Shown here piece after piece: positions 1 through 64,000 of a DNA stretch of 64,000 nucleotides. A program made the position numbers and the translations under genes. Position 1 is the stretch's first letter. Each line of letters starts with the position of its first letter. The DNA is from Actinomadura graeca (lineage in GTDB: Bacteria > Actinomycetota > Actinomycetes > Streptosporangiales > Streptosporangiaceae), in assembly GCF_019175365.1 (NCBI RefSeq), contig NZ_CP059572.1:62001-126000 (forward strand), written 5' to 3'. Under the pieces are notes generated by a model. The model worked only from the letters and a program-made list of their open reading frames with translations. It was not told the origin of the DNA and did not search any database.

Positions 1-2
1 AC

Positions 3-92
3 CTGCGCTACATGAACGCGCGGGTCGAGGTGAACCGGGACCCCGTCGAGGCCGTCGCCAAGGCGTGGCTCGTCCAGAACGGCCTGGTCTGA
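3..92 (+). CDS. C-terminal end of a probable glycine betaine/proline-type ABC substrate-binding protein (partial)
   Basis: Only the last 29 codons lie in the window; the gene begins upstream. The frame reads through RYMNARVEV, then a short acidic helix, and ends in AKAWLVQNGLV before TGA. A closing 'MNAxVxxxxxDPxxVAxxWLxxNGL' segment is typical of OpuAC/ProX-type compatible-solute binding proteins, which deliver betaine or proline to an ABC importer outside the membrane. The identification rests on this tail alone, so another periplasmic binding protein of the same fold is possible. A strong hairpin follows about 60 nt downstream. Confidence 0.5.
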   Translation: MRYMNARVEVNRDPVEAVAKAWLVQNGLV

Positions 93-154
93 CGGCCGGG
101 CACGAGATCTCTTGTGGAGATCGGTGAGCGGCCCTCGCCCTCGCGCGCTCGACA

Positions 155-193
155 GCGCCGGGCGGCCGTCACGCTGTGACGGCCGCCCGGCGC
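155..193. terminator. Perfect 18-bp hairpin, bidirectional terminator between convergent genes
   Basis: Bases 155-172 are exactly complementary to 176-193 around a three-base loop (gct). The hairpin sits between the + strand binding-protein gene ending at 92 and the minus-strand operon ending at 210, so it can end transcripts from both sides. There is no T-tract, which is usual for actinomycete terminators. Confidence 0.8.
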
Positions 194-209
194 CGCCCCG
201 GTCCCGCCG

Positions 210-1139
210 TCAGGGCGTGCGGGCCGCCCCGACCAGCTCCGCCACGCCCGGCAGGACCGCGTCCGCGACCGTGATCCTCCGGTCGATCAGCCCGGCGGCG
301 TGGAAGAGGTCGGCCGCGCGCTGCTGCTCGGCGACGAACTCCCCGCTCACCGGCTCCAGGCCGAACGGCCGGTGCCGCAGGGCGTGCTCCCAGGCTGCCG
401 GGTCGCCGCCGTCGTCGGCCGCGAACAGCTTCGCCGCCTCGGCCGGGTTCTCCTTGATCCAGGCGTCCGACTCGCGCAGCGCGGCGACGATGGCCGCCAG
501 CTCCTCCCGGCGCTCCTCGGCGAAGTCGCGGCGCGTGAACCACAGCGACCGGTGGCTGAACAGGCCGCCGGTCTCGATGAGCGTGCGCGGGGCCGCCTCC
601 CGCTCCACCCGCGTCAGCGCCGGGTACGAGCCGACCCACGCGTCGACCTCGCGGTCCAGGAACAGCTGCGCGGCGTCGCCGTAGGCGTCCACCGGCTCGA
701 TGTCGCTCCAGCCGAGGCCGGCGCCGTCCAGCGCGAACAGCAGCAGCGTCGTCTGCCAGGAGCCGTGCCCGAGCGCGACCCTGCGGCCCTTGAGGTCGGC
801 GGGCGAGGCGATGCCCGAGTCCTCGTGGACGACGAGCCGCCCGTTCTCGTGCCGCGGGCCCGACGTCGCCACGTACACGATGTCGTGGCCCTTGGCCTGC
901 GCCGTGACCGGCGGTGTCGAGCCGGTGCCGATGAAGTCGTACCCGCCGTCGAAGAGGTGGTCGCCGTGCGCGGACGGCAGGCCCTCGGCGGGCGACGGCC
1001 GGTCCCCGGACGGCAGCGAGCGGAAGTCCACCCACTCGACGTCGGGGAGGGAACGCTCCAGGACGCCCCGGTGGCGCAGCACCCACAGGGAGTTGTTGCT
1101 CGGGAAGTAGCCGACGCGGACGGGCTTGGACTCGGACAT
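210..1139 (-). CDS. SsuA-like substrate-binding protein without a signal peptide
   Basis: 309 aa with the NMT1/SsuA-type periplasmic-binding fold: an N-terminal VRVGYFPSNNSLWVL strand-loop, a GYDFIGTGSTPPVTAQAKG segment that normally forms the ligand cleft, then DLKGRRVALGHGSW and VDAWVGSYPAL. Such proteins normally bind sulfonates or taurine outside the cell. This one starts directly with MSESKPVRVGYF and has neither a hydrophobic signal sequence nor a lipobox. Its ATG shares one base with the stop of the upstream monooxygenase gene (TGATG), so no upstream extension is available. It is the last gene of the sulfur operon, which already encodes a lipoprotein binding protein. A cytoplasmic role as substrate carrier or as an enzyme of the same fold, like the neighbouring DszB-like protein, is my inference. 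It has no DszB-type N-terminal CPVP cysteine. Confidence 0.8.
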   Translation of the reverse strand: MSESKPVRVGYFPSNNSLWVLRHRGVLERSLPDVEWVDFRSLPSGDRPSPAEGLPSAHGDHLFDGGYDFIGTGSTPPVTAQAKGHDIVYVATSGPRHENGRLVVHEDSGIASPADLKGRRVALGHGSWQTTLLLFALDGAGLGWSDIEPVDAYGDAAQLFLDREVDAWVGSYPALTRVEREAAPRTLIETGGLFSHRSLWFTRRDFAEERREELAAIVAALRESDAWIKENPAEAAKLFAADDGGDPAAWEHALRHRPFGLEPVSGEFVAEQQRAADLFHAAGLIDRRITVADAVLPGVAELVGAARTP

Positions 1140-2308
1140 CAGGGGGTTCCTCTCGTCGCGGAGATGGGGGAGTGGTCGCGGAGGTCGTGGCCGCGCAGCA
1201 GGGGCAGCACCCGCTCGCCCACGCGGTACGCCTCCTCCAGGTGGGGCACACCGGCGAGGATGAACGCGTCCACGCCGATGCCGATCAGTTCGTCAAGCCG
1301 CGCGGCGACCTGCGCGTGACTGCCGACGAGGCCGAACGCCGGGCCGCCCCGCAGCAGGTGGAAGCCGCCCCACACGTTCGGGGCCGCCTCCAGCTCGCGG
1401 TAGTGCGTGACCGGCCAGCCGACGAAGGACGAGCTGCGCAGCCATCCGACCGAGTCGCCCGTGGCCTCGGGGCCGCGGAGCCGGGCGGGGTCGACGTGCC
1501 GCCAGCCGCGCCGGATCTCGTCCCAGGCCTCCTCCTCGGTCTCGCGGGCGAGCACGTCGACGCGCACCGCGAACCGCGGCGCCCGCCCGAGCGCCTCGGT
1601 GTGCTCGCGCACCTGCGCGAACTTGGCGGCCAGCGCCTCGAAGGGCTCCAGCCACGACAGGTAGTAGTCGGCGTGCCGCCCGGCGGCCCGGATCGCCGCG
1701 GGCGAGGAGCCGGAGAAGTAGATCTCCGGGAACGGCTGGCGGGCGAGCGGACCGGGCAGCCCGGCGCCCTCCACGCGGTAGAAGCGGCCCTCGTAGTCGA
1801 ACGGCCCGCCGTCCCACACGCCCTTCAGCACGTCGAGGAACTCCGAGGTCCGCGCGTACCGGTCGTCGTGGTCGACCTTGTCGCCCCACCACAGCTGCGG
1901 GGGCCCGCCGCCACCGGAGATGACGTTGTAGACCACGCGCCCGCCGGTCACCCGCTGGAGGCTCGCCGACATCCGCGCGGCCTGCACCGGATGCAGGAAC
2001 CCCGGCTGGTAGGCGATCATGAACCGGTAGGTGGTGGTCTCCCGGGCCAGGCTCGCGGCCGCCGCCCAGGGGTCGTCGGTGAACGGGAACGACGGCAGCA
2101 GCCCGCCGACGAACCCCGACAGCTCCGACGCCCGCGCCACGTCCGCCATGTGGTCGAGGTGGCTGTACCCGTCGCCGCGCCCGCCGCGGACGCCGGGCGT
2201 GATGGCGCCGGGCTCGCCCGGTGCCCAGTCCCCGCGGCTCGCGACGCGGCGGCGCAGCGAGCGCTGGTCACCGTGGGTCCCGATCCGCCAGTAGATGTCA
2301 ATCGGCAT
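1139..2308 (-). CDS. ssuD: SsuD-like FMNH2-dependent alkanesulfonate monooxygenase (LLM family)
   Basis: 389 aa, close to the 381 aa of E. coli SsuD. Family enzymes use reduced FMN and oxygen to split the C-S bond of sulfonates, giving an aldehyde and sulfite. Visible SsuD hallmarks are the N-terminal IGTHGD, the SASLQRVTGGR region, YFSGSSP, the PNVWGGFHLLRGG segment, and the C-terminal GIGVDAFILAGVPHLEEAYR. No flavin reductase is encoded in the operon, so FMNH2 must come from elsewhere. The ATG at 2308 overlaps the end of the preceding LLM gene by 11 nt, suggesting coupled translation. The extra N-terminal 'GDWAPGEPGAITPGVRGGRG' loop differs from E. coli SsuD, so the substrate may differ. 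Confidence 0.88.
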   Translation of the reverse strand: MPIDIYWRIGTHGDQRSLRRRVASRGDWAPGEPGAITPGVRGGRGDGYSHLDHMADVARASELSGFVGGLLPSFPFTDDPWAAAASLARETTTYRFMIAYQPGFLHPVQAARMSASLQRVTGGRVVYNVISGGGGPPQLWWGDKVDHDDRYARTSEFLDVLKGVWDGGPFDYEGRFYRVEGAGLPGPLARQPFPEIYFSGSSPAAIRAAGRHADYYLSWLEPFEALAAKFAQVREHTEALGRAPRFAVRVDVLARETEEEAWDEIRRGWRHVDPARLRGPEATGDSVGWLRSSSFVGWPVTHYRELEAAPNVWGGFHLLRGGPAFGLVGSHAQVAARLDELIGIGVDAFILAGVPHLEEAYRVGERVLPLLRGHDLRDHSPISATRGTP

Positions 2309-3341
2309 GCGCGTGCTCCCTGCTCCTGTCCGGCGTCCCCGCCGTGTCCGGTGCCCCCGCCGTGCCGGGGGTCTCCGCGGTGCCCGGGGCGCCCGCCGGG
2401 CCCGTGCGGGCCAGCAGGGGGAGCAGGTTCTCGCCCAGGCGGTAGGTCTCCTCGATGTGCGGCACGGCCTGCAGGACGAACGTGGTGACGCCGCGCGCGG
2501 CGAAGTCCCCGATCACCTCCGCGACGTCCTCGTACGAGCCGACGAGCCCCGAGGGCGGGGCGCCCGCGGCGGCGCGGCGGGCGGCCTCGGCCGCGGCCTC
2601 CTCGCCGTCCTCGCGCGCCAGCACGGGCAGGGTCAGCCCGGCCGCCACGGCCCGGCGGTGGACCGCCGCCCGCCCGCGGAGGTCGGCGGTGAGCGCGTCC
2701 AGGTCGTCCCCGAGATCGAAGACGTGCACGTCGGCGTGCCGCGCCGACAGGTCGAGGGCCTCCGTGGACGTCCCGGTCAGATGGACGCGGGGGAACGGCC
2801 GGCTGGACAGCGGCTCCTGGAAGCCGCCCGCCAGCACATGGAAGAACCGTCCCTCGTAGGTGTAGGACTCCTCGTGCCACACGCCCTTGGCGATGGTGAG
2901 GAACTCGTCCGCGCGCGCGTAGCGGTCGAGGCCCTCCACGAAGTCGCCCTGGGCCCGCGCGACGGCCGGGTCGAGGTCTACCGACAGGCGCCAGTCGAGC
3001 CTCCCGCCGGAGAAGCGCTGCAACGACGCCGACACCTTCGCCGCGTACACCGGCGTGGCGACGCCGGGATGCAGGCCCGCGACGCCGCGCAGCCACCGGC
3101 TCGCCCGCAGCAGCCCGGACGTGACGACGACCGACTCCTCGCCGCCCGGGTCGAACGGCGCGAGCGCCCCGTCGAAGCCGACGATCTCGGCGGCCCGGCC
3201 GGCCTCCGCCAGATGGTCGAACGGCCCGTACACGCCGTACCGCAGGTCGGTCACGAACGGCGGGAGGGAGGCGGGCGGCGGCCCCCAGTCCCCGCGGGCG
3301 CCGTCCCCGCGTGACGGCAGCGTGACGATGAACTCCGTCAT
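2298..3341 (-). CDS. Second LLM-class flavin-dependent monooxygenase
   Basis: 347 aa bacterial-luciferase-like TIM-barrel protein, paralogous to the next gene. It contains the KVSASLQRFSGGRLDW segment, HLTGTSTEALDLSARHAD, and a C-terminal GVTTFVLQAVPHIEETYR. It lacks the PNxWxGxxLxRGG stretch of SsuD and is about 40 residues shorter, so it is probably not a redundant copy. The last ~30 residues are a Gly/Ala/Thr-rich low-complexity tail. The ATG at 3341 overlaps the stop of the DszB-like gene (ATGA). In the dibenzothiophene pathway, LLM monooxygenase DszA makes the sulfinate that DszB cleaves. By analogy this enzyme could generate a sulfinate for its neighbour; that role is inference. Confidence 0.82.
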   Translation of the reverse strand: MTEFIVTLPSRGDGARGDWGPPPASLPPFVTDLRYGVYGPFDHLAEAGRAAEIVGFDGALAPFDPGGEESVVVTSGLLRASRWLRGVAGLHPGVATPVYAAKVSASLQRFSGGRLDWRLSVDLDPAVARAQGDFVEGLDRYARADEFLTIAKGVWHEESYTYEGRFFHVLAGGFQEPLSSRPFPRVHLTGTSTEALDLSARHADVHVFDLGDDLDALTADLRGRAAVHRRAVAAGLTLPVLAREDGEEAAAEAARRAAAGAPPSGLVGSYEDVAEVIGDFAARGVTTFVLQAVPHIEETYRLGENLLPLLARTGPAGAPGTAETPGTAGAPDTAGTPDRSREHAHAD

Positions 3342-4366
3342 GCCGCCACCTCTCCCGCGGCCAGGCGCTCGCGCGCCTCGCGGAGCGGCTCGGGCGCCGC
3401 CCAGGCGTCCAGGTCCACGTCGGCGTCCAGGAACCCGTGCACGAGCAGGAAGTCCTTCTGGACGCGCAGGAGCGCGCGCCGCTCGCCCGACAGGTCGGGG
3501 TGCAGGGAGCGGTGGAAGCCGCCCCGGTAGGCGGTGGCGACGCCCTCGGCGTCCGAGCGGGTCTCGCCGGCGAGGATCTCGCGGACGGCGCCGAGGTCGC
3601 CCGCGGCCCATTCCGCCGCCCGCAGCGTCTGCGTCAGGAACGTCACCACCAGGTCGGGGCGTTCCTCCAGCAGCCGCTCGTGGACGGTGATGGGCCTCGG
3701 GGTGCCGTTGTTGACGCGGGTCCGCGGGTCGGGGTGGGCGTCCAGGTCGACGGCGACGGCGAGGCCGAGCTCGCGGGCCTGGTCGGCGGCCCGCGCGCCC
3801 TTGACGTACACCGCGTCCACCTCCCCGCGGACCAGGTGGTCGAGGCCGGGCCACGACAGCCGCCCGCCGCGCGCGTCCCGTCCCACGGAGGGGGACAGGT
3901 CGGCCGGGACCTCCACGAACGTGACGTCGTCGAGGGTGAGGCCGCCCTGTGCGAGGGCGCCCTTCACCCCGTGCAGGGCCATCGCGCGCGGGAAGCTCGT
4001 CGCGCGCGTCCCGGCCCAGCCGGGCAGGGCGACCCGGACGCCGCGCAGCCCGGCGGCGTCCTCGATCCCCGACCCGGGCCGCACCAGGATCGACTGCCAT
4101 TCCTCGATCCACGTCAGACCGATCAGCCGTGTCGGCGCGCCCGCCGAGCGGGCCGCGAGGGCGGGGACGTTCCCGCCCTCGCGGAACAGCCCGAGCAGGT
4201 CGTGGTCGAAGTGGTGCCGGGCCAGCTCCGGGCCGGCGTCCTGCAGGACGCCCACCTCCAGCCCGGCGGCGCCGAACGCCTCCGACAGCCAGCCCCGGCG
4301 GTGCGCCAGGCCGCTGGCCGTCGGCACCGGGCAGCGGGTGAACCAGATTCTCTCTACCGAAGACAC
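3338..4366 (-). CDS. DszB-like sulfinate desulfinase
   Basis: 342 aa protein of the binding-protein fold, resembling 2'-hydroxybiphenyl-2-sulfinate desulfinase DszB (365 aa), which releases sulfite from an aryl sulfinate. The catalytic set of DszB (Cys27, His60, Arg70 and the RxGG motif) aligns with Cys12 in TRCPVPTASG, His52 in RHHFDHD and Arg62 in FREGGN. The C-terminus also matches (DAWAAPEPL against DszB QWAAPEF). There is no signal peptide, as expected for a cytoplasmic enzyme. I chose the GTG at 4366 because GAGGAG lies 4 nt upstream; a TTG at 4378 overlapping the ATPase stop would add four residues. It lies between the SsuB-like ATPase and two LLM monooxygenases, with gene overlaps on the 3' side. 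Automatic pipelines would probably call it an ABC substrate-binding protein. The substrate is unknown. Confidence 0.78.
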   Translation of the reverse strand: MSSVERIWFTRCPVPTASGLAHRRGWLSEAFGAAGLEVGVLQDAGPELARHHFDHDLLGLFREGGNVPALAARSAGAPTRLIGLTWIEEWQSILVRPGSGIEDAAGLRGVRVALPGWAGTRATSFPRAMALHGVKGALAQGGLTLDDVTFVEVPADLSPSVGRDARGGRLSWPGLDHLVRGEVDAVYVKGARAADQARELGLAVAVDLDAHPDPRTRVNNGTPRPITVHERLLEERPDLVVTFLTQTLRAAEWAAGDLGAVREILAGETRSDAEGVATAYRGGFHRSLHPDLSGERRALLRVQKDFLLVHGFLDADVDLDAWAAPEPLREARERLAAGEVAA

Positions 4367-4374
4367 GGCACTCC

Positions 4375-5097
4375 TCAACGCGGTTCGGGTACCGGGGCCG
4401 GGACGGGCCCGACCCCGAGATGGGACAGGAAGGCCCGGCGGAGCCGGGCGAGGGCCGGGTCGTCGCGGTCGCGGGGCCGCGGCAGGCCGATGACCTCGTC
4501 GGCGGCGAAGACCCCGTCGCGCAGCACCGCGACCCGGTCGGCGAGCCGCAGCGCCTCGTCCACGTCATGGGTGACGAGGAGGACCGCGGGGCGGTGCCGG
4601 GCGCACAGCTCGGCGACGAGGTCCTGCATCTGCAGCCGGGTGAGCGCGTCGAGGGGGGCGAACGGCTCGTCCAGCAGCAGCACCTGCGGGTCGCGGACCA
4701 GCGCCCGCGCCAGCGCCACCCGCTGCGCCTCGCCGCCCGACAGCGTCGCGGGCCAGGACCGCCCCTGCCCCGCCAGCCCGACCTCGTCCAGCGCGCGCCG
4801 CCCCGCCTTCCGGGACGTGCGCGGCAGGCCCAGCGTCACGTTCGGCAGGACGCGCCGGGCCCGCACCAGCCGCGGCTCCTGGTAGACGGTCGTGCGCCGC
4901 GGGGCGGCGAGCACCGTCCCGGCGTCGGGGGACTGGAGGCCCGCGAGGACGCGCAGGAGGGTGGTCTTGCCGGTGCCGCTGGGCCCGAGCAGGGCGAAGA
5001 ACTCCCCGCGCCGGATCTCCAGGTCCACACCGTCCAGGACGGTCTTCGGGCCGAACGACTTGCGCAGGCCGGTGATGCGCACGGCGACGTCGCTCAC
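4375..5097 (-). CDS. ssuB: Sulfonate-type ABC transporter ATP-binding protein
   Basis: 240 aa ABC ATPase of the nitrate/sulfonate/taurine importer class. The Walker A motif GPSGTGKTT is at residues 38-46. The signature ATLSGGEAQRVALARAL, Walker B VLLLDEPF and switch THDVDEA follow in order. The protein energises uptake through the adjacent permease on the cytoplasmic face. The GTG start at 5097 overlaps the permease stop (GTGA), which fixes the start. The protein ends in a Pro-rich tail (PVPAPVPEPR). Confidence 0.92.
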   Translation of the reverse strand: MSDVAVRITGLRKSFGPKTVLDGVDLEIRRGEFFALLGPSGTGKTTLLRVLAGLQSPDAGTVLAAPRRTTVYQEPRLVRARRVLPNVTLGLPRTSRKAGRRALDEVGLAGQGRSWPATLSGGEAQRVALARALVRDPQVLLLDEPFAPLDALTRLQMQDLVAELCARHRPAVLLVTHDVDEALRLADRVAVLRDGVFAADEVIGLPRPRDRDDPALARLRRAFLSHLGVGPVPAPVPEPR

Positions 5098-5993
5098 CGG
5101 GCCGCCACCTGCCCGCGCCACGGCATCGCCACCCGCTCCACGCCCCGGATCACCAGGTCGATGACCAGGCCGATCAGCGCGTAGATCAGGATGCACAGCA
5201 CCATGTAGTCGTTGCGGTAGTACTGCTGCGCGAGTGTGACCAGGTAGCCGATGCCCTCGCTCGCGCCGATCTGCTCGGCGGCGATCAGCCCGGTCAGCGA
5301 GACCGACAGGCTGATGCGCAGCGCCATCAGTATGCTCGGCAGCGCGCTCGGCACGATCACCGCGGCGGCCAGCCGGGCGCCGCGCAGCCCGAAGCCGCGT
5401 GCCGCCTCCACCACCTCGCGGTCGACGCCGCGCACGCCGAGGTAGGTGTAGGCGTACATCGGCGCGGCCGTCGCCACCGCGATCAGGACGACCTTGAAGG
5501 TCTCGCCGACGCCGAACCAGGAGATGAACAGCGGCACGAGCGCGAGGAACGGCACGGCCCGCTTCATCTGCATCGTCGGGTCGATCAGCTCCTCGCCGAG
5601 CGCCGACAGCCCCGCCGCGATCCCGAGCAGCAGCCCGGCGCCGGCGCCGGCGAGCACGCCCAGCGCCGCGCGCCGTCCCGACGCCAGCAGGTAGTCGGTG
5701 AGCTGCCCGGTCTCGGCCAGCTCGCGCAGCGCCCCGAACACCGCTCCGGGCCCGGTCAGGACGTCCGGCGGGATCCGCCCGCTCGCCGACCCGTACCACC
5801 AGGCCGCGAGCAGCAGCACCGGCACCGCGGTCCGGACCGCGAGCGACACCGCCGGGGGACGGTGCCGGGGCCCGATCCGGGGCGGGACGCGGAGGTCCGC
5901 GGTCCCCCCGCCGGACCCGCCGGCCGTCGCGTCCGGCGTCGTGTCCGGCGGCTCCCGGCGGACGGGCGGCGCGGTGGATCGCCCGAGCGTCAT
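5094..5993 (-). CDS. ssuC: Sulfonate-type ABC transporter permease
   Basis: 299 aa BPD-type inner-membrane permease with about six hydrophobic segments after a Pro/Thr/Gly-rich cytoplasmic N-terminus of some 45 residues. The EAA coupling loop reads EVVEAARGFGLRGARLAAAVIVPSALP in the expected place; it contacts the ATPase. RAVPFLALVPLFISWFG is typical of the SsuC/TauC family. Its ATG at 5993 overlaps the stop of the lipoprotein gene (ATGA), and its stop overlaps the ATPase start, so the three transporter genes are translationally coupled. Confidence 0.92.
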   Translation of the reverse strand: MTLGRSTAPPVRREPPDTTPDATAGGSGGGTADLRVPPRIGPRHRPPAVSLAVRTAVPVLLLAAWWYGSASGRIPPDVLTGPGAVFGALRELAETGQLTDYLLASGRRAALGVLAGAGAGLLLGIAAGLSALGEELIDPTMQMKRAVPFLALVPLFISWFGVGETFKVVLIAVATAAPMYAYTYLGVRGVDREVVEAARGFGLRGARLAAAVIVPSALPSILMALRISLSVSLTGLIAAEQIGASEGIGYLVTLAQQYYRNDYMVLCILIYALIGLVIDLVIRGVERVAMPWRGQVAAR

Positions 5994-7051
5994 GACGCCC
6001 GCCCCGACGGCGCCGCCGAGGCCGGTGCCGCCCTCAGGTCGAAGATCACCTCGGCGGCCGGGATGGCGGCGGGCAGGACGCCGTACTGGCGGAAGATCCC
6101 GGCGACGTCCTCGACGTACTTCCCGTCGGCCGCGCCCGCGTACCGGGGGACGTTCTGGAACCGGGCCTCGGCGAGGTTGTCCTGGAGGCGCGCCCCCGAG
6201 ACCGCCGTCGGCCCCTTCTTGAGGAACACGTTCTGGAACCGCTCGGGCGAGCGCTTCTCCTGCTCGGTCAGCTCGCGCAGGGTGTCGAGGACGACCCTGA
6301 CGGCCTCGGGGTGCCGGTCGAGCAGCTCCGTCCGCGCGGCCCAGATGCTGAGGTCGCGGTCGGGGAGGTCGCGCCCGTTGACCAGGACGCGGGCGCCCTT
6401 GGCGACCACCTCGGGGTAGGCGTCGACGATCGCCCACCAGGCGTCCACCTTGCCGGTGGCGAACGCCGAGGCGCCCTGCACCGGGTTGAGGTAGACCCGC
6501 TTGACCCGGTCGGCCGGGATCCCGTTCTGCCGCAGCGCGAGCAGCAGCAGGTACTCGCCGCGGCCGCCCTTGTTGACCGCGACCTGCTTGCCGACCAGGT
6601 CCTTGACGGACCGGACGGGGCTGTCGGCGGGCACGACCAAGCCGTCCCGCGGGGGCGCGGACCGGTCGGTCACCGGGTCGGTGAAGGAGAAGATCTTGAT
6701 GTTGCGGCTGTTGGCGAGGTATCCCAGCGCGGGCGAGATCGCGCCCTCCAGGACGTTCACGGACCCGGAGCGGACGGCGTCGATCGTCGCGGTGAACGAG
6801 GCGTACGAGCCGCCCCACTCCACCCGCGCGCCGACGGCCTTCAGCCGCTCCTCCAGGATCCCCTCGCGCTTGGCGTAGGCGAGCGGGCCGGCGTTCCCGG
6901 GGTCCTTGAGCTTGATCACGGCGGCCCCGCCGGGGCCGCCCGCGGTGCCGCCCGCCTCGGCCTTCCCGCCGCACGCGGAGGCGAGGCTGAGCAGGGCGGC
7001 GGCCGCGGCCGCGGCGGCGGCGAGACGTGAACGGTGACGGAAGTCGAACAT
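5990..7051 (-). CDS. ssuA: Sulfonate-type ABC transporter substrate-binding lipoprotein
   Basis: 353 aa with a lipoprotein signal: basic MFDFRHRSR, an Ala/Leu-rich core, and the lipobox LASAC, so the mature protein should be lipid-anchored outside the membrane. The body has the NMT1/SsuA fold: VIKLKDPGNAGPLAYAKREG, an EGAISPALGYLANSRN cleft segment, DLVGKQVAVNKGGRGEYLL and VDAWWAIVDAYPE. This ATG is preceded by GAGGGG; an upstream ATG and GTG would add up to 18 residues. It is the first large gene of the operon, about 230 nt downstream of the leader peptide, and would set the specificity of import. Confidence 0.9.
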   Translation of the reverse strand: MFDFRHRSRLAAAAAAAAALLSLASACGGKAEAGGTAGGPGGAAVIKLKDPGNAGPLAYAKREGILEERLKAVGARVEWGGSYASFTATIDAVRSGSVNVLEGAISPALGYLANSRNIKIFSFTDPVTDRSAPPRDGLVVPADSPVRSVKDLVGKQVAVNKGGRGEYLLLLALRQNGIPADRVKRVYLNPVQGASAFATGKVDAWWAIVDAYPEVVAKGARVLVNGRDLPDRDLSIWAARTELLDRHPEAVRVVLDTLRELTEQEKRSPERFQNVFLKKGPTAVSGARLQDNLAEARFQNVPRYAGAADGKYVEDVAGIFRQYGVLPAAIPAAEVIFDLRAAPASAAPSGRAS

Positions 7052-7284
7052 GGTGGCGTAGCCCCTCATGTGATCGGGCGGGGCGGCGGCGGGCGCCGGC
7101 CGCACGCCGGCGGGAGCCCTGCCGGCGCCGGACGGCGGCGACGGCGGGCTCGGTGCGGAGAACGGTGGTGTGTGCGAGGAAAGGGCCCGGTCGCGGGCGC
7201 GTCAGTGCGCCGGACGGGCGGACGGGGCGGGAAGGGCCCGGCCGGGTCGCGCGCGGGGGCGCGGAGGCGGCGCGGGCGGCGCGG

Positions 7285-7356
7285 TCACCGACAGAGAGTG
7301 CTGTTCAGGCGCATGAAGTCGACCACGCGCCGGACGGTCAGGACGACGTGCGGCAT
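7285..7356 (-). CDS. Putative cysteine-responsive leader peptide (23 codons)
   Basis: A short ORF upstream of the sulfur transporter gene, ending RRVVDFMRLNSTLCR. Actinomycete sulfur operons often carry leader peptides of the form RRHVDLxRxxSxxCR; the RRVVDFMRLNSTLCR ending fits that form. Its ATG is 8 nt past the -10-like hexamer, so the transcript would start at or within a few bases of the AUG (leaderless). In mycobacteria, Cys-containing leaderless ORFs upstream of sulfur genes act as cysteine-responsive attenuators. The single Cys is codon 22, next to the stop. The following 230-nt GC-rich leader could hold an attenuator; I did not fold it. Confidence 0.7.
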   Translation of the reverse strand: MPHVVLTVRRVVDFMRLNSTLCR

Positions 7357-7364
7357 ATTTCCCA

Positions 7365-7392
7365 TAATTAAGGTAGGAATACTGGAAGTCAA
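7365..7392 (-). promoter_or_regulatory. Sigma-70-like promoter of the sulfur operon with an imperfect AT-rich palindrome
   Basis: On the minus strand TTGACT (7387-7392) and TAATTA (7365-7370) are separated by 16 nt and lie just upstream of the leader ATG. This is one of the few AT-rich spots in the window. A partly symmetric TnCC-TTAATTAT-GGnA centred on the -10 could be a repressor site. The rest of 7093-7535 between the genes holds only the leader region and GC-rich sequence without ORFs I trust. Confidence 0.6.
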
Positions 7393-7535
7393 GCGTAAAG
7401 ACGCCCCCGACCTGCTATCGCCCTCGTCACACCCCGCCCGGCGGGCATCCCGCAGCGGATCGGACGGGGCTCGCGCCGCCGGCCCGGTCTCTTGCAGGGG
7501 ACGACCCCCACACCCCCCGGGGACAGCCGGGCGGC

Positions 7536-8912
7536 TTAGGCGATCCAGACCGTCTTGACGTTGCAGAACGCGTGCATGCCCTGCTCGGACAGCTCGCGGC
7601 CGTAGCCGGAGCGCTTGACCCCGCCGAACGGCAGCTCCGGGTACGACGTCGTCATCCCGTTGATGAAGACCTGCCCGGCGTCCAGCTCCCGGACGAACCG
7701 CTCCCGCTCGTCCGGCTCCCGCGTCCAGGCGTTGGAGCCGAGGCCGAAGCCGGTCGCGTTCGCCACCTCGACCGCCTTGGACACGCCGCGGACGCGGAAC
7801 AGCGACGCGACCGGCCCGAACACCTCCTCGTGGAACATGCGCATGTCGGGGGTGACGCCCGAGACGACCGTCGGCGGGTAGTACCAGCCGGGCCCGTCCG
7901 GGCGCTCGCCTCCGCACAGCACCGCGGCGCCCTTGCCGGCCGCGTCGGCGACGAACTCCTCCACGTCGGCGCGGCCCTGCTCGGTGGCCAGCGGCCCCAC
8001 GTCGGTGGCCTCGTCCATCGGGTCGCCCACCCGCCGGGCGCGCATCGCCTCCACGAACAGCCGCTCGAACTCGTCGGCGACGCCGGTGTCGACGATGAAG
8101 CGCTTGGCGGAGATGCAGCTCTGCCCGTTGTTGAGGCAGCGGGACGTGGCCGCCGCCTCCGCCGCCGCCCCGACGTCCGCGGACGGCATCACCACGAACG
8201 CGTCGCTGCCGCCGAGCTCCAGCACCGTCGGCTTGATCTCGTCCCCGGCGATGGCGGCGACCGACCGGCCGGCGGGCTCGCTGCCGGTGAGCGTCGCCGC
8301 CCTCACCCGCGGGTCGCGCAAGACCCGCTCGACGTCGCCCGAGCCGATGAGCAGCGTCTGGAACACGCCCTCGGGGAAGCCCGCGCGCCGGAACAGCTCC
8401 TCCAGGAACAGCGCCGTCTGCGGGACGTTCGAGGAGTGCTTGAGCAGCCCCACGTTGCCCGCCATCAGCCCCGGTGCCGCGAAGCGGATCACCTGCCAGA
8501 GCGGGAAGTTCCACGGCATGACCGCCAGCACGGGCCCGAGCGGCTGGTAGCGGACGTAGGCGCCGGACGCCCCCACGGCTGCGGCGTCGGCGGGGCGGTC
8601 GGCGAGGAACCCTTCCGCGTGCCCGGCGTAGTACCGGCACGCGTTCGCGCACTTGCGCGCCTCCGCCTCCGCGGCCTTGAGCGTCTTGCCCATCTCGGTG
8701 GTCAGCAGGGCGCCGATCCGTTCCGCCTCGCCGTCGAGGATGTCCGCCGCCGCGTTCATCCACGCGGCGCGCTCGGCGACGCGGGTCGTGCGGTACGAGG
8801 CGAACGCCGTGGCCGCCCGCCGGATGCGCCGGTCGACCTCCTCCGGCGGGTGCGCGTCGAAGGTCTTCTCCACCCGTCCCGTCGCGGGATTGGTCGTCGC
8901 GATGGCCGTCAT
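7536..8912 (-). CDS. Aldehyde dehydrogenase, succinate-semialdehyde dehydrogenase (GabD)-like
   Basis: 458 aa NAD(P)-dependent aldehyde dehydrogenase. The catalytic pattern is intact: PWNFPLWQ in the cofactor cleft, TGSEPAGR, the general base in VLELGGSDAFVV, and the nucleophilic Cys in NNGQSCISAKR. The C-terminus ELPFGGVKRSGYGRELSEQGMHAFCNVKTVWI is typical of the short succinate-semialdehyde dehydrogenase group, which oxidises the aldehyde to succinate for the TCA cycle. The ATG at 8912 starts MTAIATTNPATG as in homologues. Both neighbours lie more than 80 nt away, so it looks monocistronic. Confidence 0.88.
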   Translation of the reverse strand: MTAIATTNPATGRVEKTFDAHPPEEVDRRIRRAATAFASYRTTRVAERAAWMNAAADILDGEAERIGALLTTEMGKTLKAAEAEARKCANACRYYAGHAEGFLADRPADAAAVGASGAYVRYQPLGPVLAVMPWNFPLWQVIRFAAPGLMAGNVGLLKHSSNVPQTALFLEELFRRAGFPEGVFQTLLIGSGDVERVLRDPRVRAATLTGSEPAGRSVAAIAGDEIKPTVLELGGSDAFVVMPSADVGAAAEAAATSRCLNNGQSCISAKRFIVDTGVADEFERLFVEAMRARRVGDPMDEATDVGPLATEQGRADVEEFVADAAGKGAAVLCGGERPDGPGWYYPPTVVSGVTPDMRMFHEEVFGPVASLFRVRGVSKAVEVANATGFGLGSNAWTREPDERERFVRELDAGQVFINGMTTSYPELPFGGVKRSGYGRELSEQGMHAFCNVKTVWIA

Positions 8913-8995
8913 GTCCGGATCCCCCCTCGTCCTCCCCGGGACGTGCCCGCGCGTCCGTGCCGGAAACACCGGCCGGGGGCCGCCGGAAGGGCGCC

Positions 8996-10027
8996 TCAGG
9001 CGGGGACGACGCAGACCGGCGACGGCACCTCCAGCGGGGCCCCCACCTGCGCGGGGACGCCGCCGGCGCCGATCCGGAACGTCGCGACCTGCCCGCTCCG
9101 CTCGTTGGCGACGTGCATCCACTCGCCGTCCACGTGCAGGTCCCGGGGCCAGTGCCCGCCGCATCCGGCGTCCGCGACGGGCGCGAGCGCGGCGCCGTCG
9201 TCGAGCACGCGGTGGGCGGTGACCACGTCCGCGCCGCGTGCCGAGGTGTAGGCGAACCGGCCGCCGTCCCCCAGCTTGATCGCCGCGCCCAGCGGATCGC
9301 CGGCCACCGGCCCCGCCGTCGCGGGGGACTCGGCGACCAGGTCGAGGCGGGCGTAGCCGCCGGCCGGGCGCAGGACGAGCACCGTCGCCGTCAGTTCGGT
9401 CAGCACGTACACGTGCCCGCTCGGGTGGACGGCCAGGTGCCGGGGCCCGCAGCCGGGCGGCAGCGGGGTCTCGCCGACGGGCCGCAGCCTCCCGCCCTCG
9501 ACGCGGAAGGAGCGGACGAGGTCGGCCCCGAGGTCGGTGGACAGGACGGTGCCGTCCGGGGCGTGCGCGCTCGCGTGCGCGTGCGGGCCCTCCTGGCGGT
9601 CCTCGCGCGGGCCGCGCCCGTGCCCTTCCGCCACGTCCGGCTCGCCCGCGAACCCGCCGCCGGGGCCGAGCGGCACCGCCCTGACCGTCCCCGACCCGTA
9701 GTCGGCGACGATCAGGTACCCGCCGCCGGGGCCGACGGACAGGTGGCACGGGAGCGACCCCGCGTCCACCCTGCCGATCTCCCGAAGCCTCCCGCCCGCG
9801 GCCGCGAACGCCAGGACGGCGCCCGCCTCCTCCTCGCGGACCGCGTACACCACGTCCCCGCCCGGATGGACCGCCAGATAGGACGGGGACACCGTCGCGG
9901 CCGCGAGCTCCGGCGCCCCGAGCGAGCCGTCCCGTCCACGCCGTACCCGGTAGACGCCCTTACCGGCGCCCGCCTCCCCGGTGTAGGTGCCCACCCAGAA
10001 GTCACGCTCGCCCACCCCTGCCCCCAT
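8996..10027 (-). CDS. Lactonase-family seven-bladed beta-propeller (6-phosphogluconolactonase-like)
   Basis: About 343 aa. Repeated blade signatures include FWVGTYTGEAGAGKGVYRV, SPSYLAVHPGGDVVYAVRE, PCHLSVGPGGGYLIVADYG, CGPRHLAVHPSGHVYVLTE and HWPRDLHVDGEWMHVANE. This is the lactonase/Pgl propeller family, whose characterised members hydrolyse 6-phosphogluconolactone or related lactones. It lies next to pgi on the opposite strand, which fits a sugar-phosphate role, but the actual substrate cannot be read from sequence. No signal peptide is seen. The start is uncertain between the ATG at 10027 and a GTG at 10048. Confidence 0.82.
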   Translation of the reverse strand: MGAGVGERDFWVGTYTGEAGAGKGVYRVRRGRDGSLGAPELAAATVSPSYLAVHPGGDVVYAVREEEAGAVLAFAAAGGRLREIGRVDAGSLPCHLSVGPGGGYLIVADYGSGTVRAVPLGPGGGFAGEPDVAEGHGRGPREDRQEGPHAHASAHAPDGTVLSTDLGADLVRSFRVEGGRLRPVGETPLPPGCGPRHLAVHPSGHVYVLTELTATVLVLRPAGGYARLDLVAESPATAGPVAGDPLGAAIKLGDGGRFAYTSARGADVVTAHRVLDDGAALAPVADAGCGGHWPRDLHVDGEWMHVANERSGQVATFRIGAGGVPAQVGAPLEVPSPVCVVPA

Positions 10028-10280
10028 CCCGGTCCGAAAGGCGACCACCCGCCGTCCATGGCGGGCGGCAGGCCCCCGAGCCTAACGACCGGCGCGGCCC
10101 GCCCGGCGGACCTCCGGGCCGGGACGGCCCGCCCGCCCGAAGTCGCCCGGAACGCCCCGGGCGCGGGAGCCCTTTGGTACGGTCGCGCGCGGTCGACCTA
10201 TGATCGCCGTGGGGGCGGCGGAGTGACCGGGGCACAGCGCGGTGCCCGCACGGCCCCCGCCGAGGAGGACGAGAGAGGCA

Positions 10281-11912
10281 ATGGCTGATATCACCGAGGC
10301 GCCCGAGTGGTCCGCGCTCGCCGACCACCAGGCGGCCCTGGCGGGGAGGCACCTGCGCGAGCTGTTCGCCGACGACCCCGGACGCGCCGAGCGCATGACG
10401 GTCACCGCGGGCGACCTCCGGCTGGACTACTCCAAGCACCGCGTCACCGCCGAGACGCTCGGGCTGCTGGTGTCGCTCGCGGAGCGGGCGGGGCTGCGCG
10501 AGCGGATCGCGGCGATGTTCACCGGCGTGCACATCAACGTCAGCGAGGACCGCGCGGTCCTGCACACCGCGCTGCGGCTGCCGCCGGGCGAGCCGCTGAC
10601 GGTGGACGGGCAGGACGTCGCCGCCGACGTCCACGCCGTCCTGGACAGGATGGCCGAGTTCTCCGGGCGGGTCCGCGCGGGGGAGTGGACGGGGTTCACC
10701 GGCAAGTCGATCACCACCGTCGTCAACATCGGCATCGGCGGCTCCGACCTCGGCCCCGCCATGGCCTACGAGGCGCTGCTCGACTATGCCGACGCGGGCA
10801 TCTCCTGCCGGTTCGTGTCCAACATCGACCCTGCCGACATCGTCGGGACGCTCGCCGGCCTCGACCCCGAGCGGACGCTGTTCGTCATCAGCTCCAAGAC
10901 GTTCGGCACGCTGGAGACCCTCACCAACGCGAAGGTCGCGCGGCAGTGGCTGGTGGACCGGCTCGGCGACGACAAGGCGGTGTCCCGGCATTTCGTCGCG
11001 GTGTCGACGAACGCCGAGCGGGTCGCCGGGTTCGGCATCGACACGGCCAACATGTTCGGGTTCTGGGACTGGGTCGGCGGCCGGTACTCCTTCGACGGCG
11101 CGATCGGCCTGTCCCTCATGATCGCGATCGGCGGCGAGGCGTTCCGCGAGATGCTCGCCGGGTTCCGCGAGATCGACGAGCACCTGCGCACCGCGCCCTT
11201 CGAGGCGAACATGCCGGTCCTAATGGGCCTGCTCGGCGTCTGGTACACCGACTTCTTCGGCGCGCAGACCCGCGCGGTGCTTCCCTACAGCCAGCGCCTG
11301 TCGCGGTTCCCCGCCTACCTCCAGCAGCTCACGATGGAGTCCAACGGCAAGTCGGTGCGGGCCGACGGCGCCCCGGTCGTCGCGCAGACGGGCGAGATCT
11401 TCTGGGGCGAGCCCGGCACCAACGGCCAGCACGCCTTCTACCAGCTGCTGCACCAGGGCACCCGGCTCGTCCCCGCCGACTTCATCGGGTTCGCCGAGCC
11501 GTTCGAGGACCCCGCCGGCATGCACGACCTGCTGGTGGCGAACCTGCTGGCGCAGACCTCGGCGCTGGCGTTCGGCAAGACCGCCGAGGAGATCGCCGCC
11601 GAGGGCGCGCCCGCGGCGGTCGTCCCGCACAAGGTCATGCCGGGCAACCGGCCGACCAGCACGATCCTCGCGCCGAAGCTGACCCCGAAGGTCCTCGGGG
11701 AGCTCGTCGCGCTGTACGAGCACATCGTGTTCGTCGAGGGGACGATCTGGGGCATCGACTCCTTCGACCAGTGGGGCGTGGAGCTCGGCAAGGTCATGGC
11801 GATGGACCTGGCGCCCGCGCTGACCTCGGAGGAACCGCCGTCCGGGGCGCCCGACCCGTCCACGGCGGCGCTCGTGCGCGAGTACCGGCGGATGCGCGGC
11901 CGCGCGGTCTGA
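10281..11912 (+). CDS. pgi: Glucose-6-phosphate isomerase
   Basis: 543 aa, full length for the family. It interconverts glucose-6-phosphate and fructose-6-phosphate in the cytoplasm. Both signatures are present: WVGGRYS near the middle and [11 protein letters not shown] near the C-terminus, along with [21 protein letters not shown] and the [13 protein letters not shown] segment. The ATG at 10281 follows GAGAGAGGCA; an in-frame upstream ATG at 10242 lacks a good ribosome site and adds a non-homologous Pro/Arg stretch. The stop codon lies inside a 16-bp tandem repeat. A strong hairpin about 100 nt downstream should end the transcript. Confidence 0.97.
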
Positions 11913-11977
11913 CGTGCGCGCGGTCTGACGTGCGCGCGGTCTGACGTGCGCGCGGTCTGACGTGCGCGCGGTCTGAC
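11901..11977. repeat. 16-bp tandem repeat (about 4.8 copies) covering the pgi stop codon
   Basis: The unit cgcgcggtctgacgtg runs four times without mismatch from 11901 to 11964 and continues into a fifth, degenerating copy. Two further 'cgcggtctgacc(g)' fragments follow up to about 12000. The first copy supplies the last pgi codons (Arg-Ala-Val-stop), so expansion started inside or at the end of the gene. Confidence 0.9.
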
Positions 11978-12014
11978 CGGCCGCGGTCTGACCGTCCGCG
12001 GCCCGGTGCGTACG

Positions 12015-12048
12015 GGACGGGCCCGCCGGTTTCCCGGCGGGCCCGTCC
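12015..12048. terminator. 15-bp perfect hairpin terminator after pgi
   Basis: Arms 12015-12029 and 12034-12048 are exactly complementary around a four-base loop (tttc). It lies between convergent pgi and the EF-hand gene and can serve both strands. Confidence 0.85.
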
Positions 12049-12061
12049 ACGTCGCGTCAGG

Positions 12062-12319
12062 TCAGCCCCGCGCGTCCGGCGGCGGCCCTGCGATCCAGCC
12101 CTGCGACTCCAGGATGGCGCGGAACTCGGCGTAGGAGATGAAACCGTCCCGGTTGGTGTCCGCCCGCTCGAACCGGTCCTGGGTCTCCGCGCGCGTCCAG
12201 GACAGCCCGAGGCTCTCCAGGACGAGCGTGTACTCCATCAGGTCGAGCTTGTCGTCACCGCCGAGGTCCGCGCGCGTGAACACGGCATGAAGGTCGTCCT
12301 CGGTCGGCCTGGTGGTCAT
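12062..12319 (-). CDS. EF-hand calcium-binding protein, calmodulin-like
   Basis: 85 aa. Two helix-loop-helix units are visible. The second loop is canonical (DTNRDGFISYAE, with D, N, D, S and E at the calcium positions). The first (DLGGDDKLDLME) keeps D1, D5, D9 and E12 and may still bind. No signal peptide or membrane segment is present, so it should be a small cytosolic calcium sensor or buffer, a class common in actinomycetes. The ATG at 12319 has GAGGAG five bases upstream. Longer in-frame extensions overlap the flanking non-coding region and are not supported. Confidence 0.88.
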   Translation of the reverse strand: MTTRPTEDDLHAVFTRADLGGDDKLDLMEYTLVLESLGLSWTRAETQDRFERADTNRDGFISYAEFRAILESQGWIAGPPPDARG

Positions 12320-12417
12320 CTCACTCCTCGCATAGGTCCGATATGCCCGCATCATCGCATGGTGCGGGCCGGTCCTCTCGCGAAACGCCGGGCACCGCGC
12401 CGGTGTTCCGCGGCCCC

Positions 12418-13158
12418 TCATCCTCCGGCCAGCTCGGGGATCCGGTCCTTGTAGCGGGCGAGGAGCGCCGCGTTCCCCTCGTCCCCTCCCGGGACGTTCG
12501 CACTCGTCCAGCGGGGGAGCCCGACGCCCCGCGCCGCGGCGAGGTCGTCCAGGTCGGCCAGCACGCGGGCCCACGTGTACGCGGCGAGGATCGTGGACAC
12601 CGCCGCGGTGCGGGGCCCCTCGGGCGGGTGGAGCGCGTCGCCGGGCGGCACGCGCGTGTCCAGCACGATCGCGGCGTGGTCGGCGAGGCTCGTCGGCGCC
12701 CGCGCCGCGGCACCGCGCGACGCCCGCGCCGAGGTCACCGCGACGACCGGCACGCCCCGCGCCGCGCACGCCTCGGCGACCTCGACGGGGTAGGGGTTGC
12801 GGCCGCTGGTGGAGAAGACCACCGCCACGTCCGGCGGGGCGGGCGCGGCGGCCGCGACGACCCGGCGCCCCACCCCCGGCTCCCTCTCGACGCGGGTGCT
12901 GCGCACGGCGTCGTCGAGCGGGAGCACCCCCGCGTCCCAGATCGGCCGGACGGCGGCGAGCCCACCGGCCCGGTAGAAGGTCTCGCACACCATCGCCAGC
13001 GAGTGCCCGGCGCCCGCGACGTGCACGATCCCGTCGTTCGCCACCGACTCCAGCAGCAGCGCGGCGGCGTCGCCGATGGCATCGCCGGAGACGGCGTCCA
13101 GGTCGTCCAGCAGGTCCCGCACCCGGCCCGGGAGCGGCGTCCCGGCGGTGTCAGCCAT
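12418..13158 (-). CDS. SIS-domain sugar-phosphate-binding protein (UPF0309-like)
   Basis: 246 aa. The SIS phosphosugar-binding fold is shown by IVHVAGAGHSLAMVCETFYRAGGL near the N-terminus and VVFSTSGRNPYPVEVAEACAARGVPVVAVTS. It also has the PIWDAGVLPLDDAVRSTRVER stretch typical of UPF0309 proteins. SIS proteins isomerise or sense phosphosugars. It is the last gene of a minus-strand gntR-PTS operon and overlaps the EIIA gene by 8 nt, so it probably handles the phosphosugar delivered by that PTS. The substrate is not identifiable. Confidence 0.82.
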   Translation of the reverse strand: MADTAGTPLPGRVRDLLDDLDAVSGDAIGDAAALLLESVANDGIVHVAGAGHSLAMVCETFYRAGGLAAVRPIWDAGVLPLDDAVRSTRVEREPGVGRRVVAAAAPAPPDVAVVFSTSGRNPYPVEVAEACAARGVPVVAVTSARASRGAAARAPTSLADHAAIVLDTRVPPGDALHPPEGPRTAAVSTILAAYTWARVLADLDDLAAARGVGLPRWTSANVPGGDEGNAALLARYKDRIPELAGG

Positions 13159-13588
13159 CGGGCAGGGCCTCCTTCAGGGCGCGTGCCAGCCCCTCCCGGT
13201 CCGGGGCGGCGCGGAGCCGGTCGGCGAGGCCGGCCGACAGGGCGCGCGCCAGCGCGGCGAGCGTCCCGACGTGCACGCCGGGGTCCGGGGTGCAGAACGA
13301 GAGCAGCAGGTCCACCGGGTCGTTGTCGGGATGGCCGAACTCCACGGGCGCCGCCAGCCGGGTCACGCCGACGCGGACGGCCAGCCCGCCCTCCTCGGGA
13401 CGGGCGTGCACGAGCGCCAGCCCCTTGGCCAGGACGATGTACGGGCCGTTCTCTTCCACGACCCGGACGCACGCGTCCGGGTAGCCCTCGCCCGCCGCGC
13501 CCGCGCCGACCAGGGCGGACGCCGCCTCTCGGACGGCCTCCCGCCAGCCGGCGGCCGCGACGCCGTCGGCCGCCACGGTGACGGTCAC
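13151..13588 (-). CDS. PTS EIIA component, ascorbate/mannitol-type
   Basis: 145 aa. The phosphorylated His is His61 in LALVHARPEEGG, the pattern of the EIIA-2 (UlaC/MtlA) class, which passes phosphate from HPr to EIIB. The start is a GTG overlapping the EIIB stop (GTGA), with a long non-homologous reading frame excluded upstream. Its position after EIIC and EIIB matches ula-type systems, although the components here are encoded as separate proteins. Confidence 0.85.
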   Translation of the reverse strand: MTVTVAADGVAAAGWREAVREAASALVGAGAAGEGYPDACVRVVEENGPYIVLAKGLALVHARPEEGGLAVRVGVTRLAAPVEFGHPDNDPVDLLLSFCTPDPGVHVGTLAALARALSAGLADRLRAAPDREGLARALKEALPDG

Positions 13589-13887
13589 GAGAGCCAGCCC
13601 TGCTCGGCCAGGCGCTCCCGCAGCCGGGCCTCCAGGCCCTCCTTGTCCAGGAAGTCGCTGATGGTGATCACCACGGGCGCCAGGCCGGCGATCTCGCCGG
13701 TGTGCATCCCCTGGCCGATGACCACGTCCGGCGCCATCCCGCGCGCCGTGGACACGTCGGTGTTCTCGACCCGCGCGTCCACGCCGAGCGAGCGCAGCGC
13801 GTCCTCGGCGGTCATCTTCAGCATCAGGCTGGAGCCCATGCCGACGCCGCAGACCGCGAGGATCTCCAGTTGCCGGTCCAGTGCCAT
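13585..13887 (-). CDS. PTS EIIB component, ascorbate-type
   Basis: 100 aa. The phosphocysteine loop AVCGVGMGSSLMLKM near residue 13 is diagnostic for lactate/ascorbate-type EIIB proteins (UlaB). It transfers phosphate from EIIA to the sugar in the EIIC channel. Translation is coupled to EIIA through a 4-nt overlap. It lies 39 nt downstream of the EIIC gene. Confidence 0.9.
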   Translation of the reverse strand: MALDRQLEILAVCGVGMGSSLMLKMTAEDALRSLGVDARVENTDVSTARGMAPDVVIGQGMHTGEIAGLAPVVITISDFLDKEGLEARLRERLAEQGWLS

Positions 13888-13926
13888 GTCGGTCCCCTTC
13901 TGTCGGTTCTCTCCCTGACGGTCGGT

Positions 13927-15363
13927 TCAGGCCCCGGCGGGGGCCTTGTCCCCGGCGTCGGCGGCCTCGGGCTCGTCCGCGGTCCCGCGCCGCCCGGAAC
14001 GGCCGAGCACGACCAGGGTCGCCACCATGGCGGCCAGCGCCACGAGCGGCACCAGCCAGATCGTCCCGTCGCCGACGACGGGGTCGGCGGCCTTCAGCAG
14101 CCACCCGATCGCGTACCAGTCGGGGTCGGCGAGGGTGGCGAGCTCCGGCGCCGTCCTCTCGTACAGCCCCCAGGTGACGGCCTGGCCGATCGCGAGGACC
14201 AGGCCGGAGATCACGCCGCCGAGCACCGCCCCGCGCCAGCCCGCCACGACGTTGCCGAACAGCCCGGCGGCGCCGCCGACGAAGAACAGCATGATCATGG
14301 GCGGGGCGAGGGTGAACCAGCCGGCGCCCGCGAACACCGCCAGGCAGACCAGGAACACGCCGGTGGAGGCCACGAACCCGACCATGACCGCGGTCGGCGC
14401 GACCGGGAAGACGGTCGGCGCGTCCAGCGCGGGACGGGTGCCGGGGATCACCCTGTCGCTGAAGCCCTTGAACGCCGGGACGATCTCGCCCAGGAACATC
14501 CGCACGCCGAACAGCAGGATCGCGATGCCGCCCGCGAAGCGCAGGCCGACCAGCAGCGCCCACACCCACGAGGACAGCTTGGGGTCCATCTCGGCGGAGG
14601 CCCTCCCCACCACGCCGTCGTCGGCGAACGCGACCGCCACCAGCATGATCACCGAGATGATCAGCGCGGTGCTGACGTTGACGTCCTTGAAGAACGACAG
14701 CTGGCGCGGCAGCCTGAGCCGCTCGGTGTCGTGCCTGCCACGGCTGCCGAGCGGCCGGGCGGCGTACCCGGTGACCAGGCACGCGAGCGAGCTGGTGTGC
14801 GCGAACCCGAACCGGTCGCCCGGCATGACACGGCGCATCAGCGGGCGCATCCACAGCGGCTGGACGGTCCAGTAGGCGGCGACGAACCCGGCGCCGCAGA
14901 GCACCAGCGTGAGCTGGTCCTGGCCCGGCGCGATCGTCACCAGCGACGCGACCGTGACCGTGCTGACCCAGAACATCAGGTGCCCGGTCAGGTAGAGGTA
15001 CCGGGCCGCCGGGAAGATCCGCACGATCAGCACGTGCGCGAGGAACCCCACGGTGATGACCAGCGCGATCGTCCCGCCCTGCTCGGTCAGGAACCGCGTC
15101 AGCGAGTGGTCGGCCTTCGGCGGCGTCGTGCCCATGGCGCTGGCCAGCACCGTCTGGAAGCTGGTCAGCCCTCCGGTGAACACGTCGACGCCGATGAACA
15201 GGATGACCACGCCGATCGTCGCCCGCAGCGCGCCGGCGAGCACGTCCTCGAACCGCTTGCGCTGGAGCAGCAGCCCGAGCAGGGTGATGAGGCCGATGAG
15301 GATGGGCACCTGGCCGAACACGTTGTCGGCCAGGAAGGTGAGGATGTCCCTGATGACGTCCAT
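13927..15363 (-). CDS. PTS EIIC component, ascorbate-specific (UlaA/SgaT) family
   Basis: 478 aa polytopic membrane protein with about eleven hydrophobic segments. NVFGQVPILIGLITLLGLLLQRK at the start and LPRQLSFFKDVNVSTALIIS in the middle are typical of the UlaA family, which carries the sugar across the membrane as it is phosphorylated. It ends in an Asp/Glu/Ala-rich cytoplasmic tail. Because the operon also encodes a SIS protein rather than ascorbate-6-phosphate lactonase or decarboxylases, I doubt that L-ascorbate is the substrate. A perfect 6-bp inverted repeat (gtgagg-tcg-cctcac) lies directly upstream of the ATG. Confidence 0.9.
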   Translation of the reverse strand: MDVIRDILTFLADNVFGQVPILIGLITLLGLLLQRKRFEDVLAGALRATIGVVILFIGVDVFTGGLTSFQTVLASAMGTTPPKADHSLTRFLTEQGGTIALVITVGFLAHVLIVRIFPAARYLYLTGHLMFWVSTVTVASLVTIAPGQDQLTLVLCGAGFVAAYWTVQPLWMRPLMRRVMPGDRFGFAHTSSLACLVTGYAARPLGSRGRHDTERLRLPRQLSFFKDVNVSTALIISVIMLVAVAFADDGVVGRASAEMDPKLSSWVWALLVGLRFAGGIAILLFGVRMFLGEIVPAFKGFSDRVIPGTRPALDAPTVFPVAPTAVMVGFVASTGVFLVCLAVFAGAGWFTLAPPMIMLFFVGGAAGLFGNVVAGWRGAVLGGVISGLVLAIGQAVTWGLYERTAPELATLADPDWYAIGWLLKAADPVVGDGTIWLVPLVALAAMVATLVVLGRSGRRGTADEPEAADAGDKAPAGA

Positions 15364-15464
15364 GGTGAGGTCGCCTCACTTCTCGGGGGTTGGTGGAGCG
15401 CTGTCGCCCCCGTCAGCGCGATGGCGGCCGTGGCCCCGGGGCGGGCGCCCCCGGCGGCCGCCGG

Positions 15465-16205
15465 TCAGTGCGTGGGCGGTCTGAGGTCGAGTTCCAGCCG
15501 GTAGCGGTCGCCGCGGTAGACGGATCTGACGTACTCCAGCGGCCTGCCGTCCTCGTCGCGGGTCACGCGCTCGAACAGGAACGCCGGGGTGTGCACCGGG
15601 ACGTCCAGCTCGGCGGCCTCCTCGGCGGTGGTGACGGTGGGCTCGATCGTCTCGGTGCCCGAGGCGATCACGATGCCGCCGGCGCGCAGCAGATCGTAGA
15701 ACGACCGGCCTTCCAGGTCCTGCCTTCGCAGGGCGGGCATGAGCGCCCGCGGCAGGCAGAGGGTCTCGATGGCCATGGCGGTCCCGTCCGCGAGCCGCAG
15801 GCGCCGAATGGTCAATACCTCTTCCAGGGGAGACAGGGCGAGCCGCCTGCCGATCCGCGCCCCCGCGGCCTCCGTGCGGAACGACAACACCCTGCCCCCC
15901 GGCTTCATCCCCCGCCTGATCATGTCCTCGGTGAAGGAGGTCATGGTCAGCGAGACGGCGATCCTCGGCTCGGCCACGTACGTGCCGCTCCCGTGCCGCC
16001 GGTCGAGCAGCCCCTCGGCGACGAGGTCGTCGATGGCCTGCCGCAACGTCGGGCGGGACACGCCGAGGTCCTCGGCCAGCCGGCGCTCGGGCGGCAGCGC
16101 GTCGCCGACGTCGAGGCCCTCCAGCATCGCCAGCAGGCGGCGGCGCACCGCCTGCCGTTTCGTGCTCGCGGCCCGCCCCTCACCCGCAGATTGCACGTAT
16201 TTCAC
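15465..16205 (-). CDS. GntR-family (HutC subfamily) transcriptional regulator
   Basis: About 246 aa. It has an N-terminal winged helix ([41 protein letters not shown]) and a C-terminal UTRA effector domain with [11 protein letters not shown] and a typical [28 protein letters not shown] ending. UTRA domains bind small ligands, often phosphosugars. It is the first gene of the minus-strand PTS operon, 101 nt before EIIC, and a matching operator overlaps its own promoter. The start is taken as the GTG at 16205; the frame is open to 16256, but that extends through the promoter. Confidence 0.88.
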
Positions 16206-16234
16206 CCCCCGATAACCAGTTCCTGCTCGCGCAT

Positions 16235-16271
16235 AACGTATGTCCGATTGAGCCAACTGGTCAATACCACT
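16235..16271 (-). promoter_or_regulatory. gntR promoter with HutC/DasR-type operator
   Basis: The sequence actggtcaataccact (16256-16271) is a near-perfect inverted repeat. It matches 14 of 16 positions of the DasR-type consensus actggtctagaccact. On the minus strand TTGACC (16259-16264) and TACGTT (16235-16240), 18 nt apart, form a promoter whose -35 lies inside the operator. Repressor binding should block gntR and the PTS genes behind it. The divergent secreted-protein gene may share control. Confidence 0.7.
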
Positions 16272-16380
16272 TTAGGGGATTTTGCCCTGGTCAACGCGGA
16301 TAGTCCGGCCTACCGTCGCCGGAGATCGTCCGATGTCCGGCGACGGCGAGACGCGCCGGGCGCTCACGAGGAGGCGCGGG

Positions 16381-17706
16381 ATGGGCGGAGTCGTACGGGG
16401 CACGCTGGCGGCGGTGCTCCCCCTGGTCATGGCGGTGACGGCCGCGGGAACCGGCCACGCGGACCCGGCGCCGTCCGCGGCCGCGACATGGCGGCTGCTG
16501 GAATCCGAGTCGTTCGACGGGCCCGTGGACGACGGGAAGGCGCCGTGGGCGCCGGACGACGACGGGCCGTCAAGTCCCTACAACGTCGACATGTACGACA
16601 ACGATGGCGCGTACTTCGACACGGTCGGGGGACCGGCCTTCCGCGCTCAGCTTTCAAAGATGAGGATCTATCGCCGGTCGTTCGCGTTCGGACGGGGCGG
16701 TTGGCTCACCGCCGAGCTGGCCGCACGCGACGCCGACGGCGACGGCAGGCCCGATGCGCCTCCCGCGCTCACCTCCCGCGGGGGCGTCGCCCACCTGGAC
16801 GAGCCCGCCCACCAGGCCGGCGTCGTGATCCGCTCGACGCGGGCGCTTCCGGCCGAGTACCGGATCGAGATGACCCTTCGCGGCCTCGACTTCGGCGGAC
16901 GGCGCGGCGGATCCTGGGACTACCCGGACGGCCGGGTCAACGGCTATTCGCCCGGCGGCTGCAAGACCTCCTTCCCGTGGGCGGCGGGCGGCGACTTCTC
17001 CCTGCCCGAGTGCCGGTGGCCGGACGTCCGCACCGACGCCAACGGCTTCTACTACCTGTCGATCATGGACTACGCGCGGGTCGCGCCGCACGACAACGTG
17101 TTCGTCCACGCCCACCGCAAGGTCGCCATGGACGCCTACAACCGGTACAGGTACACCGGCACCGGCCTGAGGTACTGCGACCCGGCGACCGGGCGGTACG
17201 AGCCGTACGACGCCGGGACCGGAAACGGGGTGAACGCCCTCTTCATGACCGACGACCGGCGCTACCCGGCGATGCCCGGCACCGAGTACCTGATGCAGAG
17301 CGAGTGCGGGTTCGCCAAGGGCGGCGCAATAGTCTCGGCCGTCGACCTGAGGCCCGAGCTGCTGCCCGGGAAGCCCTACCGGTTCGCCGTCGAACGGCGT
17401 GACGGCGCCTACACGATGGAGATGTCGGGCGACTTCGCGCATGTGGGCGAGGCGACGTTCCGGTACACGCGGTCCTTCGTCCAGGACGGCGAGCCCATCT
17501 GGCACTACAACCGGACGCCCGGGGAGTACGACGGGCGGTTCGACGCCGACTGGACGTGGAAGGGCCCCGGCGGCACCCTCGTCGACCGCGGCACCTGGCC
17601 GGCCGGGTCCGCCTACCCCGACACCTTCATGATCGGGGACCCGCACGTGAACTTCTACGAGGGGAAGGCGCAGGTGGACGACATCCGCCTGTCCGTGCCG
17701 AGGTAG
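16381..17706 (+). CDS. Secreted protein of unknown function
   Basis: 441 aa with an N-terminal signal peptide (VRGTLAAVLPLVMAVTAAGTGHA, cleavage probably near AGTGHA-DP). The mature protein begins with SESFDGPVDDG and ends with QVDDIRLSVPR; together with many aromatic beta-strand-like segments this suggests a concanavalin/jelly-roll fold, as in secreted glycan-binding or glycan-cleaving proteins. I see no GH16 ExDxxE active site. There are six Cys, one pair in CKTSFPW...ECRW. The ATG at 16381 is chosen because AGGAGG lies 6 nt upstream; an ATG at 16333 would add 16 residues. It is divergent from the gntR-PTS operon across its operator, so it may release the sugar the PTS imports. Confidence 0.7.
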   Translation: MGGVVRGTLAAVLPLVMAVTAAGTGHADPAPSAAATWRLLESESFDGPVDDGKAPWAPDDDGPSSPYNVDMYDNDGAYFDTVGGPAFRAQLSKMRIYRRSFAFGRGGWLTAELAARDADGDGRPDAPPALTSRGGVAHLDEPAHQAGVVIRSTRALPAEYRIEMTLRGLDFGGRRGGSWDYPDGRVNGYSPGGCKTSFPWAAGGDFSLPECRWPDVRTDANGFYYLSIMDYARVAPHDNVFVHAHRKVAMDAYNRYRYTGTGLRYCDPATGRYEPYDAGTGNGVNALFMTDDRRYPAMPGTEYLMQSECGFAKGGAIVSAVDLRPELLPGKPYRFAVERRDGAYTMEMSGDFAHVGEATFRYTRSFVQDGEPIWHYNRTPGEYDGRFDADWTWKGPGGTLVDRGTWPAGSAYPDTFMIGDPHVNFYEGKAQVDDIRLSVPR

Positions 17707-17800
17707 CGATCCGGTCACGGGACACGGCACCGGCTGTGATTCTGTCGGAGGCAGCGGTTATCGTCCGTCAGAACGTTCCAAGCCACGCCGTGGGGGCACC

Positions 17801-18922
17801 GTGACGAAGACCGTTCCGGGCCGGCCGCCCGAGCCGTCCCTCACCGATCCGTGCGCCGAGCGGGAGCCGGCGGGCGAGCGCCTGCGCGACGCGGCGGGCA
17901 CGCCAGGCCCCGCGCTGGACGTCTTCCTGTCCGGCCAGGTGTTCATGGACATGATCTTCACCGGGCTGCCCGGGCTGCCGCCGCCCGGCACCGAGATCGT
18001 CACCGACGGGCTCGGGTCGGCGCCGGGCGGCATCGCCAACATCGCCGTCGCGATGAGCCGGCTCGGCCTGCGCGTCGGCCTCGCGGCCCCCTTCGGCGAC
18101 GACCTGTTCGGCGCCTACCTCTGGCGGACCCTCGCCGAGCAGGAGGGCGTCGACCTCGGCCTGTCCCGGCGGGTGCCGGGCTGGTCGACGCCCGTCACGG
18201 TGTCGCTGGCCTACGACTCCGACCGCAGCATGGTCACCTACGCCCGTCCCGTCCCCGCGCAGCCGGACGGGCTGGCCGGCGCCGCGCCCCCCGCCGCGCG
18301 GGCCTGCTTCGTCGACGTCGACCGGCCGGTGCCCGCGTGGGCCGCCGCGATGCGCGAGCGGGGCGCCCTGGTCTTCGCCGACCTCGGCTGGGACCCGACG
18401 GGCGCCTGGTCCGCCGAGGTGCTCGACCGCCTGGCGCACGTTGACGTGTTCCTGCCGAACGCCGCCGAGGCGATGGCCTACACCCGCACCGGCACGCCGG
18501 AGTCGGCCGCCGCCGCCCTGGCCGGGCGGGTGCCGGTGGTCGTGGTCAAGCGCGGCGGCGACGGCGCCATCGCCATCGACTCGGCGACGGGGGAGCGGGC
18601 CGAGACCGGCGCGCTGCCGGTGGAGGCCCTGGACGCCACCGGCGCGGGCGACGTGTTCGGCGCGGGCTTCGTGTTCGCGACCCTGGCGGGCCTCCCGCTC
18701 GCCGAGCGGCTCCGGTTCGCCAACCTGTGCGCCGGGCTGTCGGTGCGCCACCACAGCGGCTCGCTCGGCTCGCCCTGCTGGGGCGAGATCGCCGCGTTCG
18801 GCGAGTCGGGCGAGGTCCCCGAGCCGGTCCTGGCGGAGTACGCGTTCGTGGTGCCGTTCATCCCCGAGGCCGCGTCCGACACGGTCGTCCGCGCCGAGCC
18901 CACCCTGCGCAAGCCGGGGTAG
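17801..18922 (+). CDS. PfkB-family carbohydrate kinase
   Basis: 373 aa ribokinase-fold kinase. The N-terminal pattern GSAPGGIANIAVAMSRLG and the C-terminal active-site motif EALDATGAGDVFGAGFVFATL, with catalytic Asp in GAGD, are both intact. It phosphorylates a sugar or nucleoside with ATP in the cytoplasm. The N-terminus carries about 35 extra residues of low conservation. The GTG start at 17801 is the first in frame. The nearby PTS/SIS operon and the secreted protein hint at a shared sugar, but this is context only. Confidence 0.88.
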   Translation: MTKTVPGRPPEPSLTDPCAEREPAGERLRDAAGTPGPALDVFLSGQVFMDMIFTGLPGLPPPGTEIVTDGLGSAPGGIANIAVAMSRLGLRVGLAAPFGDDLFGAYLWRTLAEQEGVDLGLSRRVPGWSTPVTVSLAYDSDRSMVTYARPVPAQPDGLAGAAPPAARACFVDVDRPVPAWAAAMRERGALVFADLGWDPTGAWSAEVLDRLAHVDVFLPNAAEAMAYTRTGTPESAAAALAGRVPVVVVKRGGDGAIAIDSATGERAETGALPVEALDATGAGDVFGAGFVFATLAGLPLAERLRFANLCAGLSVRHHSGSLGSPCWGEIAAFGESGEVPEPVLAEYAFVVPFIPEAASDTVVRAEPTLRKPG

Positions 18923-18925
18923 GCG

Positions 18926-19867
18926 CTAGGCGGTGGCGGCCCCCGCCCGGTACTCCTGGGGGCTGATCCCGCGCTCGCGCTTGAAGGCCGCGCTGAGCGC
19001 GAACGCGTTGCCGTAGCCGACCTGCCGCGCCACCGCCTCCAGCGTCGCGTCGCTCTCGCGGAGGAGGTCGGCGGCCTGGGCGAGGCGGACGCCCGTCAGG
19101 TACGCCATCGGCGGCTCCCCGATCAGCTTCCCGAACCGCTGCGCGAGCGCGGCCCGGGAGACGCCGACCCTCGCGGCGAGGCCGGAGACCGTCCACGGGT
19201 GCGCCAGGTCGTCGTGCAGCAGCCGCAGCGCGGGGCCCACCACCGCGTCGCCGTGCGCCCGGTACCAGCCGGGCTTCTCCGCCTGCGGACGGGAGAACCA
19301 CGCGCGCAGCGCCGCGATGAGCAGCAGGTCGAGCAGCCGGTCGAGGACGACCTCCTGGCCCGGCTCGTCCTTGCCGATCTCCTCGCCGAGCAGCCCGACC
19401 AGCGGCGACCTCCAGGTGCCGCCGCGGACGACCGCCAGCGCGGGCAGCGCCGCGAGGAGCCGCTGCGTGACCGCGCCGCGCATCTGGTAGGTGCCGGTCA
19501 GCATGACCGCGGAGCCGTCCGGGTCGTTGCCCCAGGCCCGCACCCCGAGGTCCATCGCCTCCGACAGGCTCGTGCCGTCCGGTGTCGTGCAGCGCTGGCC
19601 GGGGACGATCACGATCTGCGGCTCGATCCGGGGCCCACTGGCGACCGTGTACGGCTCCGGCCCGCGGATGATCATCACGTCGCCGGGCCGGACGCGCTCG
19701 GGCGGGCCGCTGTCGGGGATCACCCACGCCTCATCGCGGACCATCGCGACCAGCGTCAGCGGCGCCTCGTCCTGGATCCGCATGGACCACGGCGGGTTGA
19801 GCGAGGAGCGCAGCATGAACGCCCCCCGCGCGCGCGGGCCGTCGAGCAGATCGGTCAGGGCGTCCAT
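18926..19867 (-). CDS. AraC-family regulator with N-terminal cupin domain
   Basis: 313 aa. An N-terminal cupin-like ligand domain (MVRDEAWVIPDSGPPERVRPGDVMIIRG) precedes two C-terminal helix-turn-helix units, with LAARVGVSRAALAQRFGKLIG and LEAVARQVGYGNAFALSAAFKRERGISPQEYR. Regulators of this type usually activate an adjacent oxidoreductase gene. It is divergent from the SDR/DUF1772 pair across a 98-nt gap, so those genes are the likely targets. Its stop lies 3 nt from the PfkB stop on the other strand. Confidence 0.9.
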   Translation of the reverse strand: MDALTDLLDGPRARGAFMLRSSLNPPWSMRIQDEAPLTLVAMVRDEAWVIPDSGPPERVRPGDVMIIRGPEPYTVASGPRIEPQIVIVPGQRCTTPDGTSLSEAMDLGVRAWGNDPDGSAVMLTGTYQMRGAVTQRLLAALPALAVVRGGTWRSPLVGLLGEEIGKDEPGQEVVLDRLLDLLLIAALRAWFSRPQAEKPGWYRAHGDAVVGPALRLLHDDLAHPWTVSGLAARVGVSRAALAQRFGKLIGEPPMAYLTGVRLAQAADLLRESDATLEAVARQVGYGNAFALSAAFKRERGISPQEYRAGAATA

Positions 19868-19965
19868 CCGCCCAGCGTAGACGGCGGCCCGGCGTGGACG
19901 CTCGCGTATGCGGCCGAGCTTCTCAACGATGGTCGCTGGAGCCGTCCGCCTGTTGACTCGAAGGC

Positions 19966-20829
19966 ATGACGGACATCAGCGAGAACAGCGCCCCGGAGGG
20001 CGGCCTGACCCTCGTCCTCGGCGGGACCGGCAAGACCGGCCGCCGGATCGTCGAGCGGCTGGAGGCCCTGGACGTCCCCGTCCGGATGGGCTCCCGGTCG
20101 GCGGACCCGGCCTTCGACTGGGAGGACGGGACGACCTGGGCGCCGGTCCTGCGGGACGTCGAGCGCGTCTACCTCAGCTACTACCCCGACCTCGCGGTCC
20201 CCGGCGCCGCGGACGCGATCCGCGCGTTCACCGCCGCGGCGGCGGGCGCCGGGGTCCGGCGGGTCGTCCTGCTCTCGGGGCGGGGCGAGGACGAGGCGCG
20301 GGCCTGCGAGCGGATCGTCGAGGGCTCGGGCCTGGAATGGACGATCGTCCGCTCCAGCTGGTTCGCGCAGAACTTCAGCGAGGACCACCTGCTGGAGCCC
20401 GTCCGGGCGGGCGAGGTCGCCCTGCCCGCCGGGAACGTGCCCGAGCCCTTCGTCCACCTCGACGACGTCGCCGACGTGGCCGTCGCGGCGCTCACCGGGG
20501 ACGGGCACGTCGGCGAGGTCTACGAGGTCACCGGGCCGCGGGCGCTCACCTTCGCCGAGGCGGTCGCCGAGATCGGCCGCGCGGCGGGGCGCGAGATCGC
20601 CTACGTCCCGGTCGCGGCGGAGGACTACGGCGCCGCCCTCGTCCGCCACGGGCTGCCCGCCGAGATCGCCGGGTTCCTGGTCTACCTGTTCACCACGGTC
20701 CTGGACGGCCGCAACACACCCACCACCGACGGCGTGCGGCGGGCCCTCGGGCGAGAGCCCCGGGACTTCGCCGACTACGCGCGCGAGACCGCCGCCAGCG
20801 GCATCTGGAAGGAATCGGACCACTCATGA
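19966..20829 (+). CDS. NmrA-like NAD(P)-binding oxidoreductase
   Basis: 287 aa atypical short-chain dehydrogenase. A Rossmann nucleotide loop VLGGTGKTGRRIVERLE follows a short N-terminal tail, and there is a conserved RSSWFAQNFSEDHLLEPV segment. The catalytic Tyr-x3-Lys is not evident, as in NmrA/NAD(P)H-azoreductase-like proteins, which bind a nucleotide and may act as redox sensors or quinone reductases. Its stop overlaps the start of the DUF1772 gene (ATGA). The pair is divergent from an AraC regulator, a common actinomycete arrangement. Confidence 0.85.
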   Translation: MTDISENSAPEGGLTLVLGGTGKTGRRIVERLEALDVPVRMGSRSADPAFDWEDGTTWAPVLRDVERVYLSYYPDLAVPGAADAIRAFTAAAAGAGVRRVVLLSGRGEDEARACERIVEGSGLEWTIVRSSWFAQNFSEDHLLEPVRAGEVALPAGNVPEPFVHLDDVADVAVAALTGDGHVGEVYEVTGPRALTFAEAVAEIGRAAGREIAYVPVAAEDYGAALVRHGLPAEIAGFLVYLFTTVLDGRNTPTTDGVRRALGREPRDFADYARETAASGIWKESDHS

Positions 20830-21329
20830 AGTTCTCCCTCACGGTCGCCTCGGCGGCCCTGTCGATCCTGATGGCCGCCGGGATGGCGGGCACGTTCTTC
20901 GGCTTCTCCACCGGCGTGATGCCGGGCCTGAACGCCGCCAGGCCGGCCTCGGCGATCAACGCGATGCAGGCCATCAATCAGAAGATCCAGAACCCCGTGT
21001 TCGTCGGGGCGTTCATCCTCCTGCCCGTCGTGGCGGTCGCCGCGGGGATCCTGCTGCTGACGCTCGGCCAGAAGTCCGCGGCGCTGCTGTTCTTCGCGGC
21101 GGCGGCCGTGTACTTCGCGGGCGCGCTGCTGCCGAGCTTCGCGGTGAACATCCCGATGAACACCGACCTCGACGCGGTCACGATCCCGTCCGGCGCCGCC
21201 GACGCCGCGAGGGTCTGGTCGGACTACTCCGGGCGCTGGACGGCCTGGAACACCGTCCGCGCCGTGTTCAGCTGGGCGAGCCTCCTGCTGATGACCGCCG
21301 GTGCCTACGCGTGGGGCAGGAACGGCTGA
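20826..21329 (+). CDS. DUF1772-family membrane protein
   Basis: 167 aa with four hydrophobic segments: an N-terminal MKFSLTVASAALSILMAAGMAGTFFGF helix, two central helices and a C-terminal one around FSWASLLLMTAGAYAWG. Conserved features are the INAMQAINQKIQNPVF stretch and a central NIPMN. Function is unknown. Translation is coupled to the preceding oxidoreductase by a 4-nt overlap, which supports joint function. Confidence 0.85.
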   Translation: MKFSLTVASAALSILMAAGMAGTFFGFSTGVMPGLNAARPASAINAMQAINQKIQNPVFVGAFILLPVVAVAAGILLLTLGQKSAALLFFAAAAVYFAGALLPSFAVNIPMNTDLDAVTIPSGAADAARVWSDYSGRWTAWNTVRAVFSWASLLLMTAGAYAWGRNG

Positions 21330-21346
21330 CCGTGCGGGGCCGGGCG

Positions 21347-22744
21347 TCACACGAGCAGCGGCGCCAGGCTCCGCGCGGCGAGGCCCACCCCGAGCGCCAC
21401 CACCAGCGACGCCGTCCCGACCGGCAGCAGGCGCGGCGCCACCATCGTCCGCAGCGACGGCAGCCGCCGCGCCAGCAGCCGGCCGGACCCGGTGACGAGC
21501 ACCCCGACCGACACGAGCATGACCGCCAGCCCCGCGCCGTAGGCGAGCACGAGCAGGACGCCGAACCAGGCGTGCCCGAGCGCGTGGGCGCCGAGCAGCA
21601 CGACGATGGCGGACGGGCTGGGCATCAGCCCCCCGGCGAACCCCACCAGGACCATCCCCCGTCTCTCACCCCGATTCCCATGCCCGTGCCCGTGCCCGTC
21701 CCCATGCCCGTGCCCGTGCCCATGTCCGTGCCCATGTCCGTGCTCGTGCCCATGGCCGTGGCCGCCTCCGCGAGCCCGGGTCAGGGCGCGTCTCAGGAGG
21801 GTGACGCCGGCCAGGGAGACGAGGAGCCCCGCCGCCGCGCCGAGCCAGGGGAAGACCCGCGGCGCGGCGACGGAGGATCCGGACGCGATGAGCAGCCCCA
21901 GTGCCAGCACACCGGCGGTGTGCGTGACGGTGACGGTCAGGCCGAGGGTGAGCACCTCGCGGCGCGACCGGCGGCCCTGCCCGGCGGCCTGCGCCGCCAT
22001 GATCGTCTTCCCGTGGCCGGGGGCCAGCGCGTGCGCCGCGCCGAGCACCATCGCGATGAGCAGTGCGAACAGGGCGAACCCGAGGTCCAGGTCGTGGCGG
22101 GCCACGAGCCCGGTGAAGGCCCGCGTGAGCCGGTCGGCGCCGCGCGGCAGCACCCGGTCCGCGGCGGCGCCGGGCGCGGGCGCGGCCAGCGGCGGGCCGC
22201 CCGCCCGCACCTCCGCGTTCGCCGTGCGCTGGTCGAGCGGGGACCCGAGGGTGTCCTGCGGATAGCGGGTGAGCCGCGCCGTCCGGGACTCGCGCGGGGC
22301 GTCCGACGAGGTCAGCGTCATCCGGTCGCCCGCCGCGGTCACCTCGTGCCACCCCGCCCGGTCCCCGGCGCCGGTGTCGCGGAAGCCGAGCCGGGCGCCG
22401 TCGAAGGGCGCGGTGATCGCGCACTCCAGCCGCAGCGTCCGCAGCCCCGCCTGCCCGGGCAGCGCGACCGCCGAGGACGAGCGGACCGCCGCCGCGACGG
22501 GCCGCCCGTCCGCGGTGATCCGGAACGCGGCGGCCGAGCGCGCGCATTCGCGCCCGGCCCATCCGCGCAGGTCGGCGCCGTCCTGGAGCACCTGCGCCGC
22601 CGGGATCTCCGCGAGGTCCTGGACGTGGTCGATCCGCAGCTCGTGCGGCGCCACGACGAGGCCGTCGTAGCGGTTGACCGAGAAGTTGCCGAGCGGGTGC
22701 GCCATGGACGCGGCGGCCCCGGCGGCCAGCACCAGCGCGATCAC
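21347..22744 (-). CDS. NicO/RcnA-family metal transporter with His-rich loop and N-terminal extracytoplasmic domain
   Basis: 465 aa. After a signal-like first helix comes a beta-rich domain of about 200 residues (HPLGNFSVNRYDGLVVAPHE). The NicO membrane domain follows, with AHALAPGHGKTIMAA, the metal-binding HxxxxGHGK type motif, and SPSAIVVLLGAHALG. Residues about 326-360 are an almost pure His-Gly repeat that should bind divalent metal. Family members export or import nickel or cobalt. The GTG start overlaps the TPR gene stop by 4 nt. It is the last gene of the ECF sigma-DUF4331-TPR-transporter group. Confidence 0.85.
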   Translation of the reverse strand: MIALVLAAGAAASMAHPLGNFSVNRYDGLVVAPHELRIDHVQDLAEIPAAQVLQDGADLRGWAGRECARSAAAFRITADGRPVAAAVRSSSAVALPGQAGLRTLRLECAITAPFDGARLGFRDTGAGDRAGWHEVTAAGDRMTLTSSDAPRESRTARLTRYPQDTLGSPLDQRTANAEVRAGGPPLAAPAPGAAADRVLPRGADRLTRAFTGLVARHDLDLGFALFALLIAMVLGAAHALAPGHGKTIMAAQAAGQGRRSRREVLTLGLTVTVTHTAGVLALGLLIASGSSVAAPRVFPWLGAAAGLLVSLAGVTLLRRALTRARGGGHGHGHEHGHGHGHGHGHGHGDGHGHGHGNRGERRGMVLVGFAGGLMPSPSAIVVLLGAHALGHAWFGVLLVLAYGAGLAVMLVSVGVLVTGSGRLLARRLPSLRTMVAPRLLPVGTASLVVALGVGLAARSLAPLLV

Positions 22745-24066
22745 TCGTCGCCCCCGAGGTCCGCCAGCGCCGCGCGGGCGCGGGGGGCATGGAGCGGGGA
22801 GAAGTGCGGGTTGAGGCGCAGCGCCTCGGCCAGGTCGCGCCGCGCGTCGGCGCGCCGCCCGAGGGAACGCTCGATCATGCCGCGGTGGTAGCGGAACGCG
22901 GCGTTGCGGTACCCGGTCGCCGCGGCCTCCTTGGCGTACCGGAGCGCCTCCTCGTCGCGGCCGTCGGCGTGCAGGGCCCACGCGAGGGCGTCGGCGACGT
23001 GGACGCTGTGGCGGCGCGCCCATTCGGCGCGCGCGGCGCGCAGGGCCGCCGCGTGGTCGCCGTGGTCGGTCTCGAACAGCGCTGTCTCCAGGTCGGGCGT
23101 GACCCCGTTGGCCTTGGCGAGGGCGCCCCACGCCGAGGCGACCGCGTACTGCTTGGCCGCCTCGTCGCGGCGCCCCGCGGCCTCGTGCAGCTCGCCGAGC
23201 CACGTCAGCCGCCCGGGCAGCGGCGACCGGCCGACCAGGGCCTGCTGGTCGCGCGTCGCGCCGGCCAGGTCGCCGGTCGCCGCGCGCACCCGCGCGCGCC
23301 CGTCCAGCGCGCCGAGGTCGGCGGGGTCGGCCTGCAGCGCCGCCGCGAACTCGCGGCCCGCGGCGGCGGTGTCACCGCGGTTCCAGGCCAGCTCGCCGAG
23401 CTGCGTCCGGACGTAGGCGACGTCGCCCTTGCCGGTGGCCGAGGACGCCGCGAGCTCCAGGATGCGCCGCGCCTCGCCCGTCCGGCCCTGGAGCTCCCGG
23501 ACGTAGGCGAGCCGCGTGAACACGGGGATGCCGGGCGCGGTCGCGTCGGCGTGCTCGGCGGCCTTCCGCGCGTCCTCGTAGCGGCCCAGCTCCACCAGCG
23601 CGTCCACCCGGACGGCCAGCGCGCGCGCCCCGTAGGCGTTGATGGCGAGGGCGCGGTCGGCCTCCGCCAGCGCCGTGGTGAAGTCGTGCCGCGCCGCGGC
23701 CAGCGCGGCGAGGCCCGTGTGGGCGGTGTCGTTGTCCCGCGGGCGCAGTCCCATCGACGTCTTCAGGGCGTCCGCAGCCTTCGGGTAGTAGGACGGGTCG
23801 GCGGTGAGCCGCGCCCGCTCCACGTAGGCCAGCCCGAGCGCCGCCCAGCCGGACGCGTCGCGCGGCTGGTCGCGCAGGTGGTGCTGCAGCCGGTCGAGCG
23901 ATCCGCTCAGCGCCGCCGCGGGGGCCTCGGCGGCGCCCGCGGCGAACGCGGCGTCGGAGGTGCGCGGCGGCCGCTCCACCCGGATGGTCGCGGCGAGCGT
24001 GAAACCGGTGATCATCGCCGCGATCAGGCCCGCCATCAGCAGGCGGCGTGCGAGTACGTGTCCCAT
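22741..24066 (-). CDS. Membrane-anchored tetratricopeptide repeat protein
   Basis: 441 aa. An N-terminal hydrophobic helix (RRLLMAGLIAAMITGFTLAATI) should anchor or export it. The rest is built of TPR-like helix pairs, for example WAALGLAYVERARL, AHTGLAALAAARHDFTTALAEADRAL and AALRAARAEWARRHSVHVADALAWALHADGRDEEAL. It has no enzymatic motif; TPR proteins act as protein-binding scaffolds. It lies between DUF4331 and the metal transporter, coupled to the latter by overlap. Confidence 0.85.
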   Translation of the reverse strand: MGHVLARRLLMAGLIAAMITGFTLAATIRVERPPRTSDAAFAAGAAEAPAAALSGSLDRLQHHLRDQPRDASGWAALGLAYVERARLTADPSYYPKAADALKTSMGLRPRDNDTAHTGLAALAAARHDFTTALAEADRALAINAYGARALAVRVDALVELGRYEDARKAAEHADATAPGIPVFTRLAYVRELQGRTGEARRILELAASSATGKGDVAYVRTQLGELAWNRGDTAAAGREFAAALQADPADLGALDGRARVRAATGDLAGATRDQQALVGRSPLPGRLTWLGELHEAAGRRDEAAKQYAVASAWGALAKANGVTPDLETALFETDHGDHAAALRAARAEWARRHSVHVADALAWALHADGRDEEALRYAKEAAATGYRNAAFRYHRGMIERSLGRRADARRDLAEALRLNPHFSPLHAPRARAALADLGGDE

Positions 24067-24175
24067 GGAAGTTCCCTCGTACGGGCGTGCGTCGTGGGGG
24101 CGGGCGGCCCGGCCGCGCCGGGGCAGGGGCGCGGCCGGACCGGGTTCGGGTGTCGCGGGGCGATGGGCCCGGGGC

Positions 24176-25678
24176 TCAGCGGATGGGGCCGCGCCTGCGC
24201 CGGAACCACAGGGCGCCGCCGCTGACGAGGAACGCCGCGCCCACGCCCAGGGCGAGGACGGGGACGAGCGGCATGCGCTCGGTGGTCGGCTCAGTGCTCG
24301 CCGCCGGCGTGGCCCTGAGGTTGGCGGCCCGCTTGCTCAGCGTCTCCTTGCGGTCGCCGCGCTGCACGGCGGAGCCGGACGTCGGGAGCGCGACGTAGGG
24401 GAACGCCTTCTCCAGCTTCACGTCGTTGGCGTCCACCATGTCGCCGAGGTCGTTCTTCTTGCCGAGCAGCTCGCCCTCGACGACCTGCAGCGAGATGTCG
24501 AGCACGTCGTCGCCGAGCCGGCGGCCGTTGGGGAAGCCGGCGTTGTCGCCGTCCAGCACGCCGAGGCGCTTGGGCTCGGCCGCGGGCGGGATCGAGGTGT
24601 TGAGCCGCATCAGCTCCGCCGGGCGGACCTTCGGCGGCTGGTTCAGCTTCGGCACGCCCGTCAGGAAGACCTGCACGAGGTCGTTGCGCGGGGCGGCCGG
24701 CGCCGCGATCTGGTAGATCCCCTCGATCAGCTTCGGCAGCTCCGGGTTCGTGACGTTCGGCAGGAACTGCGCGTCATGCCAGGGCGAGGAGGCGTTGAAC
24801 TTGTCCTTGTCCTTGATCGGGTTGACGACCTCGTTCACCAGCGGCATCCCCAGCCGCGACACCTGCACCCAGTCGCCGCCCGCGCTCTTGCGCTGCACCG
24901 TCGAGAACACGCCGACGATCGGCTGGCCATGGGCGATCAGCGCCTTGGTCGGGATCTGGAGCGCCACCGTCTGCACGTTGTAGCCGCGCAGCGTGTCGTT
25001 GCCGACCTCCTTGAGGTTCCCGCCGTACAGCAGGTCGAAGACGCGCAGGTCCAGGAAGAACGGGTCGTCGGCCTGCCCGGCGAACACCTGCGCGCCGCTC
25101 GACAGCGTCTTGACGGCCTGCTCGCGCAGCTTCCGGTAGTCGGGCATCGACGCCCGGCCGACGTTGGACGGCGCGACCGGCACGTCCGACGCCAGCCTCC
25201 GCGAGGCGACCGGTATGCCGTGCCTGCGGTGGATCAGCGTCAGGTCGTAGGTCTGCCGGAAGTTGAGGTTCGGGTCGGCGAGGCTCTTCACCGGCCCGGT
25301 GTTGTACAGGAACGTGTTCCGGTTCTGGAAGGAGTCCTTGAAGGAGAACCGGTAGGTGAACTCCGGCAGGGAGTCGCCGTCGTTGTCGACGTTGATGTCG
25401 TACCGCGCGTCGTTCGCGAACTTGAAGAAGTTGGGCCCTCCGGCCGGCTCCTCGAACGGCGAGAAGTTGGCCACCAGCGTCGTCGTGTCCGGCTTATCCG
25501 GGCTGACGAACGCGTAGACGTCGGTGTTGTCGTACTGCGGCTGTCCGGAGATGAGCGGTGCCTCGCGGTGACTGGACGCCGTCGCGGCACCCGGCCCGGA
25601 GCCGGACAGGGCCGCCGCCGCGAGTGCGGCGGCCGCCGTGAACAGCGCGGCGGCCTTGAGATGGAACGGTCGTGACAT
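24176..25678 (-). CDS. Secreted DUF4331 protein with C-terminal membrane anchor
   Basis: 500 aa. A signal peptide (AAALFTAAAALAAAALSGSGPGAATA) precedes the family's typical start SSHREAPLISGQPQYDNTDVYAFVSPD. The C-terminus has a Thr/Pro-rich spacer, a hydrophobic helix (PVLALGVGAAFLVSGGALWF) and a basic RRRRGPIR stop-transfer tail, so it should be displayed on the cell surface. DUF4331 has no established function. The ATG at 25678 is the one followed by the signal peptide. It is preceded by the ECF sigma gene and followed by the TPR gene. Confidence 0.88.
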   Translation of the reverse strand: MSRPFHLKAAALFTAAAALAAAALSGSGPGAATASSHREAPLISGQPQYDNTDVYAFVSPDKPDTTTLVANFSPFEEPAGGPNFFKFANDARYDINVDNDGDSLPEFTYRFSFKDSFQNRNTFLYNTGPVKSLADPNLNFRQTYDLTLIHRRHGIPVASRRLASDVPVAPSNVGRASMPDYRKLREQAVKTLSSGAQVFAGQADDPFFLDLRVFDLLYGGNLKEVGNDTLRGYNVQTVALQIPTKALIAHGQPIVGVFSTVQRKSAGGDWVQVSRLGMPLVNEVVNPIKDKDKFNASSPWHDAQFLPNVTNPELPKLIEGIYQIAAPAAPRNDLVQVFLTGVPKLNQPPKVRPAELMRLNTSIPPAAEPKRLGVLDGDNAGFPNGRRLGDDVLDISLQVVEGELLGKKNDLGDMVDANDVKLEKAFPYVALPTSGSAVQRGDRKETLSKRAANLRATPAASTEPTTERMPLVPVLALGVGAAFLVSGGALWFRRRRGPIR

Positions 25679-25847
25679 CGCTGGAACCTTCTCGCGAGCC
25701 AGGCGGTGCCTTCGACCGGCACCGCGGATGTCACGGCTTCGTCGCCCTCGCCCGCCGCGGATTGGGTCGTGACCGGAAGGGGTCAACATCCCGGCGGATT
25801 GAGCCTTGCGGGCGTCTCAGGCGTACGCGCGCGCCCGCGCACGGCGC

Positions 25848-26459
25848 TCAGGGGAAGAGACCCTCGCGCTCCAGACGGTCCCCTAACCGGGCGAGGCCGC
25901 TGCGGATGCGGGACTTGGCCGTCCCCTCGGGGATCCCGAGCGCCGCGGCCACCTGCCGGTACGTCAGCCCGCGGTAGTAGGCCAGCTCCAGAGCGTCGCG
26001 CATGGGCACGGGGAGCGCGTTCAGCGACTCCTTCATCCGGCTCGCCAGTTCCCCGGCGAGCACGGCCTCGTCGGCCCCGCCCTCGGCGGCCGCGGGCGCG
26101 GGCTCCGGCAGGGGACGGCGCCGCCGGGCCTCCCGGCGCACCCAGTCGACCGACCTGCGGTGCGCGAGCGTCGCGATCCACCCGCGCAGCGAACCGCGCC
26201 CGGGATCGAAGGCCAGCGGGCGTTCCCAGAGCCCGGCGAAGACCTCCTGCGTGACGTCGTGCGCCGCCTCCCGGTCGCCCGTGACCCGCCGGGCGAGCCC
26301 GTACACCAGCGGCGCGTACAGGTCGTAGACCTCGCCGAGCGCCTGCTCGTCGCCCGCCGCGAGCCGGGCGCGCAGATCCTCGTCACCGGCGGGCGCCGGC
26401 CGGGGCGCGTCCACCGAACCACCACCCGTCTCTGACCGGCTCGCCGTGAATTGTCTCAC
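25848..26459 (-). CDS. ECF-type RNA polymerase sigma factor
   Basis: About 203 aa. Region 2 contains [31 protein letters not shown]. Region 4 contains [36 protein letters not shown]-like sequence with the usual helix-turn-helix. It directs RNA polymerase to a small regulon. I find no anti-sigma gene beside it. The genes immediately downstream on the same strand (DUF4331, TPR, NicO) are the obvious candidate targets. The start may be the GTG at 26459 or a GTG at 26414. Confidence 0.87.
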   Translation of the reverse strand: [203 protein letters not shown]

Positions 26460-26623
26460 CCGCGTGATCGGCCGTGAACGACCTTCGTCCGGGACGGCCC
26501 GGCGCCTGAGGTGCGGCGCAGGTCCGGCGCCCGGATGGCCTTGTCCGGCCAGGGCGCCCGCCCGCGGGCCACGGGTGCCGGGGACGCGGCGGGGCCGCGT
26601 CCCCGGCAGCCTACGATCATTGG

Positions 26624-27460
26624 ATGAGCGGTCTGTACGGCATCAGCGACCTGCACGTGGGATTTTCCGACAACCGCGCGTTCGTCGAGGGACTCCGGCC
26701 CGCGTCCGACGGCGACTGGCTGATCGTCGCCGGGGACGTCGGCGAGCGCTTCTCCGATGTCGAGTGGACGCTGCGCACCCTCGCAGGGCGGTTCGGCAGG
26801 GTCGTCTGGGTGCCCGGCAACCACGAGCTGTGGACGACGAAGGACGACCCCGTGGCCCTGCGGGGCGAGGCCCGCTACCGGCGGCTCGTCGAGATGTGCC
26901 GCGGCCTGGGCGTGCTGACGCCCGAGGACCCGTACCCGGTGTGGGAGGGCGAGGGCGGCCCGGTGACGATCGCGCCCCTGTTCATCCTGTACGACTACAC
27001 GTTCCGCCCGGACGGCGCCTCCACCAAGGAGGAGGCCCTGGAGATCGCGCGCGAGGCGGGGATCGTCTGCACCGACGAGGTCTACCTGCACCCCGACCCC
27101 CACCCCACGCGGGACGCCTGGTGCGACGCGCGGATCACCTACACCGAGCGCCGTCTCAAGGAGCTGCCGCCCGACACCAGGACGGTCCTCGTCAACCACT
27201 GGCCGCTCATCCGCGAACCCACGCGCGTCCTGTGGTACCCCGAGTTCGCCCAGTGGTGCGGCAGCGAGCGCACCGCCGACTGGCACGTCCGGTTCGGCGC
27301 GGTCTCCGTCGTGTACGGGCACCTGCACATCCCCCGGACGATCTGGGCGGACGGCGTGCCGCACGTCGAGGTGTCCGTCGGCTACCCGCGCGAATGGCGC
27401 AAGCGCGACACCGCGCCGCAGGGCCCGCGTCCCGTCCTGCTCCCGCGGGAGGACGCGTGA
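26624..27460 (+). CDS. Metallophosphoesterase
   Basis: 278 aa calcineurin-like phosphoesterase. The metal ligands appear in order: ISDLHVGF (DxH), VAGDVGE (GDxx), PGNHELW (GNHE), VNHWP and YGHLHIP (GHxH). It hydrolyses phosphate esters of unknown identity in the cytoplasm. Its TGA overlaps the GTG of the phosphopantetheinyl transferase gene, so the two are translated together. It could act on phosphopantetheine or CoA intermediates, but that is a guess from context. Confidence 0.9.
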   Translation: MSGLYGISDLHVGFSDNRAFVEGLRPASDGDWLIVAGDVGERFSDVEWTLRTLAGRFGRVVWVPGNHELWTTKDDPVALRGEARYRRLVEMCRGLGVLTPEDPYPVWEGEGGPVTIAPLFILYDYTFRPDGASTKEEALEIAREAGIVCTDEVYLHPDPHPTRDAWCDARITYTERRLKELPPDTRTVLVNHWPLIREPTRVLWYPEFAQWCGSERTADWHVRFGAVSVVYGHLHIPRTIWADGVPHVEVSVGYPREWRKRDTAPQGPRPVLLPREDA

Positions 27461-28095
27461 TCGAGGGGATCGTCCCGGCGGGCGTCCGCACGTCCGCCGT
27501 CTACGACGACCCGCCCGGCGCCGTCCTGTTCCCCGAGGAGGAGCCCGTGGTCGCGCGGGCGGTCGACAAGCGGCGCCGGGAGTTCACGACCGTCCGCTGG
27601 TGCGCCCGCGAGGCCCTCGCCGGGCTGGGGATGCCGCCCGTCCCGATCACGCGGGGCGAGCGGGGCGCGCCCCGGTGGCCGGACGGCGTCGTCGGCAGCA
27701 TGACCCACTGCGACGGCTACCGGGCCGCCGCCGTCGCCCGGTCAGGGGACGTCGCCGCCCTCGGCATCGACGCAGAACCCCACGGCCCCCTTCCCGACGG
27801 CGTCCTGGAGGCCATCGCCCGCGAGGAGGAGCTCCCCCTGCTGGAGGAGCTGGGCCGCGCCTCCCCGGACGTGCACTGGGACCGGCTGCTGTTCTGCGCC
27901 AAGGAGGCCGTGTACAAGGCGTGGTTCCCGGTGGCGCGCCGCTGGCTCGGCTTCGAGGACGCCACCCTCGTGCTCGACCCCGGCGGCACGTTCACCGCCG
28001 AGATCCTCGTCCCCGACCCGCCGTTCCGCGGTTTCACCGGCCGCTGGACGGCCGGCCGCGGCCTGATCGCCACCGCCATCACCGTCCCCGCCTAG
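27457..28095 (+). CDS. 4'-phosphopantetheinyl transferase, EntD/Sfp type
   Basis: 212 aa. It transfers phosphopantetheine from CoA to carrier proteins of polyketide, peptide or siderophore synthases. The family motifs are intact: GSMTHCDGYRAAAVA, the Mg-binding LGIDAEPHG, and FCAKEAVYKAWFP. FTTVRWCAREAL in the N-terminal half is typical of the EntD subgroup. The GTG start overlaps the metallophosphoesterase stop. No carrier-protein gene cluster is nearby, so it probably serves synthases elsewhere in the genome. Confidence 0.92.
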   Translation: MIEGIVPAGVRTSAVYDDPPGAVLFPEEEPVVARAVDKRRREFTTVRWCAREALAGLGMPPVPITRGERGAPRWPDGVVGSMTHCDGYRAAAVARSGDVAALGIDAEPHGPLPDGVLEAIAREEELPLLEELGRASPDVHWDRLLFCAKEAVYKAWFPVARRWLGFEDATLVLDPGGTFTAEILVPDPPFRGFTGRWTAGRGLIATAITVPA

Positions 28096-28171
28096 CCGGG
28101 CGGCCTCCCGCGCCCGCCCACCGCGAGGCGGTGACGCGCCGGCCGCGGGAACGGGCCCCTCGGGCCCGGAT

Positions 28172-28753
28172 TCACGGGCACAGCCCGGCGGCGGCCAGGG
28201 CGAGCAGGCGGTTCGCCGCGGCGGGGTCGTTCTCGGTGGCCATGGCGATCGCGTTGGCCAGCCGGAGCACGTCGTCGAAGGCGGTGTCCGCCGGCGCCAG
28301 GCCGCCCTTCTGCGCGCGGACGAACAGCTCCTCGCCGGCGGCGCGCATGGCCCGGCAGGACGGGTTGAGCTCGGACCGCTCGTCCTTCAGCGTCACCATG
28401 ACCGACGCGGGCATGCCGCGGAACACGGTGACCTGCTCGATGAACGCGCGCAGCCACGTCAGCAGCGCCTCGCCGGGCGCGGGGGCGGCCAGCAGGCCGC
28501 GGGCCCGGGCGGCGAGCTCGTCGTAGACCCCGGCGAGCATGGCCTCCAAAAGGTCCTGCCGGGTGGGGAAGTGCCGGTAGAGCGTCCCGATCCCGACGCC
28601 GGCCAGCCGGGCGACGCCCTCCAGGGAGGCGTCGGCGCCGTCGCGCAGGAACATCTCCCGGGCCGCGGCGAGCAGCCGCGCGCGGTTGCGGCGGACATCG
28701 GCGCGCTCGGTCCGGGCGGCGGCGGCCCGCCGGGGTGTGTCGTCGGTGGTCAC
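28172..28753 (-). CDS. TetR-family transcriptional regulator
   Basis: 193 aa. An N-terminal helix-turn-helix (ASLEGVARLAGVGIGTLYRHFPTRQDLLEAML) is followed by an all-helical ligand domain with LTWLRAFIEQVTVFRGMP, the layout of common TetR repressors. The GTG at 28753, with GAAGGACC just upstream, excludes a 32-residue non-homologous extension. The target is not obvious: the downstream gene is convergent, and the upstream 150 nt holds no gene. A self-regulatory site may lie at about 28800-28850. Confidence 0.85.
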   Translation of the reverse strand: MTTDDTPRRAAAARTERADVRRNRARLLAAAREMFLRDGADASLEGVARLAGVGIGTLYRHFPTRQDLLEAMLAGVYDELAARARGLLAAPAPGEALLTWLRAFIEQVTVFRGMPASVMVTLKDERSELNPSCRAMRAAGEELFVRAQKGGLAPADTAFDDVLRLANAIAMATENDPAAANRLLALAAAGLCP

Positions 28754-28904
28754 CTGGTCCTTCGGTCCTTCCTGGCGGGGGACGGGGACGCCTGTTTTTG
28801 GAACGGTCCCCAGATAGTAGCGGTGATGAGCCGCATGGTCCCCGCACACAGAAGGCCGCCGAACCCGCCGCGGACGAGTGGTCCGCGGCGGCCTCGGAAG
28901 GACC

Positions 28905-28957
28905 GGTCAGGAGCCGCCGGGAAACAAGGACAGATAGACGCACCCGCCGCCGGCGTC
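28905..28957 (-). pseudogene. Displaced copy of the thiC 3' end
   Basis: About 52 bp resemble the end of thiC at 31556-31607. The first 17 bases (ggtcaggagccgccggg) are identical, and the rest matches roughly two positions in three. On the minus strand it reads GGGCVYLSLFPGGS-stop against [17 protein letters not shown] in intact ThiC. It carries no more of thiC. The arrangement (intact gene at one end, orphan tail at the other) is that left by elements that insert into the 3' end of a gene. Confidence 0.6.
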
Positions 28958-28964
28958 AGAGGCC

Positions 28965-29459
28965 TCAGTCGATTTGCGGCTCCCTGCTGTCGAGGCCATG
29001 CCGGATCCGCCGCCAGAGTGCGGGATGGATCTCGTAGTCGTCCAGGTCGTCCGGCGCGACCCAGACGACCTCGGACGCCTCGTCCGTCGTCATCAGGACA
29101 CCGCCGACCGGCCGCGCGTGCAGGCAGATGTTCACCGGCTGCCGGACCTCGTCCACCCGCCCGTCCTTGATGTACTCGATCACGTGGTCGGGGGTGGTGA
29201 ACACGCCCACGAGATCGCCGGTTTCGATCTCGACGCCGGTCTCCTCGCGGCACTCCCGGACGGCGCACTCCCGGATGGTCTCGCCCTTCTTCAGCCCGCC
29301 TGTGGGAATCGTCCACAAACCATTGTCAGGGCGCCGCAGCAGCAGCACCCGGCCATCGTCGTCACGTACGAGCGCGGACGCCGAGGGCTTGCGGCTGGTG
29401 GGCTTGGGCGCGTCCGGGTCCTGCCAGTGGTCGACGCGCCGGGCTTTCGTCGTGCTCAT
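28965..29459 (-). CDS. NUDIX hydrolase
   Basis: 164 aa. The Nudix box is complete (GGLKKGETIRECAVRECREE followed by TG), which binds the metal and cleaves nucleoside diphosphates linked to another group. The N-terminal 25 residues are charged and poorly conserved. The ATG overlaps the stop of a 57-codon ORF (ATGA), placing it at the end of a three-gene minus-strand unit behind the HTH regulator. The specific substrate is unknown; the unit lies inside the possible thiC island. Confidence 0.9.
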   Translation of the reverse strand: MSTTKARRVDHWQDPDAPKPTSRKPSASALVRDDDGRVLLLRRPDNGLWTIPTGGLKKGETIRECAVRECREETGVEIETGDLVGVFTTPDHVIEYIKDGRVDEVRQPVNICLHARPVGGVLMTTDEASEVVWVAPDDLDDYEIHPALWRRIRHGLDSREPQID

Positions 29460-29629
29460 GCTCCATCCTCGGCCAGCCGGTCTATCGGGTTGAGTCCGAG
29501 CGACAGGTTGGAACGGCGCGAGTTCTCGATCAGCTGCTCAGCCTGCTCGCGACCGGCGCTCTGTCGTCTCGGGGACGGTTGATCAGTTGCCGGCCACGGG
29601 GCGTCCGTTGTTCCAGAGTTCGTTGACAT
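29456..29629 (-). CDS. Small protein of 57 aa between the HTH regulator and NUDIX genes
   Basis: A short ORF that overlaps the 3' end of the HTH gene by 47 nt and ends in an ATGA overlap with the NUDIX gene. It is hydrophilic. The C-terminal half, REQAEQLIENSRRSNLSLGL then NPIDRLAEDGA, reads as an amphipathic helix and looks like real coding sequence. The overlap at both ends argues for translation in one operon. I do not recognise the family. A partner or anti-regulator for the HTH protein is possible. Confidence 0.55.
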   Translation of the reverse strand: MSTNSGTTDAPWPATDQPSPRRQSAGREQAEQLIENSRRSNLSLGLNPIDRLAEDGA

Positions 29630-30329
29630 GGCAGGCGAAGCGATCGAAGAGGCCCTCTTCTTGGCAGCGCTGCACGTGGAGCATGGGAGAGTCGTGCCCG
29701 ACCAGGTATGCGAGATGCGGTGTCACGAGCATCTGGTCATCGAAGATGAAGACGCTCATGGCAATGTGATCGTCTCCGTAGCGGGCTTCGATGCCTGGGA
29801 CGTCGGCGACCTTGGAAAGCTCGTCCAAAGTGATCTTGATGCGTGTGCCGACCGTGAGCGGCACGGATTCAAGAGTTTCACGGCGCCGGGTCACATCGCT
29901 TTCGGGATCGCCGATCAGGAACCGAACCCGACTGCCATTCTGAGCCTTGCGGCGGAGAATCCCCCGGAGGTTGGGGATCTCAAGCCACAGGAAGTAGTTC
30001 GTGTAACCGGCGAAAATGAGGTTTTTGGAGGCATCGTCGATCAGGCGTCGCCACACCGACTTCGGGCAGGCGGATCGGTGCGGGTAGACCGCGACGACCT
30101 CGCGATCGGGGCCGGTCTTGACGTTCTTTCGGATTGCGTCGGGCCACAGCACGGCCTCATCAACTCCTAAGGCCCGAGACGCGTCCCACCGGTGTCGCAG
30201 GTGGGGCGTCCGCCCTTCATCGACGATCCACCGAGCCACCGTCTTCACGTCCACCTGGCACGCGTCGGCTAGTTCTTGCTCCGTCAGTCTCGCATCGTTC
30301 AGGGCCTGCCTCAGCGCGTCGTTGGCCAC
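29583..30329 (-). CDS. HTH regulator with C-terminal PLD-like domain (DUF5919-like)
   Basis: 248 aa. An N-terminal Cro/XRE-type helix-turn-helix (LTEQELADACQVDVKTVARWIVDEGRTPHLRHRWDASRAL) is followed by a domain with VYPHRSACPKSVWRRLIDDASKNLIFAGYTNYFLW and GSRVRFLIGDPESD. This combination occurs in a large actinomycete family related to phospholipase-D-like folds; I recall it as DUF5919 but cannot check. No paired HxK catalytic motifs are obvious. The gene is visibly less GC-rich than its neighbours, which suggests transfer. GTG start with GGGAGCG upstream. Confidence 0.75.
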   Translation of the reverse strand: MANDALRQALNDARLTEQELADACQVDVKTVARWIVDEGRTPHLRHRWDASRALGVDEAVLWPDAIRKNVKTGPDREVVAVYPHRSACPKSVWRRLIDDASKNLIFAGYTNYFLWLEIPNLRGILRRKAQNGSRVRFLIGDPESDVTRRRETLESVPLTVGTRIKITLDELSKVADVPGIEARYGDDHIAMSVFIFDDQMLVTPHLAYLVGHDSPMLHVQRCQEEGLFDRFACHVNELWNNGRPVAGN

Positions 30330-30457
30330 TGCGCTCCCAGCGTCGGGACGGAAGGGACGTTCCCCGAACGTATCTCTGACACGTCGTAGACGTCCTTGGA
30401 ACGCTGTTCAAACGTCCGCAGGCTCAGGAGCATGCTCGATCCCACCCCAAATAAGGC

Positions 30458-30494
30458 GACCCCGGACGCGGTGTTAGGAGCACCGGCCGGGGTC
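30458..30494. promoter_or_regulatory. Hairpin in the divergent promoter region before three small ORFs
   Basis: Bases 30458-30465 (gaccccgg) pair exactly with 30487-30494 (ccggggtc) across a 21-nt loop, about 20 nt before the ATG at 30517. It lies in the 187-nt gap between the divergent HTH gene and the small-ORF group, and could be a 5' leader structure or operator. No clear -35/-10 pair was found here. Confidence 0.35.
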
Positions 30495-30516
30495 TGACCG
30501 GAAGTGAGATCCGGCT

Positions 30517-30780
30517 ATGGGCAAAGTACAGCAACCGCACAATACGGACGCCGTACAGAAGCGGAAGGCGGCGTTGCGGGAGGAGTTTCCGGGCTGGTCG
30601 ATCATTCACACCGCCGACACCGCGCGGTGGTGGGCGACGCGGCCGACCGGGCGCGCCGGGCACCACGGCCCCTTCGGCGGCCGGGTGGTGACCGAGCTGG
30701 ACGCCGACACCGCCGAGGCACTGCGCGAGAACCTGCGGGAGGTCACCGACGCCGAGACCGGCGGGAGGCCCGCGCGGTGA
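30517..30780 (+). CDS. Small hypothetical protein (87 aa), first of a three-gene group
   Basis: 87 aa, hydrophilic, with no membrane segment. It has REEFPGWSIIHTADTARWWATRP in the middle and VVTELDADTAEALRENLREV near the end. The Trp-rich 'FPGWSI...RWWA' pattern with a Leu/Asp-rich helix recalls small actinomycete proteins found next to HTH genes, but no function is known to me. Its TGA overlaps the GTG of the next ORF, indicating an operon. It is divergent from the HTH/PLD-like regulator, its likely controller. Confidence 0.6.
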   Translation: MGKVQQPHNTDAVQKRKAALREEFPGWSIIHTADTARWWATRPTGRAGHHGPFGGRVVTELDADTAEALRENLREVTDAETGGRPAR

Positions 30781-31122
30781 GCGGGCACGAGGCGGTGATC
30801 CGCGCGGTGGGCGGGCAGTTCCCCGGCGGGATCGTCGCGACTTACGCCGACAGCCCCCTGGTACTGCGGAAGCTGCTGGAGGCGGCGCAGGAGTGCGACC
30901 ACCGGCTGGCGCTGCGGACGCTGGTGGCCAGGCTGGGCGAGCGCGGCGTCACGGTCCGCATCTACCGGACCAGCCTGATCGTGACCGGGTCGGACGAGCG
31001 GAAGCTGATCGTCATCTGCCAGCGGGCGGTGTTCCGGTGGGCGGTGGGCGAGGAGATCGGGCTCGTCACCGGCATGGACCGCGCGGTGCAGGACGTCGCC
31101 GACGCCGCGAAGGGGGCTCGTC

Positions 31123-33395
<2,273 letters not shown>

Positions 33396-33486
33396 TCGTG
33401 CCCGACGCTAACCCGCCGCACCCCCGTTGCCGCAAGCGGCGCCCATGGGATAAGGGCCGGTGGGTGAATCGCCCTACGGTGTCCGG

Positions 33487-34020
33487 TTACAGCGCCCAGG
33501 ACTCCGGCTCCTGCGCGCGCCGCAGGATCTCGTCCACCGTCTCCTCCGGCGTCTGGCCGGACGTGTCGAGCCACAGCCCGATGCGCGGTGTCCCGGTCCG
33601 CAGGCCCTCGTCGAGCTGCTCGATCGTCCACACGCCGTAGGCGTCCTTGCCCCTGGCCGCCTCGCGGGCCGCGACCGCCTCCGGCCGCGGGGCGAGGACC
33701 ACGACGAGCAGCGGCCGCCCCTCGATGAGCGCGGTCATCTCGGTCAGGTGGCCGCCGAGGACGACGTCCTGCGCGACGACGGTGAACCCCTCGCGGAAGT
33801 AGGCGTCGCACGTCCGTGCCGTCAGGCGATGCCGCAGGCGGAGCTGTCGCACGGCCTCCTCGGACGGGTCCGGTGTCATGTCCGCCCGCCCGCCCACCAC
33901 CATCCGCCGGAACACGCTGCCGCGCACGTGCACCGAGCGGGGGAACCGCTCCGCGAGGAGCTGCGCGACCGTCGACTTCCCGGCCGCCTGGATCCCGGTG
34001 ATGAGGAAGATCGCTTTCAT
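33487..34020 (-). CDS. P-loop kinase, chloramphenicol-phosphotransferase/gluconate-kinase-like
   Basis: 177 aa NMP-kinase-fold protein. Walker A GIQAAGKST is at residues 9-17. RGSVFRRMVVGGRADMTPDP and FTVVAQDVVLGGHL match a group of small ATP-dependent phosphotransferases that includes chloramphenicol phosphotransferase. The acceptor is unknown; resistance cannot be claimed. The gene stands alone, divergent from the histidine kinase gene. Confidence 0.8.
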   Translation of the reverse strand: MKAIFLITGIQAAGKSTVAQLLAERFPRSVHVRGSVFRRMVVGGRADMTPDPSEEAVRQLRLRHRLTARTCDAYFREGFTVVAQDVVLGGHLTEMTALIEGRPLLVVVLAPRPEAVAAREAARGKDAYGVWTIEQLDEGLRTGTPRIGLWLDTSGQTPEETVDEILRRAQEPESWAL

Positions 34021-34139
34021 GCCGCTCCGTCCGTGACCGTACCGGGCGCCTCCGACCGTACCGCCGGCGCGCCCGGAGCCGGCGCACCGCCATCGCGGGG
34101 CGGGTGCGGGACGGGGATCCCGTCGGGGAGGATGGTGGC

Positions 34140-35309
34140 GTGGTGGTGACGGTCCCCCGGGTGAGCGGTCAGGTCAGGGATGCGCTGGCGGCGGCGGCGC
34201 TCGCCGTCTGCGCGGCGGTCGCGGCGGCGGTGTGGCCCGAGGTGCGCCCGCTGGACGCGCCGGGCCTCCTGCTGCTGGCCGGTGTGCACGCGCCGCTGGC
34301 GGTCCTGCGGCGCTGGCCGGGCCGGGCGCTGGCGTCGCTGGTCGTCCTGGCGCTGCCGTACCACCTGCTCCAGTACCAGCACCACGCGCTGGTGCCCGCC
34401 GAGGTGATCGCGCTGTTCGGGTACGCCGTGCTCGGACGGCGGGTCCGGGTCGTGCTCAGCGTCGTCGCGCTGCTGCTGCTGACCTGCGTGGTCGGGATGG
34501 CGATGCGCGCGGGCGGCGGCAGCGTCCGGGAGCAGATCGCGGTGATCGAGGGCGTCGTCGCGATCGCCATCGCCGTCCAGGTGTGGCGGAGCCACCGCGC
34601 CCGCGTCGCGGCGATCACCGAGCGGGCCGAGCGCGCCGAGCGGACACGGGAGCAGGAGGCGCGCCGCCGGGTCGCCGAGGAACGCCTCCGGATCGCCCGT
34701 GACCTGCACGACCTCCTCGCGCACAGCATCACCCTGATCGGCGTGCAGGCGGGCGCGGCGGCGCACCTCGTCCGCGGCGACCGCCCGGTGGACCGCGGGG
34801 AGCTCGGCGAGGCGCTCGCCTCGATCGCCGCGACCTGCCGGGACGCCCGGACGGAACTGCGCGGGACCCTCCAGGTCCTGCGCGGCGCCGACGGCGGACC
34901 GCCGGAGGTCCTGCCGGGCATCGCGGGGATCGCCGGTCTCGCGGAGGCGGCGCGCGCGGCCGGGCTCACCGTCGTCCTCGACGACGAGGGGGCCGGGACG
35001 CCGCCGCCGGAGGTGGGCGTCGCCGCCTACCGCATCGTCCAGGAGGCGCTGACCAACGTCGTCAAGCACGCCGCCGCCACGACCGTCGAGGTCGGGCTGG
35101 CGCGGGACGGGGACCGGCTCGCCGTCCGGGTCGCCGACGACGGGCGCGGCCCGGCCGGAGGGTCGCCGCGGGGGTTCGGCCTGCTCGGGATGATCGAACG
35201 GGCGCGCAGCGTCGGCGGGACCCTGGACGCCGGTCCCCGGGCGGGCGGCGGGTTCACCGTCACCGCCCTCCTGCCCGTCGCGGACGTGGGCTCCGTCACC
35301 CCCCGCTGA
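34140..35309 (+). CDS. Sensor histidine kinase, NarL/DesK-type, no adjacent response regulator
   Basis: About 389 aa. Four to five N-terminal membrane helices lead to a coiled stretch (AAITERAERAERTREQEARR). The HisKA_3 dimerisation box RIARDLHDLLAHSITLIGVQ has phospho-acceptor His190. The HATPase domain has EALTNVVKHA and DDGRGPAGG. Such kinases phosphorylate a LuxR-type response regulator encoded next to them, but none is present on either side. The start is one of three GTGs at 34140-34148, behind GGGGAGGATG. Its 3' end overlaps the convergent NUDIX gene by 14 nt. Confidence 0.88.
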   Translation: MVVTVPRVSGQVRDALAAAALAVCAAVAAAVWPEVRPLDAPGLLLLAGVHAPLAVLRRWPGRALASLVVLALPYHLLQYQHHALVPAEVIALFGYAVLGRRVRVVLSVVALLLLTCVVGMAMRAGGGSVREQIAVIEGVVAIAIAVQVWRSHRARVAAITERAERAERTREQEARRRVAEERLRIARDLHDLLAHSITLIGVQAGAAAHLVRGDRPVDRGELGEALASIAATCRDARTELRGTLQVLRGADGGPPEVLPGIAGIAGLAEAARAAGLTVVLDDEGAGTPPPEVGVAAYRIVQEALTNVVKHAAATTVEVGLARDGDRLAVRVADDGRGPAGGSPRGFGLLGMIERARSVGGTLDAGPRAGGGFTVTALLPVADVGSVTPR

Positions 35310-35823
35310 GACGCTGCAACAGGAGCAGCCCGCAGAGGCTGGACGCCGAGCCGATCTCACCGCGCGCCGCCATGTCCGGGACGTCGGCCAGCGGAACCCA
35401 CTCGATGCGTTCCGCCTCCACGTCGGTGGGCTCGCCGACCCGTTCGGCGCCGTCCGCCCGAAAGATGTGGTGGACGCCGTCGTGGACACCGGGGGACGGC
35501 GGCACCTCCAGGATCCGGCGCAGCGGCCCCGCGCGGTACCCCGTCTCCTCGACCAGCTCGCGCGCGGCGGCGCCGGCGGGGTCCTCGCCGTCCTCGACCC
35601 GTCCGCCCGGAACCTCCCAGCCCCACCGGTCGGTGATGAAACGGTGCCGCCAGATGAGCAGGGCCCGCGCGCGGCCGTCCACCGCGATCACGCCCGCGGC
35701 GGGGCGCACCCGCAGAAGGTGGTGGTCGACGCGGCGCCCGTCGGGGAGCTCGACATCGGCCAGCCGCACGTCCATCCAGGGGCTGTCGTAGATCGACCTC
35801 TCCCCGTGCACAGTCCATCGCAT
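35296..35823 (-). CDS. NUDIX hydrolase, ADP-ribose-pyrophosphatase-like
   Basis: 175 aa. The Nudix box GGRVEDGEDPAGAAARELVE then ETGY is complete, preceded by WRHRFITDRWGWEVPGG. The early segment DVELPDGRRVDHHLLRV is typical of ADP-ribose/nucleoside-diphosphate-sugar hydrolases. It probably cleans up ADP-ribose-like compounds in the cytoplasm. ATG start; the 3' end overlaps the histidine kinase gene tail to tail. Confidence 0.88.
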   Translation of the reverse strand: MRWTVHGERSIYDSPWMDVRLADVELPDGRRVDHHLLRVRPAAGVIAVDGRARALLIWRHRFITDRWGWEVPGGRVEDGEDPAGAAARELVEETGYRAGPLRRILEVPPSPGVHDGVHHIFRADGAERVGEPTDVEAERIEWVPLADVPDMAARGEIGSASSLCGLLLLQRLSGG

Positions 35824-35902
35824 GACCGGACGCTATCGGGGGCTTTCAAACCCTTACCGGTAGGGTCAGGATCAAGGGGGACGCAGGGAGGCGAGCTCGT
35901 CG

Positions 35903-36616
35903 GTGAGTGCTGTGGCGGGACAGGACCGGATCTGGACGGTGCCGAACGTCCTCAGCCTGGCGCGTCTCGTGGGCGTCCCGCTGTTCCTGTGGCTCGTCCT
36001 CGCCGAGGCGGACTGGTGGGCGCTCGGCCTGCTGGTGTTCGCCGGGCTGTCGGACTGGCTGGACGGGAAGCTGGCTCGGGCGCTGAACCAGACCAGCAGG
36101 CTGGGGATGGTGCTCGACCCCGCCGCCGACCGGCTCTACATCTTCGCCACCCTCGTCGGCCTCACGATCCGCGACATCATCCCGGTGTGGCTGGTGGTCC
36201 TGCTGGTGGCCCGCGAGGTCGTGATCGTCCCGATCGCGCCGATCGTGCGGCGGCTGGGGTACGGGGGGACGCTCCCCGTCCACTTCATCGGCAAGGCGGC
36301 CACGCTCTGCCTGCTGTACGCCTTCCCGCTGCTGCTGCTGGGCGACCATGACGGCGGCGCGGGGACCACGGCGAAGGTCATCGGATGGTCCTTCGCCATC
36401 TGGGGGACGGCCCTGTACTGGTGGGCCGCCGTCCTGTACTGGGCGCAGACGCGGCGGCTGGCCGCGGCAGGCCGCGCCTCGCCCCCGGCCCCCGTGCCGG
36501 AAAACGCGCCGGAAACCGCGCCGGACCCGGGCGCCGCGCCCGGCCCGGCCGCCGCGCCGGACCCGGGGGGAGTGCCCGGGGCGGGCTCCGCCGGCCGGCG
36601 ATCAGAAGGGAGCTGA
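35903..36616 (+). CDS. CDP-alcohol phosphatidyltransferase
   Basis: 237 aa integral membrane enzyme of phospholipid synthesis, which swaps CMP of CDP-diacylglycerol for an alcohol. The catalytic motif D-x2-D-G-x2-A-R-x8-G-x3-D-x3-D begins at Asp51: DWLDGKLAR, then GMVLDPAADR. About six membrane segments follow. The last ~45 residues are a Pro/Ala/Gly tail. GTG start behind GGGAGGCGAG. It begins the conserved actinobacterial block and lies 9 nt before the ManC-like gene. By synteny with mycobacterial pgsA2 the acceptor is uncertain. Confidence 0.92.
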   Translation: MSAVAGQDRIWTVPNVLSLARLVGVPLFLWLVLAEADWWALGLLVFAGLSDWLDGKLARALNQTSRLGMVLDPAADRLYIFATLVGLTIRDIIPVWLVVLLVAREVVIVPIAPIVRRLGYGGTLPVHFIGKAATLCLLYAFPLLLLGDHDGGAGTTAKVIGWSFAIWGTALYWWAAVLYWAQTRRLAAAGRASPPAPVPENAPETAPDPGAAPGPAAAPDPGGVPGAGSAGRRSEGS

Positions 36617-36625
36617 GAACCCCCG

Positions 36626-39124
36626 ATGAAGGCCGTCGTGATGGCGGGGGGCGAGGGGACGCGGCTGCGTCCGATGACCGCCAACCAGCCCAAGCCGCTC
36701 CTGCCGCTCGTCAACCGGCCGATCATGGAACATGTGCTGCGCCTGCTCAAACGGCACGGGTTCAGCGAGACCGTCGTCACCGTCCAGTTCCTCGCGGCGC
36801 TGATCCGCAACTACTTCGGCGACGGCGAGGAGCTCGGCATGTCGCTGAGCTACGCCACCGAGGAGATTCCGCTCGGCACCGCCGGCAGCGTCAAGAACGC
36901 CGAGGAGGCCCTGCGCGACGACCGGTTCCTGGTGATCTCCGGGGACGCCCTCACCGACATCGACCTGACCGACATGGTGCGGTTCCACGAACGCAGCGGC
37001 GCCCTGGTCACCATCGGGCTGAAACGCGTCCCGAACCCCCTGGAGTTCGGGATCATCATCGTGGACGACGCGGGCCGCGTGCAGCGGTTCCTGGAGAAGC
37101 CCACGTGGGGCCAGGTGTTCTCCGACACCGTCAACACCGGCATCTACGTCATGGAGCCCGAGGTCCTCGACCACGTCGCGTCGGGCGAGGTCGTCGACTG
37201 GTCCGGCGACGTGTTCCCCCGGCTCCTCGCCGACGGCGCGCCGCTGCTCGGGTACGTCGCCGACTGCTACTGGGAGGACGTCGGCACCCACGAGAGCTAC
37301 ATGAAGGCGCAGGCCGACATGCTGTCCGGGCAGGTCGGCATCGACCTCGGAGGGTTCGAGATGTCCCCCGGCGTGTGGGTCGCCGAGGGCGCCGAGGTGG
37401 ACGCCGAGGCCGTCCTGAAGGGTCCGCTGTACATCGGCGACTACGCCAAGGTCGAGGCCGGCGTCGAGCTGCGCGAGTACACCGTCCTCGGCAGCAACGT
37501 GGTGGTGAAGGAGGGCGCCTTCCTGCACCGGGCGATCGTCCACGACAACGTGTTCGTCGCGCCGTCCACGAGCCTGCGCGGCTGCGTCGTCGGCAAGAAC
37601 ACCGACATCATGGCCGGCGCCCGCGTCGAGGAGGGCGCGGTCGTCGGCGACGAGTGCGTCATCGAGGCGGAGGCGTACGTCTCCAGCGGCGTGAAGGTCT
37701 ATCCGTTCAAGACGATCGAGGCCGGCGCGGTCGTCAACACCAGCGTGATCTGGGAGTCGCGGGGACAGCGCAACCTGTTCGGCCCGCGGGGCGTGTCCGG
37801 CCTGGTCAACGTGGAGATCACCCCGGAGCTCGCGGTGCGCCTCGCCAGCGCCTACGCCACGACCCTGAAGAAGGGGACCACCGTCGTCGCCGGACGGGAC
37901 GCCTCCCGCGCCGCCCGCACCCTCAAACGCGCCGTGATCAGCGCGCTGACCGCGAGCGCCATCGACGTCCTCGACCTGGAGGCGACCCCGCTGACCGTCG
38001 CCCGCTTCGAGACCGGCCGCGCCGACTGCGTGGGCGGCATCTACATCCGCACCACCCTCGGCGACCCGCAGGGCGTCGACATCGTCTTCCTCGGCGCCGA
38101 CGGCGCCGACCTCTCCCAGGCGGCGCAGCGCAAGCTGGAACGGGTCTTCGGCCGGCAGGAGTACCGGCGCGCGTTCCCCGGCGAGATCGCCGAGCTGACC
38201 TACCCGCCCCGCGTCGTGGAGACCTACACCCGCGACCTCCTGCGCCGCGTGGACATCAGCGGCGTCCGCGAGGCCGGGCTGAAGATCGTCCTGGACTGCG
38301 CGGGCGGCACGGCGTCGCTCGTCCTGCCGAACCTGCTCGGCAAGCTCGGCGTGGAGGTCCTCACCCGCAATAACCGCCTGGACGAGGCCAACCCCACCGA
38401 GACGCTCGCCGAGCGGATGCGCGACCTGGAACGCCTCGGCGGCCTGGTGTCGTCGTCCCGCGCGGCGTTCGGCGTCCGGTTCGACCCGGTGGGGGAGCGG
38501 ATCTCCCTCGTGGACGAGAACGGCGAGCTGGTCGGCGACGACCGGGGCCTGCTCGTCATGCTCGACCTCGTCGCCGCCGAGCGCCGCTCCGGCCGCGTGG
38601 CCCTCCCGGTCACCACGACCCGCGTCGCCGAGCAGGTCTGCCGCTTCCACGGCGTCCAGGTCGAGTGGACCTCCACCTCCCAGGACGTCCTCACCAAGGC
38701 CGCCGGGCACCCCGACGTGATCTTCGCCGGGGACGGCCGCGGCGGCTTCCTGATGCCCGAGTTCAGCGGCACCGTCGACGGCATCGCGGCCTTCATCCGC
38801 CTCGTCGGCCTCGTCGCCAGGACCCGCCTGACCCTCTCGCAGATCGACCGCCGCATCCCCGACGCGCACCTCCTGCGACGTTCCGTCCCGACCCCCTGGG
38901 CGGCGAAGGGGGCCGTCATGCGCCACGTGGTCGAGGCCGCCTCCGGCCGCACCGTCGACACCACCGACGGCGTCCGCGTCATCGAGGGCGACGGCCGCTG
39001 GGCCCTCATCCTGCCCGACCCGGCGGAGGCCGTGACGCACCTGTGGGCCGAGGGCCCCGACGAGGACGCCGCCCAGGAACTCCTGGAGCAATGGGCCGCC
39101 GTAGTAGAAAACGCCGGCTCCTGA
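36626..39124 (+). CDS. Nucleotidyltransferase with a degenerate phosphomannomutase-like domain (ManC-like)
   Basis: 832 aa. Residues 1-235 form a sugar-phosphate nucleotidyltransferase (MAGGEGTRLRPMTANQPKPL, GTAGSVKNAEEAL, GDALTDIDL). Residues about 250-370 are left-handed beta-helix repeats. The rest is a phosphohexomutase-like domain. In that domain the catalytic TASHNP loop is replaced by GGIYIRTTLGDPQGVD, and the metal loop DGDxDR by FDPVGERISLVD, so mutase activity is unlikely. Such fusions are annotated as mannose-1-phosphate guanylyltransferase and would supply GDP-mannose for envelope glycans. ATG start. Confidence 0.85.
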   Translation: MKAVVMAGGEGTRLRPMTANQPKPLLPLVNRPIMEHVLRLLKRHGFSETVVTVQFLAALIRNYFGDGEELGMSLSYATEEIPLGTAGSVKNAEEALRDDRFLVISGDALTDIDLTDMVRFHERSGALVTIGLKRVPNPLEFGIIIVDDAGRVQRFLEKPTWGQVFSDTVNTGIYVMEPEVLDHVASGEVVDWSGDVFPRLLADGAPLLGYVADCYWEDVGTHESYMKAQADMLSGQVGIDLGGFEMSPGVWVAEGAEVDAEAVLKGPLYIGDYAKVEAGVELREYTVLGSNVVVKEGAFLHRAIVHDNVFVAPSTSLRGCVVGKNTDIMAGARVEEGAVVGDECVIEAEAYVSSGVKVYPFKTIEAGAVVNTSVIWESRGQRNLFGPRGVSGLVNVEITPELAVRLASAYATTLKKGTTVVAGRDASRAARTLKRAVISALTASAIDVLDLEATPLTVARFETGRADCVGGIYIRTTLGDPQGVDIVFLGADGADLSQAAQRKLERVFGRQEYRRAFPGEIAELTYPPRVVETYTRDLLRRVDISGVREAGLKIVLDCAGGTASLVLPNLLGKLGVEVLTRNNRLDEANPTETLAERMRDLERLGGLVSSSRAAFGVRFDPVGERISLVDENGELVGDDRGLLVMLDLVAAERRSGRVALPVTTTRVAEQVCRFHGVQVEWTSTSQDVLTKAAGHPDVIFAGDGRGGFLMPEFSGTVDGIAAFIRLVGLVARTRLTLSQIDRRIPDAHLLRRSVPTPWAAKGAVMRHVVEAASGRTVDTTDGVRVIEGDGRWALILPDPAEAVTHLWAEGPDEDAAQELLEQWAAVVENAGS

Positions 39125-39459
39125 CCCGCACCACCCCGACGACGCCGGGCGGTTCCCCGCGGCCCGCTCGACCGCCTCAAGCCACCACCACCGTTCGTCG
39201 CGATCAGCTTGAGTGACCCCCAGACGGTCCGCGGGGCGATGTGCCTGACGAACGCACGAAGAACACGCCACATCTCGCACGACGGAGCGTCGCGTTCTGC
39301 CCGGAACCTCGTCCCGGGCCCACCTAACTGGACGGGCAACGCACACCATCAAATGGAGGGCCCGCGACGGAAAGGCAGCGCGCAACGCTGGCCGGGCGGT
39401 TCCCCAGGCGTGATGGGCAGCGCGCAATGCCTTACCGACAGCGCGTAAGGGGCAAGCAG

Positions 39460-39543
39460 GACGCAACGCTGGCCGGGCGGGACGCAACGCCGGATGGGCG
39501 GGACGCAACGCCGGATGGGCGGGACGCGACGCCGGAGGGGCGA
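39460..39543. repeat. 21-bp tandem repeat (four units) in a 775-nt non-coding region
   Basis: Units gacgcaacgccggatgggcgg at 39481-39501 and 39502-39522 are identical; 39460-39480 and 39523-39543 are degenerate copies. Looser gcaacg/ctgg/gggcgg echoes extend from about 39380 to 39720. The unit is seven codons long, so it produces repetitive ORFs in both directions (for example RDATPDG repeats), but none has a ribosome site or homology I trust. 39125-39899 holds no other gene. Confidence 0.75.
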
Positions 39544-39806
39544 GAGACAGCGCTGGATGGACAGCCCGCAACGGAGCGCAGGGCACGTGGCCTTGACCGG
39601 CGGGGCGCGATGCCTGGACCGGCGGGGTGCGACGGCGGGTGGGCGTGCCGACGCTGGATGGGGCAGTGCGCAACGGGCGGCCGGGTGGCGCGCGGCGCTG
39701 GATGGGTGGCGCGCGGCGTCGGTGAGGGACTGTCTCGAAGTGGCCTCGGCCACGCGCGCGAACGCGTGACCTGCCCGGTGCCGCGATGCCGAAGGCGGGC
39801 GGGACC

Positions 39807-39890
39807 GGGCTGATCGCGAAGCGATGTCGCGTTCGCCCAGGTCCGGTCACGTAGCGAGCCGCCAGGCGAGTGAAGTGGGCCGGGACTGTG
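39807..39890 (+). repeat. Dispersed hairpin repeat, copy 1 (84 bp)
   Basis: About 80% identical to the inverse of 62969-63052. Two blocks are invariant: gggctgatcgcgaagcgatg plus tcgcg, containing the hairpin atcgc-gaa-gcgat, and gagccgccaggcgag, containing cgcc-a-ggcg. It is closed by tgggccggga. It lies between the convergent ManC-like and class V enzyme genes, next to the latter's stop. Confidence 0.75.
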
Positions 39891-39899
39891 AAACACCGG

Positions 39900-41321
39900 C
39901 TAGCAGCGCTCTCGGGGTTTCAGCCCGTCCGGGGTCGGGGCGCGGTCGGCGTAGGCGTCGTCCAGGAAGGTGACGAAGCGTTCGATGTCGGCGATGTTCG
40001 AGACGAGTCCGAGCGAGGCGCGGACGGCGCCGCCGGTGGGCAGGCCGAGGTGGCCCAGATAGTCGTCGAGCGTCCGCATGCCGTCGTCGGCGGGGCGGCG
40101 CAGGGCGCGCTCGGAGATCTCGAAGGCGGCCTCGCCCGCGCCGGGGTTGCAGAAGCAGCCGGTGCGGACCGAGATCCCCGCGGCGGCGGTGTCGCGGGCG
40201 ATGAGGCGCTCGTCCACGATCCGGCCGTGGCGGTCGAGGACGTTGAACGCGACCGTGCCTCCCCGCAGGCGCGTGCCCTCCGGCCCGTAGAGAAGGATCA
40301 TGGGCGAGCCGTCGGCGTGGCGGAGGTCGCCGAGGCGCCGCAGGAGCCAGGACGTCAGGCAGCGCACCCTGCGGTGGATCAGGTCCATGCCGATGCCGGC
40401 GACCCAGTCGATGCCGAACCGCACGTCCGGGATGGACAGGAAGTTGAGCGTGCCGTCCTCGAAGGCCGTCTCGTCGGGGGCGGGGACGTGCCACCCGCCG
40501 TGCGCGCTGACCGCCTGGATCGTCCCGCCGGAGAACCAGGGACGGCGGAGCCGCGCCAGCGCGGTACGCCGTGCGACCAGCGCGCCGACCCCGGTCGGAT
40601 AGCCGAACACCTTGTACCAGCTCACCGGGACGAAGTCGGCCGGGACCGCAGTCAGGTCCAGGGGATTGGCCGGGGCGAACGCGGCCGCGTCCAGCAGCAC
40701 GTCGTAGCCGTGCCGCTGCGCGAGGCCGACCCATTCCAGGGGATGCTGGACGCCGGTGAAGTTGCTCTGCGCGGGGAACACGAACAGGCCCCGCCGCCGT
40801 CCGACGGCGGCGCGGACCTCCGCCTCGCCGACGCGGAGGTCCGGGCGCCGCACCGGAAGCTGGACGACCCGGGCGCCGCGGGCCTTGGCGAACTCCCGGA
40901 TCCCGTTCGCGGAGTTGTGGTTGTCCCCGGTCAGGACGAGCCGTGTCCCGCGGTGGAAGGGATAGGCCTCGCCGACGAGGCGGCAGGCCCCCGTGGCGTT
41001 CGCCGTGAAGATCACCGCGTAGTCGTCGGGGGAGGCGTTGAAGAAGCGCAGGATCGCCGCGCGGGCCTCCTCGACCAGCACCGTGGACGCGCTGGACGTC
41101 GGGTTCTCCGAGTGCGGGTTGCCGTAGCACGCGGCGCCCAGCCGCTCGAAGTGCGCACGGAACTGCGCCTGCGCGGCGACCCCGGCGCCGGTGTAGTCGA
41201 GATAGACCTGGCCGTGCTCGTCGAGATGCCGGTACTCCGTGGCGCGGAGTTCGTCGAGCCGCCACGTGCCGGTGTAGTCGGGATGGACGGTCGGCATCGC
41301 GCCGACCCGAAAATCGGACAT
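39900..41321 (-). CDS. Class V aminotransferase-fold PLP enzyme, Mo-cofactor-sulfurase-like
   Basis: 473 aa PLP enzyme. VYLDYTGAGVAAQAQFRAHF, CYGNPHSENPTSSAS and DYAVIFTANATGACRLVGEAYPF closely follow the N-terminal domain of eukaryotic molybdenum-cofactor sulfurase. The PLP Lys lies in SWYKVFGYPTGVGAL, and the candidate sulfur-carrying Cys in TGCFCNPGAGE. Sulfurases take sulfur from cysteine as a persulfide. The C-terminal MOSC domain of Mo-cofactor sulfurase is absent, so the acceptor is unknown. The ATG at 41321 follows GGGGGTAGCA. The gene is monocistronic. Confidence 0.82.
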   Translation of the reverse strand: MSDFRVGAMPTVHPDYTGTWRLDELRATEYRHLDEHGQVYLDYTGAGVAAQAQFRAHFERLGAACYGNPHSENPTSSASTVLVEEARAAILRFFNASPDDYAVIFTANATGACRLVGEAYPFHRGTRLVLTGDNHNSANGIREFAKARGARVVQLPVRRPDLRVGEAEVRAAVGRRRGLFVFPAQSNFTGVQHPLEWVGLAQRHGYDVLLDAAAFAPANPLDLTAVPADFVPVSWYKVFGYPTGVGALVARRTALARLRRPWFSGGTIQAVSAHGGWHVPAPDETAFEDGTLNFLSIPDVRFGIDWVAGIGMDLIHRRVRCLTSWLLRRLGDLRHADGSPMILLYGPEGTRLRGGTVAFNVLDRHGRIVDERLIARDTAAAGISVRTGCFCNPGAGEAAFEISERALRRPADDGMRTLDDYLGHLGLPTGGAVRASLGLVSNIADIERFVTFLDDAYADRAPTPDGLKPRERC

Positions 41322-41418
41322 TGCTACCCCCGAGAGCGAAACCGCCACACGCCCTAGAAAAAACGGTCCAAAATCGAACGCTTTCCCGCAAGAGGGCGCA
41401 CTGTCCTTTTTCGGCCGG

Positions 41419-43407
41419 TTAGCCTACGTTTGGTGTCCGGCGTGCGAGGACGATCCCTGTGGCCACGAGGAAGAGCACCGCGAATCCCCCGAGCAGGGCC
41501 CAGTCAATGGCGATGGCGCGGGAGAAGCTGTCGCCGTACGAGGCGAGCAGCGGAGGGCCCAGCGGGGACCGTCCCGACCCCCAGAGCTGTTCCACGCCCA
41601 GGCTGTGGGCGAGCCCCTCGAACGCCCAGCGGTTGGACATGGCATAGCTCAGCCAGCGCCCCGGCGCCGCCATTTCCGGCACGGGCAGGATCGCGCCCAC
41701 GAACAGCACCTGCGGAAAGCACAGCATTGGCAAAGCCAAAGTCGCCTGAGCGGGATCCGTGACGGCCGCCGACACCAGGAGCCCGAGCGCCAGGGCCGCC
41801 AGCGAGCAGAGCAGCAGAGTGAGGAACAGCTCCCCGTACGTCCGCCACCCCAGCGGTGGCAGCCGGTCCAGCGCCCGCAGCACCCCCAGCATCAGCGTGT
41901 CCACGACGGCCAGCAACGGCAGCAGCACCGCCACCTTGGCCAGGACGTACGGCCCGATCCCCAGCCCGCGTCGCCGCGCCCCCCGCCGCCAAGGCCGCCG
42001 CGCCTTTTCGCGCGCCCCTGCCGCCCCCGGGCTTGCGGCCTCGCGCTCACCTGCGGCGTGGCCGCCGGACCGCTGTGTTCCCTGCCGGCCGGAGGAGAGT
42101 CCGACGCCCGCGCCGTTGGCCGCCGTGTGGTCGCTCCTGCCATTGGCCGCGGTGTGATCGGCCGTGCCGTTCGGCGTGGGGTTGTCGCTCGTGCCGTTCG
42201 CCGCGGTGTGGTCGGTTTTGCCGGATGCGGTCGGCTGCCGGGCGCCGGCGGCCGTCGTCTCGTTGGCGGGCGCGCCATTGCCCATGGTCTTGTGCAGAGC
42301 GGCCCGAGGGACTGCCGGAGCCGGGTGTGAAGCGGCGTGGGCGGGCGCGGCCGCCGGACGGTGGCCGGTGAGCCGTTCGCGTCGCAGAACGGGCAGTTCC
42401 GTACATATCTGTAGGAGTCCGTAGGTCAGGCCGAAGAAGAACCCGCCGAACGCGATCCAGAAGAGGATCATCACCGTGGAGCCCGGGCTGGGCGATTCGG
42501 GCGAGAACGCCCCGGGACGGAACAGGACGGCGAACATCGCCAGCACCATCAGCGGAGAGCCGGCGAGCACGGCCAGCGTCAGCCGGTTGCGTGTCAGGAG
42601 GTCGACGTTGCGCCTGGTGAGCAGGGCCCACTGCGCGAACGCGCCGATGCCCGGGCCGGCCGACTCCCTCGGCGCGTCGAAACGGCCCGTCCAGTCGTGC
42701 GCCTCCCCGGTCTCGGCCAAGCGCAGGTAAATGTCCTCGATCCCGTCGGCCTGGAACTCCTCCGTGGCGTCGCCGGGGGAGCCGTAGAACGCCAGCCGCC
42801 CGTCCGGTGCCAGGACGGCCACCTGGTCGCACATGGCGACGTCCGGCGGATGGTGCGTCGTGAGCACCACCGTCGTCCCGGCGTCGGCGAGGCCGCGCAG
42901 CAGCCGCATCAGGTCGGCCGCCGTGGCGGGATCGAGACCCGACGTCGGCTCGTCCAGGTAGAACACGCGCGGCCTCGTCAGCAGCTCGACCGCGATGCTT
43001 GCGCGCTTCCGCTCGCCGCCGCTGAGCGCCCCCACGCGCTGGGACGCGCGGTCGGTGAGCGCCAGCGCCTCAAGGACCTCGTCGACGGCCTTCTCGGCCT
43101 GCTCCTGCGGCGTCCCCGCGGGCAGCCGCAGCCCGGCCGCGTACCGCAGCGTGCGCCGCAGCGGCATCTCCATGTGGACGATGTCGTCCTGCGGGACGTA
43201 GCCGAGCGCGCCGCCCGCCCCGTCGTGCCGGACCTCGCCCTCCGCGGGCGGCCGCACGCCCGCGATGGCGTCCAGCAGCGTCGTCTTCCCGGCGCCGCTG
43301 CCGCCGATGATCGCGACGAGCTCCCCGCGCGCGATCGTCATCGACACGTCTCGCAGCGTGCGGCGCCCGCCGTCCACCCGCTGCCCGATCCCGCGCACCT
43401 CGATCAT
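41419..43407 (-). CDS. ABCG-type transporter with fused ATPase and membrane domains
   Basis: 662 aa. The ATPase is N-terminal (GGSGAGKTTLLDAIAG, GALSGGERKRASIAVELL, VFYLDEPTSGLDPATA) and the ABC2-type membrane domain C-terminal, the order of White/ABCG half-transporters, which export lipids or drugs as dimers. Residues about 350-470 are an inserted Thr/Ala/Asn/Gly-rich linker containing near-repeats DHTAANG and PxxNGT, encoded by imperfect ~30-bp tandem repeats. It lies between the first membrane helices and the rest of the membrane domain. Substrate unknown. Confidence 0.9.
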   Translation of the reverse strand: MIEVRGIGQRVDGGRRTLRDVSMTIARGELVAIIGGSGAGKTTLLDAIAGVRPPAEGEVRHDGAGGALGYVPQDDIVHMEMPLRRTLRYAAGLRLPAGTPQEQAEKAVDEVLEALALTDRASQRVGALSGGERKRASIAVELLTRPRVFYLDEPTSGLDPATAADLMRLLRGLADAGTTVVLTTHHPPDVAMCDQVAVLAPDGRLAFYGSPGDATEEFQADGIEDIYLRLAETGEAHDWTGRFDAPRESAGPGIGAFAQWALLTRRNVDLLTRNRLTLAVLAGSPLMVLAMFAVLFRPGAFSPESPSPGSTVMILFWIAFGGFFFGLTYGLLQICTELPVLRRERLTGHRPAAAPAHAASHPAPAVPRAALHKTMGNGAPANETTAAGARQPTASGKTDHTAANGTSDNPTPNGTADHTAANGRSDHTAANGAGVGLSSGRQGTQRSGGHAAGEREAASPGAAGAREKARRPWRRGARRRGLGIGPYVLAKVAVLLPLLAVVDTLMLGVLRALDRLPPLGWRTYGELFLTLLLCSLAALALGLLVSAAVTDPAQATLALPMLCFPQVLFVGAILPVPEMAAPGRWLSYAMSNRWAFEGLAHSLGVEQLWGSGRSPLGPPLLASYGDSFSRAIAIDWALLGGFAVLFLVATGIVLARRTPNVG

Positions 43408-43612
43408 GTCGCCGCTCCCCCCGGAACACCGGCGCCCGCCCCCGGGCGCCTCCCCTCCGAAAAAGATGAACGACCCGTGCCCCGAAGTCCAGGCACCGCG
43501 AAGATGTGGATAACTTCGAAGATCATTGAGCGGGGCGGCACCGCCGGGGCCACGGTCGCCCGTCTGGGCCGGCGCTGCGTGACCGAATCTCGGGCGTAAA
43601 CGTTTCCCCAGG

Positions 43613-44953
43613 TCAGTCGACTGCGGTGTCCTCCGGGGCGCCCTTCGCGATCTCGGCCAGGACGGTCAGCGCCCGGGCGAGGACGTCCGGGGGCGACGAG
43701 GCCAGGCCGAGACGGACGGCGCGCGGGGCCGCGGCCGTCCCGACGACGAACGCGGCGGCGGGCGTGACGGCGATGCCCCGGCGGGCGGCGGCGGCCACGA
43801 ACGTCTCCGCGCGCCAGGGTTCCGGGAGCTCCCACCAGCAGAAGTACGAGGCCGGATCGGACCGGACCGCGAAACCTCCCAGGATCTCGTCGGCGATCCG
43901 CCGGCGGGACGCGGCGTCCGCGCGCTTGGCGCGGACCACGGTCTCGACCGTCCCGTCGGCGATCCAGCCGGCCGCCGCGTCCAGCGCGAACCCGCCCGGC
44001 GCCCAGCCACCCGATCGCAGCGCGGCGGCGACGCGCCCGGCCATAGGCGGGGGAGCGACCACGAACCCGATGCTGAGGCCGGGCACCAGACGCTTGGACA
44101 GACTGTCGATCAGCACTGTGCGGGCCGGGGCGAGGGACGCCAGCGGGGCAGGGCCGTCCCCCAGGATGAACGCCCAGACGCGATCCTCGATCACGCTCAG
44201 GTCCAGGCGGTGGAGAGCGGCTGCGATGGAGGCGCGCCGCTGCCACGGCATCGTCGTCCCGTAGGGGTTGTGCAATGTGGGCTGCACGTAGACCGCGCCG
44301 AGGGGTGCTCTCCTGTGCGCTTCGATGATCGCCTCGGGGCACAGGCCCTGCTCGTCCATGCGGAGGGGCACCAGTGTGACGCCCAGCCTGGACGCGATGC
44401 CCTTGATCACCGGGTAGGTGAGGGCCTCGACCCCGAGCCGCCCGCCCGGCGGGACGAGCGCGGCGACCGCCCCGGCGATGGCCTGGCGGCCGTTCCCCGC
44501 GAACAGCACGTCCTGGGGCGCGGGCCGCCACCCCGGTACCTCCAGCAGCGCCGCCGCCGCTTCGCGTGCCCTTCCGGTGCCCTTCACGCCGACGGGACCG
44601 AGCGCCGCGTCCAGGACGTCCGGGCGCAGCATCCGGCCCAGCCCGGAGGCCAGCAGCGCGCTCTGCTCCGGTACGACGGGATAGCTGAGTTCGAGGTCGA
44701 TCCGCGCTTCCGAGGGTTCGGCCAAGGCGGGGGACGGCGGCGCCTCGGCGGCCCGGACGAAGGTGCCGCGCCCCACCTCGCCGACGACGAGCCCTCGCCG
44801 GGCCAGTTCCTGGTAGACCCGGCTCGCCGTGGAACCGGCGATGCCCCGCTCGCGGGCGAACGCGCGCTGGGGCGGCAGCCGCTCACCGGGCCGGAACCGC
44901 CCGGCCTCGATGTCGGCGGCCACCCCATCGGCCACGCAGCGGTAGTCCTCCAT
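43613..44953 (-). CDS. MocR-family regulator (GntR helix-turn-helix fused to aminotransferase domain)
   Basis: 446 aa. A GntR winged helix (LPPQRAFARERGIAGSTASRVYQELARRGLV) is followed by a fold-type-I aminotransferase domain with the PLP Lys in LIDSLSKRLVPGLSIGFV, NPYGTTMP and VQPTLHNP. MocR proteins use PLP as effector or cofactor and regulate a divergent gene, here the LysE exporter. The ATG at 44953 is chosen because upstream codons run through the operator region. Two direct repeats in the gap are the likely binding sites. Confidence 0.9.
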   Translation of the reverse strand: MEDYRCVADGVAADIEAGRFRPGERLPPQRAFARERGIAGSTASRVYQELARRGLVVGEVGRGTFVRAAEAPPSPALAEPSEARIDLELSYPVVPEQSALLASGLGRMLRPDVLDAALGPVGVKGTGRAREAAAALLEVPGWRPAPQDVLFAGNGRQAIAGAVAALVPPGGRLGVEALTYPVIKGIASRLGVTLVPLRMDEQGLCPEAIIEAHRRAPLGAVYVQPTLHNPYGTTMPWQRRASIAAALHRLDLSVIEDRVWAFILGDGPAPLASLAPARTVLIDSLSKRLVPGLSIGFVVAPPPMAGRVAAALRSGGWAPGGFALDAAAGWIADGTVETVVRAKRADAASRRRIADEILGGFAVRSDPASYFCWWELPEPWRAETFVAAAARRGIAVTPAAAFVVGTAAAPRAVRLGLASSPPDVLARALTVLAEIAKGAPEDTAVD

Positions 44954-44972
44954 AGCGCCAACCCCGTTCCCG

Positions 44973-45007
44973 ATTGCACCGAGAGCAAAGAGATTATTGC
45001 ACCGAGA
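44973..45007. promoter_or_regulatory. MocR operator: direct repeat in the mocR-lysE gap
   Basis: attgcaccgaga occurs at 44973-44984 and again at 44996-45007, 23 bp apart (about two helical turns) in the same orientation. MocR regulators such as PdxR bind direct repeats of this kind. The site is between the divergent start codons and could control both genes. Confidence 0.65.
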
Positions 45008-45051
45008 TGCTCCGACTTCTAGCATCGAGGCAAACGCGAGACAGGAGCGCA

Positions 45052-45693
45052 ATGATCACAGCGAGCGCCGCGGCCGGCATCGCCCTCGTCGCCCTGGGGA
45101 TGGTGCTCTCTCCCGGCCCCAACATGGTCTACCTGGTGTCGAGGTCCGTGGCGCAGGGCCGGCGCGCGGGGCTCGTCTCGCTCGGCGGCGTCGCGGCCGG
45201 GTTCCTGGTCTTCGTCCTGGGTGCCACCGCGGGGATCACTACGGTCTTCGGCCTCGTCCCGCCGCTCTACACCGCGATCAAGGTGGGCGGCGCGCTGTAC
45301 CTGCTGTGGCTGGCCTGGCAGGCTTTCCGGCCCGGCGGGGCGTCCGCGTTCGAGGCGAAGGATCTGCCGCCCGACCCGCCTTCGCGGCTCTTCACCATGG
45401 GGCTCGTGACCAACCTGCTGAACCCGAAGATCGCCGTCATGTACATGTCGCTGCTGCCCCAGTTCGTCGACCCCGCCCGCGGGCACGTGGCGCTCCAGAG
45501 CCTCCTCCTCGGCCTCACCCAGATCGTCGTCGCGGTGACCGTGAACGCCCTCATCGTCCTCGGCGCCGGCGGCATCGCCTCCTTCCTCGCACACCGTCCC
45601 GGATGGCGGCGCGCCCAGCGCTACATGATGGGCTCGGTCCTCGCCGGGCTCGCTCTCCACGTGGGCTTCGACCGCTCCCGCGCAGTCGCCTGA
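45052..45693 (+). CDS. LysE/RhtB-family amino acid exporter
   Basis: 213 aa with six membrane segments. GMVLSPGPNMVYLVSRSVAQGRRAG at the start and TNLLNPKIAVMYMSLLPQFV in the middle are the two hallmark sequences of the family, which exports amino acids and related compounds. The ATG at 45052 follows AGGAGCGCA; a longer frame begins inside the operator and is not used. Control by the divergent MocR regulator is likely. Confidence 0.92.
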   Translation: MITASAAAGIALVALGMVLSPGPNMVYLVSRSVAQGRRAGLVSLGGVAAGFLVFVLGATAGITTVFGLVPPLYTAIKVGGALYLLWLAWQAFRPGGASAFEAKDLPPDPPSRLFTMGLVTNLLNPKIAVMYMSLLPQFVDPARGHVALQSLLLGLTQIVVAVTVNALIVLGAGGIASFLAHRPGWRRAQRYMMGSVLAGLALHVGFDRSRAVA

Positions 45694-45810
45694 CCCGCTC
45701 GCACGACGCGAGGCGCCCCCCGCGCGCGCCCGCCGGTCCCGCCGGTCCCCCCGACCTCGCCCGACGGCCGCTTGTAGGGCCCTCCCGATGCTCCTTGCCA
45801 TGATGAGCCG

Positions 45811-46782
45811 GTGATCGCACGAGACGACGGGCCGGAAATTCCCGAACCGGCCGCCCCAAATCCGGACGTCCAGGAGCCGTATCCAGAGGCGAAGGCGCCA
45901 GGGGCGGGCGCGAGGGGACCGGGGGCGGGCGGCTGGCGACGGCCGGACGCGTCCATGTCCCTCCTGCTCGACCTGTTCGCCGGAAAAATCCTGGACCCCG
46001 GCTACACGGAGGCCGCCGCGCGACGCGCCGCCTCCGGGGAAGGCCCGCGCGCGAGAGGACGGTTCAGGGGAGGCGGCATCCTGCTCATCCTGCTCCTCGT
46101 GGGCGTCCTCCTCGCCGTGGCGGGGGCCGAGGTGCGCCGTGGCGAGCCTGTGGCGGCGGAGCGGCGCGCGAGGCTCATCGACGAGATCCACGTCCGCACG
46201 GGTGAGACGGACGGCCTCCAGCGCCGCCTCGACCGGCTGCGCGCCGAGACCGAGCGGCGGCGCGCCGCGGCCCTGGCGCGCAGCGACGCCGGGCGGCGCG
46301 CCAGGCAGCGGCTCGCCGAGGCCCGCGCCGCCGCGGCCGGCGCGCCCGCCGCCGGTCCCGGCCTGGTCATCACGCTGGACGACGCCCGGCACGGGGAGCC
46401 GGACGCCGGCGGGGGCCACGCCCCCGACGACGGCCGGGTCTATGATCAGGACCTCCAGGTGGTGGTGAACGGCCTCTGGGCGGCCGGTGCCCGCGCCATC
46501 GGGATCAACGGCCAGCGGATCACGCCGGTGACGGCGATCCGCACCGCGGGCGAGGCGGTCCTCGTCGACTACCGGCCGCTGCGCACCCCGTACGAGGTGA
46601 CGGCCCTGGGCGAGCCCCGCGAGATGGAGGACGCCTTCGACGGCTCCGACGCGGACCGGTGGCTGCGGCGCCTGGAGGAGCGCTACCGGATCGCCTACGG
46701 CACCCATAGGGCCGGCCGGGTGCGCCTGCCGGCCGCGGCCGGGCTGCGGCTGCGGTACGCCGCGCCCCGGGAGGGCCGGTGA
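45811..46782 (+). CDS. DUF881 membrane protein (first of two)
   Basis: 323 aa. A ~90-residue Pro/Gly-rich cytoplasmic N-terminus precedes one membrane helix (GGILLILLLVGVLLAVAGAEV). A coiled-coil follows (GLQRRLDRLRAETERRRAAAL), then the DUF881 domain with GPGLVITLDDAR, VNGLWAAGARAIGINGQRI and VLVDYRPLRTPYEVTALGE. DUF881 proteins have an extracytoplasmic domain and are conserved with cell-division genes in Actinobacteria; function unsettled. GTG start; it restarts the conserved block after the inserted segment. Confidence 0.85.
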   Translation: MIARDDGPEIPEPAAPNPDVQEPYPEAKAPGAGARGPGAGGWRRPDASMSLLLDLFAGKILDPGYTEAAARRAASGEGPRARGRFRGGGILLILLLVGVLLAVAGAEVRRGEPVAAERRARLIDEIHVRTGETDGLQRRLDRLRAETERRRAAALARSDAGRRARQRLAEARAAAAGAPAAGPGLVITLDDARHGEPDAGGGHAPDDGRVYDQDLQVVVNGLWAAGARAIGINGQRITPVTAIRTAGEAVLVDYRPLRTPYEVTALGEPREMEDAFDGSDADRWLRRLEERYRIAYGTHRAGRVRLPAAAGLRLRYAAPREGR

Positions 46783-46810
46783 GGACGACCGGGGGAGGGG
46801 GGATCCGACG

Positions 46811-47143
46811 GTGTTCGCGCTGATCGGCCTCGCGATCGGGGTCACGCTCGGCTTCGTGCTGGAGCCGACGGTGCCGCTGTGGCTGCAGCCGTACCTGCCG
46901 ATCGCCATCGTGGCCGCGCTGGACGCCATGTTCGGCGGCGTCCGCGCCCGGCTGGAGGACGTGTTCGACGAGAAGGTCTTCGTGGTCTCCTTCGTCAGCA
47001 ACACCATCATCGCCGCGCTGATCGTGTTCCTGGGGGACCAGCTCGGGGTCGGCTCGCAGCTCTCCACCGGGGTCGTGGTCGTCCTCGGAATCCGCATCTT
47101 CTCCAACGCGGCGGCGATCCGGCGGAAGCTGTTCGGCGCATGA
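46811..47143 (+). CDS. Small basic protein (DUF1290)
   Basis: 110 aa with three hydrophobic segments: FALIGLAIGVTLGFVLEPTVPL, YLPIAIVAALDAMFGGVRA and the VVSFVSNTIIAALIVFLGDQLGVGSQL pair. The motif DAMFGGVRARLEDVFDEKVF is characteristic. It is always found between DUF881 genes in Actinobacteria and near division genes in Firmicutes. Its stop overlaps the second DUF881 start (ATGA). GTG start. Confidence 0.9.
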   Translation: MFALIGLAIGVTLGFVLEPTVPLWLQPYLPIAIVAALDAMFGGVRARLEDVFDEKVFVVSFVSNTIIAALIVFLGDQLGVGSQLSTGVVVVLGIRIFSNAAAIRRKLFGA

Positions 47144-47973
47144 ACACACCCGACGAAAACCTCGGCTCCGCTGAAGTCGGCAACATTCCCGAAAAGGAGC
47201 GCGGAACAGAACCGGCCGCCGCACCCTCGGCGAAATCCGCCCCCTCCTTCACGGAAACCACCGGTGGAGAGAAGCCGGAAAAGGCCCCGTGCGCGGGGGG
47301 AATCGCAGTGCTCGTGGGATTGCTGCGTCCCCGCCTCTCATGGGGGCAACTCATCGGGGCGGCGCTGTGCCTCGTCCTAGGGTTCGCTGTCGTCGCGCAG
47401 GTGCAGGCGAACAACCGGGACACCACGTTCGCCACGGCGCGGCAAGACGAACTGGTCGGGATCCTGGCCGACCTGGGGCAGCGATCGGACCGGCTCCGGG
47501 GCGACCTGCGCGATTTGGAGGAGACCAAGGCCGGGCTGGAACGCGACGCGGAGGGCGGTACGGCCCTGGAGGAAGCGCGCAAGCGGGCGACCACCTATGG
47601 CCTCCTGGCGGGGACGTTGCCCGCCGAGGGGCCGGGAGTGGAGGTGCTCATCGACGACCGGAGGCGCGGGGTGCGCGCCCTCCACCTCCTGGACGCCATG
47701 CAGGAGCTGCGCGACGCGGGCGCCGAGGTGATACAGGTCAACGAGGTCCGCGCGGGGGTCGACACCTACTTCCTGGACGAGCAGGGCGGCGTGCAGATGG
47801 ACGGGAGGCTCCTGCAAGCCCCGTACCGGTTCCTGGCCATCGGCGACCCCCACACGATGACCACGGCGCTCAACATCCCGGGCGGTGTGGTGAAGACATT
47901 GCAAGGAGCGGGCGCCGCCGTGTCGATCGCCCCGCGCGCGAGGATCGCCGTCAGCGCGATACGGTCGTCGTAG
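47140..47973 (+). CDS. DUF881 membrane protein (second)
   Basis: 277 aa. An N-terminal acidic/Pro-rich region of ~55 residues is followed by a membrane helix (LIGAALCLVLGFAVVAQVQ), a coiled-coil (RSDRLRGDLRDLEETKAGLERDAE) and the DUF881 domain with GPGVEVLIDDRR, LLDAMQELRDAGAEVIQVNEVR and PYRFLAIGDPHTM. The coupled start (ATGA) ties it to the small basic protein. In mycobacteria gcvH follows at this place; here a 319-nt gap without a gene separates it from the FHA gene. Confidence 0.9.
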   Translation: MNTPDENLGSAEVGNIPEKERGTEPAAAPSAKSAPSFTETTGGEKPEKAPCAGGIAVLVGLLRPRLSWGQLIGAALCLVLGFAVVAQVQANNRDTTFATARQDELVGILADLGQRSDRLRGDLRDLEETKAGLERDAEGGTALEEARKRATTYGLLAGTLPAEGPGVEVLIDDRRRGVRALHLLDAMQELRDAGAEVIQVNEVRAGVDTYFLDEQGGVQMDGRLLQAPYRFLAIGDPHTMTTALNIPGGVVKTLQGAGAAVSIAPRARIAVSAIRSS

Positions 47974-48107
47974 AGGGAGACGGGGGGATGCGGAAAGCGG
48001 TGGACCGGGGCCCGGCCAGGTGCCGCGATCGGCGGCCGTCCGCGCGGCGGCGTAGACCGGCGATCATTGGCGAATGTAGTTTGGGGCGAGTCGGCTCACC
48101 GTTCCAG

Positions 48108-48137
48108 TTGACCCCTCGGGTAATACCCGCGTAAGTT
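48108..48137 (+). promoter_or_regulatory. Promoter with internal palindrome upstream of the FHA gene
   Basis: TTGACC (48108-48113) and TAAGTT (48132-48137) are 18 nt apart. The spacer holds a perfect palindrome cgggt-aat-acccg (48117-48129) that could bind a regulator. It gives the FHA and following genes their own promoter. The rest of 47974-48292 has no ORF. Confidence 0.5.
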
Positions 48138-48292
48138 GCGGCGACCGTCGTGTGAGCGGGCGGTGAGTTGGACCGTGGTCGGGGGCGGGTCCCCGGCGTG
48201 GGTTGGTTGATGGATGCGCGTGGCGCAGGCGGCTCCCGCGGCAGCGGGGCGCCCGCCGGCGGCACGCCGATGGTAGGAGGCCGAGCCGATCG

Positions 48293-48829
48293 ATGCCGAG
48301 CGTCTACTGCACGCAGTGCGGTCACGCCAACCCGGATGATGCCCGCTTCTGCTCGAACTGCGGCACTCCGCTGAACCGGAGTTCGCCGTCGCCGCTGCCT
48401 CCCCGGGAGTCGCCCGGCGAGTCCACCTCGACGATCTCCATCGGCGGGTTCGAGGCCCTGGACGGAGACCAGGGCGCCGAGGAGCCGGTCGGGCCCGAGC
48501 AGGTCGCCGTGGAGGCGCTGCCCCCCGGGACGGCCTTGCTGGTGGTCAAGCGCGGCCCGAACGCCGGGAGCCGCTTCCTGCTCGACAAGGACCGCACGTC
48601 CGCGGGCCGCCACCCCGAGAGCGACATCTTCCTGGACGACGTCACCGTGTCCCGGCGGCACGCCGAGTTCGCCCGCCAGGGCGGCCTGTTCTCCGTGCGC
48701 GACGTGGGCAGCCTCAACGGCACCTACGTCAACCGGCAGCGGATCGACCAGGCCGGCCTCTCGGGCGGCGACGAGGTCCAGATCGGCAAGTTCCGGCTGG
48801 TCTTCCTGACCAATCCGCAGCACGGCTGA
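48293..48829 (+). CDS. FHA-domain protein with N-terminal zinc ribbon
   Basis: 178 aa. Residues about 5-24 form a zinc ribbon (CTQCGHANPDDARFCSNCG, two CxxC pairs). A Ser/Pro-rich linker with TSTISIGG follows, a possible phosphothreonine site like that of GarA/OdhI. The FHA domain has SAGRHPESDIFLDD, VSRRHAEF and VGSLNGTYVN. It binds phosphothreonine; homologues at this locus are substrates of Ser/Thr kinases and inhibit 2-oxoglutarate metabolism. Its position before the MerR gene matches garA. ATG start behind AGGAGGCC. Confidence 0.88.
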   Translation: MPSVYCTQCGHANPDDARFCSNCGTPLNRSSPSPLPPRESPGESTSTISIGGFEALDGDQGAEEPVGPEQVAVEALPPGTALLVVKRGPNAGSRFLLDKDRTSAGRHPESDIFLDDVTVSRRHAEFARQGGLFSVRDVGSLNGTYVNRQRIDQAGLSGGDEVQIGKFRLVFLTNPQHG

Positions 48830-48976
48830 CCGGCACCGGACGGAGCGCCAGCGAGTGGAGGCCGCCGGCCGGCGTACTTGCCGGGGGATCCCCCCGGAGA
48901 CGACACTGACGGGGCCGCCCGCCCGCCGCCGGGCGGCGGAGGGGGGCACGGGGCCGCGGCGACGAGGGGAGGGGCC

Positions 48977-49717
48977 ATGAACGCGCAGCCAGCCCGGTCC
49001 CCGATGACGATCGGGGACGTCCTCGGCCTGCTCAGGCCCGACTTCCCCGACGTCACCATCTCCAAGATCCGGTTCCTGGAGGCCGAGGGCCTGGTCGAGC
49101 CGCAGCGCAGCCCCTCCGGCTACCGCAAGTTCGGTGCCTCCGACGTCGAGCGGCTCCGGTTCGTCCTCACCGCGCAGCGCGACCACTACATGCCGCTGCG
49201 GGTGATCCGGCAGCATCTGGAGGCCCGGGACCGCGGCGAGGCCGTCCCGCCGCTCGGGGCCCGCCGCGCCGGCTCCTCCGGGGCGTCCGAGAACGGGCGA
49301 CGCCGTCCCCGCACGCTCGTGGCGGCCGACACGACCGCGGACGAGCCCGCCGTCCGGCTGACCCGCAGGCAGCTCCTGGACGGCGCCGGGATCGACGAGG
49401 ACCTGCTCGCCGGGCTGGAGGAGTACGGCCTCGTCCGCCGCACCGGCACCCACTACCACGGCGAGGACCTCGCCATCGCCCGCGCGGCCGCCGCACTCGG
49501 CGGGCACGGCTTCGAGGTCCGGCATCTGCGTGCCGTCAAGGCGGCCGCGGACCGCCAGGTCGGGCTGATCGAGCAGATGGTCGCCCCCCAGCTGCGCCGC
49601 CGCAGCCCCGACGCGCACGAGCGGGCGGCCGAGGCCGCCCGCGAGATCGCCGCGCTGTCGGTGCGGCTGCACGCGGCCCTGGTCGCCGCCGGACTCCGCG
49701 AAAGCCTCGACCCCTGA
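48977..49717 (+). CDS. ftsR: MerR-family regulator, FtsR-type
   Basis: 246 aa. A MerR winged helix (MTIGDVLGLLRPDFPDVTISKIRFLEAEGLVEPQRSPSGYRKF) and the typical RDHYMPLRVIRQHLE follow a short N-terminus. A second helical half has VRLTRRQLLDGAGIDEDLLAGLEEYGLV. The corynebacterial homologue at this locus (FtsR) activates ftsZ. Located between the FHA and DUF151 genes as in other Actinobacteria. The ATG at 48977 has GAGGGGAGGGGCC upstream; a longer frame adds only Gly/Pro-rich sequence. Confidence 0.88.
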   Translation: MNAQPARSPMTIGDVLGLLRPDFPDVTISKIRFLEAEGLVEPQRSPSGYRKFGASDVERLRFVLTAQRDHYMPLRVIRQHLEARDRGEAVPPLGARRAGSSGASENGRRRPRTLVAADTTADEPAVRLTRRQLLDGAGIDEDLLAGLEEYGLVRRTGTHYHGEDLAIARAAAALGGHGFEVRHLRAVKAAADRQVGLIEQMVAPQLRRRSPDAHERAAEAAREIAALSVRLHAALVAAGLRESLDP

Positions 49718-49859
49718 TCATGCGGCCCGCGGAGGATTTTGCCGCCCCGGCCGTGCCGCGGGGGGTCCGACACGGGGTGTACGTTGGCTACAGGGTTCGG
49801 TCAGGATTCGGTCCGGCGCACGTGGTGACCGAGACAGCGAGAACCAGCAGGGAGCCGCA

Positions 49860-50330
49860 GTGAAGCAGATGGAGGTCGTCGGCGTCCGGGTCGAGATGCC
49901 CTCCAATCAGCCGATCGTCCTGTTGAAGGAGACGGAGGGCGACCGGTACCTGCCCATCTGGATCGGGGCGGTCGAGGCGACCGCGATCGCCTTCGCCCAG
50001 CAGGGCGTGCTGCCCGCCCGCCCCCTCACCCACGACCTGTTCCGCGACGTCCTGGACGCCCTCAGCGTGCAGCTGCGCACCGTGAACATCACCGCCCTGC
50101 GCGAGGGGATCTTCTTCGCCGACCTGATCTTCTCGAACGGGGTGGAGGTCAGTGCCCGGCCCTCCGATTCGATCGCGCTGGCGCTGCGCACCGGCGCCAC
50201 GATCTTCGCGAGCGAGGACGTCCTGGAGGAGGCCGGCGTCGCGATCCCCGACGAGCAGGAGGACGAGGTCGAGAAGTTCCGCGAGTTCCTCGACACGATC
50301 TCCCCGGAGGACTTCGGCCGGGCGGGCTGA
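49860..50330 (+). CDS. DUF151 (bifunctional nuclease-like) protein
   Basis: 156 aa. The domain is shown by MEVVGVRVEMPSNQPIVLLKE, LPIWIGAVEATAIAFAQQG, LTHDLFRDVLDAL and ARPSDSIALALRTGATIFA, followed by an acidic C-terminus. Plant and archaeal-type DUF151 proteins have nuclease activity, but in Actinobacteria the role is unproven. GTG start preceded by AGGGAGCC. Conserved between two MerR genes. Confidence 0.9.
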   Translation: MKQMEVVGVRVEMPSNQPIVLLKETEGDRYLPIWIGAVEATAIAFAQQGVLPARPLTHDLFRDVLDALSVQLRTVNITALREGIFFADLIFSNGVEVSARPSDSIALALRTGATIFASEDVLEEAGVAIPDEQEDEVEKFREFLDTISPEDFGRAG

Positions 50331-50573
50331 CCCGGCGCCGTGCCACCGCCCAGTGTTGATCACTCTGGGTGATTGGGTAGTATGTTCGAGTTTAGTGGGA
50401 TATGTCACTCTGGGGTGCAAGGTCATGCCCCGCCGCGATTGGTCTTGCATTGCCCTGGACCTGGCCGTTTCCGATGGGCGACGATCGGGGTAGGAGTGCG
50501 GTGACGGCGAAGGTGTGCAGTTTGCCCACGTGAAGCCGGTTCATCCGGGCATGCGACGCGCCGACGGTGAACG

Positions 50574-50602
50574 TTGACCACGCCCTGACCGGCACCTACC
50601 GT
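50574..50602 (+). promoter_or_regulatory. Promoter of the second merR gene
   Basis: TTGACC (50574-50579) and TACCGT (50597-50602) are 17 nt apart in the 350-nt gap before the gene. Further upstream tcactctggg occurs twice (50360-50369 and 50405-50414), a possible operator. No ORF is supported in 50331-50680. Confidence 0.5.
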
Positions 50603-50680
50603 GCTGGTGGAACACCCGTGGTGTAATTCGTCAAACCCCCTTGACGAAGCGCCACGGGCTGATAGAAGCCGGAGGTCCGC

Positions 50681-51286
50681 GTGGCGGTGAGCAGCGGCGA
50701 GGGCAAGGCGACCCCCGAGAGGCAGATGGCGTCCCGGCGTGCCGGGGAGCAGGGCCTGCTCTTCGATACGCAGGTGTCGGTGCCGCCGGAGGATGTCGGC
50801 TACCGCGGCCCGACGGCGTGCGCCGCGGCGGGGATCACCTACCGGCAGCTCGACTACTGGGCGCGCACGCTGCTGGTGGAGCCCAGCGTCCGCGCCGCCC
50901 ACGGATCGGGCAGCCAGCGGCTCTACAGCTTCCGCGACATCCTCGTCCTGAAGGTCGTCAAACGCCTCCTCGACACCGGCGTCTCGCTCCAGCAGATACG
51001 CACGGCGGTCACGCACCTGCGCGACCGGGGGGTCCAGGACCTGGCGCAGATCACCCTGATGAGCGACGGCGTCAGCGTCTACGAGTGCACGTCCGCCGAC
51101 GAGGTCGTCGACCTCCTCCAGGGCGGGCAGGGCGTCTTCGGCATCGCGCTCGGGCGGGTGTGGCAGGAGGTCGAGGGAAGCCTCGCCGAACTGCCCGGCG
51201 AACGCGCCGCCACCGACGACGAGGACCCCTCCGGGCACCCCCACGACGAGCTCGCCAACCGCCGTCGCGCCCGCCGCACCGGCTGA
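50681..51286 (+). CDS. MerR-family regulator (second)
   Basis: 201 aa. YRGPTACAAAGITYRQLDYWARTLLVEPSVR is the MerR DNA-binding helix pair, followed by RLYSFRDILVLKVVKRLLDTGVSLQQIRTAVTHLR. No metal-binding Cys pair is seen, so it is not a metal sensor. It has an ~40-residue N-terminal extension and an acidic then basic C-terminus. Conserved after DUF151 in Actinobacteria. GTG start behind GGAGG. Confidence 0.88.
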   Translation: MAVSSGEGKATPERQMASRRAGEQGLLFDTQVSVPPEDVGYRGPTACAAAGITYRQLDYWARTLLVEPSVRAAHGSGSQRLYSFRDILVLKVVKRLLDTGVSLQQIRTAVTHLRDRGVQDLAQITLMSDGVSVYECTSADEVVDLLQGGQGVFGIALGRVWQEVEGSLAELPGERAATDDEDPSGHPHDELANRRRARRTG

Positions 51287-51450
51287 CATCCCCCGACCCG
51301 ACACGACCCGGTACGGCCCGAGCCCGAACACCCCCGCTCGGCCCCGCCCCAGCGGCCCCGGCGACGCGTCCTCCAAGCGGCCCCGGAACCCGGGCGGAAG
51401 GCGGCGGAGCCGAGGATCGCCCCTCACCTCCGGCGGCCCCGGCGCGGCCC

Positions 51451-54021
51451 CTAGAGCGCCTCCTTGCGCTGCAGATAGGCGAACGCGGCCCAGCCCGGCA
51501 GCACCGGCAGCCACAACGTCAGAAGCCGGTACAGAAGCACCGCCGACGTCGCCGTCTCCGCCGTCAGCCCCGAGATCGTCAACGCCAGCGTCAGCGCGCC
51601 CTCGACCGCGCCCAGCCCGCCCGGCGTCGGCGCCGCCGACCCCAGCGCGTTCGCCGTCAGGAACACCACCACCACCGACGTCCAGTGCAGCGACCCCCCG
51701 AACGCGCGGATCGACGCGTCCAGGCACAGCACGAACGCCACGGTCAGCAGCAGCGTCCCGCCCATCCCCGTGGCCAGCTTCCGCGGCGACTGCAGCACGT
51801 CCACCAGACGCGGCACCACGCCGGAGAACATGCTCCGCATCCGCGAGGCGGCCACGCGGCGCACCTTCGGGACGGTCACGGCCAGCCCCGCCACCAGCCC
51901 CAGCGCGAGCACCGCGATGACGACCGTGCGGGACGGCGCCAGGTCCTGGGTGGCCTTGTTCGCGGACCCGGTGAGGAACCCGAACAGGACCAGCAGCAGG
52001 ATGTGCGTGACCATGCCGACCAGCTGCGACGCGCCGACGCTCGCCACAGCCGGGCCCGGGCGGACGCCGGAGCGCTGCAGGTACCGGGTGTTGACCGCCA
52101 CCCCGCCGACCGCGGCCGGCGCCACCAGCTTGACGAACGACGCCGCGACCTGGGCCAGCACCGTCCGCCACAGCGGCAGGCGCTCGGGCACGAAGCCCAT
52201 CAGCATCAACGCCGCCGCCAGGTAGGTGAGCATCGCCGCGCCCAGCGCCACCGCGACCCACCACCAGGTCGCCGTCGACACCAGCAGCCCGATGTCCAGG
52301 CTCCCGACCTGCGGGATCACGATGTAGGCGGCGATCGACAGCGCCACGATGCTGAAGATCGTCCGGGGCCGGAAGCGCTCCAGCCGGACGGGCGCGGCCT
52401 CCGTCTCCGGCTCCAGCCGGACGATCTGCTCCCGGATCCGCGTCAACAGGTCCTTGTGCTGCCGCAGCGTCGTCCGCGTCGCCCTCGACAGCGCCACCCG
52501 CTGCAGCAGCGGGACGGTCGCCGCGAGGGCCTCCTCGCCCAGCACGTCCGCCGCCGTCCGCACCGCGCGCTCGGGCCCGGCCCGGAGCGCCAGCGTGGTG
52601 AGCAGCTGCGCCAGGTCCAGCCGCAGCGCCAGATCGCCGGCGGCGGTCTCGCCGGAGCGCAGGTCGGTGACGTAGGCGCGGCCGTCGTCGCCGACCAGGA
52701 CGGCGCCGTCCTCCAGCCGGCGGTGCGCGAGCCTCCCCGCCTGCAGGCGCCGGAACTGCCGCCACACGTCCGTCAGCAGCCCGTCGGTGACCTCCTCGCG
52801 GGGGACGTCCCCGAGCCGCCGCCCCGGCACGAACTCGTAGGCGAGCAGCGCCGCCTCGGTGCCGACCTCCGACGTGCCGGCCAGCCGCGGCGTCCGAACG
52901 CCCGCCGCGTCCACGGCGTAGGCCATGAGCGACTCCTGCTCCAGCGAGCGGCGCAGCGACCGCAGCGCCCGGCCGGTCATCGTGCCGCGCAGCCGCAGCA
53001 GCCGCCACACCCGGTACAGGACCCCGGCGGTCTGCTGGTCGCGGTCCAGCACCCGCACGTCGAGATGCCACTCGCCGCGCCGCGGCGGGACGCGGGCCGG
53101 GCCGTCGCCGGCCGGGCGGTCCGCCAGGACCACCCCGTACCGGCGGGCCTCCTCGGTGCCGCCGCCCTCCTCGGCGTCCAGGCGCGCGGCGCGCTCCGGC
53201 CGCAGCCCGAGCCGCTCCAGCGCCCCCATCACCGCCGTGCCGGGAGGGCGGGGGTTCGGCGTCCCGACCGCGTACAGGGTGCCGTGCCCGATCGCCCGGC
53301 CGAGCAGGTACGTCGCCGCGAGCGCGGCGACCGAGGCGTAGGACGCGGTGAGCCCGGTCAGCGCCGCCAGCCCGATCATCGTCCACGTCGCGGCCTGCCA
53401 GCGGAACCGCCCCGCCATCCCGACCGCGGTGACGAACGCGATCACCGGCGCGATGTCGGTGTGCACGGGCGCGGTCGCCGTGCCGCCCCAGATCAGCGAG
53501 TCCAGCACGCCGCCGGGCGCCGACGGCACCACCAGGTCGTCCAGCCCGATCGTGATCAGGAACGCGATCGCGGCGGCCAGCAGCGCGATGGCGACGCGCG
53601 TCCCGTCCTTGTGGAACAGCCGCTCGAAGGCGAAGGCCACCGGGACGGCCAGGACCCCGAAGCTGGACGCCAGCGTCGCCAGCGACAGCAGCAGCCTCGG
53701 CGCGTGCGCGGTGCCCTCGGCGATGTCGGTCTGGAGGCCGTGCGTCGTCTGCTGCGCGATCGACACCAGCAGCATCACCGCCACCAGCAGGGCGCAGGAC
53801 GCCGCGAACCGGATCGCGTCCACGGGACGCCGGATCCGGTCCGGCCGGGCGGGCTCGTCGACGGGTACGCCCGTGGCGGTGCCCCGCCCGGGGCGCCGCG
53901 TCCCGCCGCGGGCCGGTGTCACTCCGGTCGGCCGCGTCACGCCGGGCCGCCGCACTGGCCATCGGTCATCGTGATCAGCGTCCCAGACCCGGAGCCGCGC
54001 CGTCGAGCGGGAGCCCGTCAC
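51451..54021 (-). CDS. Large membrane protein with kinase-like and LPG-synthase-type transmembrane domains
   Basis: 856 aa. After a ~65-residue Arg/Pro-rich start come about seven membrane helices. Then follows a soluble domain resembling protein/aminoglycoside kinases ([44 protein letters not shown]), in which the usual HxDxxxxN is altered to [13 protein letters not shown]-terminal lysylphosphatidylglycerol-synthase-type domain has [22 protein letters not shown] and [18 protein letters not shown]. The last is the flippase part of MprF/AglD-like proteins. The substrate is probably a lipid or lipid-linked sugar, but this is inference. The start at 54021 is the first in frame; the true start may be downstream. 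Confidence 0.8.
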
Positions 54022-54228
54022 CGGCAGCGCGCGCCTCCACCCGTGTCCGCCGCCCTTCTCCGCCCCGGCCCCGCGGCCCGTCCCGTCGCCGGGCCGTGCT
54101 CATCGTACTGGTCGGTACACGCGCGGCGCCCCAGGTCACCGGGGCACCGTCCCGATCTTCGCGGGCCCGGGACGATCGGAGTGGGCGATCGTTGGGTAGG
54201 GTTTGCCCCAGACACGCCGTCGACCCTG

Positions 54229-54426
54229 AACGGGAGAGACCTCGCGCAAGCCGGCGTGAGGCGCCGAAGGGGCAACCTCCCCGGAACCTCTCAGGCAAAA
54301 GGACCGTTCGGGCGAGGCACCTCTGGAAAGCAGGCGTCGATCTCCCCCGACGGGGAAGGACGGCTCACCGAAGGGGAAACCCCGCCGCGCGGGTGAAGCT
54401 CTCAGGTGCCGATGACAGAGGGGGAG
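54229..54426 (+). ncRNA. Tandem glycine riboswitch
   Basis: Two aptamers lie in series before gcvP. The first (about 54229-54305) has cgggagagac, gcgccgaaggggcaa and ctctcaggcaaaaggacc. The second (about 54325-54426) has caccgaaggggaaacccc and ctctcaggtgccgatgacagag. This is the classical double glycine sensor, switching on glycine cleavage when glycine is high. Confidence 0.95.
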
Positions 54427-54488
54427 ACAGGCCGCCGGTCCGCGCCGGCGGTGGCCTGAGCGACCGCAGCAGCCAGGAGGCTCTCCCC

Positions 54489-57362
<2,874 letters not shown>

Positions 57363-57467
57363 TCCTCAGGGGGCCGCCCCCATAAACGATCGTGTCGCCA
57401 CGAGACGCCGGGGGGACGGGTCGCTAGGCTCTGTGCGGACCCCGAACCCCCAGAGGGCGGAAGATCG

Positions 57468-58610
57468 ATGAGCGAGCCCGCGGATACCGCGTCCGCATCC
57501 GATGACCCGGCCCGGCTGTGCGAGGAGGCGCGGGCGCTCGCCGAGAACGGCGAGGCCGACCGGGCCGCGCTCCTCTTCGAGGAGGTGCTGGCCCGGGGCG
57601 ACACGCCGCACCGGGCGCGGGCCGCGCTCGGGCTCGCGGTCGTCCTGGACGACGCGGGGGACGTGGCGCGGGCGCGGGAGGCCGACCGGGCCGCCATCGC
57701 CACCGGCGATCCCGAGTACGGCCCGCGCGCCGCGTACCACCTGGCGCTGACCCATGAGCGCGCCGGTGAACACGAGCTGGCGGCGCCCGCCTGGCGGGCC
57801 GTGGTGGAGTTCGGGAATCCCGCGTACCTGCCTCCGGCACATCTGGCGCTCGCCAGGTCCGCCGACGACGCGGGCGACTTCGACGCCGCCCGGGAGCACT
57901 GGGAGGCGGTGGTCGCGACCGGTGACGCCGGATACGGGCCCCTCGCCGCGCACGATCTCGCGCAGCGGCTGCTGGAACGCGGCGAGCCGGCGCGGGCCCA
58001 GCGGATGCTGGCCGCCGGGCTCAGGCTGATCGACCGGGACGGCGCGCCGTACGCGTACGCGCGGCTGGCCGTCGCGCTGGGCATCTCCTACCTCGACCAG
58101 GCGATCGGGGCGTTCGCCGCGTCCCTCGGCGATCCGGCCGACCCCGCCGACCCCGAGGTCGGGCCGCTGGCGACGGAGCTGCTGGCGCGGACGCTGCCGC
58201 TGCGCGGACGTGGCGGCGAGGCGGGGGAGGTGTGGCGGCGCGGGCTGTCCGACCCCGGGATCGCAGGGCAGGTGCGCGCCCGGCTCCGCCGCGACTTCGG
58301 CGGCGAGGACGAGGACGCCGACCCGGCGGACCTGTGGTGGGAACCGGTCGTCGAGCAGTCCGTCACCGACGGGACGCTCCCGGCGCTGGCGGGCGAGGCG
58401 TTCGGCGCGCTCGACCACATGTACGCGCTGCTGGCGGTGCGGTACGCCGACGGGCCGGGGGAGCGGCGGCCCGGCGAGACGCGCGAGGTCCTGGGGAAGG
58501 CCGTGCGGGTCCCGAGCGACTACCCCTGGGGTCCGCTGCTGCACGAGAGCTTCGCCGAGCGGCTGCGGCTCGCCATGGGCACCGCGGCGCCGAACTGGCC
58601 GGAGACCTGA
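57468..58610 (+). CDS. Tetratricopeptide repeat protein
   Basis: 380 aa, acidic, no membrane segment. The N-terminal 230 residues form six or seven TPR-like helix pairs, for example ADRAALLFEEVLARGDTPHRARAALGLAVVLDDAGD and PAYLPPAHLALARSADDAGDFDAAREHWE. The C-terminal ~120 residues have no recognisable domain. It probably serves as a protein-binding scaffold. ATG at 57468; no operon partner is certain. Confidence 0.8.
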   Translation: MSEPADTASASDDPARLCEEARALAENGEADRAALLFEEVLARGDTPHRARAALGLAVVLDDAGDVARAREADRAAIATGDPEYGPRAAYHLALTHERAGEHELAAPAWRAVVEFGNPAYLPPAHLALARSADDAGDFDAAREHWEAVVATGDAGYGPLAAHDLAQRLLERGEPARAQRMLAAGLRLIDRDGAPYAYARLAVALGISYLDQAIGAFAASLGDPADPADPEVGPLATELLARTLPLRGRGGEAGEVWRRGLSDPGIAGQVRARLRRDFGGEDEDADPADLWWEPVVEQSVTDGTLPALAGEAFGALDHMYALLAVRYADGPGERRPGETREVLGKAVRVPSDYPWGPLLHESFAERLRLAMGTAAPNWPET

Positions 58611-58726
58611 CCCGGCAGGCCACCCGGCCACCGGCCACCCGGCCCCTCGGAGGCGAGGGGACCCCGATCACCACCGGTCGTCTCCGTCGCGCGGGTCCGC
58701 CCCGGACGATCACCGGGAGGACTACG

Positions 58727-59353
58727 GTGACCTGCATGGACATCGTCACGGCGCACGGGCCGGCCGAGGTGAGGGTGGACGCGGCGGACAACCCCGCGTT
58801 CCTGCTCGTGCTGACCCACGGCTCGAACGGGGGGGTGGAGGCCGCGGACCTGCTGGCCGTCCGGGAGGTGGCGCTCGGCCTCGGCGGCGCCGTCGCGCGG
58901 GTGACACAGCCGTTCCGGCTGGCGGGCCGCCGGGCACCGGGCCCCGCCGCCAAGCAGGACGAGGCGTGGCTGGAGGCCGTCGGGACGGTCCGGGAGCGGT
59001 TCGGCGGCGTCCCGCTGATCCAGGGCGGGCGGAGCAACGGGGCCAGGGTCGCCTGCCGCACCGCGCGGGCGGCGGGGGCGGCGGGCGTGGTCGCGCTGGC
59101 GTTCCCGCTGCATCCGCCGGGCCGCCCGGAGAAGACGCGCGTGGACGAGCTGCGCGGCGCGGGCGTGGAGGTGCTGGTCGTCAACGGCGACCGTGACCCG
59201 TTCGGCGTCCCCGGCGCGGCGGACGCCGCCCGGGTCACGGTCCTCGCCGGAGAGCGGCATGATCTGAACCGGGACCCGGCGGCGGTGGGACGGGCGGTGG
59301 AGCCATGGCTCCGCCGCTGGGCGGGCCGTCCTGCGCGGACGGCCCGGGAGTGA
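58727..59353 (+). CDS. Alpha/beta hydrolase, KANL3/Tex30-like
   Basis: 208 aa. LVLTHGSNGGVEAADL is the oxyanion region, QGGRSNGARVACRTA the nucleophile elbow (Ser in GRSNG), VLVVNGDRDPFGVP carries the acid, and GERHDLNRD the His. This is the dienelactone-hydrolase-like group of unknown substrate. GTG at 58727 with CGGGAGGA 6 nt upstream; the ATG at 58736 is the alternative. Confidence 0.85.
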   Translation: MTCMDIVTAHGPAEVRVDAADNPAFLLVLTHGSNGGVEAADLLAVREVALGLGGAVARVTQPFRLAGRRAPGPAAKQDEAWLEAVGTVRERFGGVPLIQGGRSNGARVACRTARAAGAAGVVALAFPLHPPGRPEKTRVDELRGAGVEVLVVNGDRDPFGVPGAADAARVTVLAGERHDLNRDPAAVGRAVEPWLRRWAGRPARTARE

Positions 59354-59448
59354 CACCTCTGGGCCCGGGGCGGGCCCAGAGGTCATGGGCATGAGTGCGT
59401 GCCCCCGAGGATGATCACCCGTTCGAACTAGTCCCCCGTGGAGACTGT

Positions 59449-59655
59449 CTAGGCGGCGGCTGACGGAGCCTGGAGGTCCGTCGGCCGGTGCGGTGCGATG
59501 ATTCCCCCGTCGGGCAGCAGCTCACCGGTGTCCTCGAAGAGCACGACGCCGTTGCACAGCAGGCTCCACCCCTGCTCGGGGTGGGCGGCCAGGGTGCGCG
59601 CGGCGTCGCGGTCAGGCGCTTCGTGGGAGGGACAAGGCGGCTGGTGCGGGCACAT
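59449..59655 (-). CDS. DUF5999 small protein
   Basis: 68 aa. MCPHQPPCPSHEAPDRDAAR then HPEQGWSLLCNGVVLFEDTGELLPD is the family pattern known from Streptomyces and relatives. Four Cys, three of them in the first 40 residues, may bind metal. Function unknown. A longer start at 59675 would add six residues, but MCPH is the family start. Confidence 0.85.
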   Translation of the reverse strand: MCPHQPPCPSHEAPDRDAARTLAAHPEQGWSLLCNGVVLFEDTGELLPDGGIIAPHRPTDLQAPSAAA

Positions 59656-59771
59656 CGGCGTGCCTCCGGTCTCAACTACTCGTTGGTGGCGGTGCTTTTC
59701 CTAATTGACGCACCCCAGTGTGATTCGGTTCGTCCCCATCGGGCCATAGCCCGTTGGGACGGTTGTCCTTT

Positions 59772-59836
59772 GGTACCGGAGTACCGCAGGCGTGTGACCC
59801 GTCTCACCCCGAAGTGCCAGGCATAGCGTGCCTGGC
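59772..59836. promoter_or_regulatory. Cluster of palindromes upstream of lutA, including a CRP-like site
   Basis: Three symmetric sites lie in the 395-nt divergent gap: ggtac-cgga-gtacc (59772-59785), tgtga-cccgtc-tcacc (59793-59808), which matches the CRP consensus TGTGA-N6-TCACA at nine of ten arm positions, and gccaggca-tagcg-tgcctggc (59816-59836). They could carry catabolite and lactate control of lutABC or of the divergent DUF5999 gene. The rest of 59656-60050 has no supported gene. Confidence 0.45.
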
Positions 59837-60050
59837 CGTCGATAACGGACGGAGAACGACACGCCGTCCGGTCGGCAAACGTTCCATCCGGTGCGATCAC
59901 CATGACCGGGGCGGCCCGGTTCCGGCCAGCCGGGTGCGATCGTTTCACCCGGACGTCCCGGCCCCGGCCCCTACGATGTCCCACGGGATCGGGGGCCGGT
60001 GTCCCAAGGGGCATGGGCACCCGCAAGGGCGTCTTGGGGGTGGGGCCTTT

Positions 60051-60779
60051 ATGCGCGTGGCGCTGTTCGTCGCGTGCTTCGACGACGCGATGTTCCCCGC
60101 GACCGGCAAGGCCGTCACGGTCCTGCTGGAACGGCTCGGCCACGAGGTCGCCTACCCGCCCGGGCAGACGTGCTGCGGGCAGGTCCACTGGACGACCGGC
60201 TACCACCGTGAGGCCGCCGCGCTCGCCCGCGCGTTCACGGGCGCGTTCGAGGGCTGCGAGGTCGTGGTGACCCCGTCCGCCTCGTGCGCCGCCACCGTCC
60301 GCGGCGCCTACCCGCGGATCGCGCGGACCGCCCGGGACCCGGCGCTCGCCCGCGCCGCGGAGGGGCTCGCCGTCTACGAGCTGACGGAGTTCCTGGTGGA
60401 CGTCCTCGGCGCCGCCGACGTCGGCGCCTACTTCCCGCACCGCGTCACCTACCACCCCACCTGCCAGTCCGCGCGGACGCTCGGCGTCGCCGACCGCCCG
60501 CTGCGGCTGCTGCGCGCGGTGAGGGGCCTCGACCTGGTGGAACTCCCGGCGGCGGAGGAGTGCTGCGGTTTCGGCGGCGCGTTCGCCATGAAGAACGCCG
60601 ACGTGTCGGTCGCGATGGTGGCCGACAAGGTCCGGCACATCCGCGACACCGGCGCCGACGTGGTGTGCGCGGCCGACAACTCGTGCCTGGCCCACATCGG
60701 CGGCGCGCTGTCCCGGCTGCGCGGCGGCGTCCGGGCCGTGCACCTGGCCGAGATCCTCGCCGAGACGGGGCCGTCGTGA
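60051..60779 (+). CDS. lutA: L-lactate utilisation protein LutA
   Basis: 242 aa Fe-S oxidoreductase subunit with two cysteine-rich CCG domains: TCCGQVHW and, near the C-terminus, EECCGFGGAFAMKN. It forms a three-subunit enzyme with LutB and LutC that oxidises L-lactate to pyruvate in the cytoplasm, feeding electrons to the respiratory chain. The ATG at 60051 follows GGGGTGGGG; upstream codons are non-homologous. Its stop overlaps the lutB GTG. Confidence 0.92.
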   Translation: MRVALFVACFDDAMFPATGKAVTVLLERLGHEVAYPPGQTCCGQVHWTTGYHREAAALARAFTGAFEGCEVVVTPSASCAATVRGAYPRIARTARDPALARAAEGLAVYELTEFLVDVLGAADVGAYFPHRVTYHPTCQSARTLGVADRPLRLLRAVRGLDLVELPAAEECCGFGGAFAMKNADVSVAMVADKVRHIRDTGADVVCAADNSCLAHIGGALSRLRGGVRAVHLAEILAETGPS

Positions 60780-62299
60780 CGCCCTCGTCCCCGGGGAGGA
60801 CGCCCTCCTCCGCCGGGACGGGCGGCGATGGCACCGCCGGGACGGACGGGCGCGGCACCGCCGGGGCGCGCGGGCCCGGCCCGCCGCCCCGTCCGAAGTT
60901 CGCCGCCGCGGCACGCGCCGCGCTCACCGACACCCGGCAGCGCCGCAACCTGCGCGGCGCGACCGCCGTCGCCCGGGGCCGCGCCGCCGCGGCCACCGCC
61001 GAGCCCGCCGACTGGGAGGCGCTGCGCGAGGCCGGCCGGGCGATCAGGGACGAGACGCTGCTCGGCCTCGACACCCACCTGGAAGGGCTGGAGCGCGCGG
61101 TCACCGCCGCGGGCGGCACCGTCCACTGGGCGCCGGACGCCGCCGAGGCCCGCCGGATCGTCACCGCGCTGGTGCGGGCCACCGGCGCGGCGGAGGTGCT
61201 GAAGGCCGGGTCGCTGGCCGTCCGCGAGATCGGCGCGGGCGACGCGCTCGCGCGGGCGGGCATCACCCTCCGCGAGACCGCGCTCGCCGACCTCGTCGTC
61301 CAGCTCGGCGAGGACGAGCCGTCCCACCTGCTGTCCCCGGCCGCGCACCGCGACCGGGCGGAGATCCGCGAGCTGTTCCTGCGGAAGATGCCGGGCGCGC
61401 CGCCCGACCTGCCCGACGACCCGGAGGCGCTCGCCGCCGCGGCCCGCGCGCACCTGCGCGGCCGGTTCCTCAGCGCCCGCGTCGCGATCACCGGCGCGAA
61501 CTTCCTGGTCGCCGAGACGGGCACGGTGGTGGTGCTGGAGTCCGAGGGCAACGGCCGGATGTGCCTCACCCTCCCCGACACGCTGATCACCGTCGCCGGG
61601 ATCGAGAAGGTCGTCCCCACCTGGGCGGACCTGGAGGTGTTCCTCCAGCTCCTTCCGCGTTCCTCCTCCGGCGACCGGATGACCCCGTACGTCTCGTCCT
61701 GGACGGGCGTGACCCCGGGCGACGGGCCCGCGGAGTTCCACCTCGTCCTGCTCGACAACGGGCGCACCCAGGCCCTCGCCGACGAGATCGGCCGGGCGGC
61801 GCTGCGCTGCGTCCGCTGCTCGGCCTGCCTGAACGTCTGCCCCGTCTACGAGCGGACGGGCGGCCGCGCGTACGGCCCGGTCTACCCGGGCCCGATCGGC
61901 GCGATCCTCACCCCGCAGATGCGCGGCGTGGAGAGCGCCGCCGACGCGTCCCTGCCGTACGCCTCCACCCTCTGCGGCGCCTGCGCGGACGTCTGCCCCG
62001 TGAAGATCGACATCCCGGGCGTCCTGGTGCACCTGCGCGGGAAGGTCGTCGAGTCCCGCCGCCGCCGTCCCGTCCCCACGCCGGAGCTGCTCATGATGCG
62101 CGGGCTCGCCTGGACGATGGGCGACCCCCGCCGCTACGAGACGGCCCTGCGGCGCGGCACCCGCTGGGTCCGGCTGATGTCGCGCGGCGGGCGGATCCGG
62201 CGGCTGCCGGGCCTGCTCGGCACGTGGACCGAGGCGCGCGACCTGCCCCTCCCGCCGTCGGAGAGCTTCCGCGGCTGGTGGCGGCGGAGGAACGCGTGA
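60776..62299 (+). CDS. lutB: L-lactate utilisation protein LutB
   Basis: 507 aa. An N-terminal LUD domain (ITGANFLVAETGTVVVLESEGNGR) is followed by two ferredoxin-like cluster motifs, CVRCSACLNVCPVYE and CGACADVCPVKIDIP. It is the electron-transfer subunit of the LutABC lactate dehydrogenase. The first ~40 residues are Pro/Gly-rich. GTG start in a 4-nt overlap with lutA; its stop overlaps the lutC GTG. Confidence 0.93.
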   Translation: MTPSSPGRTPSSAGTGGDGTAGTDGRGTAGARGPGPPPRPKFAAAARAALTDTRQRRNLRGATAVARGRAAAATAEPADWEALREAGRAIRDETLLGLDTHLEGLERAVTAAGGTVHWAPDAAEARRIVTALVRATGAAEVLKAGSLAVREIGAGDALARAGITLRETALADLVVQLGEDEPSHLLSPAAHRDRAEIRELFLRKMPGAPPDLPDDPEALAAAARAHLRGRFLSARVAITGANFLVAETGTVVVLESEGNGRMCLTLPDTLITVAGIEKVVPTWADLEVFLQLLPRSSSGDRMTPYVSSWTGVTPGDGPAEFHLVLLDNGRTQALADEIGRAALRCVRCSACLNVCPVYERTGGRAYGPVYPGPIGAILTPQMRGVESAADASLPYASTLCGACADVCPVKIDIPGVLVHLRGKVVESRRRRPVPTPELLMMRGLAWTMGDPRRYETALRRGTRWVRLMSRGGRIRRLPGLLGTWTEARDLPLPPSESFRGWWRRRNA

Positions 62300-62961
62300 G
62301 CGCCCCGGGGGAGGCGGCCGCGGGCCCGCGGGAGGAGATCCTGCGGCGCGTCCGCGAGGCCGTCGGCGGCCCGCGCGCCGCCCGCCCGCCGGTGCCGCGC
62401 GACTACGCCCGGCGGCTGACCGGCTCCGAGGCCGAGACCCGCGCGGACGTCCTCGCCCTGTTCACCGAGCGGGTCGCCGACCAGCGCGCCGCGGTCCGGC
62501 ACGTCAGCGCCGACGAGCTGGCCACCGCCGTCGCGGCGGCGCTGTGGGGCCGCGAGGCCAAGCAGATCGTCGTCCCGGCGGACCTGCCGTTCGGCTGGCT
62601 CGCCGAACTGGACGGCGTGCGCGCCCTCGCCGACACCCCCGCCGTCGACATGGGGACCCTGGCGGCCGTGGACGGCGCCGTCACCGGCTGCGCGGTCGCC
62701 GTCGCGCAGACCGGGACCGTCGTCCTCGACGGCGGCCGCGCCCAGGGACGGCGCGCCCTGACCCTCGTCCCGGGCTACCACCTGTGCGTCGTGCAGGCCG
62801 ACCAGATCGTCGGAACGGTCCCGGAGGCCGTCGGCCGGCTCGACCCGTCCCGCCCGCTCACCTGGATCAGCGGACCCTCGGCCACCCACGACATCGAGAT
62901 GACCCGGGTCGAAGGCGTCCACGGCCCATGCCACCTCGAAGTCCTGGTCGTGGAGGACTGA
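62296..62961 (+). CDS. lutC: L-lactate utilisation protein LutC
   Basis: 221 aa LUD-domain protein without Fe-S cysteines. GCAVAVAQTGTVVLDGG, ALTLVPGYHLCVVQADQIV and ISGPSATHDIEMTRVEGVHGPCHLEVLVV are family hallmarks. Third subunit of the lactate-oxidising complex. Coupled to lutB by GTGA overlap. A dispersed repeat follows 8 nt after the stop. Confidence 0.93.
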   Translation: MSAPGEAAAGPREEILRRVREAVGGPRAARPPVPRDYARRLTGSEAETRADVLALFTERVADQRAAVRHVSADELATAVAAALWGREAKQIVVPADLPFGWLAELDGVRALADTPAVDMGTLAAVDGAVTGCAVAVAQTGTVVLDGGRAQGRRALTLVPGYHLCVVQADQIVGTVPEAVGRLDPSRPLTWISGPSATHDIEMTRVEGVHGPCHLEVLVVED

Positions 62962-62968
62962 ACTCATG

Positions 62969-63052
62969 CAATCCCGGCCCAAGGGGGCTCGCCTGGCGGC
63001 TCACCCCCTTGACCGCGCTTGGGCGGGCGCGACATCGCTTCGCGATCAGCCC
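62969..63052 (-). repeat. Dispersed hairpin repeat, copy 2 (84 bp, inverted)
   Basis: The inverse complement of 39807-39890 with about 80% identity. The same two invariant blocks and hairpins are kept, and the variable middle differs by substitutions and one indel. Again it lies between convergent genes (lutC and a TetR gene), immediately after a stop codon. A terminator-like role would fit. Confidence 0.75.
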
Positions 63053-63163
63053 GTCGCGACTCGCCTCCGGCGTCATCCCGACGGGCTGGTAGCGCGCCCG
63101 CGTGACGGTTCCGGCCCGCCCGCGTGAGGTCACCTGCTCCGGCCGAGCGGGTGTCGTCGATGC

Positions 63164-63739
63164 TCAGCCCGCGGCGGTGAGGACGAGGTCGAGGCCGGCG
63201 TCGAAGCGGGCGTCCCAGTCGACCACGCGGTCGGCGCCGTCCTCGCCGGTGCCGCGGACCTCCAGCGCGCAGTGGCCGATGACGTAGCCGACGAGGGTGT
63301 GCGCGGCGGTGGCCGCGGCGTCCTCGGTGACGGCGCCGCGCCGCATGATCTCGCGCAGGGACACCACGGTCTCCGTCAGCGCGGTGGGGTTGCGGCGGGT
63401 GACGACGAGGGGGAGGACGCCGGCGTGGGCGAGCAGGCGGGCACGGTAGTCGCGCGCCCACGAGCGCAGGGCCCCGCGCCAGCCGCCGTCCGCGGCTCCG
63501 GCGGGCACGGCCGCGGGCGCGGCGGCGACGTGCGCGACGAGGCCATCGAGGAGCTGCTCCTTGCCGCGGGGGAGATGGTGGTAGATCGCCATCGCCTCGA
63601 CCTCCAGCGCGTCGCCGAGGCGGCGCATGGTGAGGCGGGACAGGCCCTGGCCGTCGACGATCTGCAGCGCGGTCTCGATGATCCGCTCGGTCGACAGCGG
63701 GGCGCGGTTCTGGGCGTTGATGGCTGGTTGCCTGACCAT
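63164..63739 (-). CDS. TetR-family regulator, TetR_C type
   Basis: 191 aa. STERIIETALQIVDGQGLSRLTMRRLGDALEVEAMAIYHHL is the DNA-binding domain of the true TetR (tetracycline-repressor-like) subgroup, followed by a C-terminal helical ligand domain. The ATG at 63739 is chosen over a frame opening at 63796 that crosses the promoter. It is divergent from the incomplete gene at 63875, which it may regulate. Confidence 0.87.
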   Translation of the reverse strand: MVRQPAINAQNRAPLSTERIIETALQIVDGQGLSRLTMRRLGDALEVEAMAIYHHLPRGKEQLLDGLVAHVAAAPAAVPAGAADGGWRGALRSWARDYRARLLAHAGVLPLVVTRRNPTALTETVVSLREIMRRGAVTEDAAATAAHTLVGYVIGHCALEVRGTGEDGADRVVDWDARFDAGLDLVLTAAG

Positions 63740-63748
63740 GGGTCTGAA

Positions 63749-63764
63749 CCTTACTACGTAAAGG
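63749..63764. promoter_or_regulatory. Candidate TetR operator
   Basis: ccttactacgtaaagg is symmetric at 12 of 16 positions. It starts 10 nt upstream of the tetR ATG, between tetR and the divergent gene. Its place fits autoregulation, but the site is short and not otherwise supported. Confidence 0.4.
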
Positions 63765-63874
63765 GCCGGGGCCGGGTGTGCCCCGTCACGACACACCGGA
63801 CGGCCCGCGTACGCTTGCCTGGATCGGACACGACGATCGCAGCCTGACGATCGTGAGCTAGAGGAGAGACCACC

Positions 63875-64000
63875 ATGCCGCTGGGCCGCCGGGTGAGCAA
63901 GGACGTCGCGGAGTCGTACGAGGCCGACCGGCGGCTGGCCGACGACTATCCCCGGCTGCTGGCGGCGGCCACCGAGGCGGAGCGGGCGCTGCGGGACGCG
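63875..64000 (+). CDS. N-terminal part of an unidentified protein (runs off the window)
   Basis: ATG with GAGGAGAG nine bases upstream. The 42 visible residues begin MPLGRRVSKDVAESYEADRR and continue as an Ala/Glu/Arg-rich, probably helical segment. No domain can be named. Divergent from the TetR gene, hence a possible target. Confidence 0.6.
   Translation, partial: MPLGRRVSKDVAESYEADRRLADDYPRLLAAATEAERALRDA

Follow-up and report, generated by a model that had tools for sequence, protein, structure and literature searches.

Organization of the locus

Within the 64,000-nucleotide stretch of DNA analysed here (the window), from the soil actinomycete Actinomadura graeca, seven genes follow one another on the minus strand in the order SBP1 lipoprotein, permease, ATPase, DszB-like protein, LLM1, LLM2, and SBP2. 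These genes and the associated promoter-like site are as follows.

7364..7392, minus strand: promoter-like site (TTGACT, 17 nt, AATTAT) upstream of SBP1; consensus match only
5990..7105, minus strand: SBP1, SsuA-like substrate-binding lipoprotein; Pfam NMT1; SsuA_fam 120.2 bits (cut-off 163.5)
5094..6020, minus strand: importer permease; BPD_transp_1; top-scoring NCBIfam model SsuC, 183.8 bits (cut-off 347)
4375..5157, minus strand: importer ATPase; ABC_tran; top-scoring NCBIfam model sulfonate ATPase, 219.7 bits (cut-off 395)
3338..4366, minus strand: putative DszB-like sulfinate desulfinase, by alignment, predicted fold, tree, and active-site residues; leaderless
2298..3341, minus strand: LLM1, luciferase-like monooxygenase, shortened relative to SsuD; Bac_luciferase; 134.8 bits (SsuD equivalog cut-off 518.2)
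1139..2308, minus strand: LLM2, FMNH2 monooxygenase resembling SsuD, its active site altered; Bac_luciferase; 266.5 bits (same SsuD cut-off, 518.2)
210..1139, minus strand: SBP2, second SsuA-like protein, with no signal peptide and no cysteine; matches SsuA 2x26 at E 3.4e-29

As read from the sequence, the ATG at 7051 is the likelier start of SBP1, the single cysteine of which falls within a lipobox-like LSLASAC; the permease and ATPase likely start near 5993 and 5097, respectively. The last four genes, from the DszB-like gene through SBP2, abut or share one base. Approximately 430 bases separate SBP1 from an upstream aldehyde dehydrogenase gene and contain the single promoter-like site found, compared to a mean of 0.0 (sd 0.1) in shuffled sequences. 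At the downstream end lies a convergent plus-strand gene with a kinase-like N-terminus, named by eye from its sequence, and no flavin reductase gene occurs within the operon. The initial annotation had placed the DszB-like gene between an upstream sulfonate-type importer and two downstream luciferase-like monooxygenases, and the same layout is recovered here.

The DszB-like open reading frame runs from 4366 to 3338 on the minus strand and encodes 342 amino acids from a GTG start codon closely preceded by GAGGAG. Upstream of this GTG the frame stays open for 66 codons, among which the sole other ATG, GTG, TTG, CTG, or ATT is a TTG four codons away, so that a signal peptide is excluded. The protein remains, as first described, a leaderless look-alike of substrate-binding proteins. 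Its match to Pfam NMT1 is weak (28.9 bits, above Pfam's 20.5), and SsuA_fam scores 60.1 bits, far below the NCBIfam cut-off of 163.5. Several of its relatives carry the annotation "ABC transporter substrate-binding protein," a label consistent with these two scores.

Kinship with DszB

Among 177,635 distinct PDB sequences searched with phmmer, the top match of the protein is DszB, at E 2.7e-17, with query residues 6–331 aligned on residues 21–360 of the DszB chain; the C27S form of DszB is matched at E 8.7e-16. The other nine matches, annexins among them, reach E 0.0026 at best, and SsuA is absent at E ≤ 1. As a control, the SsuA-like protein of the same operon (SBP2) finds SsuA at the E-value listed above, and does not match DszB at E ≤ 0.001. 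The phmmer alignment pairs C12 with C27, H52 with H60, R62 with R70, REGG with RFGG, and WAAPE with WAAPE, which are the counterparts of Cys27, His60, Arg70, and RxGG, together with the shared WAAPE, that had been proposed initially; it also pairs Thr10 with DszB Ser25.

The predicted structure leads to the same relative. Its nearest fold is that of DszB, on which it superposes over the whole chain (318 residues, 2.8 Å, about 28% identity), and this fold is also common to Thi5, MqnD, and 4,5-dihydroxyphthalate decarboxylase. In the phylogenetic tree, 31 DszB-like rows group together with support of 98/91, and two DszB rows form a separate branch at 100/97. A tree of DszB-like against SsuA-like binding proteins had been put forward as a test, and its outcome favours the enzyme. 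By alignment, predicted fold, tree, active-site conservation, and the single cysteine described below, the protein is very probably an enzyme of the DszB superfamily.

Active-site conservation and cysteine content

Conservation was assessed in a homologue set assembled without motifs (51 rows, 49 distinct, close congeners included). The Cys, His, Arg, Gly, and Gly are all kept in 46 of the 49 distinct rows, the three exceptions being one fragment that lacks the N-terminus and two diverged rows with lost residues. A separate collection of 80 named loci was retrieved with motifs containing Cys12 or RxGG and is for that reason biased as a count of conservation. Cys occupies position 12 in the primary matches, and Thr10 is invariant across a 40-row alignment. 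In the accessible text of PMC6100217, DszB Ser25, the counterpart of Thr10, is part of a computed active-site model, and the sulfinate-binding residues given there for DszB correspond to Arg62, His52, Gly65, and Thr10 of the Actinomadura protein.

All five residues are present in 13 of 15 genes from plasmid loci; in one of the other two, Asp replaces His, and in the second, Cys and His have given way to Ser and Ile. Among Pseudomonas paralogs, that is, further copies in the scanned loci, position 12 is Cys in 12 of 22 and Ser in 10 of 22, and the other four positions are kept. Since the C27S change inactivates DszB (PMC6100217, as far as its available text goes), these Ser-type paralogs may bind or act differently, and the DszB-like fold may, to judge from their sequences, have a function in the absence of the cysteine as well. 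The Ser-type copies lie on the minus strand (e.g., L052, L058, L061, L064, L073, and L080), some of them beside a Cys form (L052).

Of 41 diversified rows, 32 are orthologs with more than 55% identity, and all 32 contain exactly one cysteine, as is reported for DszB itself (PMC8557817, in part). Cysteine is sparse in the operon as a whole: its seven proteins contain, in gene order, 1, 1, 1, 1, 0, 0, and 0. When window open reading frames were selected by codon-position G+C, a filter that four of the seven operon genes passed, the cysteine share of those four was 0.14% compared to 0.74% in the 29 other window frames, and the methionine share 0.57% compared to 1.73%. Enzymes made by strain IGTS8 under sulfate starvation are described as low in sulfur in the portion of PMC8557817 at hand.

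These observations bear on whether the protein could be a non-catalytic, leaderless SsuA-like binding protein, one that carries or senses organosulfur compounds in the cytosol and uses its DszB-like residues for binding only. A transport binding protein proper is rejected on the basis of the tree, the missing signal peptide, the active-site conservation, and the sub-threshold SsuA_fam score. The leaderless carrier or sensor is improbable in our assessment, given the SsuA_fam deficit, the phmmer preference for DszB with no SsuA among its matches, the tree, and, in a sulfur-poor protein, the retention as sole cysteine of precisely the catalytic one in all 32 orthologs.

Distribution and genomic neighborhoods

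A scan of species genomes confirmed at least 568 DszB-like relatives. A match is present in 24 of 60 genomes of the same genus, the source genome included (E ≤ 1e-10), and in 28 of 150 of the same order (E ≤ 1e-20; up to 14 candidates scored per genome); the tallies are at least 7 of 296 for the class (up to 7 candidates scored per genome) and at least 2 of 396 for the phylum (up to 5). Matches at E ≤ 1e-5 occur in 90 of 72,556 plasmid records. The genus, order, and plasmid tallies rule out a rare or plasmid-only gene. The initial annotation had held that DszB relatives are known mainly from dibenzothiophene desulfurization plasmids and had treated the chromosomal setting as unusual; the first statement gives way to the number of relatives in species genomes, and the genome scan together with published chromosomal operons makes the setting neither rare nor new. 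The surprise is accordingly smaller than first claimed: the family is common, and the operon has published look-alikes. Two relatives of the same genus (L016 and L017, 78% and 79%) carry one in-frame TGA each in the matched stretch, through either decay or sequencing error.

The operon itself is widely conserved. All six partners of the DszB-like gene lie nearby on the same strand in 54 of the 80 named loci, which include Actinomadura, Nonomuraea, Streptosporangium, Actinokineospora, Saccharothrix, Nocardia, Rhodococcus, Amycolatopsis, and Mumia; in Thermobifida (L050), SBP2 is placed before the LLM genes. The other 26 loci comprise two from Nocardia that are cut by contig ends, 23 from Pseudomonas, and one from Methylophilus. 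A class II aldolase gene (PF00596) accompanies 29 of the 54, between LLM2 and SBP2 in the loci examined. Counted from coordinates, the aldolase gene immediately follows the DszB-like gene in Sphingobium and in 16 of the 23 loci from Pseudomonas; in Methylophilus it immediately precedes it. Examples are L099:11262-11966 (Rhodococcus) and L058:9035-9730, L089:7244-7948, and L023:8101-8772 (Pseudomonas, Methylophilus, and Sphingobium). This neighbor may offer a clue to what carbon skeleton the substrate has.

The same aldolase, a frequent partner in relatives, is also a hint of other carbon chemistry, and hence of a cysteine-dependent enzyme of the same fold that catalyzes a different reaction, such as desulfonation, decarboxylation, or another C–X cleavage. 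The fold is shared with Thi5, MqnD, and 4,5-dihydroxyphthalate decarboxylase, and the present data do not constrain an aromatic substrate. Set against this are the counterparts of the sulfinate-binding residues of DszB, Arg62, His52, Gly65, and Thr10, all of which are kept, and the adjoining sulfonate-type importer and FMNH2 monooxygenases. We regard a different reaction as unlikely, and desulfination as the better account of this enzyme.

The monooxygenases and the second binding protein

LLM2 matches SsuD (1nqk) at E 2.2e-67, and alignments to this structure supplied the residue numbering used here. Of Cys54, Arg226, His228, Arg297, and Tyr331, which we take to be the active-site residues of SsuD, the LLM2 of the window keeps Arg226 and Arg297 (two of five) and has Thr, Asp, and Val in place of Cys54, His228, and Tyr331. 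These replacements recur across the 55 rows formed by the 54 loci and the window. Thr stands at Cys54 and both arginines are kept in all 55, the His228 position is Asp in 54 and Glu in one, and the Tyr331 position varies among Asn, Val, Gly, and Arg. The LLM1 of the window has none of the five; across the 55 rows, Cys54, His228, Arg297, and Tyr331 occur in none and Arg226 in 15, in both cases with an uncertain alignment in the shortened part of the protein. The NtaA/DmoA model scores 87.8 and 41.6 bits on the two LLM proteins against a cut-off of 279.7. Given the low SsuD scores and the replaced active-site residues, the substrate or chemistry of these monooxygenases probably differs from that of SsuD.

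The resemblance to the ssu operon (SsuA–E) is limited. The importer is of the same type and LLM2 is homologous to SsuD; however, LLM2 falls below the SsuD cut-off with three active-site residues replaced, a flavin reductase gene is absent, and a desulfinase-like gene is added. The description of the operon as alkanesulfonate-type is therefore loose, with both monooxygenases far below the SsuD cut-off, LLM2 without three and LLM1 without all five of the SsuD residues.

The ATG of SBP2 in the window overlaps the LLM2 stop codon. Among its orthologs, 13 of 54 loci leave at most 16 residues between the upstream stop and the first conserved motif; in the remaining loci the frame is open further, except for one locus in which this motif could not be located. 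SBP2 is conserved with the operon across the 54 loci at 57–87% identity.

Relationship to characterized systems

Apparent relatives of the Actinomadura operon have already been described in two papers. In Gordonia terrae C-6, the available text of PMC3868597 describes a chromosomal bdsABC cluster that encodes a desulfinase (GTC6_01605), an FMNH2 monooxygenase (01600), and an alkanesulfonate monooxygenase (01595), flanked by an ATPase (01610), a permease (01615), and a binding protein (01620) on one side and a hypothetical protein (01590) and a second binding protein (01585) on the other. All genes from GTC6_01585 to 01620 were upregulated on benzothiophene, and Escherichia coli extracts containing bdsABC jointly yielded o-hydroxystyrene, with NADH, FMN, and DszD required (PMC3868597). 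By published annotation rather than sequence, this order equals the Rhodococcus/Nocardia form of the operon at all eight places. It also matches that of Actinomadura, which lacks a gene at the "hypothetical" place between LLM2 and SBP2. Likewise, the orthology of BdsA with the Actinomadura desulfinase is drawn from gene order and annotation, not sequence.

The second case is chromosomal peg4799–4806 of Rhodococcus qingshengii IGTS8, for which the accessible part of PMC8557817 names peg4799 as SsuA, 4801 as SsuB, 4802 as "SsuA/DszB," 4804 as SsuD, and 4806 as SsuA, an arrangement of five genes compatible with the Actinomadura order. These five proteins were more abundant on dibenzothiophene, which is also a sulfate-starvation condition (PMC8557817), and their rise may reflect only the starvation. 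Another strain of R. qingshengii (L099) shows the same order, and its DszB-like protein shares 60% identity with that of Actinomadura. It differs in carrying, between LLM2 and SBP2, a class II aldolase gene that the Actinomadura operon does not have.

DszB of the 4S pathway resembles the Actinomadura protein in full-length homology, fold, Cys/His/Arg, RxGG, and single cysteine, and differs from it in sequence (about 28% identity) and in its separate branch. It is accompanied by DszA and DszC, encoded on plasmids, as given for IGTS8 in the text at hand (PMC8557817) and in the record of Mycobacterium intracellulare subsp. yongonense. That the Actinomadura gene is itself a true 4S-pathway DszB (EC 3.13.1.3) might be argued from DszB being its best PDB match and from the presence of DszC-like (41%) and DszA-like (39%) genes in the same genome. 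We nevertheless reject this identity by the tree and the gene neighbors and hold it to be highly improbable: the two DszB rows branch apart from the 31 DszB-like rows, the partners are SsuD-like LLM proteins rather than DszA (NtaA/DmoA type) and DszC, and the DszC- and DszA-like genes are neighbors of sfnG and sfnB, about 3.6 Mb from the operon.

The products of this unlinked locus of the 9-Mb genome, near 3.64 Mb (L158, C1:3629000-3648900), are a DszC-like protein, an NtaA/DmoA-family monooxygenase, and SfnG and SfnB, the last two of which score above their NCBIfam cut-offs; for this reason the organism probably has another source of sulfinates. By eye, it also holds ABC-transporter-like and oxidoreductase-like open reading frames. 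A single DszB-like gene was found in the genome at E ≤ 1e-10.

In the titles and abstract openings of the open-licence literature, we found no treatment of DszB-like proteins or chromosomal DszB homologs as a family. The available text of a sulfolane study reports no dszB (PMC6395730), Gordonia alkanivorans 135 reportedly desulfurizes dibenzothiophene otherwise, with no DszB analogue described in the portion of PMC11852219 at hand, and desulfinases are touched on in passing in excerpts of the PFAS literature (PMC11022551, PMC7661421).

A proposed route of sulfur scavenging

Taken as a whole, we consider the protein likely to be a sulfinate desulfinase of the bds-operon kind that resides in the cytosol, needs no cofactor, and acts in a seven-gene sulfur-scavenging operon, which would be induced by sulfur starvation. 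The SBP1/permease/ATPase importer would take up an organosulfur compound, which FMNH2-dependent LLM2, perhaps with LLM1, would oxidize to a sulfinate using a flavin reductase supplied from outside the operon; 12 matches to the flavin reductase family are present in the genome. Arg62, His52, and Gly65 of the desulfinase would then bind the sulfinate, and Cys12 would break the C–S bond through carbon protonation or attack on sulfur, releasing sulfite for assimilation. For DszB, carbon protonation is favoured and attack on sulfur has also been proposed, according to the accessible text of PMC6100217. The putative passage from monooxygenase to sulfinate to sulfite, as the initial annotation suggested, has a published precedent in the G. 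terrae operon of the same gene order. As a first guess, the substrate may be benzothiophene-like or another aryl or vinyl sulfone.

A broader and more speculative reading, which we think possible though doubtful, extends this proposal to the family. The desulfinase would represent one branch of a large and mostly misannotated family of sulfinate desulfinases, employed by soil bacteria on natural sulfones or sulfinates rather than on oil; LLM1 and LLM2 might be the two subunits of a remodelled FMNH2 enzyme producing the sulfinate; SBP2 might be a cytosolic carrier that hands on the substrate; and the class II aldolase of relatives in Rhodococcus, Nocardia, Pseudomonas, Methylophilus, and Sphingobium might process the carbon skeleton. 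If the desulfinase assignment itself is right, hundreds of genes of a type now called ABC substrate-binding proteins would be C–S-cleaving enzymes, and soil genomes would have to be interpreted differently with respect to sulfur scavenging from sulfones and sulfinates. The slow DszB of fuel desulfurization would be joined by many diverse desulfinases, and cultured actinomycetes could be used to look for the operon's natural substrate.

A distant DszB-like gene on a Rhizobium leguminosarum plasmid (L031:5944-7110) keeps the Cys, His, Arg, Gly, and Gly. It is surrounded by genes for a 2-hydroxyacyl-CoA dehydratase, its activase, a rhodanese, and a sulfate permease, unlike the other neighborhoods.
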